NCBI GenBank assembly: GCA_025602905.1
Contig: JAHLKI010000014.1
Span: forward strand, 248,001-312,000
Source: Phlyctochytrium arcticum
Lineage: Eukaryota; Chytridiomycota; Chytridiomycetes; Chytridiales; Chytridiaceae
Direction: 5' to 3'
DNA length: 64,000 nucleotides
The position numbers were made by a program, and so were the translations under genes. This document shows positions 1 to 64,000 of the stretch, piece after piece (within the stretch, counting starts at the first letter, position 1; every line of letters begins with the position of its first letter). A model generated the notes under the pieces. That model worked only from the letters and a program-made list of their open reading frames with translations. It was not told the DNA's origin and did not search any database.

Positions 1-365
1 TATCGATTAATGATTCTTCGTCAGACATTTACGCTCGAAGGATATCAGCCATCTTTGGTTCCCTGAAATACAAAGTAAGAATCCAATGTAGATATTTAAA
101 GAGGTCCTGGAAGTCTATGGCCTGGTGGCCCTCATCAACTCTGCGCTGCACTTGGAATTCCCACGCGTATCTGCTGAGTCAGCTGCTGCGCCATTCGCGC
201 CGTCACGATACCGCGCGATTTTGGATGAGCTGAAATTTGGATAAACAGAACCACATTTCCCACCCGCTTCTTTTGATCTGATCTGATAGAGACAAAGGCA
301 CTTACGAGAACAGGAACCATAACACGCATCCTCGTATCAGCGTCGAGTGACCACGTTTCTTAGGG
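1..365. other. Left edge, unresolved
   Basis: No confident gene. On the minus strand there is an open stretch from 329 down to 135, with an ATG and a good-looking donor (CTC|GTAAGT) near 305. A different frame reads openly from about 190 down to a TAA at 29-31. These could be the last exons of a minus-strand gene whose exon joins I could not make consistent. I do not recognise any of the peptides. Confidence 0.2.
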
Positions 366-3300
366 ATGACTGTCATCTTCAGCATCCGGCTCGGTGATGA
401 TGGATCTCCCGACGATAAAAAGAAGGTACTTTAACGGACATTTGCCACAGCATTCTATCAGGATAACATCGCCCTAACACCATCTACGCGTTAACTAAAA
501 CTCGCGTCATCCATAGTTTGTTCGACTTCCTCCGCCTGTCACTCACAGCCCATACAAATTGAGATTTGTTTTGACTGCCGGAACGTTGGCTTCTCGACGC
601 CCGATCCTTTTCAGTAATTATCCACCTGAAGGGTGCGTTCGACAATATAGATGTAAATACATATACATTACTAACACGCGTTGAATCTGCAGCAAAGAGT
701 TTGAGAGGGAAGTTTACCATCAATACTTGTGAGTACCAACAAACACCTACCCAGCGTGTCATTCTGCTAATCGGGCGAACCTTGTAGCTTTGAAACAAAT
801 GAGTTGGCAGATGCTACAGTCGAGTTTTCCGTGACCAAGTCAGGAGCGTTTGAATACTGTGTTGATTACGATGAGTGGGGGACACAAAAGCGTATCCGCT
901 CTGCAAATGCGGGAGCTATCGTGGTCCAACCTCAACTCTACGTGCCCAATAAGGCCATCTCTGACCCCTCCGAAAAACACGCCATATCCAAAGTCCTTTT
1001 ACCTTTGGATGGCATCACAATTCTGACCGTTATACCCAAGTGGATGCCAACTGTTTCCAAGTGGCCCAACTACTTTGCCGCGTTTGAAGAAGCAGGATAC
1101 AACATGCTTCATTTTGCCCCAATGAACAAGCGCGGAGAATCAAACTCACCTTATAGCATTTTTGATCAGCTCTCTCTCTCCGATGATCTTTTCGGAACAC
1201 CCCTGAATGACGAAGAAAAAGAGAAACAGATGGCTGCCATATTGGAGAGAGGTCGGAATGAGTTTGGCTTGCTCAGTTGCACTGATATTGTGTGGAATCA
1301 TACGGCCAGCAATAGCGCCTGGTTGCAAGATCACCCAGAAGCAGGTAAGTCCAAGCCATTAAAGGTCCTGCGCAGACAAATCCAAACACGGGCCTGCCGC
1401 TAGGTTACAGTGTCCGGAATTCTCCGCATTTACGACCAGCATATGAATTGGAGGAAGCTCTCCTTCAATTTTCTGATGACGTGGTTCAAAAGTACGGCAA
1501 GCCTGCCAAGATTGAGAGCGAGCATGATCTGCAGGGTATTATGGACATTGTGCGCCAGAAGATTGTTCCTCGCGTTGAGCTATGGGAATTTTATGTCGTG
1601 CATGTCGCCAAAGCGGTCGAGCTACTACGTCAGAGTATGGAAAACGAGACCGGGCCACTTCCCACCCCAGAAGAAAGTCGATACGCTAAGCGACAAATTA
1701 CTCAATTATCCTTGAAAGCGCAGGCGGAATTGCTCAAAGCAGATGCCTTGCGTGTTACTCAGTCTGGTCAGAGGTTCGGCAAAACGGTTGATATTGCGAT
1801 TGCTACCGAGTTTGTCGAGAAAATGGCGTTGGAGTACAATGATCAAAATATTGAGTCCAAATTGCGGTGGTTTGAGGCCATCTTAAATGAAATGAACGTG
1901 GATTTTTACCGAGAGCATGACGATGATATCCGTACGCTTTTAGAAAACATTCACACCCGGGCGCGTTATTTGCGAGTGGATCAGCACGGGCCGAGATTGG
2001 GAGCATTATCTCGCGAGTACGTTTGAGTATCAATCCCATGCACAGAAATGCTAAGATTTCTCTCAGGAACCCCCTGGTGGACGTTTATTTCACGCGCTTA
2101 CCCAAAAATCAGACGACACAAGGCCGGCACCCGGAAGATCTAGCACTTGCTAATAATGGATGGATCTGGAATGCAGACCCGTTAGTGAATTTTGCGACCT
2201 CCGGATCAAAAGCATACTTACGCCGTGAAGTCATTGCTTGGAGCGATTGTGTTAAGTTGCGATATGGGGATAAACCTGATGACAATCCTTGGTTATGGGA
2301 ACACCAGATGAAATACACTCAGAAGATGTCAAAGCTCTTCAATGGATTGCGGATTGATAACTGTCATTCAACTCCCATACATGTTGCGTCAACCTTGCTC
2401 GACGCTGGACGCAAAGTCAATCCGAATTTGTACGTTTTTGCTGAACTTTTCTCTGGGTCGGAAGAGAAAGACATCTTGTTTGTCCGAAAGCTTGGAATCA
2501 ATTCATTGATAAGAGAAGCAATGAATGCCTGGGATCCGCAAGAGCTGTCCAGGCTGGTGCATCGCTACGGTGGACAAGGAGTTGGTTAGTAAGAGTGCGC
2601 TATCATGACGCCGCGGTGAGTATCTGAATTCCTGTAGGATCACTTACGTTCCCACCGGAACATTTCCCCTTGGATATGTTGGGCCATGATCTAAACTCGA
2701 GCACGTTCTCGTGCAACAGCTCCGATAACGAGATTATCGTCGATGTGAAAGGGTCGCGGCCCCATGCTCTTCTTATGGACTGGTAAGCGCCCTTCTTCGA
2801 TTTTGCCGAGAGGTGAAATTAATATCCCATGCCAGCACCCATGATAACGAAACACCGCACCAAAAGCGCACTGCTGTTGACACGCTGCCAAATGCCGCTA
2901 TTGTTGCCATGAGTAGCTGCGCAGTTGGGAGTGTCATGGGATACGATGAGATTGTGCCAACACTTCTCAACCTGGTGACTGAATCACGGAAGTACCGAGT
3001 TCCAGACTTTCAGGAAGGAATATCAGCCGGTGAGACTCCAATCCGGTGACCGACACAAGCAATTACTCAACCTATTGTCGTAGCCAAAGCTTTACTGTAT
3101 AATACACATGTGAAAATGGCTAGGGAGGGCTTTTCCGAGATCCATGTCCACCAGGAGCATGACGTGAGTATCCGTGCGGCTGTTGACCTGACAGCTCCTT
3201 TTTAATTCTCCACCAGTTCTTGTCCATCCATCGCGTGCATCCGGTTACACATCAAGGGTACCTACTGATTACGCGCTCGGCCTTCCATCGACACTATGGA

Positions 3301-6300
3301 AGCGACGGTATGTTGTAATTCTTCTTGTAAATAAGGATCGTTCCTGACGTCTCCACAGTCCATTCCCCAATCATTCTCCGCAATCAAACTGTGCATGTTA
3401 CAGCATCGGCCACTTTGAACGTCCAGGCTAACAGTGACGGTCGAAGTACACCCACTCATACCCCACATGATCCTCACGATCCGGGAAACTTGGATGGTCT
3501 TCTACCTGTTCGATCCCCAGCCGCAATGTTTCATTCGTTCGACCATCCGCGCCCTGAGTTTAGACAAACGTATGGGTACATATCAGGTATACCCTCCACG
3601 TTGACGATGTCGACGACAGTCACTACCAAGGTTCATGTTCGGGAAGAGTGTTTCGGGGCCGAGAGTGACATGCAGTCTGTCATTACCATAAACCGAGACG
3701 AGTTTATACCTGGATCAATCGTGTTACTCTTCACAGCCATGCAGACTGAAAATGATGAAGGCGGAAACGTAGAGGCCGATGGATCTATACGTTTCAATGC
3801 ACGTTCTCAGTCCTTCAGTAGCATAAGCAGCCCAAGTGTGTTCACCAATTTGTCCACACTGCTCGGGCTCACTCCGAATGCATGTATTGAGACCATGGTC
3901 CGTCTTGGCTGGGATGTTTTGGCATCCGGACACGTTTGGTACGACAACAGCAAGGAGCGATGGCCGCCAGGTCTATGGGATGCCGTGAAGAATTTGGAAC
4001 TGGAGGACATCAACGTGGCCTTGTATCGTAGTGCAGAAGAGGAGCAAGACCTCATTGGTATGGCTTTGAAACCTCTGACCACCAGTTTGACCTATATTTA
4101 ATCATATCACTCAGGCGAAGGAGTCTATGACGTCCCCGGACACGGACGACTGGCTTACGCAGGCTTGCAGGGTATTGTATCCGCGCTTCAACCAGTCGCC
4201 CGTCATAACGATCTGAGCCATCCCGTATTCGGCAACTTACGCACTGGACCATGGCTACCAGATTACATTGCCACGCGTATTCAGAGGTACGTCCATTCAA
4301 CTTTGATGGGGTTTATCTTATCCAATTGAATTTCAATTCAATTCCGCTTAGGCATCTTTATCTTTTCCCCGCATTGAAGAAGTATTATTCCTGGTTACAC
4401 GCACGTCTGACTTTGGTCAGGAAAATCTCTCCTTCATTTTCCCCAAAGTACTTTACCTTTATCGTTTTCATGGCGTATCATGCATTGCGATTTCGGGCAC
4501 TCTCACTGGATTCTGGTCAAAAAGCAATTCGCCAGTTGGCTGGCAACCGACAGTCATCCCTCGAGTCATTTTCAAATGCATTGTCGATGATGACGTGTCA
4601 GCTGTACGGTCGAGTTGCATCAACGGGGCTAGTACCTGCGGCTTATCCCAATCAACCTATCACTGAATCTGCTCGCGCGTTGAAGAATCAGATTGAAGAT
4701 ACACCTCGAGATGCATCCTTAGCAGCCGGCTTGCCTCATTTTGCCACCCAATACATGCGGTGCTGGGGGAGAGACATTTTTATTTCCCTACCCGGAGCGC
4801 TGATCAAACCTGGGCATTTTGATGCTGCCAAGGCGCACCTGGTAGCTTTTGGCTCAACAATGCGGCACGGCTTGATTCCCAATCTACTCGATCAAGGTAT
4901 CAGTCCCCGATTCAATGCTCGTGATGCAGCATGGTGGTGGTTGTACGGAGTTGCTCAATATTGTCGTGCATCTCCCGAGGGATATGCTTTCCTTGGCGTC
5001 ATTGTGCCGCGCCGATTTATCCCACTCAAGCGTTACCGCCATCCTGACTATTTGGGATGTCCCCAAGAAAACGATGACGGAATGGGTGACACTTATTGCG
5101 CCGCCAACGATATGTCACGAGCCTATGTTCATCAAAATACCATTGCAGAACTTTGTCATGAAATTCTGGAACGTCACGCTCATGGGATTGCCTTTCGCGA
5201 GCATAATGCGGGCAGTGGCCTCGATCATGCCATGCGCTACGAAGGATTCGATGTTCAGGCTTTTGCCAACTTTGAGAATGGCGGCTTGGTGTGCGGAGGC
5301 TCCCGATGGAATTGCGGCACGTGGATGGACAAGATGGGAGATTCGGAGAAGGCGGGTACGAGAGGAACACCCGCGACACCCCGCGATGGCGCCGCGGTTG
5401 AAATTGTCGGTTTAGCCAAAGCCGCGCTTTCATGGGTCGTGAAGGATATCTTGGGCGCCGGCAAAGGACGGGAGTGGTGGAAATGGGAGGATGTGGTTGT
5501 TAAGGGTGAGTAAATCATTTGCTGCCAACTAGGTTTCTGTAGACCTAGACTCACATGCCACAGGTCCAAATGATACCCAGTCAAAGGTCACTTACGCGAT
5601 TTGGAACTCCATGCTCAGCACATCATTTGAAAAGCATTTCTATATCCCTACCGGTAAGTCAATCATGCACACTGTGCGGATATGGCTTATTTATTAGGGA
5701 TAACAGACCCTTCTCAAGACGCTGAATTTGAAATTCCTGACCGTTCTCTTGTACACCGTCGCGGCATGTACAGAGACACAGTTCTTTCATCTCGCGAATT
5801 CATGGGATTCCAACTCCGTCCAAATTTCTGCATTGCCATGGTTGTCGCACCTGACCTTTTCGAGCCAAGTCACGCACGACAAGCACTGGAGTTAGTTCGA
5901 GAAGTTCTTGTGGGGCCACTGGGTACGCTTTCCTGCCTTGTGCAAGACATCAAAGCTCTAACTTGCCATTAGGTATCAAAACCTTGGATCCAAAGGACTG
6001 GGCGTACCGCGGAACTTATGACAATAGCAATGACAGCTCAGATGCGACAGTTGCCCACGGTTTCAATTATCACCAGGGTCCTGTAAGTAAATTGAAGGAT
6101 GTGAATCGTGAGACCATCAACCAACCAATCCGCAGGAATGGGTGTATCCGTTAGGATTCTTTCTGCGAGCATACTTGTACTTCAACACACGAGCAGAAGG
6201 ATACGACCCTTCTAAGGTAAACTTCCCACCCTAATTTTGCGCGTTACAACCACTAAGATTTTGGCAGGTTGAGCACGTCAAGGCCACCATTCAGCGCATC

Positions 6301-6477
6301 CTCCTTAAGCATAAAGAACACATCTTGGATTCGCAGAAATCGCCGTGGGCTGGTCTTCCCGAACTAACAAATGAGAACGGGGCTTTCTGCAGCGGAAGTT
6401 GTCCTACCCAGGCATGGAGCGGAGCGCTCCTGACAGAACTTATGTCGGAGCTCGGGGATGACAGCGTTCTGCAGTAA
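366..6477 (+). CDS. GDB1: Glycogen debranching enzyme (4-alpha-glucanotransferase / amylo-alpha-1,6-glucosidase), 18 exons
   Basis: Bifunctional cytosolic enzyme that removes alpha-1,6 branches during glycogen breakdown. The N-terminal GH13-like half shows the family signature RIDNCHSTP (about 2355), with the nucleophile Asp, followed by [12 protein letters not shown] with the acid/base Glu. The C-terminal GH133 half shows RCWGRD (about 4757), [18 protein letters not shown] and FNYHQGPEW. I read exons at 366-425, 517-632, 693-728, 788-1344, 1404-2016, 2067-2584, 2638-2782, 2836-3029, 3084-3163, 3217-3307, 3359-4057, 4115-4286, 4352-5505, 5564-5653, 5698-5922, 5973-6082, 6136-6216 and 6268-6477. 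Phases agree, and the start ([20 protein letters not shown], then FVRLPPP) matches the family N-terminus. Full length, no broken motif. Introns are about 50-90 nt. Confidence 0.97.
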
Positions 6478-6921
6478 CATTTTGGATAGCATGTGCGCCT
6501 TAATTCGATTGCCATATGACACCAAGACCTTATTATAATTATAAATTTGTTGATTTAGATTGAATGGCGCGTGTGAGGAGGCTCTGCCCAAAAAAAGAAA
6601 GCCCAAGAAAACATTCGACATCTGCGTAGTTGGGAAGCTGGAGACGCCCGCTACTGACCCGCAAAAGCGCGGTACGAAGAGTGAGTGAGGTGATGAAGAC
6701 GACAGACACCTATGTGCAAATAGTATCAGAAATAAAGCGTTAGCAGTTGGAGACGATTGTTTGGTTGCATATCGCTTGTAGGTATGCCGCAGTTTCACCG
6801 GTAAAGGTGATCTATGCATGTCAATGGGGCTCCTGCGAGAAATAGCGGCCGGATGTCACGCCGTACGTCGCCCGGGGGGTGCCAAAAGTGGGGGGAAAGG
6901 TGATATCGGGTCATTCAGCGA
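6478..6921. other. Gene-free stretch between convergent GDB1 and SGF11
   Basis: Nothing supportable beyond the 3' ends of the two flanking genes. A plus-strand Lys/Arg-rich open frame of about 42 codons (6565-6690) has no start codon and no partner exon. Confidence 0.4.
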
Positions 6922-8441
6922 CTAATCGTCATAGTCATTATCATCGCTGCCGACGGCATCTGCGTCCCCATCAATATCCACTACGAAAGGCGCGGTCAGA
7001 ACTCTCATCGTTTTCGGACTGATACTAGTAGTTACCTATGAGATCCTCCAGTAGTGGAACGGTCTTATCTGAAAACATTCGAAACCCCTTATTTCCTATA
7101 CGTGAAGGAGAAGCATCCAGTGGCCTATGTGATTGGATGTGATTGTCCAATATCGGTGTAGGCGACTTCTCCAGTATATTGGGGTGTGATGGAGGTTTGG
7201 GTGACTTGAATTGGAGTTAAGGGGACCTGCATTCACGATAAGCCACGTAAAACTTACAGGTGATGGACGGGAAGGGTCGGAAGCGGTAGCTTTATAGAAA
7301 AATGAGGCATTTTCTTTAAGAAGCGCATTTGGGGAATATTTGAAAAGATGTTGCAACCTACCCATCCGCAATTTTTTGGTCATAGATTTGCGAAGTGGCG
7401 ATTCCTTCCTTTTCAGGCCTCGCCGGTCGTTTGGTGATGAGCTTCCGTGACCATTGCCTGTGACCGATTCTGTGTCCGAGTCTGCTCCCATCGGAGACGG
7501 TGAAGCTTGCTCTAAACCGGGACTTCCATTGCAAGAAATCAGCTCTCTTTTCAGATGAACAAGGAGCGGGCAGACTTACCGCCTTGACGACGAGCGTGAG
7601 TTATTTCGCCCCCCAAAGCCCAGGCACTTCTCAAGATGCGGGGCGTACCGCTGTGCAGGATACCAGCTATTGCATTTATAACATTGGAATTTGTCGGTCA
7701 CTGCGTTCTTATCTCCAAGAGGAAGACCAAAAATGTCAAGGTTGGAAGCAGGAGATGCTGACATCGGACTAACAGTTAGCATTGGAGGGTGTTAGTATCA
7801 GCTTTCGCACGTACAATGCGCGAGACATCTGAACAGTAGGGAACAGCCGGTCAATGACGGTTACGGACGTTTGCCAATTCATACATACTTTGTGTGACAC
7901 GCTTGGCAAAAACTCTTCTTCCTGACCTCCTCCTTGTGTAGCTCGAATCCCATTTCTTGCATCACCTCTGCCAGTACATCATCAAATACTAGCCGCACCT
8001 GTAGGTCCTTGGCATTTGAAACCGATTCATGACAAAGATACCTTTGGCGCGTACCTGTGCTGTCCGTTCTTCATCAGGCAATGTCGTAAACAGCTTCGGC
8101 GCAATACTTTCAGTTGATCGAGTGTCGACATCTGATGCTTTCGAACTATAAAGGAGAATTTAGGAAAATTAGCAACGGTTGATGAAAATGTCACTTTGAT
8201 GACAAACTTGGGTCCAAAAACGTTCGGCAAAGACATCAATCATTCAAATATCCTCACCCCGCCGGCTTAACATAATTCAAGCAAAGCACTTGATGATAAA
8301 CTAGAGGAAGCCTTCTATTACGCACCTTGTAATACTCTCTATACTTTCACGTCTGACAGGTTCCTTTCCACCTTTACTCGACATGGTGTTCCGGCTCGCA
8401 CGATCCAACCCATTTTCCCAATCGTCCGCAGACGCCGCCAT
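6922..8441 (-). CDS. SGF11: SAGA-associated factor 11 (Sgf11/ATXN7L3 family), deubiquitinase-module subunit
   Basis: Sgf11 anchors and activates the H2B deubiquitinase Ubp8 within SAGA. The decisive piece is the zinc finger at about 7580-7690: CYKCNSWYPAQRYAPHLEKC followed by GFGGRNNSRSSSRR, the family pattern Cx2C...HxxxC plus the Arg-rich tail. An upstream exon (about 7890-8000) encodes FDDVLAEVMQEMGFELHKEE, the N-terminal helix. The start exon reads MAASADDWENGLDRASRN from 8441. The protein continues past the finger into a basic, Ser-rich region (7263-7490) absent from short yeast Sgf11. The last exon is uncertain: a natural joining stops at 7125-7127, while an acidic tail (VVDIDGDADAVGSDDNDYDD) ends at 6922. 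The coordinates here span the longer option. Confidence 0.85.
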
Positions 8442-8770
8442 GTCCCAGCCTTACGGCTTTCGACTAGTTAAAGTCCTTGACGTTCTCTCCAAGAAATTTT
8501 GGGAATTTCGAAGCAATGTTTCGCAAAATTCTTAGCTTTTCGTAAACTTTGCGAAAACAGCAAAGTCCACTGTATACACTTGAGGAATTAACGTCGGCTA
8601 GCTACGTTGAACCTCTGTAATATTTGCGGCCTTTCTTTCATAGTCTCTGTTTCCCAAAATGTCAGGAATGACAGGCCAATTGCTACTCAAGCGATGATAT
8701 CGCGTTATGGACATTTGCTAACATTTCTCCCAACCCCATTGATGAAATTTGATGCACAACGATGATGGCT
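8442..8770. other. Intergenic: SGF11 5' flank and NUP85 3' flank
   Basis: No coding signal on either strand. It should carry the SGF11 promoter. No clear TATA box seen. Confidence 0.4.
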
Positions 8771-10972
8771 CTAATCATTATATGTATAAATAGCCCGAGA
8801 TAGATTCCGGACGAGGTGGACACGCACAACTTGAAGACGAGCCTCCCCAACCTCCGCGTCTGACTTGTCCGGCTTCTCCTTTCCACTGACGGCTGCCTGC
8901 CAGGCTCCCAGATACTCTTGCCGACGATGGCTAATGATAATTTCCTCCAAACATCGCATCAGTTCGAACGTTTCTTCTGTGTTAAACATCACTTCCCCGC
9001 GAGGCGCTTGTAACAATGGCAAGCTGTCTAGGAGACCGAGCATCACAAGTCGTCGAGGGAACAGTGGCTCGACATCTTTGAAAGTACTTGTCAATAATCG
9101 AACGAGCAATTGTGCGGATTCACGATATCGCTTGGCGTTGTATAGCTCGTGAAACTCCCGATATCGTGCCAAAAATGCCAGATGTCCATTCCACTCCAGT
9201 GCTTCTGGCCCCAGCCTCGCTGCAATTTCCGACCAGGTTAAGTCTGCATCCTTCATGTAACGGTTCATAAGCTCCTCCACCAGATAGACAACACGGGACT
9301 CATCTCGGGCATCAATGTAGTGTTCGAGAGCTTCACCCACTCGCCCCGCTTTGTACCGGGCAGTCGCTATTGTACGGTGTAATTCTCGTCGTGTATCTTC
9401 CAGCCCATGCCGCCGACAGAAGGAAATCAGCTTCTTGGATTGTAACTCGGATTTGATAGGAATATGCGGGATGATTGCTTGAACCATGTCGCGGCCAGAT
9501 TGTGGACAAAAAATGTAATACTCCAATCCCAGACGCCATAATGGTGGATTCGAGATCAGTTGATCCGCGTAACCCAACAAATACCACTCTCGTTGGGTAC
9601 ATTGGTTTTGTGAGACTACAATTCCCGGTATTGTTGGATTGACAGTCTCGTCCAGCCCTCCGTAATGATGAAGTAGATCAGTAAGGTGGGCTACTAGCCA
9701 CCACCAGTTCAGTCCGGCACAGAGTTTAAGTACTCTGGGAAAGTTATTGTTGATGATGGCGACTTCAACTTGAGTTTGAACATCCCATTCACTAATAAGC
9801 TGTTTTGGGATGCGTTCCAGTAGCTCACATACTTCATGAGCTTTCAATGTAGGTCGCGAGAACAACAGCATCCCGACCATTGCTTCCCGCCAATCCTCTG
9901 CTACACGACAGATGACGGATTCTTTGCCCTCCAGAATGTCCAAGATGGTAGCAATTTGTTTAGCGTCGCGGTTGCCAGTGAGGTATCGCTCTGTGTTCAG
10001 AGCTTTGACCCTATCCTTCCAAGTGGCAAACTTGTTTTCAAACTCCGACTGGGTTCTATACGCATGCGGACGTGGAAACTCATGAAGGAGTTGCTCAATG
10101 TGTGTAAGGACAACCTTCTCGCCGGCCACATCTGCTGCCCGGGTCGTCATTCGTGGCTGTTGACAGTCAGGGTGTCGACCCAACAACCAGATGGCAATCC
10201 TGATGTGACCACGCAGTAAAAACTGATTGATGTACTTCCAATAGTCGGGGTGCTCATGATGTCTAACACTCTGGCGAAAATTGCCGAATGATTCTCTGTC
10301 TGGCGCATCGTAATTTTCGGCAACAAATTTTCGAATATCTTCCTGTACATGATTCCAATGCGATCGCCCTGCGGTATCGGGAACTACTTCTCCAAAATAA
10401 AGAATCTCAAGTAATTGCAGTGCAGCATGCGCTGTTACGAACACTTGCGTCTCCGTGGTATCAAGTGCCTGATATACAGCAAAACTACGGATTTCCGCGC
10501 GGTACAATCCGCTTGCCCGTGTAATTGCCCTTCTGTGTTCGTCAGCCAGTACTGGCCCATCCACCACCATACGTGAGCCTGTCGACCGCCGTATTCCTTG
10601 CATACGTTGCACATCCTTGGACGATCGTATCCGGACCTGCAGCTCCGCAAAGATGGCAAAAGTCTTGTTGATGAAAGGCACACGTCTTGCCGGTATGTCG
10701 TCCGCTTTTCTTTCAGTCTCTAAAAGCTGATCCTTGGGGAAATTCTCTCGTGTGCGCTTTCCTGGCTTGGGATCTCGCGCCGCAATATAGCACAAGACAT
10801 CGTTACTGTTTGGTCGAAGCGCGGCACTAAGAGTCCTTCCCTTGTCCGAGAGAAAGCTGCTTGCGCCGGCAGCACAAATGTCTAAGTGAATAGTCTCTCT
10901 CGGAGCTGGTGCTGCCACCCCATCTGCGGTAGAAACCATTGCGTATAGGCCAAGATCGTAAAGATCATTCAA
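8771..10972 (-). CDS. NUP85: Nucleoporin Nup85 (Y-complex scaffold)
   Basis: Single-exon 733-aa protein, close to the usual 650-750 aa of Nup85. It is an all-helical ACE1-type scaffold of the Y (Nup84/Nup107) complex of the nuclear pore. Family landmarks are DYWKYINQFLLRGHIRIAIWLL at about residue 240 and, near the C-terminus, the AQLLVRLLTS region, GLLDSLPLLQ and FNTEETFELMRCLEEII, which match the Nup85 domain. No intron is needed, unlike most neighbours. The ATG at 10972 was chosen as the first Met of the open frame; Met 12 is a possible alternative. Confidence 0.85.
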   Translation of the reverse strand: MNDLYDLGLYAMVSTADGVAAPAPRETIHLDICAAGASSFLSDKGRTLSAALRPNSNDVLCYIAARDPKPGKRTRENFPKDQLLETERKADDIPARRVPFINKTFAIFAELQVRIRSSKDVQRMQGIRRSTGSRMVVDGPVLADEHRRAITRASGLYRAEIRSFAVYQALDTTETQVFVTAHAALQLLEILYFGEVVPDTAGRSHWNHVQEDIRKFVAENYDAPDRESFGNFRQSVRHHEHPDYWKYINQFLLRGHIRIAIWLLGRHPDCQQPRMTTRAADVAGEKVVLTHIEQLLHEFPRPHAYRTQSEFENKFATWKDRVKALNTERYLTGNRDAKQIATILDILEGKESVICRVAEDWREAMVGMLLFSRPTLKAHEVCELLERIPKQLISEWDVQTQVEVAIINNNFPRVLKLCAGLNWWWLVAHLTDLLHHYGGLDETVNPTIPGIVVSQNQCTQREWYLLGYADQLISNPPLWRLGLEYYIFCPQSGRDMVQAIIPHIPIKSELQSKKLISFCRRHGLEDTRRELHRTIATARYKAGRVGEALEHYIDARDESRVVYLVEELMNRYMKDADLTWSEIAARLGPEALEWNGHLAFLARYREFHELYNAKRYRESAQLLVRLLTSTFKDVEPLFPRRLVMLGLLDSLPLLQAPRGEVMFNTEETFELMRCLEEIIISHRRQEYLGAWQAAVSGKEKPDKSDAEVGEARLQVVRVHLVRNLSRAIYTYND

Positions 10973-11385
10973 GAATCACCATCCTTGAGATTTCAATTGA
11001 GTGACTCTGAGTCTGAGGGTGGCCTGGTGGCGCAGGGCGTCGGGGAAAGGACTTTCAAGATCGTCTTTACATTCTCTTTCCTGGAAGATTCAGGTTTGCA
11101 ACTTATTGTACATGCCAAAAAGTATTACTACTCCGTGTAAACGAAGGCCGTCTTCTTGCACCCGACTCTTCACAGAACGGCCATCCCTCATTTGGCTCTG
11201 TTATGCAGCGTACGCCGCCGTACAGCGACGTCGAGCCCGGCTGGCACAAATCATCAATATCCAGAGGCCAGAGCAGAGAGAACTGCCCATGAGTGAAGTT
11301 TCTCATCACATTTGGACAACAGATGTACAATTTGATTTAGGGCAGTAATTGTTTTGGTCGGAACTGCTGGTGTGACATCTGTGGT
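10973..11385. other. Intergenic between NUP85 start and deacetylase 3' end
   Basis: Short open frames on both strands show no recognisable protein or splice partners. The stretch presumably contains the NUP85 promoter. Confidence 0.35.
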
Positions 11386-12789
11386 TCACATCGCAAGCAT
11401 CAAGTAGGTGACCAACGCTGCAGCCCCTGCTGCCATAGTCTCCACATAGTAATGGCGTGACCCTTGCGCATCGCTGTAAACATGGTCGTGTTCTATCGCT
11501 TGCGTGACTCCCGAACCGGTGGGGGCAGGAGACTTTACGGGAGGTGTCGATGCGGTTGGCATTAATGCCGAGGTGCTTTTAGTGCGCTTGGCCGTGTGAG
11601 TGGTCGGAGACGGAGTGTCGCTGTAAGCTACATAAGGGGTGACGCTCAAACAATCGGTTATACTTTGCAACTTGAGTTTGCTAGAGGATTGAGTCAACCA
11701 ATTGAGCATATTGACTGCCACATCTAGTTTTGGAAGACTGTCAATGTCCTGTTCGAGTCCGATAAATCCAGGTTTGTTGATTCCCCATCCACTTATGATA
11801 GGGGATATGCTGGCACCAGTGGCGTCGGTCAGGTCTCGCACGGGATTGGTGCTTGCTAGCACTACCCGGTAACCTAGTGCCCACAAGATACCACGCACAC
11901 GGTCGTCGATGTCGCCAAGAGGCGGGCGGAAATATCGTGGCACGACCTTTGCTGCCGAGTATATTGCGGCTTCACTGTACTATATGTACGAAGAACGATG
12001 CATAAACTCAAGGTTGTGGGGGCGAATAATCCTTCAACAGCTACCTTTATTTCAGCTACGATTTCGGCATTCGTCAGTGTTGTAAATGGTCGGTGAGACC
12101 ATCCATGTGATCCAATGTGGTGCCCTCCCATAAAGGTCGCATTGACCTCAGCCGGTAGTTGCCATGCGGATTTTCCGGTATAAAAGAATGATGCAGTCAA
12201 GCCCCAGTCTTCAAGCAAGTTCCGTAGTACATTTGTATCGCTCTGATGTTGTCCATTCACAATATTGACCACCGGTCCACCATCGTAGGCCAACGCATAC
12301 GTCGATTTGGATCCCGCTGCGCAGCCGACGATGTCCGGCAGTAGATAAGTATCTGATGTCGCGCGGGTACATTGATCTCGAGGCCAATAGCAGTTGGCAT
12401 TCACTTGTGTGTTTAAATATTAGGAAAAAGAAATTCTCTCTCGTTGAGCACATAGGTAGAACTTACAGTTCCCCTGGTAAATAACGGTTCCACTGCCGTC
12501 AACAGTAGATGGCGGGATATTTAAAATAAAGGATGGTAGCGATTTCTGTACGTAGTCTACTGCACTGGATTAAGGCCTTTGAGTATAACATCTTCAGGAC
12601 ACAGATCGGTGATTTTACTTTGCAACGAGAGGGTCGGCCAAAAATGAAGCTGGAAATGAGACCGCACTCGGGGACGGCCACTCTGTGGTTTTGTCATATT
12701 AGCTTTGTACCAATACAGGTAAATCATGGACAAAAATCCATACCTAAAGGCAGCGGAGGAGGTAGTAATGTTGAGGCTAGTAATGACAT
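11386..12789 (-). CDS. Chitin deacetylase-like (NodB/CE4) protein, probably GPI-anchored, degenerate active site
   Basis: Polysaccharide deacetylase fold of fungal chitin deacetylases, which convert cell-wall chitin to chitosan. Exons 12744-12789, 12467-12559, 12045-12403 and 11386-11979 join in phase to 363 aa. Met 1 is followed by a hydrophobic, Pro-rich stretch that may be a signal. A Ser/Thr/Pro-rich linker and a C-terminal hydrophobic tail (AAGAAALVTYLMLAM) suggest a GPI anchor. Motif 2 (SHGWSH) and motif 3 (RPPLGDID) are intact. Motif 1 reads YDGGP instead of the usual F/Y-DDGP, losing the second Asp, a metal ligand. The usual LEHD reads LEQD, losing the catalytic His. The DW of motif 4 is also not seen. 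Probably a non-catalytic, chitin-binding paralogue (inference). Confidence 0.85.
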
Positions 12790-12963
12790 TATAGAGAAGG
12801 ATAAATGACAGCTTGGTTTTTCCGAGTTAGTAACTTCAGCGTTTTGAATTATCTAATCATGCATTGGTAAACTGAACTGACCCTCAATCTAGTTTGGTTT
12901 TAATTAAAAAAAACATATAAGTACAATCTATAGTAGGGGGATAGAATGATGCAAAATGATAGT

Positions 12964-15682
12964 CTAATCTAATCCCTGTGGTGCGAGAAATTGCATCGGA
13001 ATACACATGTCTGAACGGCCGTTAATAACAGCCTGTCGCGCTGCGCCATTTGGGCGACGCGTAGTCGTTGAGACCCTGGGATCCAAGCCAGCTCCAGCGA
13101 GCCCCAACGTTTCGTGATCTTGCATTGAATCGAATGCAGCCCTCATACGCTGAATTAGCTCAAAGCTATCAAAGTTTTCAGCAGGTCGCGCCAAACTTGA
13201 GTCCACTCCTAGGCCGGTGCCTTTGTGGGTCTCACAAAACGCTTTGGTGGCATGGCCAATGGTGAAAGAGGCATCCATTCCAGCCTCTTTGCCGACCACG
13301 GCCCGGGTATTACGGGTTGGATAGGACACCGCGGGGTTCAAGGGAATCTCAGGGGACGAGCTCGCCCGCTTGGTGAATGTGGAGGTTTTAATCATGGTAC
13401 CAAACTTGTCTGTCGGTTTGGCTAGCGTATAGGGCCGGGACAAGCTATCGCCAAATCCATCCATATTTCCCGACGGAAACTCTCGTTGAATAGCCATAGA
13501 ACGCGAAAATCGATCGTTCAGACACTCCACATTCATTTTGATGGATTGTTTCCCTTCAAATTTTTTGTGCAGTGCATTCATTTGTCGTTTTTCTGCTTCA
13601 CACGTACACTTGTTGGCTCTTGCTTCCCGGCGCGCGTCCATCAGATCTGCGGCTGACCGCGAGCGCTGATGCAACATTAAACGACCAGATCCATCGGCCA
13701 GCTGGGGCATGGAGCGTGTCTTCTCCTGTCGTTTAAGACGCCAGTTGCGCAGTTTCTGCGCTTGGAGCTCCTGCTTCTTCTTTTGCGTCTCCAAGTACTC
13801 CCGGCGCCGCTTGGTAGATATTGTTTCCGAGAAAATATTGGCAGCTTCCTTCTTCAGTAGCAGGAAATGGGCAAACTTGGCAATGTCCTTTGGGGGAAAG
13901 ATGCGTTCAAAGTGACCCAAGTTTGCGTCCTCGAATTGCTCGAGTACTTCCATCTCTAAAGGTGGGAACTCTGCACTATAGTCAGAGAGCGCCTGTGCTG
14001 CTTCTGCAGAAAGGTTTTCCATCGGGTCTGTCTTGTTGGAGTCATCCGATGCTGCGCTTGCTGCACTGGACGTCTGTCTGGGACCGGGTGCTTCATTGCT
14101 CCTCGATGAGGCACTACTTCCGGCAGATTCCGTGGTGCCCGGTTTAAGGCTAGAATTGTCTGACAAGGTTTTGTTTAGTGTCGGTGGTGCGCTGGTCAAA
14201 GACCGGGGCCCAATGGGTGGAATCCCCTGCTCTGTATTTTTACGCTTGGCTGCGCTTGCTGCATATGTGCCCACAAGTCTACCGACAGCCTTGGCCTTTT
14301 CCTCTGCAATAAACCGTTTTCCAACCATTGAATTCAGGTTCAGCAATTTGAGCGTGTCACAAATAACGCCCCCCTTCATTTTCACATCCAGTGTACTATC
14401 ACAGGTGAAACTTGGGGAGTGATTGACTTCCAGAACCCACGGTTTGAGCTTGTGATCAACGAAAATATCAAATCCCAAGATTTCAAAACATTGGCTGCTG
14501 CGCATATTTTCCAGCGTCGGCGCTTTCGCCTTTGTACCTTCTTCACCAGTGCCCGCTTCCGGGGCCAGCTCGGGTTTTCGGGAGTTGGGAAAACAGGCTT
14601 GCAGATTTCGCTTTAACTGAGGTTGAACTGTTAAAAGTGTCTTAATTACGACATCGCCAATTCTTTTCCACAATGACTCTGCGTTTGCTGCTCCTCTCGT
14701 TGCCGCAAGGAACTTTAAGACTGCGCGAATAGATCTTTTACTGCCCTTCCCATCTTCGATATCATGAACAAAATTGTCTGAATTTTTGTTGATGGCATAG
14801 TTGGTCAAGTGCATACACACATTCTCCACATTGCCCTCGTTGGGCTCCTGGTAAGGTTCGGTAGCGAATCGGGCCAAACCATCCTTATAGATAAAGACTC
14901 GCAGAGGGTCGGCCGACGTGACGAGAACATAAACGCGAAGATCAAACTTGTATCCATCAATCAGCAGGGGACGATGCAGATAGCTTTGCACAATGAGATT
15001 GGCATTGCCTTTTAAGGTGGGTAAGAGCGGCAGCACTTGTTCTGGGTTCTTGAACAAAAAAATGCCCTTTCCCTGACACCCGTGATCCGGCTTGCTGATG
15101 TAGTACTGGCGCTTCTTTGCATTCCGTTGATTCATGACAAAATCTTTCCATTCAGCTGGAAGTACCCACGTCTTAGGGAAAAAGTTGGCATCTTTGGGAA
15201 ACATTCGGGAAAGCCGATTCAGGTTGCGCGCAAGGCGATCCTTTCGACAAATTTCGTGCATCCCAGGGAAATGATTTATCTTTTGGTATGGTTGCCTACC
15301 ATTTGATTCAAAGTTTAATAAATTGTCTTGATGTGGACAAACCGGGATGTACTTACATGCCCAGTATCCGCTCAACGGAAGCACCTGTATCAATCCAAAA
15401 CAATATACATGGCTCAACATCTTCCACAATCCGATATCCAAGTTTCTGACAGCAGTCTCGTACAATGTCGTATTTGCAATTATCGGTATTTACAGTGATG
15501 CACGCAGGTTTCTTTTTGGCCTTTTTCTTGGGAATCGTTGACGGGGAATCGGATCGCTCACTTTTCGGTTCTTCCTTGATTGCCGTTTCATTTCGGGATG
15601 AGCTCTTGTAGAGTGGTGGTTTGGCTTGATTATTCGGTAGATTTGATGGACGCTTTATTGGAAAATTACTGGCTGACATCAT
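12964..15682 (-). CDS. Tubulin polyglutamylase, TTLL6/TTLL13 type
   Basis: Tubulin-tyrosine-ligase-like enzyme that adds glutamates to tubulin tails, mainly on axonemal and centriolar microtubules. Exons 15357-15682 and 12964-15295 join to 885 aa. Landmarks: QKINHFPGM and EICRKDRLARNLNR, then KPDHGCQGKGIF (ATP-binding lysine and Gly loop), KFDLRVYVLVTSADPLRVFIY, MHLTNYAINK and LEVNHSPSF. This block and the spacing fit TTLL6/13 rather than TTL itself. The C-terminal half is basic and Lys/Arg/Gln-rich (around residues 530-660), like the cationic microtubule-binding extension of glutamylases. I start at the MM pair at 15682; the frame runs open further upstream. Its presence points to a flagellated organism. 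Confidence 0.93.
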
Positions 15683-16254
15683 CTTGGCATTAACAAAAAC
15701 CTCAAGCGAAAGAGGAAGAAGAGGTAGAAGCAGCAACGTTTCTCGTGAGTCATTTGTTCTGAGGGTATTATTCTTCATGTCTGGGATTAGCCAACATTGA
15801 AAAAACATTTCAGGGTCGGCGAATTTTACAAGCTGTCAAGCTAGTTGACAGTTTAGGCTTTGTCAGTAGAATTGAGGAGGCTGAAGAAGGAAACAAAAAG
15901 AGTAGACTCCAGATCCATATGTGCAGGGTGAAGTAGTTAACATCTCTTGTAAAATAGGTCAGGCCTGATTTTCTCAATGGCCTCGGGTATGCGATGGCGG
16001 GCAACTGTTCGATTAACATATCCACCCGGGTACCCAGCAGTAAATTCATTATAAAGGATTAAAGATCTTACAATGGCTTCTCATTTACCCTGGCAAACTT
16101 TCATGTCGGTTGTGCTGAATTAAGTCGGCAATTGCAAAAAAAAAAAAACTTTACGCCCCATCAGTCCAAAATTACAAAAAAAGATGTACAGAAATTGCAA
16201 CATAAGGTACTAACTACAATATTCGACCAGATCTAATGGTTAGGAACGCTTTAA
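15683..16254. other. Intergenic, A/T-rich, no gene
   Basis: TTLL promoter side and the 3' flank of the next minus-strand gene. Contains a poly(A) run near 16137-16148. Nothing else supportable. Confidence 0.4.
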
Positions 16255-17538
16255 CTACTTCTCATCTTTATTTTCATCTTCATTTTCATCCAAGTCTGGC
16301 GGCTTGTACTCTCTGGTATCCACCACTAGGCCCGGGAAATTATGCTCCATCAGAGACTTGAGTCGTTTCAGCTCATCACGGTCGGTCCGTGGCGCATATG
16401 TCCCTGAATCGGTATCCATGACCAGGACCACCCGGCCATTTTGTCGTTCAAGACGGAAAGTGCCTGAAAATACAACCTCGGGCGCGGCGGAGGAATGTAT
16501 GCAGTGCTTTGAGGCAACTTCCAAAAGCATTGTATCCGACTTGGAAAAATGCAGAGTTCCGTCGGCAAGCAGCGTATAGGTACATTCTGAGCCGTGTTCG
16601 GGTGCATACCCCTTGCGTTCGTCCTTTTTCCGTTGAGCCTCGGCTTTTTTGGCGGATTGTGGAGGAGTCAAAGCGTGCGCAGCAGGCGATGATTTCTTCA
16701 TATTTTCGTCAATGGTTCCGATGTGTTTTTCGATAAGAGCTATAAATTCGTCTCCACTTGTGATCCAAACTTTGTCCTTGCGCTTGAGAAAGCCGAAAAT
16801 GCCTCTCCCGTACATTGAGCGATGCAAGCTGCGTGCCGTAGCCCTCATTGCTGCCCCTTGTGGTGTTTTCGAGAACAGCATCTTGATTCTGGGAGGTTTC
16901 TCATTGTACTTTTGCATCAAGAGCTTTGTTCCCAAGACTTCCCGAAGTCTGGCCCGCTCACGGGCCTTCTTGGCGCGTGGGTTGACTACCGTGAGAATCC
17001 GGTCAATGATTCCTGATTGAAGCTTTTTGGGGATTTCGGTCTCTCCATCCTGTGCATTGGGGTCTTTAAAATAGTCTTGAACATTGTGCAGCATGCATTT
17101 GTGGACGGGGTAAGGTGCTAACTTGTTGGCAACAGTGAGAAGGTGGTTGTAGTAAGTCTTTGCGCGGACAGGAGAATGTTCGCCAGGAGACGGATGAGGT
17201 TCGGAGCTGGTTCTTGAATCAGAGTCTGCGATCGACTCGGCATTTGCTGGAATGTCCCTGCTTGAACTTGGCGCAGAGGTTGGCCCGTCCTTCAGACCGT
17301 CTTTCCCGCCGTGATTGTCGGGGAGCCCTGAAAGCCCAGAGTGTTTGGGTGAAACATCCGTCCCACTGTCTACCGCGTGAGTCGCCGCCATCCCTTCACT
17401 TTCCAGTCGTTGTTCAGCGCTATTAAAAAGTTGCCTTTCACGTAAAATTGTGTTAAATTCTGTAGGAGGTCCGTCGCTGGAAATTTCAAACCGCAGCTTT
17501 CCGCCGCAAATTTGGAACATTCGCAGCCGGGTTCTCAC
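16255..17538 (-). CDS. Conserved eukaryotic protein of unknown function
   Basis: Single-exon 427-aa protein. The first 100 residues are Ser/Glu-rich and probably disordered. Residues about 120-260 are helical and basic: YYNHLLTVANKLAPYPVHKC, a KLQSGIIDRI block and ARERARLREVLGTKLL. A C-terminal beta-rich region holds FSGTFRLERQNGRVVLVMDT, then DSGTYAPR...LKRLKSLMEHNFPGL. That 'SGTYAP...L..L...NFPGL' ending recurs, to my recollection, in uncharacterised fungal and protist proteins. I do not know its function. It ends in an acidic tail (DENEDENKDEK). No transmembrane segment. Confidence 0.75.
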   Translation of the reverse strand: MRTRLRMFQICGGKLRFEISSDGPPTEFNTILRERQLFNSAEQRLESEGMAATHAVDSGTDVSPKHSGLSGLPDNHGGKDGLKDGPTSAPSSSRDIPANAESIADSDSRTSSEPHPSPGEHSPVRAKTYYNHLLTVANKLAPYPVHKCMLHNVQDYFKDPNAQDGETEIPKKLQSGIIDRILTVVNPRAKKARERARLREVLGTKLLMQKYNEKPPRIKMLFSKTPQGAAMRATARSLHRSMYGRGIFGFLKRKDKVWITSGDEFIALIEKHIGTIDENMKKSSPAAHALTPPQSAKKAEAQRKKDERKGYAPEHGSECTYTLLADGTLHFSKSDTMLLEVASKHCIHSSAAPEVVFSGTFRLERQNGRVVLVMDTDSGTYAPRTDRDELKRLKSLMEHNFPGLVVDTREYKPPDLDENEDENKDEK

Positions 17539-17741
17539 CGCTTGCGCCGTCGCACAACCTTAAATTCTATCATTAACACAATTATGGGTAAAGTACGGCA
17601 TTGTCATCAAAGAATCAAAAGATTCAAAACACTCCCGACTAATTTATAGCAAGCGGAAAGGGTAAGGAAATCACAAAGGAAGCGAGCGTTCTTGAAGCTG
17701 AACTGTATTAAGCTCGGAAAAGTCAGATCTCAACGACGATC

Positions 17742-19633
17742 ATGGAAAATTTGCCTCATCTCTATCTTGGCTTGGATTTGTCCACGCAGCAGCTCAAGGC
17801 GACTGTCATGGACAATGACTGCCAAGTTGTTGCGGAACATGCAGTGCAGTTTGACTCGGACTTGCTGCACTACAAGTGAGGAGTACCGAATTCCTTTACT
17901 CAGACGACGAATGCCTTATACGACCAGAAAATAGGACGTCTGGAGGTTCAGTCATCAACGGTCTTGAAGCAACATCATCCGTTCTGATGTGGGTCGAGGC
18001 CCTCGATTTACTGCTCGAGCGAATGAAGGCGCTAAAGGTTCCTTTTGATCGCATAGCCGGTATCTCTGGGTGTGGCCAGGTATGTCGAGCCATTCTTCGA
18101 GTCGCCATCATCCGCTGATCTGGACATTTATAAAGCAACATGGTACAGTCTACTGGCGTTCTGCCGCAGAAAAGACCTTGGCTCAACTCAACATCCATGA
18201 GCCCTTGATGCCTCAGCTAAAGGATGCGTTTTCCGTTACAGATTCTCCCATTTGGCAGGATTCAAGGCATGTACTCCCAAGTCCTCAGGAAGATTGCGAA
18301 ACCTCTCTGATGGAAGCAACCGTAGTACCTATGATCAATGCCGAATGCTGGAACGTGCGGTGGGAGGGCCAGAAAAGTTGGCTGAACTAACCGGCTCGTC
18401 GGGCTACGAACGCTTCTCCGGGAGTCAAGTGAGGAATAATCTACAAATGCCGCAAGCGTTGCCTGACCGAACGTCAACTTTCAGATCTTGAAAAGGTTTT
18501 CCGGTCCCAATTCCATCCAACACAATACCGAGCGCATTAGCCTTGTCAGCTCATTTCTTGCCAGTCTTTTCCTGGGAACATACGCACCAATCGATGCCTC
18601 TGATGGAAGTGGAATGAACCTTTTGGATATTCAATCCAGGGATTGGGATGATCGGCTTCTTGATGTATGCGGTCCAAACATGCGACAACTTTTGGGCAAA
18701 GTTTGTGACAGTCTGGACAGCATTGGCACTATAAGCCCATACTTTGCCCAACGGTATGGGTTTCCATCGAGTAAGTTGATTTTGGTAGAAGCTCTTCGAC
18801 ACTCACGTCTAATTTTGACAAAAGACTGCGTTGTCACTGCCTTTACGGGCGACAACCCTGACTCACTTGCTAGCCTGAATCTGGGTCCGACCGACATAGT
18901 TATTTCTCTTGGAACAAGTGACACTGTCATTTTGTCTTGCGATAGTCCGCGGCCATCGTGCGAGGGCCATGTTCTGGTCCACCCAACTTTTCCGGGCAGA
19001 TATATGGCAATGCTAGTGTTCAAGAACGGGTCTCTGACGAGAGAGCTGTTGCGAGACAAGTACGCCGGCTGCAACTGGGATACGTTCAACCAAATACTTT
19101 CAGACGCTAGCACCCAGTGTGGAGATCATACGGGATTTTACTTTCCACAACCAGAAACTACCCCCCGTGCAAAGGGAATTTATCGCTTCAAGGACATGAA
19201 GTTGGTAGATGAGTTTCCAGAGCCTCAATGCAATTTGCAAGCACTTTTGGACAGTCAGTTCTTATCCATGCGGATGCGAGCGCGTCGACTGGGGTACGAT
19301 GATACCAAAAGCGGTCGCCGCATTCTGGCTACTGGAGGAGCGTCCCAAAACCAGGTTATAGTGCAAGTCCTCGCTGATGTATTTGGCGCCGCGGTCGTTT
19401 GCTCTGTGCAGGGTACTGGCTCCGCAGCCTTGGGAGCTGCATATAGAGCCAGATATGGGCTGTGGAGACAAAGTGGATTCGTGGGCTCATTTCAGGATTC
19501 TCTTCCTAGTTTGTTACAAGATCGTTTCCAGGAGATGGCCCGCCCCGATCTAGAGGCACATCAACGATATACCGCCAAATTGCCTGTTTACGAAAAGCTA
19601 GAGGAACAAGTACGCGCGATGGGACATTTTTAG
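17742..19633 (+). CDS. XKS1: D-xylulose kinase (FGGY family)
   Basis: Phosphorylates D-xylulose to xylulose-5-phosphate, feeding pentose-phosphate metabolism. Exons 17742-17875, 17935-18079, 18136-18266, 18326-18428 and 18485-19633 join to 553 aa, the expected length. It begins [17 protein letters not shown] (FGGY N-lobe phosphate loop), then [69 protein letters not shown] and [12 protein letters not shown], all matching eukaryotic xylulokinases. The third intron (18267-18325) has a GC donor rather than GT; only that joining restores DSSTYDQC and the frame. The second intron uses an AAG acceptor. Confidence 0.96.
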
Positions 19634-19740
19634 ACAAGATTACATGGGGATACCGCCGTATGATTGGAAGAGACACATGAACTATAGTACATATTTACAA
19701 CAACTTGCATTACCGAGCGATGGCATCTTAGGACCACATC

Positions 19741-20190
19741 TTACTCCTTGCCGCTCCCAGCAATCGGAACTTCGCCTCCAGTATCTGCATCGCATTAGTG
19801 TAAGGACTATCTCAGAGGGTAGCGTCTGATGTACATACCTTCAAAGAGAGCTCCAGCGTGCCCAGCATCAGTCGAGCGCATCTCGGCGTCGCTAAGGGCC
19901 TCCAAGAACGGTTCCTTCTCGTCCAGACTCGCAGGCACATCCTCGAACCAGTCTCCTACGTGTCCTTCAGTAGCTTGAGCGGCATATTCTCTCTCCATGA
20001 ACTTTTCCTTCTCGTGCTGCGCTTGTTGGCCGGCACTCATACTCTTGTCGGGGTGCACATTGGGACCCGGTCCAGCGGTGGCCCACGAATTCCAGCCGGT
20101 CTGGCGCGAGTTCTGAGATAGTCCTCGAACGGTGGTTGTTAAGTACGCAGGCCGCAAGACCTGGACTTGCTTGAGATGTTTGGCAAACAT
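19741..20190 (-). CDS. Small protein with mitochondrial-type presequence, function unknown
   Basis: Two exons: the start exon from 20190 (MFAKHLKQVQVLRPAYLTTT) and a short last exon encoding DTGGEVPIAGSGKE, ending with TAA at 19741-19743. The intron lies at roughly 19785-19838. The N-terminus is Lys/Arg/Ser/Thr-rich with no acidic residue for about 40 residues, as in mitochondrial targeting peptides. The rest is acidic and hydrophilic (EKEKFMEREYAAQATEGHVGD, GALFEDTGGEVP). I do not recognise the family. It is transcribed away from SRP54, and the transposon begins 247 bp upstream of its ATG. Confidence 0.65.
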
Positions 20191-20428
20191 TGCGTGTATG
20201 AATCAACAGATGAAGTTTTTTCTTGGTACAAAAGGATGACCTTGACTTTATGGGCAGTCCGAAGCAGCAAATACTTTTAACCCTGTTGTGCGTATGGCTT
20301 GCCCAAGGTCAAATGTCACATTGGCAGACCGTACAGACCCCATTTTACTCCGATAGACCCCAAGGAAACCCTTCAGACCAAAGCCCCGCAGCGCGCGTCG
20401 CGTCAAGCCTGGGAAACCCGGGGGGGAA

Positions 20429-20436
20429 ACCAAAGC
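20429..20436. repeat. Left target-site duplication, ACCAAAGC
   Basis: Eight bases directly abutting the left inverted repeat, repeated exactly at 24361-24368. A C follows on both sides, so a 9-bp reading is possible if one base is taken from the TIR. Confidence 0.92.
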
Positions 20437-20461
20437 CCCAGCGCACGGGTTCCATTTTAGG
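20437..20461 (+). repeat. Left terminal inverted repeat
   Basis: Twenty-five bases identical to the reverse complement of 24336-24360. Beyond the perfect part the next eight bases (ACAAATCA against CTAAATGA) are still partly alike, so the original TIR may have been about 33 bp. Confidence 0.95.
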
Positions 20462-20833
20462 ACAAATCAGAGTCGCAGCCACGCTGATGTAATCAGAGCT
20501 CCGGCGTGTTCGTGAAATACGTGTTGGTAAATCTACCTTGACCCTGTTTCATTGCAGACTGTCAATAAAGTTGCGCTTTTACGTCACGAACCTCGAGATG
20601 TAATAATTCACTTTGGATTGGCTGACGTTTTGAGCCGTTTTGTGTAGCAATGATAACAGTTATGTGCGAATTTCAGATGGCGATTTCTCTTTTAACTCCC
20701 CCCCCTTCCAGGTCCCCCCGTTTCGGTCCCTCGCATTGGACGAGTACGGAGACGCTTAGATACCCTCGGCACACATATTATCTCAGCCTGTCTTCAATAT
20801 TGGAGCGTTTTATCCGGGTCCACTCGAGTTATC

Positions 20834-23800
20834 ATGGCTTCTAGTCCCCCCAATAATCGGCGGCAGGATGGCCGATTCATCGCACCATTCAACGATACAG
20901 AACCGAAAGGAGTCAAGCCTGTCTGCATCATTTGCAAGACCAAGTCCAGTACCCGCTACTGCCATCGAGATCTCGGTCTTCTTGCCCATCTTCGAGCGAA
21001 CAACGTCCCATTTCATTTCAGCACGGATGCCGGCCACAAGAATGCCACGTTTTGCAAAAAATGCTGGAACCAACTTGACCGCAAGTACCCACATCCCTTG
21101 TTTCGAGTAAATCAGAAGGAAAACGATGCCCAGGCAGTCGCAACTAGTACATCGACAACCATCACACACGTCACGCCCATGCCGGTACCGCCAATATCCG
21201 TGATTGCACAACCTGTCATGCCTACACCTGCAACGTTTGAACCCGTTGAGCCTATTTTCGGGGTGCATACACCCGTCACGCCCACGTTTGGCTCGCCCAC
21301 ATTCGGCTCGCCCACGATCGCCTCACCTACGCCTACGCGCACAATCAACTTTGGCACTATCACTGTCGACTTGGAGGACAACAGGAACGATTTTGTTGAG
21401 CCGGTCATGTCCGATACCTTGAAGTTTAGGAACGGCGTTCTTGACCTGCTTGACAAGGAGTGTGATCTCAAGATGCCTTTTACATCGGATTTGGACGCGT
21501 TTATTGAGCATTTAGATAGTTGCGACAATTTGGCGACGAAGACAGCGGTCGACTTGGGGCTCTCAGGTACCTAATGCTTGACCACTCATACCAGTGAAAC
21601 TGAAACATTTCTACCAGCTGTTAGCTGGAAGCAAACAGAGTCAGAGAGAAGGAGAAGAATCATAGCTTCCATTACTGTACAGAAGGCCGCATTCCTTCAT
21701 CCCCACATCAATTTCATGAAGGATGTGTTGATATCAACCACATTAGGATTATCCGAGAGCAGTAGAAAGGTGCTCGCGTCTTTTAATTTGAGTTTCAGTC
21801 CGGACGTAGCGAAGCAGAAAATGAAGGAAGCGAACGCGAGGGCGTACAAGGAGCTGACCGAACAGATGAGCGGGGGTACAGTTGTTCCAGTTGTCAAGAT
21901 GGACGACTTCAACAGAGTTTCAGTTCATGGAACACCTGGTTCGGCGAACTCAGGAAAGTTCAGCACCGTGCAAACTCAAGCTAACTTGGCTGTGAAGTTT
22001 TTTCCGAAGGGGCAATCGTCTTATGATGAGGAGAATGGACACGTACATCGAGCTTTACCTCTACCACTCTTGGAAAAGCCGTATATAGACTTCAGTGACA
22101 TGGGATCTGACAAGGACAAGAAGGCCTTCGTCAACGCGCCTCTCCTAGACAAAGCAATAACTGACATCGTTGAGAAGGAAACCTACGGCGAAAAAATTAT
22201 CAACACAAACCAAGCGAATGCTTTTCGCAGGCCGTATCAATTCGACATGTCAACCAGTGCCGCTGAATTAAAACAGTTTCATGTTTTCGATGCGATGCCG
22301 AACAGAATGAAGACTGCGGAAGATTTACGATCTCTAATGGTTTCCGTCAAGAAGTTTATTGAACACTACAAAGACGGAGCGATTTTCATTACTGGCGACT
22401 TTTATGTTTGGCGGAACGTCATGAAGATACTATGGGCGAAAACGCGGGGCCGTCTATCTCCAGACCATGCATATCTCCGAATCGTTCTTTGCCCATGGCC
22501 TGATGGTATGCACATCGCACTGAATGCCCAGCAAGGTAAATCCTTATTATCATCGTCTCAAGGCTACATACTTAATGCATCACAGCGTTATTGCAATGGA
22601 ACTTCAATGTGTTCATGCCTATTTGGAGCTCCGCATTCCCGGATTTTGCCGTTCAACTAGTAAAGCTGCGACCTGTAAGGCGCATGATGTTGCTAACAAT
22701 GATGTTCTTAGCTTGGAAACAGTGCCGTGTCCAAGTGATGGATTGGGCGAAACAGCAGAAAGATCTCCCCGAATTCCAGCGTGTCATAGTGGACTCCCTC
22801 ATCCGGCTGTTCGATGAAGAGTTGCCGCTCGTACTGGATGCTGCAACGGCCATGGCCAGCGGCAACATTGTGCTGTATAAGGAGGTACTGCATAGGTTGT
22901 TGCCACTCTTCATACGATATCGCAAAAGGAACTATGTCACCATCGTTCTCCACATTCTCTCTGCAATCCAGGAGATTGAGATGGGGGGTGATGATAACAT
23001 CACTGCTGCGCTATACAGCAACCTGCCACTAGCAAGTTCTGAGGATCTGGAGGTTTTCCACTCCCTCCTCCGTGCTTGCATCCGGCCATTCGACTCGCAC
23101 GGCCGTGCCGTCTTAAACACACTTTACCTCTCTGCAAACAAAAATTTAAGTTCAAGGTCATTTCTGGCGCAAGTCGCAAAACAAAAAGCTGACGACAGGA
23201 AAAAGCGGACACCATGGACAAAGTTCGCGGGAAAGTTCACACTTCAACCACGACAGCCCGTAGAGACCAAACGTACACAGTACTTTAACTCACATCTCGA
23301 AATCATGGTCGCTACTCTTAAGGACATGTTCCGCAAACTCATTGCCAATTCGCCCAACATCACCATCAAGGGAGAGATGATGTTCTCTCATTCTGCCACC
23401 GCTAGAAAAGTTCGCGGGTATCAGGTCCGCTATATAGTGGCCCCATCCCAGCCATCAACCGCTACAGCAACGGAACCCGCGAAGAAGAAGCGAAAGAAGA
23501 ACACCAAAATTTCGAAATTCATCAACTGTAATATCCCGCCTGAAGTAATCGTGACTGTGTCCGAACGGTTATTACCACTTACCCTCTGGGGAGATAAGAA
23601 GGTCGTTCCTCTGAACGTTCACACGGATATTAGTGACTTTGCTGCAGTTGAGAGAGTGCGAACCCCGCTTCAAGACATAACCAATCAAGGTGATGCCGCA
23701 ACTGACAATAAGAAGTTCTTCAATAAGTTTTCCACATTCGAAAAACCCCCGATGAGGCCTGGTTCAATCATTTGTCAATGCCCTATTTTGAGTCAAGATA

Positions 23801-23937
23801 TCTGCATTCACCTCAAACAGTTAATTGCTGGGAATGAATTTATCTGGTGGATACACAACATGGCGAAGCCCCTCTCGGATGAAGACTTTGTAAGAGACGA
23901 AGATGAGGATGAGGAGATCACTGAGGAGCTGTGGTAA
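20834..23937 (+). CDS. Putative transposase, 1000 aa, family not recognised
   Basis: Exons 20834-21566, 21618-22535 and 22586-23937 join in phase (introns 51 and 50 nt). Near the N-terminus is a Cys/His cluster that looks zinc-binding: C31-x2-C34, C43-H44, H52, and C74-x2-C77 in FCKKCWNQL. A Thr/Pro-rich linker follows, with short near-repeats TFGSP / TFGSP / TIASP (about 21280-21330). The middle contains ITGDFYVWRNVMKILW and IVLCPWPDGMHIALNA, then a helical segment with LLPLFIRYRKRNYVTIVLHI. The layout resembles large uncharacterised eukaryotic proteins with a central Asp-bearing strand (for example DUF6589-like), which may be transposase-derived; this is recollection, not a search. A basic NLS-like AKKKRKK and an acidic C-terminus (DEDEDEEITEEL) follow. 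A GT at 23934 may add an alternative last exon. Confidence 0.8.
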
Positions 23938-24335
23938 GTAACTCACTGTGACCTACCGCATCTTGATCGTGCTGACACAAACGCGGACATAGATATGCAT
24001 CAATCGCCGGAATGACCGCACCAAATGCCCACAGCTTGTGTCAGTTCCTAGAGACATGTCTGAAATTTCATTCCTGCAATTTTTAACTGAATCTATCCAG
24101 GTCCAAGTCTCCAATCCTCCAACAAGCCCATCGCGGTTATACTCTCTTCTCAAAATTTTCGTAGAATAGACTAGTTTTATTACCAAAGCGTGAATTTTTT
24201 TTTGGAAACCTCAAATTTGACTTCATTGAAAGGGAATCATTCATATCAGTATGCCTATCTTTAAGGTTTTAATAGACGTTCTTCTGCTCAGAAAGTGTTC
24301 AGTCCACAGCTGCGCACAAGTTTGAGATCATTTAG

Positions 24336-24360
24336 CCTAAAATGGAACCCGTGCGCTGGG
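24336..24360 (-). repeat. Right terminal inverted repeat
   Basis: Perfect 25-base inverted copy of 20437-20461, ending in GTGCGCTGGG at the insertion boundary. Confidence 0.95.
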
Positions 24361-24368
24361 ACCAAAGC
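24361..24368. repeat. Right target-site duplication, ACCAAAGC
   Basis: Exact direct copy of 20429-20436, immediately outside the right inverted repeat. Confidence 0.92.
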
Positions 24369-24650
24369 CGTAATAAGTCATGTGACCCACTTTCCAAGAA
24401 TGGATAAATGGAAACGGCAGTTGCAATCTTGAAAGCGTCGACACAGATTCTGCGAATTTCGGCTTTCATTGGTTATATTCGACTGTTGTTTTTGGGTCAC
24501 TCTTAGCCTCTTAGCTGCGTGCATAGCATATTAGTCTTCAGCAAATTATCAAAAGTCTCAGCAACAACAGCGGGTCAGCCCTCATCTTGAACCAACTCGG
24601 GATAGAAGGCCCACCTTACCCGAATCGACAGAGGGAGCGGACAAGTCAAC

Positions 24651-26457
<1,807 letters not shown>

Positions 26458-26562
26458 TCAAGATGTAGCTTTTCTAATTACGATGCGTTTATGTACATGT
26501 CTCTTTAACCTATTTACAATCTCTATGCTCGACCCTCATGATGGATATTGCTTTCCATCCCA

Positions 26563-27454
26563 TCAAGACTCTCCAGCTTTTTCCTTCAGATCAGCGACCT
26601 GCGCTTCTAATATCTCCAGACGCGCATTGAGACGTTTGCGATACTCAATGTCCCATGCATTCATCAGTGGGCTGGCCCACTCTGGCACATTGACATTCTG
26701 ATTGACCTTGTCTCGGGCCCATATGAATAGAGAACCTAGGGGATCTATTTCAGCGGCTTCAACGACCTCTCCCGCATTTTCTCGCAAAATCTCCATGTCC
26801 CAGATCCGAGACAGACTGAATGCGCATTTATCGGGTTCAACTGCCGGAGGAGGGTTGATCGTATTCATGCGTTCTTGGACCGCACGCTTCAACCGCCAGT
26901 CTCGAGCCAAGAGATATGAGAACTGTCCACCACAGGCGAGAGCCGAGTACATGAGTGATCCAGCGATCATGGCCATAGGTCCACCTATGTCATATTCCGG
27001 ATGAGTATAAACAAAACCCATCTTTGTCAAAAACATCAAAACGTACGCCAAACAAGTCCAACACCCGCACCGACAAAGGCACCCGCGGCAACACTAGCAA
27101 TCATCTCATCCTTGTTGCGAGTACGATAGCTGTTGATCCCTTCTTGAGCGTTCTTTGCCAGACGATAATGTAAAACAACTTCCCGAATTCCTATTTCACC
27201 AATCAGTAAGCTGATTTTCTTCTTTGGTCAGAAAGAGGTCCTATAAACGTACCCAGAAATGGAGCGGTCAGAACGACCCAATTCGTGCCCATACTGAAAG
27301 CCCATGCTGCCCGGCTGTGGCCTCGATAGGAGGCCAGGATCGCCCCACAAGAGGCACCCGTAAGTCCTGCAGCCAGTGATCCTTGGGCGATTGTGGTCCA
27401 AGGGTCTCGTTTGAGCACTGCTGTTGATGCCGGAGGTGGTGTGTCCGTTGCCAT
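26563..27454 (-). CDS. Tim17-like multi-pass membrane protein, possibly a TIMMDC1-type factor
   Basis: Exons 27253-27454, 27047-27190 and 26563-26984 join in frame. The N-terminal part has Gly/Ala/Ser-rich hydrophobic segments with small-residue spacing (GSLAAGLTGASCGAILASYRG, ASVAAGAFVGAGVGLVWRGP, MAMIAGSLMYSALACGGQF), as in the Tim17/Tim22/Tim23 fold. The C-terminal third is soluble and charged, ending in a short coiled coil (LNARLEILEAQVADLKEKAG). An inner-membrane location and a role in import or complex I assembly are inferences only. No close family name recognised with certainty. Confidence 0.7.
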
Positions 27455-27707
27455 TTCTATTCAAACTTGTGGAAGTTTGGGTGCAAAATGTTTTGAGCTA
27501 GGAGAGCCAAGCGGAGTCGCGGGATCTCATTTCATATCGCTGTCATGGCAATTTCAAGGATGCCTCCGGTGATGCCTTGCGCATCGATCCTATGAATGAG
27601 TAGAATTATTTGCAAATCTGGCAAGTCTAGATCCCTGCAGAAATCCTTATAGGAACGAAGACCACACATGTTAAAATAATAAATAAAGGAACATCTATCT
27701 ACTGCTA

Positions 27708-28655
27708 TCAATTTGACTTTCGCTCGGCAGGACGAGCCGTGACCAAGCAGGTCAGACGGCAGCCGGCTTCATAAGAAGCTATGGGTTGAGGATCCGCCGA
27801 GAGATCAGAGTCCAAATTCCAGACTTTCACTCCCCCATCCGACGAACAAGATGCGGCAAAGGCAACCCCATTTTTGGTGAGGAAGACGTCCACGTCTTTT
27901 ACTCGGTTGTTGTGGCCAGTATTCCACTTGCTCTTCATCTGGCCGTCGGGAGACCAGATGGCCATAGTCCGGTCCTCAGAGCCTGTAATCACATACGCTT
28001 TTTTGGCGATGGTGGTGAAGGCGATGGCATTGATGCGGCCTGCTACCTTGATCTTCCCCCACACTTCCCCATCCTCGACCCCATAAATTTCCACGCTATC
28101 ATTCATCAGGACAGCGTAGGAGGAGCCTGACGGTGACCAACATACTCGTTCGGCTGCTTTGGGCAGTTTCATCGAATATGTACATGCCGCCCTCGCAAGG
28201 TCCCAGCACTTGAGAGTGCCATCTTGACCGACACTCAGCAGAACTTTCCCAGACGGGTGAATGTCGATGGAATTGACTGCCCGTTTATGGCCACTTAGAG
28301 TTTTCAAGACTTCCCAATCCCGGCACCTGACAATAGTAATATCCCCATCTTCTGAGGCCGTGAACAGATGCGTTTTGCCGAAAAATTTGAGACAAGTAAT
28401 TGAGCCGGAGTGGTGCATCAACGTTCCAACCTCCTTCCGCAGACGCAGGTCATACAATTTGACATGCTCATCGGTGGATCCAGTGGCCAAAAAACGAGAG
28501 TTCGCGGCAAGGGCTTTGATGCAAGAGATGTGTGCTGGGTAGATAAAGACGGGTTCTATGGATCCTTCACCAGTGGTCTTGACGTCCAAGCCGTAGAGCA
28601 AGCGTTCGTAGGTGCCAACGATTAATCGAAAGTCGTATCCAAAGTCGGTAGTCAT
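27708..28655 (-). CDS. MAK11: WD40-repeat protein Mak11 / PAK1IP1
   Basis: Single-exon beta-propeller of 315 aa. Mak11 works in assembly of 60S pre-ribosomal particles; the human counterpart is PAK1IP1. WD-like repeats are visible at SRFLATGSTDEHVKLYDLR, THLFTASEDGDITIVR, GKVLLSVGQDGTLKCWDL, KAYVITGSEDRTMAIWSPDG and FAASCSSDGGVKVWNLD. The opening (FRLIVGTYERLLYGLDV, then PAHISCIKALAANSRFLATG) and the VNSIDIHPSGKVLLSVG block are characteristic of this family rather than a generic WD protein. I start at the Met at 28655; 17 extra in-frame codons upstream look non-conserved. Confidence 0.88.
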   Translation of the reverse strand: MTTDFGYDFRLIVGTYERLLYGLDVKTTGEGSIEPVFIYPAHISCIKALAANSRFLATGSTDEHVKLYDLRLRKEVGTLMHHSGSITCLKFFGKTHLFTASEDGDITIVRCRDWEVLKTLSGHKRAVNSIDIHPSGKVLLSVGQDGTLKCWDLARAACTYSMKLPKAAERVCWSPSGSSYAVLMNDSVEIYGVEDGEVWGKIKVAGRINAIAFTTIAKKAYVITGSEDRTMAIWSPDGQMKSKWNTGHNNRVKDVDVFLTKNGVAFAASCSSDGGVKVWNLDSDLSADPQPIASYEAGCRLTCLVTARPAERKSN

Positions 28656-29197
28656 TTTGTTTTGTGTTGGTGGTTCAGAAAAGTTGAACTTGAAGAATGT
28701 CGTCAAAACGGCAGCGGGGCCTCTATTACGTTTTCCAAAAAGAAATAACCCTAACTTTTCGGGGCACGTGTTTTGACCTCAATGGCGAGAGGGGCTACTT
28801 TCCCACGGTGCCCCGGAAAGTATAGTCGTTCTGTTTCCCTAAAATGGTAGCGTTTCTATAGTTTTGAAAGTGTTTCTGCTGTATGCATTACATTCCGTGC
28901 CGTGAATCGTTTTAGTGTCTATTTTCGCTAAGATCACTACTTCGCGAATTCAAGTTGCTTGTTCCCTTTGACTTAGCCAGCCTTCAGTCACTCATTTTGT
29001 CCCGAATATTTGAGCCAGCCGGTTACATCTTTCAACAGGAAACAGAAATTCGTTGGATGTAAGGGGAGGATCTGGGGGCGTTCAGCTGCTTGTGCCTGGA
29101 AGAATCCATCAACGTTCACTTACATGTTACTGAATGTGATGATGTTGTGGATATCATGGGCTCCTGTTTCCCAGGTCCATGATATATTTTACATCCC
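28656..29197. other. Intergenic: MAK11 promoter side and MAD2 3' flank
   Basis: No coding signal on either strand over 540 bp. No repeat or RNA gene recognised. Confidence 0.4.
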
Positions 29198-30166
29198 TCA
29201 ATCTTCGCCCAGTCGGTAGGCAACCAGCCCATCCACTTTATGCACACTGGTTGAGAAGCTGCGAAGTTTCACTTGTTCGGCATTTTTGGTAATCAAGCGC
29301 GCATCAGAGTCCACCCATTCTGCGGGAACTTCCGCATCCTTGTCAGTATAAGCGAGGATGTTAAATGTACCTGAGAATATAAAAGATTTTAGACCTCCAA
29401 GGTATTTAAGGTGGACTCGGTGGACTCCTTCCACTCACATGGCTCGTCCAGCATTGGCAAGAATGTTACGCTGGCTGTGATTTGTCGCATAACCGCTGCA
29501 ATCTCTGCGTTTACCTCCTTTTCAGTTTTGGGGGCTTTTCGGGGTTGAGATGATACTGAGGATGGGGGAGCATTGGCTGGGGCATTTGGTGGGGTCCCGG
29601 CAAGTGGGTCGTTCTCAACTTGTATGTCAAAGGACCAACGCTCGACAACCTCTCGGGAATCTCTGGAGCTAATCACCATTACCATTCTAGAAATCTTGCT
29701 GGCGGCAATCCAAACTGTCATCATGATTTAGTACGTTACAAATGGCGTGCTATGTGTACGAATATACCGTTCAATTGCTCAAGGATATTGTTGAGATACG
29801 TCTGCACGCCGTCATCCGATGTCACAAGCAGATTTAGGCCATATTTCTTCACCATCCTAAAATCTAGGTGAAAGATGAACGCGTGAGTGAGTATAAACAA
29901 ATTTGGATTGGAAGATTGCTGCAGTCCAAACCTTCAGGAGGATATAATCCGCGCTGGAATAGGATGCTTCCAGATATGTGAGACCACGCTTCATTCATTT
30001 AGCATCAAGTTTCTCACCTGTTGATGCTGTATTCTGCCATAGTACAGTTAATATCCTGCAAAAAGAATTCGAAAACACCAGGCCAAAACTTACTGAAAAA
30101 CTCTACTACAATGTTGACCGAGCCCCTGAGGGTGATGGTCTTTCCTTTCTGCACTGTTATAGTCAT
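29198..30166 (-). CDS. MAD2: Spindle-checkpoint HORMA protein Mad2
   Basis: Binds Mad1 and Cdc20 at unattached kinetochores to restrain the anaphase-promoting complex. Six exons: 30094-30166, 30018-30033, 29932-29966, 29768-29863, 29439-29714 and 29198-29370, giving 222 aa, close to the usual 200-210. The sequence reads TITLRGSVNIVVEFFKYSIN, SILFQRGLYPPEDF, VKKYGLNLLVTSD, then VVERWSFDIQ and the safety-belt end. A Pro/Ala/Ser-rich insert of about 25 residues after VENDPLAG makes it slightly long. Exon 2 is a 16-nt microexon, required to restore KYSINS. Confidence 0.95.
30018..30033 (-). other. 16-nt internal microexon of MAD2
   Basis: Flanked by ...GGCAG and GTGAGA on the minus strand. It supplies the codons for YSIN plus two split codons. 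Without it, exon 1 and exon 3 cannot be joined in frame with the conserved KYxINSIL motif. Confidence 0.85.
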
Positions 30167-30368
30167 GATTCTGCTCTACTCAAAGTCTTTCCTGTTTATT
30201 GGTGATATTTTCGGTGGGTCCAAGCCGAATTATGTGTGAACGCGTTCGGACATGCCCGACGAGTTCGGACATGCACCGCGCGAGGTTCCTCTCGATCCTG
30301 GCTTTTGTGACAACGATTAGTCCAACCCTTCCCGAAATCAAAAAAGATACAGAGGGACGGTCGGCGGA

Positions 30369-33352
<2,984 letters not shown>

Positions 33353-33590
33353 AACTATTTACAAGATTTATCCTTCCTCGCCCTATGAACGCTAATTCTT
33401 TTTCCCCGGGCCGGGGGAAGGGGCAGACGATTTTTGTGCTTATTTTTTTGTATTTAATTTGAGTGTGTGATTTTCTGAATTTAACTTTTTTCGTTCTTTG
33501 CTCGCTTTGATTTGGGTTCTGCATTGTTACCGCCATCAGCCTACAAAATGAGCTGTCAGTTGTTTTGTAGGGGTCAAGATCTCTTTCCCA

Positions 33591-34345
33591 CTATATGCTG
33601 ACCTTTCGCTTCCTGGGAGTACGCGCGGCCTTTCCTTTGCGCTTTGATGTGCTCGCGGGCTTCACCAGTTCTTCATCACTGCCACCACCCATCCCTATCC
33701 CCGACCGAGATCCATTGCCTTTTGCATTCCGTGCTGCTGCTTTCCTAGAAGAATGGGGAATAGCTTCATAACTTAATTGTGCCTCCGACTCGGCATCAGA
33801 GTCGCTATCTTCCTCCTCATCCTCCTCCACCCCTTCGTCTTCGCTGCTTCTGCGGTGAAAACATTTAACCAAAGGCTTATTCGGTTTCAGCTTCATGACA
33901 GACACCGGACACACTAACCTATAGATTCCATCTTTTGGCGATACGTATACGATCAGATCAATGAGCAGTCTAAACAGCACGCGTCAGTGCACTTGACGCG
34001 TGAGTGGAGAAGAACTGCAACAAGATGTATTTACTGGTTTTCGGATTTGAGAGTTTTTATGTCTCGAGCAGCTCGGGTGAGCGTGCTCGTCAGGTCGGCC
34101 TGAACCTAAACGAGAATCGCCGTGGCATAAGGAAACAGGGCCAACGCATGGGATGTTTATTTGCTACATACATGACTAGCTTCACGATACCGGTCTTTGA
34201 TGAGGGCCAGCTTTTCCTTGTATGCGGCGCTCGGATCGGATGAGGAGGGGTACTGCTGCATTGATGGCTTTATGCCTGCATGTATAGTTCGAACAAAAAG
34301 GGTGTGTTTGTCATAGAAGAACGAGTGGTATATGGGATGGCGCAC
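33591..34345 (-). CDS. Basic nuclear-type protein, function unknown (exon structure partial)
   Basis: The last exon (about 33591-33850) encodes an acidic run (EDEGVEEDEEEDSDSDAESE) followed by a Ser/Gly and Lys/Arg-rich tail (STSKRKGKAARTPRKRKVSI) with nuclear-localisation character. A preceding exon (about 33920-33970) reads LLIDLIVYVSPKDGIYR. A further open segment at 34160-34345 starts with an ATG and reads SSDPSAAYKEKLALIKDRYREA. Whether that segment is the first exon of the same gene is uncertain because a clean join was not found. No family recognised; it is convergent with MCM7. Confidence 0.45.
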
Positions 34346-35002
34346 GCGCAGCCCCCCTTGACTCTTGGCCCTTGCACATTTGTATATAGATCTTTACATG
34401 CATTTATCAAACGAAAGACACTGTAACAGAAAGACTGTTGACGTCTTGGAATGGACTAGCTATCCTGATGCACTACATATTTGGTTTACATATTTGGGTA
34501 ACTCTTTCCAGACTGGACCGATGTTTATGATGGTACGTATGGGCGACTCTGGGAGGATGCTCGAGAACATACGATGCAGGAGCTTGGATCATAGAGTTCG
34601 CAGTCGAACGAGATGCATAGGTTGCATACTCGAGTATGTGTGGAAATTCTGCCTGATTCCCCACAGAGGCCCCCCAGAGGTACCGATCCTTAATCCCCTG
34701 TTCTACACTTGCTCGACCCTTCTCAGGAAGCCCGTTGCTCACTTCACCAAGTTCGACAGCATCCCGATGTACCAGCAGCTTCTTTTCAAGGAAGGCAGTG
34801 CCATGATCCAAGTATTGGATCGTTGGGAATCCTGGGCGCTGTGTCTTTTGGAAGTTTGGATTCTGAAATTGAAGCAGTGTGCGACCGTGTACACGGCGGG
34901 AAAATGGTCACGAGGGCAGCTGAACAACTTTGAACAACAAAGCGACGATTTCCCCCATCGCCCTCGCCCAATTCGTCCTAGATTCATCGCCAGAAACCAG
35001 TA
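34346..35002. other. Unresolved stretch, open on both strands
   Basis: Plus strand has one open frame of about 210 codons to 35003; minus strand has overlapping open frames from about 35000 to 34473, including FPTIQYLDHGTAFLEKKLLV. Neither resembles a family I know. The coding strand cannot be decided by eye. It may also just be the BCKDHB promoter region. Confidence 0.3.
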
Positions 35003-36475
35003 ATGCACCCTCCAGCACGACCTTCCTCGGCGCTGGCCAGTATGGTCCTTCGCCGCTGCTTCTCGTCGCGCTCGTCGGCAGCGTCTGTCCGTCCCGCGGC
35101 AAACATTGTGTCCCGGGCGGGCATGGCCTCGGCAGCGAGCCCCCCACCGGCAGAAGGATTCATGCCGGGAGTGGGTTCATCTGCCTATATTCTCAATTCG
35201 CGTGAACAAGTATTGGCCAACCCAGAGCTTGCAGCGGTCAAAAATGGTGCGTTTGCGAAAAAAGTCATTTGTTTATACACATCCCGATAACTTACTCTTA
35301 CTCACTCAGGCGAGACAAAGAAACTGAACCTTTTCCAGTCAGTCAACGAGGCTATGGATCTGGCGCTGGCGTCTGACGAGTCTGCAGGTTTGCTCCATGT
35401 CGGGTATTTGTGACAATTGTTCTTTTTCTGAACCGTTCAATAGTCATTTTTGGTGAGGATGTCGCATTTGGAGGTGTTTTCCGTTGCACGATGGGACTGC
35501 AGGAAAAGTACGGCAAGGATCGCGTCTTCAATACCCCCCTGACCGAGCAAGGTCTTGTCGGATTCGCGATCGGTGTTGCCGCCGTCGGATCCACCGCCAT
35601 CGCCGAAGTGCAATTCGCCGACTATGTATTCCCTGCCTTTGACCAGATCGTCAATGAGGCCGCAAAGTACCGTTACCGTTCTGGAAACCAGTTTGATTGT
35701 GGCGGTTTAACCATCCGAATGCCTTGTATGGCGGTCGGACATGGAGGACATTACCACTCACAGTCTCCAGAAGCGTACTTTGCTCATACCCCAGGATTGA
35801 AGGTCGTGATTCCCCGTTCACCAATTCAGGCAAAGGGCTTGCTGTTGGCTGCTGTTCGGGACCCCAACCCCGTCATCTTTATGGAACCCAAGATCCTTTA
35901 CCGAGCCGCTGGTGGGTGAACAGGTCCCTAATTACATCACAAGTACTTGGTGCTCACCGCTTTTCTCCCACAGTTGAGCAAGTCCCAGTGGATGACTACA
36001 CCCTCCCGCTTGGCAAGGCCGAGATTCTCAAGGAAGGCTCAGACGTCACAGTTGTTGGATACGGCTCACAGATTTACGTTCTTGAAAACGCCATCAAATT
36101 GGTTGAAAAGGAGATTCCTGGAGTGAAAATTGAGCTGATTGACTTGCGGTCCATCCTCCCGTGGGATGTCGAAACCATCGAAAAGGTAAGGGCCTACATT
36201 CCCTCCTAATTTAATTATAAACATCAAAAACTCATGTCCATCATCAGTCGGTAAACAAGACGGGCCGTCTTGTCATTGCTCATGAAGCCCCCGTGACGGG
36301 TGGATTCGGAGCAGAGATTGCATCTACGATCCAAGAGCGTTGTTTCCTCCGCCTGGAGGCCCCAATTCAACGGGTGTGTGGTTGGGACACACCCTTCCCC
36401 CTCATCTTTGAGAAGTTTTACGTGCCAAGTGCAGTTCGCTGTGCCGAGGGCATTCGTAAGGCGTTGAGCTTTTAG
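35003..36475 (+). CDS. BCKDHB: Branched-chain 2-oxoacid dehydrogenase E1 beta subunit, mitochondrial
   Basis: Beta chain of the thiamine-diphosphate E1 that decarboxylates the oxoacids of leucine, isoleucine and valine. Exons 35003-35246, 35310-35387, 35444-35911, 35974-36185 and 36248-36475 give 409 aa. An Arg/Ser/Ala-rich presequence ([18 protein letters not shown]) precedes the mature part; Met 14 at 35042 is an alternative start. Landmarks: [46 protein letters not shown] and [16 protein letters not shown], which distinguish it from pyruvate dehydrogenase beta. C-terminal transketolase domain: [22 protein letters not shown]. Confidence 0.96.
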
Positions 36476-36849
36476 GCAACAGTTTTGAATGCGCGGCTAC
36501 TCGCAGCCTCTGCATTCTTGCTTTTAGCATCCACATTTAGCCTAGTTTTAGGTTATCCGTTTCTTCTTTCAATTTTTTACTTGTTTTCATACTGGGATAG
36601 AATTAGAGCAACACATTCTGGTTGTCATGTCATCTACCACTTTTATCTAAAAATGTGTAATCCAAAACGAAACTACCAATCGACATGTCAGTAGATAAAG
36701 AGGTAATAAGTGCCAAATGGTAATTTACAAAAAAAAACAGCCTTGATAAAAGCAGAGATCCCCAATGCAAAACGACATTTGCATGTGGTCATATAACGAG
36801 TGAGAAATATATGCTAAAAATGGTATCACAGGTATACCCTAAAACCCAT
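36476..36849. other. Convergent 3' flanks of BCKDHB and MAF1
   Basis: A/T-rich, with a poly(A) stretch near 36729. No gene seen. Confidence 0.4.
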
Positions 36850-37905
36850 TCAAACATCCACTTGTTCCATGGTGTATTGCTCATACGACAACCCCCTAAA
36901 TGAATGTCAGCAAAAGAAGAGATTGTTTTGAAGATAAAAAAACCTACCGATCCTCATCGCCGTCATCGTAGGCATGGAGATCTTCAATGCTCTGGTCGGG
37001 TTCGTCAAGGAGGTAGAGTGAATTCTTCTCTTCTGGTTGTATCGGTGCTAGACAACTGGATGACAATGACTGGTGAGACAAGACTAAAACCGTCGAAGCA
37101 GATTTGGCATTGTTACCTGACGGCCCGAGCGGTGAAAAATACTATCCGCTTCAGTTTTCGATTTGTGAAAAAGTAGTAAAAGCTCCAGCTAGAATCTCAT
37201 TTAAGATAGTTACCCCGGCTCGAAAAAAGACCAACCACTTACAGATTTCCCTGGTCTTCCGCGTCCGGCTCGACGTCTCCATCTGGATTAAAACTGTACA
37301 TTTCGCATTCATTCAGATCTGCGACTTCATCAATGGCGGCCCATATTTTAGCTCCAACGGCATGGGCTACGCTATCAATTCCCAAATGGACCAGGAGCGT
37401 CGTGTTGACGGTGTTGGCCACGATACTAATGGGGACTTTACTGAACGATTCTGGGTTCAGATCACTTTTGATAAGCCCAGCAAAATCAGCATCAACATTG
37501 GAACATCAAGGAAGTCTGAAATATATACCTAAAATCATAATCCGGGAACGCCGCATTGAGCGTTGCCAGAAGATAGAAGAAGGTTTTTCTGGAGACGCGG
37601 TCGCCTAATGGACTGCCATTGTTCATATGCGGGGAGGTAGGTGATGCCCACGATCCAATTTCGACGCCCGCGTCGTGTGCGGCATACTTTTCGTCCACGT
37701 GTTTTTTCAAGCGTTTGTCTTCGTCCGTATTTTTGCCTAATGCAATAAGTCCGAAATTAGATTTTGATGCACATTGTTCTGCCAAGACTTTTGACATACA
37801 TGAATAAGCTTCGATGCGACCAAAGATGCGACAATCGCCCGTATCGATACACGAGAGCTGATTGTTGATGTTTTCCAGGGATTCGTTGTCGGTAAGGTAT
37901 TTCAT
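36850..37905 (-). CDS. MAF1: RNA polymerase III repressor Maf1
   Basis: Global negative regulator of RNA polymerase III, controlled by TOR-dependent phosphorylation. Exons 37529-37905, 37243-37464, 37122-37188, 36948-37069 and 36850-36895 close exactly to 277 aa. Landmarks: GRIEAYSCM (box A), RKTFFYLLATLNAAFPDYDF, VANTVNTTLL, IWAAIDEV and CEMYSFNPDGDVEPD (box B), WSFYYFFTNRKLKRIVFFTARA (box C). The acidic tail ends GLSYEQYTMEQVDV. I start at MKYLTDNESLENIN, the family N-terminus, although the frame is open further upstream. The intron after box C uses a GTCAGG donor. Confidence 0.95.
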
Positions 37906-38702
37906 TTTGATATAGATGTGTGAGTGGATATGGGCGTGATCGGGATACTCTTTAAAAGTCAAGTGTAGATGATGTGTTCAAATTATGTGTTGTGGGTGTC
38001 GTCGTCGGTGATGTTCTTGGTGTGAGCTGTGGTATTGTGAATGAGTCGGACAGTTGGAGAGCACACGTGGAATGCAGAATGGAAGTGAAAGGGTGGGACT
38101 TTATATATTGTATCGATCGTTTACAGCTTTGAATGGGTGCAAAGCAATAGTCCATAGTATGGTGGTAGGCCAAAACACTAGGTGAGTGAACCGAGTGCGG
38201 CGGCGGCGTGCGCGCAGGCGACTGATTCAGTAGACTCGGTCGATGCTTGGGGCCAGTATCAGCCTGCACACTTTCGTTTAAGGTCTTTGCGGAAGCTTCC
38301 AATGTAAATGCGTTCCGGGACAAGGCGGCCCTCTGGTGACTCTGACAGGAGGGTCAACAAACTCTCGGGAATCGTTTAGTCTTGCCGATATTTCTAAGTA
38401 GTACTGGGTGCCTATGGTCTCTGCGCAAGGGAAGCTATAGTCGGTCAAGGAAAAGCGGAGGGTCTTGCTCCGGACGATGAACGGTAAATTCGGTTAAAGA
38501 CCAGGGCCCAAGGATTTCGCCGTTTGGCTGCTGATGACCCACCGCGAGTTGCTGACGCACGTGCGCAGCCGGACGTGGCGCTGGTTGCGCAGCCAGCGCA
38601 GCACTTTGGGCATTTAGGACTTTTTCCCTGGGTCTGGGGGATATGGATTATTTTGAACTACAGGATATTGTATAAGGGAGGGTTTATGTATGTAGAGGGG
38701 CA
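37906..38702. other. Intergenic between MAF1 start and F-box gene end
   Basis: About 800 bp without coding signal. The part next to 37905 should be the MAF1 promoter. No repeat found. Confidence 0.4.
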
Positions 38703-40142
38703 TCAGAAGAACGGGAGAGGGGAATAGGTGACGCCGATAAAGTCTACCGACTCTACATACGCCAGGGTGGGTGGTATCATGTTTGGGGTGATGGGCGCTG
38801 CTGGTGGCAATGGTGGAGCGACGCTATCTTGAATAGGACTTTGAACGAAATGCCGAGGTAGCCACATGATGAATGCGATTCCGGCCGGTACATCTGTTCG
38901 CATGGGAATGGCTTCTTTGCTCGCGATGGCCTCGGAAATGGATTGTATTGAGGACCAGTGCCTCCAGCGCGATGAATCTGATGATGAAGAAGAGAGCTCT
39001 GACTTTTCTCCAGTTATTTCTATTGGTATTGACCCCAAATCATTCTGATTGACGCTGGCTCGTATTGACGGCGGTTGAGATGCTCTCGATTTCTGATCTG
39101 ATGCTGGTCTCGACAAACCAAAGAATCGCTCGATCTGGGCTCCGTAGGAAACTGGCTGAAGACTGCCATTACGGTAGACTGCCACTTGGAACGATAAGGG
39201 GCCGCTATGACTAATGGTCTCAATGCGCGCTGTAGGACCCATCCTGGGAAGATGGGCACCCTGAGCTGGCAGTAAGGGATTCTGTAGTGCTAGCGTCCGA
39301 TTTGAGAATGTGCATGCGAAAGGGGAAGTCTTTGCTTGAGAAAGCTGACCAGCGCTTATGCAGTAGGTGACTTGAACCGGGGAAACCAATGGCGGGCGGG
39401 GGGTTACGACGCGTTGTTGAATAATCTCTTGGTGGTGAGGGAAGCACGAAGAATCGGAGGAGTTAAATGTGAGATTTCCATTCGGGTGGCGGGCAATTCT
39501 CGCATGTCGCGGGCTTTCTGATCCAGGCATTCGTTGCTGCGAGACTTGAGATGGCTGATGTTGGTCCCCATCAGATCTTGGCAAACAAGCTGTAGGGGCC
39601 GATACACTAGAGCAGGTGGAAGTGGGAGTAATTGACTCGCTGATCAACTTAAATTCGCCGGACGGTTGGATGGCAATCTTGTACAGGTCTGATCCGTGAG
39701 AGAATCGATGATGATGAAGGAAGAACACGGATATAGTGTCCCCATTTGTTGATGGCACATCTTGAACGCCCAACTCGATGCCGGAAAGACCAGATGGGAC
39801 CCTTTGGACAATACTGACGAGCAAGTTCCTCGCGTCGTAACGGAGAAATTCGCGACCAAATGTAGGTGATTTTAACGTCGCGCGGAGGGAGTGGCAGCAA
39901 GATGATATACTCAAGATGTCAGCAAAGGTGATGTGTTGTGCAATGAGCGAGTAAATCTCACGGGGTAGGGTGAGAAATGATGGGATTATCGATATCGGTG
40001 CCGACTTTGAAGGTTGCCAGGAATGGATTGGTATTGATGCGAGACTGCGCGATGGGCATTCGAGGCATTTTGTTGTTCTTGGAGGTCGAACATGACAAAC
40101 TTTGGTTGGTAGAGGCATGGCCAGTTTGATTTCCGGTTGCAA
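38703..40142 (-). CDS. F-box protein of unknown target
   Basis: Uninterrupted 479-codon frame. Residues about 50-100 (PSFLTLPREIYSLIAQHITFADILSISSCCHSLRATL, described here as an F-box: LP..I...I.....f.DIL..s..C..lr) suggest a Skp1-binding adaptor of an SCF ubiquitin ligase. The rest is Ser/Pro/Gln-rich and low in recognisable domains, with a Ser run (ELSSSSSDSS) near residue 400. A TATATATA box lies about 40 bp upstream. A different frame, 39986-40579, overlaps the 5' end; I judged it secondary. ATG choice between 40142 and the next in-frame Met (8 codons on) is open. Confidence 0.6.
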   Translation of the reverse strand: MQPEIKLAMPLPTKVCHVRPPRTTKCLECPSRSLASIPIHSWQPSKSAPISIIPSFLTLPREIYSLIAQHITFADILSISSCCHSLRATLKSPTFGREFLRYDARNLLVSIVQRVPSGLSGIELGVQDVPSTNGDTISVFFLHHHRFSHGSDLYKIAIQPSGEFKLISESITPTSTCSSVSAPTACLPRSDGDQHQPSQVSQQRMPGSESPRHARIARHPNGNLTFNSSDSSCFPHHQEIIQQRVVTPRPPLVSPVQVTYCISAGQLSQAKTSPFACTFSNRTLALQNPLLPAQGAHLPRMGPTARIETISHSGPLSFQVAVYRNGSLQPVSYGAQIERFFGLSRPASDQKSRASQPPSIRASVNQNDLGSIPIEITGEKSELSSSSSDSSRWRHWSSIQSISEAIASKEAIPMRTDVPAGIAFIMWLPRHFVQSPIQDSVAPPLPPAAPITPNMIPPTLAYVESVDFIGVTYSPLPFF

Positions 40143-40181
40143 AGCAGCGATGTCAACCTTGGTCCTGTCGGGCTTATCGGC

Positions 40182-40191
40182 TTTATATATA
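40182..40191 (-). promoter_or_regulatory. TATA-like element upstream of the F-box gene
   Basis: TATATATAAAG on the minus strand, about 40 bp 5' of the chosen ATG at 40142. Position suits a core promoter with a very short 5' leader; this is inference from sequence only. Confidence 0.4.
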
Positions 40192-41938
40192 CTGACAAGG
40201 TGCTCTCCTGCCCGTCTGACTCGGTCTGAGCCATGGAAGCAATGTACCTATGGAGCAAGGCATTATGGCGTTGTTCTTTGTGGCAGGAGATAGAATCGCA
40301 GCGACCCACGGAACCAATCTCATCAGCAGCCCATAGCGCCCTCCCGTTTACATTGTACCGAAATTTTCGAACGCCCTGATGGGAGGTGAGCGCAGAAGAC
40401 TCGAGATGTGTGCGGTTCGACTCTCCCTGATCAGAAGCGCAGCAGAATTCGTCGCGAAAGAAGGTCTCAAAGTCGTCGTCGGGGGCATCTCCATAGTCGA
40501 GCCGGGCCCGGGAAGCGGAAGTTGCAGGGTTCAGGAATGTGACACCAGCGTTCCGAGGCCAACTGGTGAAAGAGCGCAAGAGTTTTTGTGCATTCCGGAT
40601 GAACCGCTAAGGTGACATCCGAAGGAATTCGTTGCCCCTTCGCAGGGAAAGCGGAAGCTCTTATAAAATTCAGAAATTCTAAATGCCAGGGAGTCGGACT
40701 TTGGAGTCTGGGTAGCGGCGGTCCAGTACGACTCTAGATCTAGCAGCCGTGCACGCACATTTGAATCTGTACGCTGGAACGCCGGCGCCAAGGCTGAATG
40801 CAATTATGGAGGCTTCATTCAAGTCCTTCGAATTTGGACTTGAGAAGAATCTGTAATTTTATTTAGTGCGGACCGAATCTACCGTCCACAAAGGTTGGAT
40901 TTTGACGCGTTCAGGCAGGTTCCGCCGACTGAAGTACGCGTTTACAGTACGCACGAGACGCACGACGAGGATGCTGCTGCATTGCTGCAGTTATCATATC
41001 ATCTGCATCGCTGTCATATATGATAGTAGCAGCAGCAATGCTTTAAATTTCGAGGGACGAGAGGGAGTGCGAGATTAGCGATAGGCGCCAAAGAAGCAAC
41101 TCTCCAGATGTAATTGCAAATGCCGCTCGATATGATGTATCATACAATCTCTGCTGAGATATCAAGATCGAGCATACATCCGGCATTCACTGCCTGAGAG
41201 AAAGAGCTACCAGACTCGCATTGGGATATTATACCAGTAGATGAGCTTTTTGGAACATCACGCAGGCAAAGACTGTAGATACATTCCGAGAAGCGGAACG
41301 CATCTATACCAGCCGAATAAAATCTTCTGTCAAGTGTATGTTCATCTGGCCGCTCTAATATGATATTGATAAAGACTGTCAATAGTCAGTCGTTCCCGCC
41401 TTCATCGGTAAGCAAAGTCTCCGGAGGCTCATCTCTCCTTATGGACAGGAGGAAATGGAATGTTTATGGGATGGAACGCGTTGACCAAGCCACGAAGGTC
41501 ATCGAACGAAACGACCAAACGACGGCAAATTGCAAATTGCAAGGTAGAATCTAGGCATTCGACGCCGAGTACGTACGCCGATACAAACCCAAAAGGTAGA
41601 TGACATGGCAGACGACGCATCGTAGTTCTGTCTGGGCATGTGGTAAACATCTCTCCTTTAGTAGAGCCTGGTACCTTCCGCGCGATCGCCGGTTTTTTCC
41701 TCCACGAGGGATCGCCAGCATTTCAACAGCCGCGCAACTTCCCCCTCCAGCGGGTCAACAACTGGGGCGCCTGTCCAGAAGCTTCCTGCGAAATCAGCAG
41801 GCCCAGCTCATAAATACAGCAGCTGCAACCCCGACCCACGCTTCTCTCAGCAAGCCTGTTGTTCGATTGCCCGACCCGGCCAAACTCATTCCATTACTAG
41901 CAACTGAACTCATCCCCCGCGGTCAAATTCGGTCTGCC
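40192..41938. other. Long intergenic stretch, no confident gene
   Basis: Minus-strand open frames at 40531-40803 and 40200-40579 carry pieces such as RLDYGDAPDDDFETFFRDEF, but I could not join them or assign a family. An imperfect inverted repeat lies at about 40967-41045. The plus-strand frame ending at 41965 runs through the SAC1 start and is probably 5' leader. Confidence 0.35.
40967..41045. repeat. Imperfect inverted repeat / potential hairpin
   Basis: GCTGCTGCATTGCTGCAG...ATCATAT on the left faces ATATGATAGTAGCAGCAGC on the right. The arms can fold with a roughly 20-nt loop and a few mismatches. Function unknown. Confidence 0.4.
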
Positions 41939-44436
41939 ATGATTCACGAATCTCTTAACTTGTAGGAGAAGATTGGGGCTCCAATGACCAAGATGAATGG
42001 TTACTCATTGAGCTTTCCGTATGTAGATACATCTCAAGCGAAACCTTTACGGTTGAGCCAATTTTCCTCGATCCATCAATTCGCCGCGAAACACTCGTCA
42101 TCAATCGCGGAGATGCATCGCTTCAACTGAATGGTATGCGTTTGCTTGGACCCGTAGAAAAATATCCGATAATGCTCAAAGTTGCATAGCCCCTCCTTCT
42201 CCCACGCTCCGTCAAGAGGAAGTTGTTCAAATCCATGGCTTGATTGGAATTATCCACCTTAATGCAGGGGACCACATTGTTATTATTACGGATCGGCGGC
42301 GCGTTGGAACCATTAGTGGCCATGATATTTACAAGCTGACCGGGCACAAAATCATACCTGTCCAACGAAGCAAGCTGCATCTTTCGGAACACCAGGTATG
42401 CCTTCACGTATTCCACCCTCATTCAGGGAAAGTGCTTACCGTTCCGCAGATTCAGGATGATCTCAGCTATGTTATGATGTTGGACAGTCTGCTCGGGGCT
42501 CAGTGCTTCTATTTCTCATACTCCTTTGACATTACCAATACCCTGCAAAGACAGGCAGAGGCGGCTGAGGAAGGCGGAAACAAGGCTGTATGGGAAAAGG
42601 CAGATGAGCGCTTCTTTTGGAATCGATTTATGAACCGAAAGTTGATGAATTACAGCAAAACGAACCCTGAAAACCACGTAAGTAGTTTTGGGTTGTGTAG
42701 GAGTAATGTCATCGTTCCTAACTACAGTCTTCAGCTAAACAACTTTATTCTACCCATCATGTGCGGATGTAAGTCTCAAATTTCTTGAACAGGACTGAAA
42801 CGCGGCCTCATTCTTTGCCATAAAATTAGTTATAGAAATCGTCAAATCCAATATTCAGGGTCAACAATTCACGTTTGCGCTGATCAGTCGCCGTAATCAT
42901 CACCGGGCGGGCACGCGATACCATTCTCGAGGCGTGGACGCGGACGGGAATGTGTCCAACAATGTAGAGACTGAGCAAGTCGTGATTACCGAATCTGGAA
43001 TGAAGAGTGCCTATGTTCAGACTCGTGGCTCAATACCACTCTACTGGCGCCAGGTGGCAAACATTCGGTATCAGCCCAAACTGGTCATTGACCCCAATCC
43101 GCAAACTGTGAGCACGCTTTGATTGCGTAACACTATGCAAATTGGAGGTTTGACTTTTGGGTTTTAGGCAGCATCATTCCGCAAACACTTTGAGGATCAA
43201 ATTAAGCGCTATGGTGGAAATATTGCTGTTAATTTGATCAACAAGAAAGGATACGAACAACGGCTGGGAGATGAGTTTGCCAAGCATGCACGATTGATGA
43301 ATGAACCCCGCTTGAAGTATGTCCATTTCGACTTTCACCACGAATGTCGTAAAATGCGGTGGGATCGCATCTCGGTGCTCTTGGATGAAATTCGGCCTGA
43401 ACTGGAGAAGCAGGGGTAACGGCTGCACGTACAAAAGTGCTTTGTGAGGAAATCTAACTTTATTCTACAGATATTTCCGAGCTGACGCCAAGGGTCTTGT
43501 CCTGAACAAGCAGACATCTGTTGTGCGAAGCAACTGTATGGATTGCTTGGACCGCACCAACGTTGTTCAAAGCGTGCTGGCGCGCACCTCGCTTCGCCAG
43601 CAATTTGTTGATCTTGGCATTTTGCCAGCTGACGGCAGGGTGGAGGACGCAATAGAATTTGAACGCACTTACAAGCACAGTAAGTCTACCAGGCCCCTCG
43701 GTACTTTCTTTTGGGCGATAAATCTGACGACCTTGAACGCAGTGTGGGCCGATAATGCCGACGAAGTGAGCAAACAATACAGTGGAACTGGCGCACTCAA
43801 GACCGATTTTACCCGTGGTGGAAAGCGAACGCGAGCGGGCGCTTTGCAAGATTTCCGCAACTCGGCCGTCCGATACTTTAAAAACAACTTTTTGGATGGC
43901 TCGCGTCAGGACGCGTTCAACCTTTTCCTGGGAGTCTACGAAGTCAATCCGACCATTGCGTCACCATTCCTGCAGCAAGACAAGCCTTTAAGATATCTGG
44001 CGGTAATGGTTTAAGTCTATTGACACGTGTCTGTTACTGATGCAATGTCCCTCCAGATACCCCTCGGAATTGTTCTTAGCATTTTTATGATTATGGTGGT
44101 ACATCTGGCCACTCCATGTAAGTTACATTCCATTTTTTAACGTCAAGGCGCCGTAAACTCACTATCTCTGCAGACTCTGCATCATGGAAGCTCATCTTTT
44201 CTGCGTTGTGGATTGGGATCATGTACTTCTTGATCAAGCTTATGGTCAAGTATGGCACTGATTACGTGGATATGCCACGACTGGCCGCGAAGTTGGTCAC
44301 AGAGGCCGACGCTGCCAGTGAACTGCTGGAAATGCAAAGCCTGACTGGACTGCAGTCACGGAGCGAAGCTGCAGGAAAGTCGGCAGAACCTATGCCAGAG
44401 ACTTCTCGCCAGTTTAGTCGAGAAAAAGATACTTAA
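41939..44436 (+). CDS. SAC1: Phosphoinositide phosphatase Sac1
   Basis: ER/Golgi membrane enzyme that hydrolyses PtdIns4P. Multi-exon. The first exon (41939-41961, MIHESLN...) splices over a 50-60 nt intron to LYISSETFTVEP, giving the typical family N-terminus. SAC domain landmarks: GLIGIIHLNAGDHIVIITDR, FFWNRFMNRKL, YVQTRGSIPLYWRQ, NLINKKGYEQRLGDEF, and the catalytic CX5R(T) motif in RSNCMDCLDRTNVVQ (about 43525). Two C-terminal hydrophobic segments (IPLGIVLSIFMIMVVHLATP and LIFSALWIGIMYFLIKLMV) anchor it. Complete, active-site Cys and Arg present. Confidence 0.96.
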
Positions 44437-44764
44437 AGATTGTGTAATCTGCATTGTGAACATTTCTTAGTTTAACGGACGGGCTCTCATAACATATTTC
44501 CTCCTCTTCAATTTCATTTCCTGCCATAGTACCCTGATGAATGATGCATCTGCGCAGTTAAGTGCGCAGTGTGGCGGTCGGCAGGCCGGGAGAACCCGGG
44601 TTGCGGGGGGCGCGCCCTCGGAACTCGCCGCTGCTGACCCCATCTTTTCAATATTCCGAGCCCTTTGTCCCAAAAATCCGATTTACAAAACCCGCCTGCC
44701 TCAACTTTCCGCCTTCATCCTCATCCCCCACTCTCATCCCCTAAACCCATAACTTTCGACCAAG
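44437..44764. other. Intergenic: SAC1 3' flank and CYC1 promoter
   Basis: No gene. The 100 bp before the CYC1 ATG are notably C/T-rich on the plus strand (CTCATCCCCCACTCTCATCC), as in many fungal promoters of highly expressed genes. Confidence 0.45.
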
Positions 44765-45416
44765 ATGTCTATGCCTGAAGGTAAGCAGCCTACTCTCCTC
44801 CTATCCCGCCTTGCTGCCGGGCAGCGAATCGCCAGCGTCACGTTTGGGTCATCTTGGCCATCTTTTGGAGCCTACGCAGTCGTAACCTGTAGGGTACCAG
44901 TTGGGTTTCGGGATCTCGGTGCAAAACGTTTCTGCCTTGCAAAACCCTCTAATGGTGCCGACCTGGCGAAGCGCACGGATTTTTCTTCCACATAACTGTT
45001 GGAATGTAACCGAGTTGCTAACGTTTTACGTTTAACAGGAAACGCTACCAACGGAGCCAAGCTCTTCAAGACCCGATGTGCCCAGTGCCACGTTGTTGAC
45101 GCCGGTGCCCCACACAAGGTCGGACCCAACCTGCACGGTCTCTTTGGCCGCAAGTCTGGATCCGCCGAGGGCTTCTCCTACTCTGCTGCCATGCAGAAGA
45201 AGCAGGTTACCTGGACTGAGGACCAGATGTTTGTCTACCTCGAGAACCCAAAGAAGTTTGTCCCCGGGGTATGTGTTTGATTAATGTCGTGCTACTTGAG
45301 TTGTCCCCAGGCTAATGTAAAACACTTTTTTTTAGACAAAGATGGTTTTCGCCGGCTTCAAAAAGCCCCAAGACCGTGCTGATGTCATCTCCTACCTCAA
45401 GGACGCTACCGCCTAA
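44765..45416 (+). CDS. CYC1: Cytochrome c
   Basis: Mobile electron carrier of the mitochondrial intermembrane space between complexes III and IV. Exons 44765-44780, 45039-45268 and 45336-45416 encode 108 aa. The haem attachment motif is CAQCH, the axial Met lies in [14 protein letters not shown], and [17 protein letters not shown] is classical. The first exon is only 16 nt and the first intron is 258 nt, several times longer than typical introns here. Codon use is biased to C-ending codons, as expected for an abundant protein. Confidence 0.98.
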
Positions 45417-45616
45417 GTTAGTGCATAGAACTTCCACCGACGAGACCTCAAGCTCGTTTCACGTTTTTTAATTTCCTGTTTCCATACAGTCATACACACA
45501 TTTTCCCTTTTATTATTTACAATCAAACATTTTTTTCACGTACTTTTGTCTCAGTGAGCGCTACATTGTCGGTATGGTTATTATACATTATGTGAAGTAT
45601 TGACGCCAAATAAATG

Positions 45617-46940
45617 TTATGATGCAACGCTGCCAGCCGTAAGGGCAACGCCACGGTGTTTGCTGTATAGATCATCCATGCTTCGCCGAACTTCCCGCAA
45701 TGCATCCTGCCTTGCCATACTTTCCACCGGCAGTTTTCGCACAAACGGTTTGCCGAGTGGCGTTATGTCTGAATGGTACAGCATCTTTGAATCCAGCGTC
45801 GAAGGGTCTGTGACTTCACATGTCAGGTACATGGTAGACGTTGTCCCGTTCCGCGGAGACACATTGCAACCAGAGATTGACAGGAACCGCATCTAAAAAA
45901 GAGAACTTGGTTACGAACAACGCACAATGAGTGGTTAAGGTCATCAATTGATATACGTACAATGTAAAGTACTGCTACCCAGCAGAAATTGATGATCCAT
46001 CCCTGAGTCAAAATCCCCGTAAAGCAGTTGCCGGGGCTAACCAAAAAGCTGTGAATATTCTTCTTTTGCAATTCCGCTTGCATGTCTAACGCCAAGAGTT
46101 CACAGAGACGTTTGGACGATTCGTACGGTGCCGTTCCTTTGACGCATTGGTAGTCTTCGGCGTGAAAGTATGCTGAATCGGCTGTGGTCGATGTAGACCA
46201 TAGAACGCGTGGTAATGGTGCGAGTTGCATGACATCTGTCAATTCCTTGACCTTGGGGGGTTTTTTGTTGGTAAGCGATTGAGGTGGCAAGTCAGGCAGA
46301 TTAAAGGGGATGTGTACCATAATATAGTGGCCAAATACATTGGCGGCAAATGTCTCTCCAATCCCTTCACTGGTGAGTGCTCCTTGCGTCTGAACGTAAA
46401 ATCCTCCTCCAGTTTGGCACACATACAATGGTCGGGTCAACAGATTCTTGACCCCAGTTTTGACATCCATATGCGAACAAGGCAAGACTCCCGCGTTCAA
46501 AATCAGGAAATCCAAGCGTGAAAATCTGGACAAAAGTTATAAACAAACTTATCCTGACCGGCATCACAAGCACATTCGTAAAATACCTGTTTTTGAAATC
46601 TGCGCATGCCAAAAAGACGCTTTTGGTATTTGCCAGATCCACAATCAGGATCTGCAACAACTCTTCATCAACGTCCTTTGTTTTTGCAGCCACATCGGCC
46701 AGGATGGCGCTGCGAGCGGTATGTGCCTTCTCGGCATTTCGACAGGCCATGAGAACTGTAATGGGGTCGTTTTGTGCTAGGCCATGTTCGAGAAGGCGCT
46801 GGGCGATTGCGTAGCCGATTCCGCTGTGGGATCAATTTTGAGTTGGTGGAAAGTTTGCCATTGTAAGGAAAAAAAACGATGGTATACCTGTTGGCTCCGG
46901 TGACAATGGCGACTCGCCCGGTTGAGCTTGTACGGATCAT
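45617..46940 (-). CDS. ERG27: 3-keto-steroid reductase Erg27 (short-chain dehydrogenase)
   Basis: NADPH-dependent reduction of the 3-ketone in C4 demethylation during ergosterol synthesis, normally at ER or lipid droplets. The start exon MIRTSSTGRVAIVTGAN splices to SGIGYAIAQRLLEHGL, forming the TGANSGIG cofactor loop. Further exons give FSRLDFLILNAGV, the catalytic PYESSKRLCELLALDM (YxxxK) and SFLVSPGNCFTGI. The long C-terminal part (VSPRNGTTSTMY, WYHSDITPLGKP-like region) and the separation of NAG from YxxxK by a large insertion fit Erg27/HSD17B7 rather than a generic SDR. Stop at 45617. Confidence 0.88.
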
Positions 46941-47218
46941 GCTGCTGCGACGTTGACCTGTTGTTCTTGTCCTTGAGCTTTGATCTTGCAGATTTGGACA
47001 CATGCGGTTCAACACATGTGGGCCCACTTTTGGAGCTCCGCTGCATTTAACCTTATCTGGTTTAATTACAGAACGCTTTGCGAACTTTGCCAAGGGGCTG
47101 ATGAGCATGATGCGATGAACCTCAAGGACGATAGATAAAAAAATTACTACGGCCAATTGAATGCTTAAACTTATTGCGGAACTTGAAGTATAAATACAGA
47201 TTTGTGGAATCTTACAGC

Positions 47219-49149
47219 CTACTGGGGGGGTCCACCAGGCTGTCCTGGTTGAGGGGCACCAGCGCCATTATAGTAATCCCACAGCTTCAACCCCTTTTTC
47301 TTGTTCTCCTCCATTTGCTTCTTGATCATTTCCTCCTGCTGCTTCTGCACATCCTCCATTTGCTTCTGCATGCTCTGCGCGTCCTGAACGGCCAGAGCCC
47401 GCTCCTCCCGGGCCATAGCCTCAATTTGATCAATAATGTTGGGCATGGATGTGGCCGCGGATTGAGATGAGCCAAACAGGCTTGTGAGAATGGATCGCTT
47501 TGGGGCGGGTTGCTGCTCGGCGAGGCGTTTATCGAATTCGGCACGGGCAGCATTCTTGTATTCAGCCCAAGCAGCGGCAATATCGTCAGGGTTGATTTTG
47601 TTTACAATGGCCAGGATCGGTCGGACATCCTCGATTCCGTATACCGTCATAAACACGTACAATTCTGGAAGGCAAACGATGTGAGCTTTGTATACGGGAT
47701 TCATAGATGTCACCCATAACGCACCTTCAAAGAAAGTCTCCAGCTTTCTCAATTCGCGATCATCGCGCTCTCCCTTCCACGTAGACAACTTGACACCGTT
47801 TTCGGGTTGCAACTGGTAGTGTTCGGGGATATTGTCCAGAATGATGGTTTTGGACACATCACGGTTGAGTTGGCTGATATCCTTGACGTACGCTCCGTCA
47901 ACCAGCTGGGTGTGCTCACGGAACAGGCGATACATGGCGTAAAAGAAGTGTGGGTCGAGTGCCTGACACACAGGTTGTGCCAACTGTGTCATGCGGAGTT
48001 AGTCATGGTTCCCGAATGCTACGTAATGGGGAGACTTACCCAGGCTGGGGAGCTTGTGAAAATAACGACTTCGTAGTACCGGCTCAAATTAGCAAGGAAC
48101 TGCTTCACACCTGGCCGGGTCGCAACTCTCCATCCAATAGATTTCTAAAAAAAACAGTATGCTCATCAGCAACAGCTCAAAAAACTCCCATATGAATTAT
48201 TGCCTTACATCCCACTCAAGGTGAACCAAAGAATCCGTCAACTCCACGCAAAGCGTCAACGGTCGCTGGTATGGTACAGGAAGTGGATCTGGCAACAGTT
48301 TTTCCAAGACAGGTTTGTTAATGTCCTAAAAGATTCCCACGTTATAAACAAATAAAGGTGAGATGCAAATTAAACCGCCCTTACCGTTTTCGCCTTCTTC
48401 AAGTTTGCCCAGAATCGTGAATTATGCGCCAAGAATGCATTTTGGTCGCTGTGCTCCTTGGCTTGTTCCTCGGTAGGCATACCTATCATTTCAAAGAGAT
48501 TAGCACCAAGCTCTTGTCCAAAAACCCAAAGTTAAAGAGGATCTGTACCAAGATAACCATAGGCGGTGAGTGCCGCCAGAAGGGTGAATCCAAGTGCCAT
48601 TCGCCCACTTCGAAGCATCTGTTTCCGCTCTTCCTCCTCTGCGGTTTTACGCCATTTCTTCAATTTCTCGACCTCTTCCGGGTCAATCTCGGGATCCAGT
48701 TCCGCATCCCCTTTTCCATCACCGCCGGAAGGAGGCGGCACACCATCGGCGGCCGCTTCTGTAGCCCTGCGCTTTTGACTAGCCATGGCCTGCGCAAACA
48801 GATCGAGACCTTGGTTGTCTGAGGGAGCTTCCTCCTGGGTAGATTTGCTGCCTTTAGCTTTCGTTTGTGATGATGATGATGCAGGTTCTTGACGGGGTGA
48901 GGAGGTGTCTTGATCTTGGTTTCCGTTGTTGTTGGCGGAACTCGAAGTGGCACTGTCCGATTTTCGAATATTGATCCATGCCCGCTGATTATGCACGATC
49001 GCAGCTTTTGCCACTGAGGAACTTGGCAAACGTGTGGCCCGGCTAGCCAACAATGATTGAGTACCAGATAGAGAACCGCTCCAAGAGCCGCTCGTCGTCG
49101 CTGTCTTCGTCGATTTCAGCGCTCGCAGCGCTCCTCTTATAGACGCCAT
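47219..49149 (-). CDS. TIM50: Mitochondrial import receptor/translocase subunit Tim50
   Basis: Component of the TIM23 complex that receives presequences in the intermembrane space. Multi-exon. The N-terminus ([20 protein letters not shown]) is a matrix-type presequence, followed by a Ser/Gln-rich region, one membrane segment ([18 protein letters not shown], about residue 190) and the FCP1/NIF fold: [44 protein letters not shown] and [23 protein letters not shown]. The phosphatase DxDxT is replaced by ELT, as usual in Tim50, so it is non-catalytic. A C-terminal coiled coil ([20 protein letters not shown]) and Gly/Pro-rich end follow. Confidence 0.95.
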
Positions 49150-49419
49150 GCCTTGTGTGTATATTCAATGTCCCAGAGCTTCCCACTCAAGGTCCTTGAA
49201 TAGTTCCAGTGGATAGTAAAAAGTTTCTTCTTGCTGTGAAAGATATATCCCGCCAGCAGCCGTGATTTGACACAAAAACCTCCAAAAACTCAGATTTCCG
49301 GCGCTCTGTTGTCAAGAAACCTTGCATGACTGTGCCGCTGTGACGTTTCGGCTGTGGTTTCCGTCGCAGCGTTCGCGTAAATTTGACCATAGGAATCCTA
49401 GAGCAAAAAGATTAAAGAA

Positions 49420-50278
49420 ATGGCGACTAAACCAACAGGATATACATTCCCTTCCATCCACGACTTCCCGCCCTTCTTCACGTTAGTATCCCAGTCACCC
49501 TCCTCACTGTTAAGCGACCTGATCTGGAAGCCCAAGGTCGTAGGATCCAGCCCACCCAAAGCACTCGGCAAAAGCAGATTCAACTATGGTGCGAAATCAT
49601 CCTGGGGTACTGTGCGGCCACGGGACATGTGCATTTGGATTTGGGTGAGGTGCAGACCGCTCGGGGATCGGATAAGAGCAATGTCCCTCTTGCCCGGGTC
49701 TTTTTGAACCCCAGAATTCAACGTGGGTAGACTTCATTTGTGAAAGAGGGAGAACCTGTCTTGATACGAGGTACTCTAGGTAATCTGAGCCAGGAGGGAA
49801 TAAGAACCGTTGTTGAGGAACTAGCGAAGCAAGGTACATAGCCGTCTGACACCGCCAATGAGGACCGATCTGACACCCATCGTAGGACACGCAGAATGGG
49901 AAAGCCCGGCAAAGAACCGGTGTCTCATCCTATGGCGAAAACCAGAGGAATGGGCCAATATCATTTACAAATGGGTAACTCCTTACTCAATCCATAGTTT
50001 TTTGCGCATAGCCCTCCTAATATTGTATCAGGCATTTGAAAGTGGCAGCACCAATTCAATATGTACGGTGTATGAGCTTCTTCACGGGGACGGAACCGTA
50101 ACCGAATGTACGTTTCTCGTGTCTAGTGACTTGAGGGCTCAACTCTAAATTTTATGTAGCATTTCATGGGCTGGACGAACGAACAATGGTCAAAGCTCTC
50201 GAAGCACTGGCCAAATCCGCAAAAGCGCAGCTCTTCACAGGCCAGAGTTTGAGCGAAATGGGTGTCAAGTTCTTTTAG
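49420..50278 (+). CDS. VPS25: ESCRT-II subunit Vps25
   Basis: ESCRT-II winged-helix subunit that recruits Vps20 in multivesicular-body sorting. Exons 49420-49481, 49544-49722, 49771-49833, 49886-49974, 50032-50107 and 50160-50278 close to 195 aa, the normal length. It reads FPSIHDFPPFFT, TRQKQIQLWCEIILGYC, PLARVFLNPRIQR, GIRTVVEELAKQGHAEW, LILWRKPEEWANIIYKW, CTVYELLHGDGT and FHGLDERTMVKALEAL, ending GVKFF. Both winged-helix domains are present. Confidence 0.95.
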
Positions 50279-50487
50279 TCAATGCCTGGCCACCGCAAAA
50301 TTAGCAAGTTTCAGCACATACGGGCCCTTGTAATTTGCCCATGTATATACGTTTCCATTTTGAAAACAATTTGAGACATATTCGCGAGGAGGTTTTGTTG
50401 CATCAGCCAAAAGAAAGATGAGATTTTTAAACATAGAAAACAGCTATAATAATCTTACAAGATAGATAAAATATCCGGGGTAGAGAC

Positions 50488-52204
50488 TCATGCTTCGATT
50501 TTGGCAGCAGGGGCCGTGTCTTTAGCCGACTCGTCCAACTTGGCGTCACCAGCAGCAGCTGGAGTAGAGGAAACGTCCTCACCACTGTTGCTCCGGCTCA
50601 ACGCAGCAATCTTGGCTTCAGCGGCTGCCTTGGCCTTTGCGGTCGCAGAAGCTTGGTTTTCTTTGTACCATCCAAGTTTAGTTTCCAGGGCTTCAATAGC
50701 TTTGGGAACACCGGCCACCGATGTGGGAAGGTCAATCTTGAGTTTACCGAATTGGTCAATGAGGGCAAAGTCAACTTTGAAGGGTTTGGCGGTGGGAGCG
50801 ACATCCGTGTTGGATAATTGTTGCTTACGGCCCTTTTTGCCGCCCTTCTTGCCACCGCCCATGACCAGATAATCCTCATCATCCTTCTTCTTCATGAGTA
50901 CCGCGCCTTCTGGTAGTCCCTCCACCTTTCGGATGCCTGTTGGCGTTGGGCTGCTGCCGGATGAACCCTCAGTTGGCGCAGAGACGGCCGCCGACTTGTT
51001 GGTGCCAAAAGAGTTCAAAAACTTGATCAAAGCATTGCACAGGTTGATTTCGTCGGTGTAAGCGGGAATCTCTGCCGCCTCCCGCTCACGCTCAGCTTGC
51101 GCGTTGAGACGGTATGTCTGTTCCTCTTGCTTTTGCGCTTTCCACTGCTCCTGTTTACGCGCATATTGTTCCTGCTGGTACACATGGAAATCGTTTTTTT
51201 GTTGTCGGAATTCGGCCTTGAGGGCTCGCATACGATCAAACTCGGCATCCAATTCAGCTTTAATGGATTTACGGTCCTGGAATAAGTCATTGACACTGCC
51301 CATCTTGTTTTTTCGTTCAGCGTCGAGTTCGGCAAGTTGTCCCTTGATGGTCTCAATTTCCGCGCGGATTTTCTCATTCTCGGGGTTCATGCCGTCCAAT
51401 TCAGCGCGAAGGGCATCGAGTTGGCGTTTATCGTCTTCGGCAGAGGCCTGTTGTCCGCCAAGTCCATCCAGGATTTTTCGGGCCTTTTTCAGGTTAGAGA
51501 TTTCTTGTACGATCCGCTTTTCCTCATGGAGAGTTGCTTGGCCTGTCAACTGCTGGCGCTCCAAAGCCCTGTAACAGATTTAGCAAAAATGCTCATCAAA
51601 GTTTAAATGTTGTCACGTACGCTATTTGTTGATCAACCTCTGCAACAGACTTGTACCCGAGCCGGTCTTTGGAAGAACGGGTATCATCATTCTACACAAA
51701 ACCCTATTTTAGAATCTCCAATACACTATACCAAAACTGATATCATACCTTCTTTCTCAGATTGGCCTGGATAGACTTGATCTGATCAATGAGCTTTCGA
51801 CGCTTATCCCCGATTTCGTTGCGCTGCTTGGTAAGAACGTCCTGCGAGTCTCGGAGCTGCTTTCGCCGGTCGGTGAATTCGTCCCGGATATTGTCGCTTC
51901 CGTTGAGGCGATCTGAGGCTTGGGCCTAACGAGAAGAAAAACCTTAGGACCGGTAATTAGGGGAAAAGTGTGCAGGCAGAACCCACCAGCTTCTTTTTGA
52001 GTGTCTCAATGTTGTTGTCCACCTCCTTCAAGTCCTATAAAGATCAACGGATCCTTGAGTAAACATGCATTGCTTTTATCGATATAACCAACTTACGCGC
52101 TCATACGCTGCTTGATCAGGTTTGGCGACCACCTTCTTTCGTTCCTTCCCTGCCTCCGCTACGGGAGCAGCCTGTGGCTTCTCGTTTGCTTCCTTTGCTG
52201 GCAT
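50488..52204 (-). CDS. BFR1: Bfr1-like coiled-coil mRNP/nuclear segregation protein
   Basis: Bfr1 associates with polysomes and mRNPs and affects ploidy and secretion in yeast. Several exons. MPAKEANEKPQAAPVAEAGK leads into KKVVAKPDQAAYERDLKEVD, then a long coiled coil containing RRKLIDQIKSIQANLRKK, AEVDQQIAALERQQLTGQA and EEKRIVQEISNLKKARKIL, the family signature. Further helices include SIKAELDAEFDRMRALKAEF and EIPAYTDEINLCNALIKFLN. A C-terminal Lys/Gly patch (GGGKKGGKKGRKQQ) may bind RNA (inference). Confidence 0.9.
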
Positions 52205-52576
52205 TTTGTAATGTTTGCTTGATCTACGGCTCGTTTTGCGGCATTTTGGTGACTTTTGTCGCTGGCTCACGTGACCAACAAAGTCAGCAAACTCAGACAC
52301 TCAAACCTGCCGCATCAGAGTGATCTTGAAAGCGATCCCAACCTCCGAATCCCTCCCTGCAACAGAGAATTTATCAAGGGACTCTATATGGATCATCCCG
52401 AAAGGCTTCTAGTCGCGTAACTTTCCACTCTTTCCGACGTTGCCGACAATTCCGTCCCCAAAACAGGTGTGTGATCGCAAGTTGGGGGGTCAAGGATATG
52501 TCACTAAAGTGTGGTTTAGCAACCAAAATCTGGAGGAGGCTTCCGCCCTCTAGTAGCCGCGCGATCGCCCGGATCA
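52205..52576. other. Divergent intergenic region between BFR1 and the EXS gene
   Basis: Likely shared promoter. A possible upstream exon/intron of the EXS gene lies here (donor at about 52466 and acceptor near 52519), but no ATG could be joined in frame. Confidence 0.35.
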
Positions 52577-54595
52577 TTGGCGCCTGACCCGTCGTTGAAT
52601 TCGAGTACCACGAGTTTCCAGGGCCGACCCACCACCTCCCCTCAGAGAATCGGTGAAGACGTTAATAACTGGCACCCGAGTGTTGCTGCAGAGAGGCAGA
52701 GGTCCGCCTCGCATCGCGCCACGCGTACTGTGCTCGGCGACCTGGATGGTGGAGACGCATCATCCGTAGGACATGAGCTTGGCCAAGATTTGTGGACGGT
52801 AAATGCAATGCAAGAGACGTTGGGTGGTCTTAAAAGCACCGTGAAAAATGGAATGGGCATGCGGACGTTTCTAATACGAGCTGTGGGAGGTGCCCTCCTC
52901 CTTGGGTTCGTCTATTTCTTCTCTGAGACGGCATCAGGCCTGTTTCATGGATTCACCTCCCTCCCACCCTATTTCCGAATGCTCTTCCTAGTCAGCTTAG
53001 GAATATGGTGCTGGACCATGAACGTCACCGTCCTCGAACGATCCGGGATTGATGTACATATGTTATTGGAATCCGAGCCGCGATTGCCCAATATGCCCAT
53101 GCCCCGCGAAGACGAAAAATCGTTGTATGCGATTGCCACGTTTTTTACGGGAGTTTCGGCCATGGGATTGATTATATTTAATATGCTTGCTACAAGATGG
53201 GGTGAAGAAAATGCCGAGATTGCACCCAGTCTGGCGTTTATCGGGTTGCTCGGGTGGGTTGTTTGGCCGAGGAACGTGATGTTTGCCCGTGAGCGCAAGA
53301 GGTTCATCCAGTAAGTTTACCCCACTTGGCAAACCACTGATAAAGATATCCTGACTTGTGTGCCACAGCTCATTACGACGCGTGGTCCTCGGGGGGCTAG
53401 CATCCGCAGTCCCATTCTGCGATGTGATTCTAGCCGATATTTTGACCTCCTTTTCGAAAATTATGGGCGACCTTCAGATTGTTTTTACGGATCTGGTCAT
53501 CGGTGGTGACGAACCTCCCAACAAGAATGTGGCCAAGAAACAGTTGTCGATGCTTTCTTTAATACCGCCACTTCTCATCAGGTGCGACATGTTTTGTCAC
53601 CCGTAGTTGCCCTCATCAGGGATTTATACTAACTGGCTCTGGTTTTTAGCCTTCCATTTTTATTCCGGTTACGACAGTGTCTTGCCGAATATACCCAGTC
53701 TCAATCTCGGTCGGTTCGGTCACGGCACCTTGCGAATGCACTCAAGTACACAACGGCATTCCCGGTCATTGCGGCCGGATTTGCGATTAATTGGATGATG
53801 GGTGCCACCTATGAGGCCCATCATGATGTGAAAATGCGAGAGATGCAGCAGAAGGACATTGAGAAAAAGTTGCATAGGATCTTGATGTTGTGGTGAGTGG
53901 CAAGTCATGAGATCGAGGGATTCCACGCGGTTTATTCTGTAAACAGGGTCATATTCTCTGCAATACAGTCAGTGTACAGCCTGTACTGGGATATTGTGAT
54001 GGATTGGCATCTGGGCAACCTTCGGCCTGCCAATTTCGAGCAAAAACGCGGCAGCGCATCGGCCACAGGAGGCCAACCCGGAGGAATAAGAGCGGTTACT
54101 GATAGCAGTCGATACCCTTTTTTTCTGCGTCCCATGCTTCATTTTCGGCGTCCGGCCATTTATTATTTGGCGATTTTGATTGATACGCTTCTACGAATGT
54201 CTTGGATTGTGCGGATTGCACTCCTCCAAAAAATGATTGAAGGATTGGTGTCGCATCACCCGGCGGATATCGGCACGATCCTTAAATTTGATCGGCCGCA
54301 AGAAAAGCAAGCATTGCTGGCCGCCGACATTGCGTTGAAAATCCTGGAAATTTTGAGGAGATGCGTGTGGGTCTTTTTCCGGATGGAACGAGAGTGGGTT
54401 TCCCGAGGGCTGGCAGCCAATCGGCCCAAGAGCAACCTTCATGTCAACATTGTCAGCAGTGGGGATGCGTTTAGTCCTGGAACATATTTTGGGCGGTTGG
54501 ACACACCGATGGAACAGAGTCCGGATAGCACTGTTTTATGGGACATGAGGGGGAGCACCCTTCCCCCCACCGGCATCGTTTCGGATACGGATTGA
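52577..54595 (+). CDS. ERD1: EXS-domain membrane protein, Erd1-like
   Basis: Erd1 is a Golgi protein needed for retention of ER luminal proteins and glycosyltransferase recycling (phosphate export has been proposed). Multi-exon, multi-pass: hydrophobic segments at FLIRAVGGALLLGFVYFFSE, MLFLVSLGIWCWTMNVTVL, AIATFFTGVSAMGLIIFNML and others. The EXS part shows PFCDVILADILTSFSKIMGDL, YWDIVMDWHLGN and FFRMEREWVSRG. No SPX domain is present, which favours Erd1 over Syg1/XPR1. The coding frame is open from about 52520, but there is no in-frame ATG before 52808, so an unseen first exon or a start at 52808 is likely. The family is secure; the N-terminus is not. Confidence 0.82.
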
Positions 54596-54692
54596 ATCCA
54601 ACTTTTTGTACATATCTCTGATCGGGTTTTTATGGTAATCTATTTAAGGATCGTCTTGAGTAAACAAAAAAATGTATGATAGTAGTAGCAGC

Positions 54693-55116
54693 TCATGCGC
54701 CAATGCCCTTGCTCTTGGCGAGGGCGGTAACCTGGCCATCTGCCTCGATATTCTCAATGTGAGGGTTGGTGGTGAAGGCAGCTGCATCAGGATTAGCCAT
54801 GAGCATTGGGGGTTCTAGCTGTCAAAATCAACTCACTGAGGGTGTTGTCGGGGAGCGTCGCGCTGAAACCCTTGAAGGCCGTGTCATAAATGTGACCAAT
54901 CTTTCCCCCTGCGAAGCAATGCATTGTGAGTAGTGGTTCTGATCAAGGAATAAGAGAAGAGCATTACCCTGGGCCGTCACGTCCTTCTTGGCCTTTTCAA
55001 TCTCGTCCTGGGGAGCAGTGTTCTTGAACATGACAATGTAGCTTCCGTGGTCTATCATTGGTTTAGTATGATGGACCTTGAGTGAAATAAATAGGTCCCA
55101 ACAACATACCTGCCAT
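54693..55116 (-). CDS. PBI2: Proteinase B inhibitor (I9 propeptide-like)
   Basis: Small cytosolic inhibitor of vacuolar subtilisin-type proteinase B, also linked to vacuole fusion in yeast. The first coding exon is 7 nt (55110-55116, ATGGCAG), then DHGSYIVMFKNTAPQDEIEKA, KIGHIYDTAFKGFSATLPDN, and a last exon with NPHIENIEADGQVTALAKSK. YIVMFK, the Gly-x-Ile and KGFSA..LP blocks and the VE.IEADG-like end define the inhibitor I9 fold. No signal peptide and no protease domain, so it is a stand-alone inhibitor. Confidence 0.9.
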
Positions 55117-55459
55117 GGCTATTAAATGTGTTGATAGAAAGTGGAAAAGGAGGTAGATAGATGTAGGTAGGTAATGGAGTTGGACGAAAGTTAATGGGGA
55201 GAAGGATGAGCTGCCGCCGTCGTGAGCTGTGAGACTGCTGCGCAGCACCGGCAGGTGACACGGTGACAGGCATGACGTCGTGATTATTAGGACGCCAAAA
55301 ACGAAGATTTTCACTCCCTTTTTGGGGACTTTCCGTCCCGATTGGACGTTAATGACCATCCTGCTTAAGGTGCGGGATTGCGGTTGGATGAGAGGTCGTA
55401 TTATGGCTGATGGGAGCAGAAAGTATGTAGACGGTATATGTAGAAAGGTTTGTACAAAA

Positions 55460-56357
55460 TCACCGCCAACATTTCCTCGGTTTTGTCTTGCTGTCTGACT
55501 TCTCGAGGGCTCTGAGTATAGGAGCCGCAGAGTTTCCCGAGCTAGCATATACAGACTTTCTAGGAGACTCGTAATAGGAAGGATGATTGGAGGGATTCTT
55601 GTTGGATAGCATTCTTGGCTCTGGTCGCCTGTTACGCTGCGACATGTGGTAAGAGATATTCCGCAGGACGTCCTGGACATCACAATCTGTGGATGATCTT
55701 GTTGGTCCGCTACCATCTTTCCCCCCAGCATCTTTCAAAATCCTCCTTTGGCGTTCAATTTGTCGGTTAGCAGTAGCAGAGGGTGGGCCGCGCAGACTTG
55801 CATTTGTCCGTACAGCTTTTCGCAACTCTTCCAAGTACAGTTGCATGACTTTCTGAAAGTCGGCCTCGTGCTGGCGTACCGCAAGACCAAGTTCTTTCTT
55901 CACGACATCTCGGAGTTTCGGTACACTCATAGGTGTAGAAGGGGCTGTTTGTCGTGATTTTGGGGATTGGACTCGTGATCCCAATGCTCTCATAACCTCC
56001 TCTTTGACATCCTCTAGTTCGAAAGTCAATCGGGATAGCTGCCGCGATATGACTTCGGCACGCTCAAACGTATTCTTGGGCGTTGGAGTTATATCTGACA
56101 CCAATAATTGAGTGCTAAAACCGACATGCCAATGATCCATTAACCTGTACCTCTTAATTTTAGAGCTTCAGACTTGAAAGTCTTGTAGACAACTTCTGTT
56201 TCACTCGCTTCTTCCATCGCAGTCAACCCTGAAATCTGGTATCTGATCTTTAGGCCAAACTCGCAGATATGATCTCAGTGGAGGCCAAACCCACATCATT
56301 TTCCAACTCAAGTAAGAGCTGTTCCCATTTGTAGTTGGTACGCCAGTCATTCGACAT
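55460..56357 (-). CDS. Coiled-coil protein of unknown function
   Basis: Start exon MSNDWRTNYKWEQLLLELEN at 56357, then exons giving LTAMEEASETEVVYKTFKSE and DITPTPKNTFERAEVISRQL. Residues about 10-130 form a heptad-rich coiled coil broken by a Ser/Pro segment (SRVQSPKSRQTAPSTPMSVP). The C-terminal third is basic and Ser/Pro/Arg-rich, ending SKTKPRKCWR. The first intron uses a weak GTTTGG donor. No domain recognised. A cytoskeletal or kinetochore role would be a guess. Confidence 0.55.
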
Positions 56358-56762
56358 GATTCCAGCTTTTGCTTTGATTATTCCCTCTCTCTACTATGAA
56401 TTCACTGTAATTTTGGCTGGAAGTAAGCACCGGTCGTGCCTATCACCCAAGTATGTTTTTTCATATTGCGCGACCCTATCAGAATTGAGTCCGTTTGTTC
56501 ATGAGGATTAGGCTCAGTCTGCCTTTGGGCCGGTGGGATACAGGGTGGTATACATCATGAGGAATAGCTTGCAGACCTTGCCAGATCTACAAAAGATTCC
56601 CGAGCGGAATTTGCAGACTGCGAAGATTACGTAACACTCATTTCGCCGTAACGGGCAAATGAACCATTGAGGTCTTCGCAGATTTCGCTGGGTCTTCGCT
56701 GGGGTCTTCGGTGACTTGGGAGCCTCGAGATCGACCAAGAGAACCATTCAGAACCGACAAAA

Positions 56763-58825
56763 ATGGCAAACGAAAACGATTGGATTAGTCGCCCACTGGT
56801 GGTAATCGATGCACTGGTAAAAGGTAGGAAAGAATTTTGCAGCGATTGCCCCTGAGTTTCTGCTGATTGGTGAATTAGAGGAGGGCCTGGGAGCCGAGGA
56901 GATCCGGCAGCGATTTACCGCCGTCTTTGGGCCCGAGAACGATTTATCTCTCATTCCATCTCTCAATTCTTCACAAGTGGTTCGAAAGCAAACCCTAGTC
57001 CGATTTCGCTGTATGGTCCAGGACAATTCTTTCAACTCACAAGAGTACTTCAAAGATGTCACGTTGCGCAACCTGGAAACAGGAGAGACGAAAACAATCC
57101 CAACCCTGTATCGGGATGCGGTATCTGATCTTCCGGGCTACGTCGTAGTTGAGGACGACTCACGGTGTTTCACGCCCGATCGGATCGCGGAAAAGCACCC
57201 AGTATTTTGCGTTTCGGTACCTGGCGAAATGACTTGGGTTCGCGAAGGTCTTGATGGAGGTTCTCACCACGGTAGCGATATTCAACATTCAATGAACAAC
57301 CTCACACTCCAAGATTCTGGCCCGGGTCTGGAGCCACATCTCCGCAGCAAACTCCCTATCCCAACCGAATCACACGCCAGAGCGGCCTTTGTAAAGACCT
57401 ACGGCCCGGATCCGGGATTTCAGTTGAACGATGTCATCGAGGTTTTAGGTGTCATAGAATACGCGCAACCGGAAACAGCTGAGGGAGATGAGGAAATTGC
57501 CGTTGATACGCTTACAGGCTCAGAATTTGCCATGCCAGTTGATGGGGCAGAACATTCCTTCTTCCGCTCCATCCCCCGAATCCACGTACTGCTTCACCGC
57601 AAACTGGACCGCTCTAAAATGAATCCAGCTACTGTAGCCACCCAAGCTACCATTGAAAAAATGGGCAACGTGGATCCTGAAATGTTGAAAGACACCCTGA
57701 TTGGGTCCCTGGCCACCGCCCTCATGGGCGACCGCTTGGCAGCAGAATACGTTCTCCTTCATTTACTGTCCAAAATGTAAGTTTGCTAAAGATTCTGAAA
57801 CATAAACTGATATTTGACTAAAAAATCGTGGAACAGCCATCACCGTACCCTGGACGAAACCCCAGTCGGGTTCTTCCCCTTGAGCATTTGCGGATGTCCC
57901 CCGGCAGTCGACGACCCTGCCTTTTCATCCACCCTCGCCAATCTGCTGAAGGATCTCGTCCCACGATTCCAATACCTCCCACTGCGGGTGAAATCCCTCA
58001 ACGAAGAAGTGCATATGGTACCCGCCCAGGGCCGCGAAGACGGATCAACCACCAACTTGGACTCGGTCGTCGCTGCTGGCCTTTTGCAACTTGCGGATGG
58101 GACGAGTGTATTAGTCGATGAGACGTGCATGGAGGATGGCTTGCTCCGGGAACGAGGTAACTACCCAATTACATTCCTTTGGTCAACTTGAGTACTCATA
58201 TCCCGTTATAGGAATAAGAAATCTACAGCACCTGCAGGAAGTGATTCGGTCTGCCAAACTACCGTATATCATCCAATATGGCGAGATGCGACGCGATGTC
58301 GATCTTCGGATGCTCGTCATAAGTCAGGGCCGATGTCTTTTTGGTGTAAGTTATTGTCGTAAAACTTCTCTTCACATTCATCTTGTTCACGCCTTTGAAT
58401 AGATTGACTGCGCTGTACCTTTGGTCCGCGGTGCATCGACTGAAGACTCGGCTATTCCTCCCGAGATCCTATCTGATGCACGAACTGCACTGGAATACTA
58501 CTCTACTTTACCGTACGAGGTCCCACCCCAATTAGTCGAACTGATCGGCCGCCAATTCGCCGAGCAGCGATCATCAGAACATTCCAGTGGTCAACCCATC
58601 ACAAGCAACCTGGATTTGAGCCGACGACTAGAGATTGCGCGTCTGGTCGTTAAGAGCTTGGGGCGCACGGAATTGGATGTAGAATGTTGGGAGTGGGCGG
58701 GAAGGTTGGAGGCTGAGCGGGTGAAACGGGTTCGGGCTTTACCTGAGCGGAAAGAGGGACCTAGGCCACGAAATGTACCAGTAACGACGGCGGCTCCCCC
58801 GGTATATGAGCAGGCTGGTCGGTAA
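56763..58825 (+). CDS. MCM-binding protein (MCMBP/ETG1 family)
   Basis: Binds MCM3-7 and is thought to unload or chaperone MCM complexes. The start exon MANENDWISRPLVVIDALVK splices over 57 nt to EEGLGAEEIRQRF. Family blocks: VRKQTLVRFRCMVQDNSFNSQEYF, then GFQLNDVIEVLGVIEYA, AEYVLLHLLSK, LDETPVGFFPLSICGCP, a VDET-type loop (SVLVDETCMEDGLL) and YIIQYGEMRRDVDLRMLVIS. C-terminal helical part ALEYYSTLPYEVPPQLVELI and an Arg/Pro-rich tail. Length about 630 aa fits the family. Confidence 0.93.
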
Positions 58826-59011
58826 GCCTTATTTTGGTAGATTGTAGTTATATATATATCGAGTAGGAATTGGTATAACTTGCTTGAAAAATCTTCAGAA
58901 TTCTATTCCAAACTTTGAGATTCCCAATTACAAACAAAATTCAAAACGCGATTCTGCTGGTTTGCGGTTTGCGGTTTTCACACTCCGGCGATCTAAAAAC
59001 TTTCCATAAAT

Positions 59012-59578
59012 ATGGAACGGGAGAAGAGCCCAAACCACAGTTCACCGCCTTCCGACCACGACGCCAAGTCACCGACCACCACCCCAACCCCACCACACCC
59101 TCCCATCCTAGATTCCGCCAATGAACCCCCAACAGCGCAAACAACCCGCTTCCAACTCGAACTCGAGTTTGTCCAGTGCCTCGCCAACCCCTCCTACCTC
59201 CAATTCCTAGCCCAACAACAATACTTCTCCGATCCCACATTCTTGAATTACTTAGCTTACCTCAGGTACTGGCAAAACCCGACCTATGCCAAGTACATTG
59301 TATACCCCTTCTGTCTGGATATTCTGGGATTATTACAGCATGCCGAGTTTAGGGCCGCATGTGCGTCGCCGGATACCGTCAAACTGGTTCATGAGAAGGA
59401 GTATTGGAGTTGGAGGACGTATAGGAAAAATCGGTTGATGGAGGAACATAAGGCTATACCCATTCCACCGGATATCGTGCAAGTGAAGGGACGGGAGGGA
59501 GAGAGTGGGCAGGATAGGATGATACCACCAGAACCTGTTCTAAATCAAACGACCCGCGCATCACCTATCCCACAATAA
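59012..59578 (+). CDS. MED31: Mediator subunit 31 (Soh1)
   Basis: Conserved subunit of the Mediator middle module of RNA polymerase II. Single exon, 188 aa. A Pro/Ser/Thr-rich N-terminal extension of about 45 residues precedes the Med31 domain: [64 protein letters not shown]. Typical Med31 is 100-130 aa, so both extensions are lineage-specific. Confidence 0.96.
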
Positions 59579-59710
59579 TCTCTCATTTCACCTATTTGTA
59601 CATAAACCATCAAATGATTCCATTTTCCCAGTTTTATTTCTGCAAGACACGTTCTTGGCATCAATCGTAATATGCGATACTCAAGAGATCCTTACGGGAA
59701 ACTACTACCC

Positions 59711-60434
59711 TTACAGCTGAATCTCCCGTATCCCATCCTTGTCTACCACCTTGATCGTGAATTCCGGCATCTGGGCAATGAATCGCAATTTGAGTTCCGC
59801 TATGCACTTTTTGAGCACCACTTTGGCCTCCTCCAATGTCATGTTCTCCCGCCAGTATCGGTCCATTGTTGACATGCAAAAGTAAGATGCGTAGCCGTGA
59901 GCGGCAAAGTTGAGTTTGACCATGGCTCCCATGTAGTCGATCCAGTAGAGCTCGGGAATGCTCGTTTTTGGGTCTGTGCCTGCAATCAGGACGCTGACGT
60001 GATATGGGTTCTATGGGGAAAGCGTCAGAACGATCGGTAATGGTTGGATGCAAAGTACTTTCTGCTCCTCACCCGAGATCTCAAACTATCTGCCAGCTGC
60101 CGCCTAGTGTAGCTCGCCGTTCCGTGCACCGACAATGGAATCCCGTTCCGAATCCCGTACAACTGAATATTCCGCTGCACGTATTCCGCAAACTGCACCG
60201 TGTCCCCCGCCTCCCCCGTATATAACATGACTGTGTTTTTGTTCAGGTCGCGCGACTTGTCTTCACCCTGCTTCATGATGACAATAGATCGGGCTGTAGT
60301 TCGGTCTGCAGCTGTGAGGACAAAGTCCTTTCCGACGATTCCGAATAGTGCCTAAACATTTAGTTTCCGTCAGTCTCCGTTTTATTCATGCGACCAAAAG
60401 ACATCCGCCAGAGAAACTGGCAACTCACCTCCAT
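59711..60434 (-). CDS. PRE1: 20S proteasome subunit beta-4 (Pre1/PSMB2)
   Basis: Non-catalytic beta subunit of the 20S core. The first coding exon is just ATGGAG (60429-60434); a 77-nt intron follows, then ALFGIVGKDFVLTAADRTTA from 60351. Further landmarks: GEAGDTVQFAEYVQRNIQLY, RRQLADSLRSRNPYHVSVLI, PELYWIDYMGAMVKLNFAAHG and VKVVDKDGIREI-like end (IKVVDKDGIREIQL). There is no Thr-1 prosequence, as expected for this inactive subunit. Stop at 59711-59713. Confidence 0.95.
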
Positions 60435-60843
60435 CCCGATATTCTGCCCTTATGGTGTTTTGTAAATGTTGCTGCTAGTGTGATGTATAGTCCGTTGACG
60501 CTCAGATCTTGGCTTGCCGCGCGTCCAAAAGTGATATTCCTCATCGCTTGAACGATGCGTCACGCCAAGATCACGTGATTACAATTGGGTCAGCAAAGCG
60601 AAATTTCACTTTCCGACAGCTTTTCATCGAAACGAGAACCCGTTATGTGTATGTCGGTGTTGACCAAGTTACTTATTCAGAGGTCTCACGAGTGTATGCT
60701 TGGCTAAAAAGCTAGAGTGGTGGGGAACTCCAATGACTTTCATGTCATGTTCAGCTTATGTAAAATTTCCGGGCAATGCCCGCAAACTTCCAAAATTTGG
60801 AAATAAATACAGAAATGCAAGAAAATCTGTCAAAGTAGAGAAC
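60435..60843. other. Divergent intergenic region, PRE1 and SHIPPO gene
   Basis: Likely shared promoter. No canonical proteasome-element match was verified by eye, and no RNA gene seen. Confidence 0.35.
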
Positions 60844-62308
60844 ATGGCGGCCACGGCGTCTGCTATCCAAGACCCGCTCATGGCAAACATCAACACAAAT
60901 CTAGGCCACAGTGTCGGGTCAAACAAGAAAGGTTGGAGCCTTGGTCGGTGCGGCAGATTCATTTTGAAAACAAGTAGGCCTAAAGTCATACTACCTTAGG
61001 AAAGAAGCAGCGGCACTTGAAACTTTACATTCACCCACCAAGTATACCAACGAAATTCCAGACTTTCCATTTCGATGATCGAGAGGATAAGGCATTCAAC
61101 TCTACCGCTCCCCGTTTCGATAAACGCTTAGTTAATACAGTAGCCTGCTTTCTTGCAAATATTACGAAGACTCATGAGAATTTCTACAGGATGAATTGCC
61201 GGGTCCGGGCTATTACCAATTTAAAAAGGCCGAGCAACTGGGGGAAGGTGTTTCATTATCTCAGAAAGGGTATACCAACGGATTCGTATCAAAGGTATGT
61301 ATGCAACCGGTTACCATCGTCCTCACCTTGCTAATCTCCCGTCAAGAGCAAGCGCCTCGCCAAGCCTGCGACTGATCTAGAAGTTAACCTTCCAACCCAT
61401 GGAGATTCCACAAAGTATACCCCCCGAAATCCCGTTTACAGTTATTCCGTTTTGCATAACCCTTCACCCGCCTTTCGTTCCCCATTGATTGCCCCTCCCG
61501 CATTCGCTTCCATCCTCCCAACTTGGGGTGCCCGTTTTGATCGGCCATCCCCAGGTCCCGGCCACTACGCCCCAGAACGTATTCCACGGCGGGCGCAGGC
61601 GGGTCCCGGAGCAGGCGAGGGAGGTGGGAAGGAAGAGAATGGGGCTCGGAGTGCTTTCATGAGCAAAAGTCGCCGGACAGAGATCAATGAGGCAGGAAGC
61701 ACTCCGGGTAGGGATGCACCAGCTCCGGGAATGTACGAAGTTGAGGTAGAAGGAAAAGCGAGAGGTGGGGGAGGTGTAGCTGCTTTCAAAGCCACTGCCA
61801 GACCGAACGTTGTCTCCAAGTAAGCAGCATCATATGTATGCCATGATTGAATAAAAGCTCAGCTTGAGACAAAGGCACACGGAATTGGTCCCGGGACCAG
61901 GGACATATAATCTAGACATCCGCGAACACCTCCGGGGCCGGTAAGACAATTCCATGGCTCGAATAGAACGTAACTAACCACATCGAAACCAGAACCAACC
62001 GTCCAGGGCCCTCCACGTCGATCGCTGCCATTCCGTTACGTCCCACGACACCTCTTTCAAATCAGTATTCCGTTCCAGGTTCCAACGTTCCACCCATCTC
62101 AAATCCTGGTCCTGGGATGTACGATCTTGCCCTCGCGGCAGATAACATCTTGCGTAAAGCGCCAACGCTTCAAGCTGCCTTTGTGAGCGCATCTCCGCGA
62201 TTTGCTTCTGCAGGCTGGGGGTCCGCCCCCGGGCCCGGATTTTACAAGCCGATAGACGGTGCGCGAGCGAGAAGCTATCGGCTGAACCTGGAGGGAAAGT
62301 GGGCATGA
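60844..62308 (+). CDS. Sperm-tail PG-rich (SHIPPO/STPG) repeat protein, flagellar
   Basis: Exon 1 MAATASAIQDPLMANINTNL, then several exons rich in Pro-Gly-Pro-Gly-x-Tyr motifs: LPGPGYYQFKK, SPGPGHYAPER, APAPGMYEVEV, VPGPGTYNLDI, NPGPGMYDLAL and APGPGFYKPID. Between them lie segments of the kind FNSTAPRFDKR and AFVSASPRFAS, the usual '(S/T)xxRF' partner of SHIPPO repeats. Proteins of this class line axonemal microtubules (STPG1/2, ODF3/CIMAP). At least six repeats. With the TTLL gene it indicates a flagellated life stage. Confidence 0.9.
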
Positions 62309-62511
62309 GGCTCGATGGACCCGACGTGTAGATAGATCAAGGGCAGGTCGGAACTGAGGCATACCTCCGACAGTGTCAAGATAGTATGTTTGAGGTGCTT
62401 TGTCTAGAAAATCTCTATCGTTTATGTACATTTACTAGAAAATCAAGAATAGATCTAGACACGCCGCTATTGTCTTGCCAAACATCATAATTTTAACCGC
62501 AGTCTGTTTTG

Positions 62512-64000
62512 CTAAGACTCATGTCCTTCTTCCTCGGCCAAGTTGTCCGTCGAGTTTAGACTTTCGCATGACTCCAAGAAGGAGTCCAATCTTCCGCGAT
62601 TTTTCAATTTTGAGCCAAAAGCTTTGCCGTATTTGACAGGGCTTTTAGGCCGCTTCCGTGGAGCCTTGTCTGGGGGCAAAGAATCCACAATCACATCACC
62701 AATGTCGTTTTGGTTCGCCAACGCGCCATAATTGCTGCTATCAACATTAACAGGCCGACCAGGACCTTCAGGGTGGGAGGCCTCGGGAGAAATTGATTCA
62801 AACTCGTCCTCTGGGTCATGCTCCGGCATCTGCAACAAACCATCGCCATAGCGGACGTCAACAACCCATAGAACTGCGGACGCACAGGCACCGCCTAGTG
62901 CCAAGCATACAAAGAACAATTCCACGTATTTGAAATCCTCACTCCAGACGCGTATTTGGGCACTTATGAGGGGCATGATGGTCAATGCCGTATTGAGGGC
63001 GCTAGTGGACAAGCCGTAAGCCGTTCCCAGTAGTTTGACATCCCCGTGCTCGGGATCATGCTCAAGTTCCAGCTCACGGTGTTGTATGATGGTGGCGATA
63101 GAAGGCCAGATCGTAACACCATACATTGAGTAACTGAGACCGAGGAAGAGCAGTGGGACAATGGGTGTGAGCATGGTGAAGCCAAGTGTGGCGTGTACTG
63201 CGGCAATCACTAACGCGCATATCAACAAAAGACTTGCTCGGCCACCGTATCGATCGACGAGTAGTCCACAGGGGGGGACCAGTATTGCTGACATAGTGTC
63301 TGGTATACTGTATTACCGGGATGATTAGATCAGTCAATGTCACGAAAAGCGCATTTCAGTACCTCATCACGGTTCCAGCCGTTTGAGTATCCCCAGGGTA
63401 CCACTTGGACATTAGGAAATCCGAGGCAATGTTATTGAATGGCACGACTGTGCCATATAACATGACACAAATCACGCACACAATCCAAAACTCCCCAGGA
63501 AACAGCGCGATCTCCCGGAGACTCTGCTTAAAAGACCATGGCTCGATTTCATCATCGATAACGGTTGCGTCGTTTGTATAGCTGTCAGGTTCGTCCGTCA
63601 GATTCCCACTCTTGCTTGGCAGAAGTGGTCTATTTGCATTGTCTGGTGTGTTTTGTTCCTCTAGCAGCGGGCGTTGTTCACTGGCACTGGAACGGGAGGA
63701 GGACGGTGATTTTGGCTTGGAGCCGTCGGGAGAATGAGTGGCCATCAGAGCTGCCAGAACCAACGCGCAGCAGAAGGACGTATAACATGTTCCAGCGCCG
63801 ACCCACACTGCACCCGACGATGTCCAGATTTTTTCTATTCGTGGTGAAAGGTTTGCGTTCACAACAGATCCAAATCGTGCTATGCAAAGATCTAACATTT
63901 GCGTTAAAAAAACCTCGGCCGTTGTGCATCCATTGGGTACTTACTCAGTCCCAATGCAAAGGCAAGCTCTTTACCCCGGAACCACGCAGTTGTGATACTC
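62512..64000 (-). CDS. MFSD1-like major facilitator transporter, 5' end cut by window
   Basis: Major facilitator superfamily membrane protein; MFSD1 in animals is a lysosomal dipeptide exporter. Exons seen: at the right edge TTAWFRGKELAFALGL (the loop after TM4, typical of MFSD1), then RFGSVVNANLSPRIEK. A long Ser/Glu-rich central loop follows (SSSRSSASEQRPLLEEQN), with a possible dileucine sorting signal (EQRPLL). The C-terminal half has LLVDRYGGRASLLLICALVI, MYGVTIWPSIATII and YGLSTSALNTALTIMPLI. The tail is charged and disordered (KAPRKRPKSPVKYGK). The true start lies beyond 64000. Confidence 0.85.

Follow-up and report, generated by a model that had tools for sequence, protein, structure and literature searches.

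The Tf1 and Ty3 retrotransposons are steered by host DNA-binding proteins, and the E-box, the palindromic word CACGTG, is the classical site of bHLH proteins. We know of no DNA transposon that keeps a near-fixed distance to a site of the transcription-factor type. Dada DNA transposons are described as targeting multicopy small RNA genes (PMC3706591), engineered "calling card" transposons as inserting beside the site of a DNA-binding protein (PMC9428926), and KDZ (Kyakuja-Dileera-Zisupton) elements as occurring in fungi, with 8-bp duplications for Zisupton (PMC12730594). The families analyzed here share with Dada a target preference of their own, which is multicopy small RNA genes for Dada and a short E-box at a fixed distance for these families. 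Their insertions beside an E-box can be likened to those of Tf1, Ty3 and the calling cards, beside the site of a DNA-binding protein. Unlike these, the present element is a natural DNA transposon with a single E-box, its spacing being constant to within about one base. The titles and abstract openings of the open-access literature showed no natural DNA transposon that follows a CACGTG or E-box spacing rule, and none of the open-access papers found there that name Phlyctochytrium arcticum is titled on transposons.

The window, a stretch of 64,000 nucleotides from P. arcticum, contains a DNA transposon of 3924 bp at positions 20437–24360 (Table 1). Its terminal inverted repeats (TIRs) are 94% complementary. 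The earlier note on this DNA had claimed perfect 25-bp inverted repeats and identical 8-bp flanks; both were confirmed, the former as the outer part of 31-nt TIRs and the latter as ACCAAAGC directly outside both ends. Chance cannot account for these ends, which are found again elsewhere in the host genome beside other 8-bp duplications. No hAT-like subterminal repeats stood out; the only candidates were 9-mers that occur twice (counted without a shuffle control). A plasmid search with window positions 1–8000 gave no match. The stretch ACCAAAGCCCCGCAGCGCGCGT (window 20377–20398), 52 bp before the left duplication, is 77% like the duplication plus the TIR start and is either a chance likeness or an old footprint.

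Table 1. Features of the transposon copy in the window.
Feature	Position	Strand	Remark
Target duplication ACCAAAGC, left copy	20429..20436	.	sequence
Left (5′) TIR, 31 nt, outer 25 nt perfect, begins CCCAGCGCACGGGTTCCATTTTAGG	20437..20467	+	
Transposase exon 1, N-terminal CxxC...CxxC zinc-finger-like stretch	20834..21566	+	stretch also in relatives
Intron 1, GT...AG, 51 bp, in-frame TAA inside	21567..21617	+	predicted splice sites
Transposase exon 2, proposed catalytic D340 (21902-21904) and D505 (22397-22399)	21618..22535	+	putative catalytic role
Intron 2, GT...AG, 50 bp	22536..22585	+	predicted splice sites
Transposase exon 3: helical insertion, SSEDLEVFHS, C-terminal CxC...CxH stretch, stop codon	22586..23937	+	
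Proposed catalytic E706, in motif SSEDLEVFHS	23050-23052	+	putative catalytic role
Right (3′) TIR	24330..24360	-	
Target duplication ACCAAAGC, right copy	24361..24368	.	
CATGTG, one change from CACGTG, 18 bp outside element end	24379..24384	.	E-box place of related insertions

The earlier note had suggested that copies with the same ends and differing 8-bp duplications be sought in the host genome, and such copies were found. A DNA search of the P. arcticum assembly (31.5 Mb, 91 contigs) gave 12 insertions of the window family, whose aligned pieces are all more than 99% identical. Eight are full copies (L001–L008, 99.1–100% identity). The others are L009, which is interrupted by another transposon, one copy in pieces on C15, L010, truncated on C6, and L013, a 327-bp end on C2. 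Perfect and mutually different 8-bp duplications flank 8 of the 10 two-ended insertions. As read from these flanks, the duplications demonstrate past mobility of the family and an 8-bp stagger. L002–L005 and L007 each differ from the window copy by only 3–4 substitutions in 3.9 kb, so part of the spread is recent, and the earlier description of a complete, recent DNA transposon is supported for what is a multicopy element. L006 and L008 differ by 15 and 14 substitutions. The joined transposase frame is open to its normal stop in six of the eight full copies; codon 885 is a stop in L006, and indels break the frame of L008. The frame of L009, which lies outside this count, is split in a six-frame search. 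The family offers, in an early-branching, flagellated fungus, an element that is young, multicopy and, in some copies, apparently intact.

Related families, like the E-box beside their targets, were missing from the earlier note, whose transposon call itself stood. A second family is 67–74% identical to the window family in aligned parts, and its ends also match CCCAGCGCACGGGT. This pattern has 32 exact occurrences in the genome, each an end of one of these two families. Duplications of the second family are perfect in four of five two-ended insertions, and the fifth (L018) agrees in 7 of 8 bases. A third family, with the TIR CCCAGCACACAACTGCC, has perfect duplications in both of its two-ended insertions, which brings the three families together to 14 of 17. 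More distant is the P0005 family (43% identical), found at 13 places in the same genome with copies 92–99% identical to each other's query. The genome also holds a large P0009-type clade (e.g. C9:791266) with frames of about 740–930 aa, in which 21 copies are 98–100% identical over a 741-bp 5′ stretch; the elements start with CTCAGCGCAACCC in the two copies compared. Named relatives include at least hypothetical proteins of P. arcticum and one Nowakowskiella sp. protein, a host range that is a lower bound because the protein searches scored only candidates sharing most words. When the protein search was repeated with an alignment, the only three proteins recovered were already known. In viral contigs 87 stretches match a short pattern, none of them confirmed as a relative.

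The E-box word was noticed in some of the flanks, and the first count covered these together with a small number of further insertions. We scored the flanks of 20 insertions from the three families (12, 6 and 2), counting the single-ended L010, L013 and L019 with one flank each. CACGTG lies 17–19 bp outside one element end in 10 of the 20 (5, 4 and 1 by family), to the left at seven sites, to the right at three and never on both sides. Counting the duplication, the layout is CACGTG, 9–11 bp, 8-bp duplication. Within 150 bp of the 20 insertions there is only one other exact CACGTG, at 55 bp, and at no other distance up to 300 bp does the exact word occur in more than one insertion. By eye, the ten sites have no common sequence besides CACGTG.

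A distance profile gave the same position. Mean best similarity to CACGTG is 4.65 of 6 at 18 bp versus 2.79 (SD 0.17) elsewhere; for this profile the exchanged flanks of L003 and L005 were matched up again through their duplications, and distances of 16 and 20 bp, where no exact word occurs, were left out of the background. For the ten insertions lacking the exact word, the similarity at 18 bp is matched by only 6 of 298 distances. The window copy is one such case, its CATGTG being a C-to-T change at the CpG of CACGTG. In nine of the 20, no word within one mismatch of CACGTG stands at that distance. Judged from these sequences, about half of the insertions show a fixed spacing to CACGTG. Targets are not chosen at random, and the closeness of half of the examined insertions to this word points to steering of the element towards gene-control sites of the CACGTG type.

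The spacing was also counted genome-wide. CACGTG followed by 3–33 bases and then CCCAGCRCAC occurs 16 times, with a gap of 17–19 in 15 and of 25 in one; the reversed control occurs twice. If all 31 gaps had an equal chance, the probability of 15 of 16 at 17–19 would be 9e-15. Since the 16 include the ten sites noticed first, the independent evidence is the other six, all third-family ends, of which five are at 17–19 (p 5e-5). Ends alone define seven two-ended third-family elements of 1430–1461 bp, too short for the gene and therefore non-autonomous; the E-box stands at 17–19 in four of the seven and at 25 in one. For the third-family element at C13:774542 the E-box is 19 bp away once L015 (G000:C13:770469-775996) and one duplication copy are left out. 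The same E-box is 17 bp from L015, which belongs to a different family. One E-box thus seems to have been hit twice, by insertions of different families. Over 959 bp, the C13:774542 element shares about 74% identity with the 5′ part of L024.

The P0009-type clade served as a control. A search for its end CTCAGCGCAACCC gave 20 places, of which 18 mark the 5′ side of near-identical copies. CACGTG is absent 3–33 bp outside all 20, which were scored on the 5′ side only. On that side the E-box families have the word in 7 of 20 (Fisher p 0.008). A variant P0009-type end on C34, which falls outside this set of 20, has CACGTG at 16 bp. This distant related clade therefore does not show the E-box rule on the one side tested.

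The claim of one uninterrupted gene was not borne out. The transposase frame is broken by introns of 51 and 50 bp, with both pairs of splice sites predicted from sequence, and the three joined exons are open for 1000 aa. A possible third intron (23934–23992) would give a protein of 999 aa, one residue shorter. D340, D505 and E706 are conserved among the relatives aligned, and we propose these residues as the catalytic triad of an RNase-H-like core, E706 being the presumed choice for the third acid.

Naming the family by sequence alone failed. The window protein has no Pfam hit at E≤10, and no domain is above the cut-off in the relatives searched. The hAT domain gave no hit in the window protein (E≤10) or in 20 relatives (E≤1), nor did the P-type transposase, THAP or KDZ transposase domains in the window protein or relatives. 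PDB sequence searches returned only weak, unrelated hits. Part of the DUF6589 profile (PF20231) was matched by 7 of the 20 aligned relatives at E≤1 (best E 5e-5), none of the matches listed being above the curated cut-off (best 22.6 bits against 27), and the window protein itself had no hit; the same profile found 0 places over the cut-off in the host genome (best 23.7 bits). DUF6589 is not named in the open-access papers searched. A first structure model (9 sequences, pLDDT 47) had no usable match, with Hermes already first (E 0.63). The 20-sequence model was better and predicts an RNase-H-like DDE core that carries a helical insertion; the closest folds are those of Hermes (hAT) and the P element, and RAG1 is also among the matches. 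KDZ is absent from the fold-match listings, an absence that excludes nothing.

The element thus has TIRs with copy-specific duplications, as cut-and-paste TIR transposons do, and, by prediction, the three-acid RNase-H-like core of DDE transposons, with E706 as a putative member; we infer cut-and-paste by a DDE transposase. It shares fungal hosts and the 8-bp duplications of Zisupton with KDZ, but gave no hit to the KDZ Pfam domain. The P element superfamily is among the matches of the predicted fold; its P-type and THAP domains gave no Pfam hit. With hAT the element shares the 8-bp target duplication. Hermes is the nearest match of the predicted fold, but the P element and RAG1 match as well. 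The element may by descent be an ordinary, if diverged, member of the hAT superfamily. We hold this as a tentative possibility, compatible with the E-box rule. Pfam gave no hAT hit, no sequence similarity to hAT was detected, and the E-box beside the target sets the element apart from hAT. In our best reading, the element belongs to a new lineage, hAT/P-like in kind, in which the E-box positions the insertion, perhaps by way of a host bHLH protein bound to it. That the element is undescribed is a judgement against Pfam and open-access papers only.

We consider it probable that the element is an autonomous hAT/P-element-like cut-and-paste transposon with an RNase-H-like DDE transposase of about 1000 aa, positioned by the E-box, perhaps via a bHLH protein. 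The transposase would pair both 31-bp TIRs and excise the element, which would then be joined to a target opened by an 8-bp staggered cut. The strand-transfer complex would be placed about one helical turn (9–11 bp from the duplication) from CACGTG, on one side. The transpososome would have two-fold symmetry, so that the E-box could serve on either side. In the most speculative step, a host bHLH protein on the E-box may hold the complex. Alternatively, the transposase itself may read CACGTG as part of its target site, by way of the N-terminal zinc-finger-like stretch or some other domain, and would then need no host protein. The fixed distance to the strand-transfer point is compatible with a domain within that same complex, and members of the E-box clade have the CxxC...CxxC stretch; however, the same kind of stretch is found in P0010 of the P0009 clade, which lacks the E-box at its 5′ ends, and CACGTG is the classical bHLH site. 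Direct reading is rather unlikely in our view, though a real alternative. A natural "calling-card" DNA transposon lineage, found only in a chytrid so far and tethered by a bHLH protein on CACGTG, has in our estimate a little under an even chance. If so, each insertion would record a transcription-factor binding event, and a host factor holding the transposase would offer a natural model for steering mobile DNA to regulatory sites.

The spacing could also follow, with no direct coupling, from elements favouring promoters or open chromatin rich in CACGTG. The window copy lies between a minus-strand small frame (19807–20190, no Pfam hit) and a plus-strand SRP54 gene, divergent neighbours that place it in a shared upstream region, and L004 likewise lies between divergent open frames. 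Such a preference would not fix the spacing at 17–19 bp, which contradicts it, and only 2 CACGTG occur in 37 kb of flank beyond 40 bp. L025 lies inside a frame matching a DEAD helicase, which means that targets are not confined to promoters, and L006 adjoins a DDE_1 frame; a general promoter preference was not supported. We regard this explanation as very improbable. Even slighter is the chance that CACGTG belongs to a repeat or larger mobile unit housing the elements. Nothing beyond the shared word speaks for it, and it is contradicted by the bases on either side of the E-box, which differ among the ten sites; the target duplication also separates the E-box from the element, and the word stands on one side only at these sites.

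Several window-family copies have been rearranged or interrupted. L005 and L003, inverted copies at G000:C5:1055702-1082063, lie in opposite orientation on one contig with the duplications TATCACAC and TGTCCAGA exchanged; this arrangement would result from recombination of the two copies with inversion of the intervening 18.5 kb, and an assembly error is also possible. At element positions 63–71, L009 (G000:C36) carries a 2747-bp insertion with a 9-bp duplication, CTCCGGCGT, and inverted ends, GCCGTGACTAGGAATCGTACAG; its long minus-strand frames resemble a MULE transposase in their motifs. One copy is split by a 26.8-kb insertion at G000:C15:210291-237079 (junctions in L011 and L012), with the 5-bp duplication GACAT, perfect inverted repeats of at least 680 bp and a 68-bp palindrome at each tip. 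By size alone, this insertion is Polinton- or virus-like. The same copy also contains a 218-bp insertion with a 9-bp duplication at G000:C15:208582-208799 (L011).
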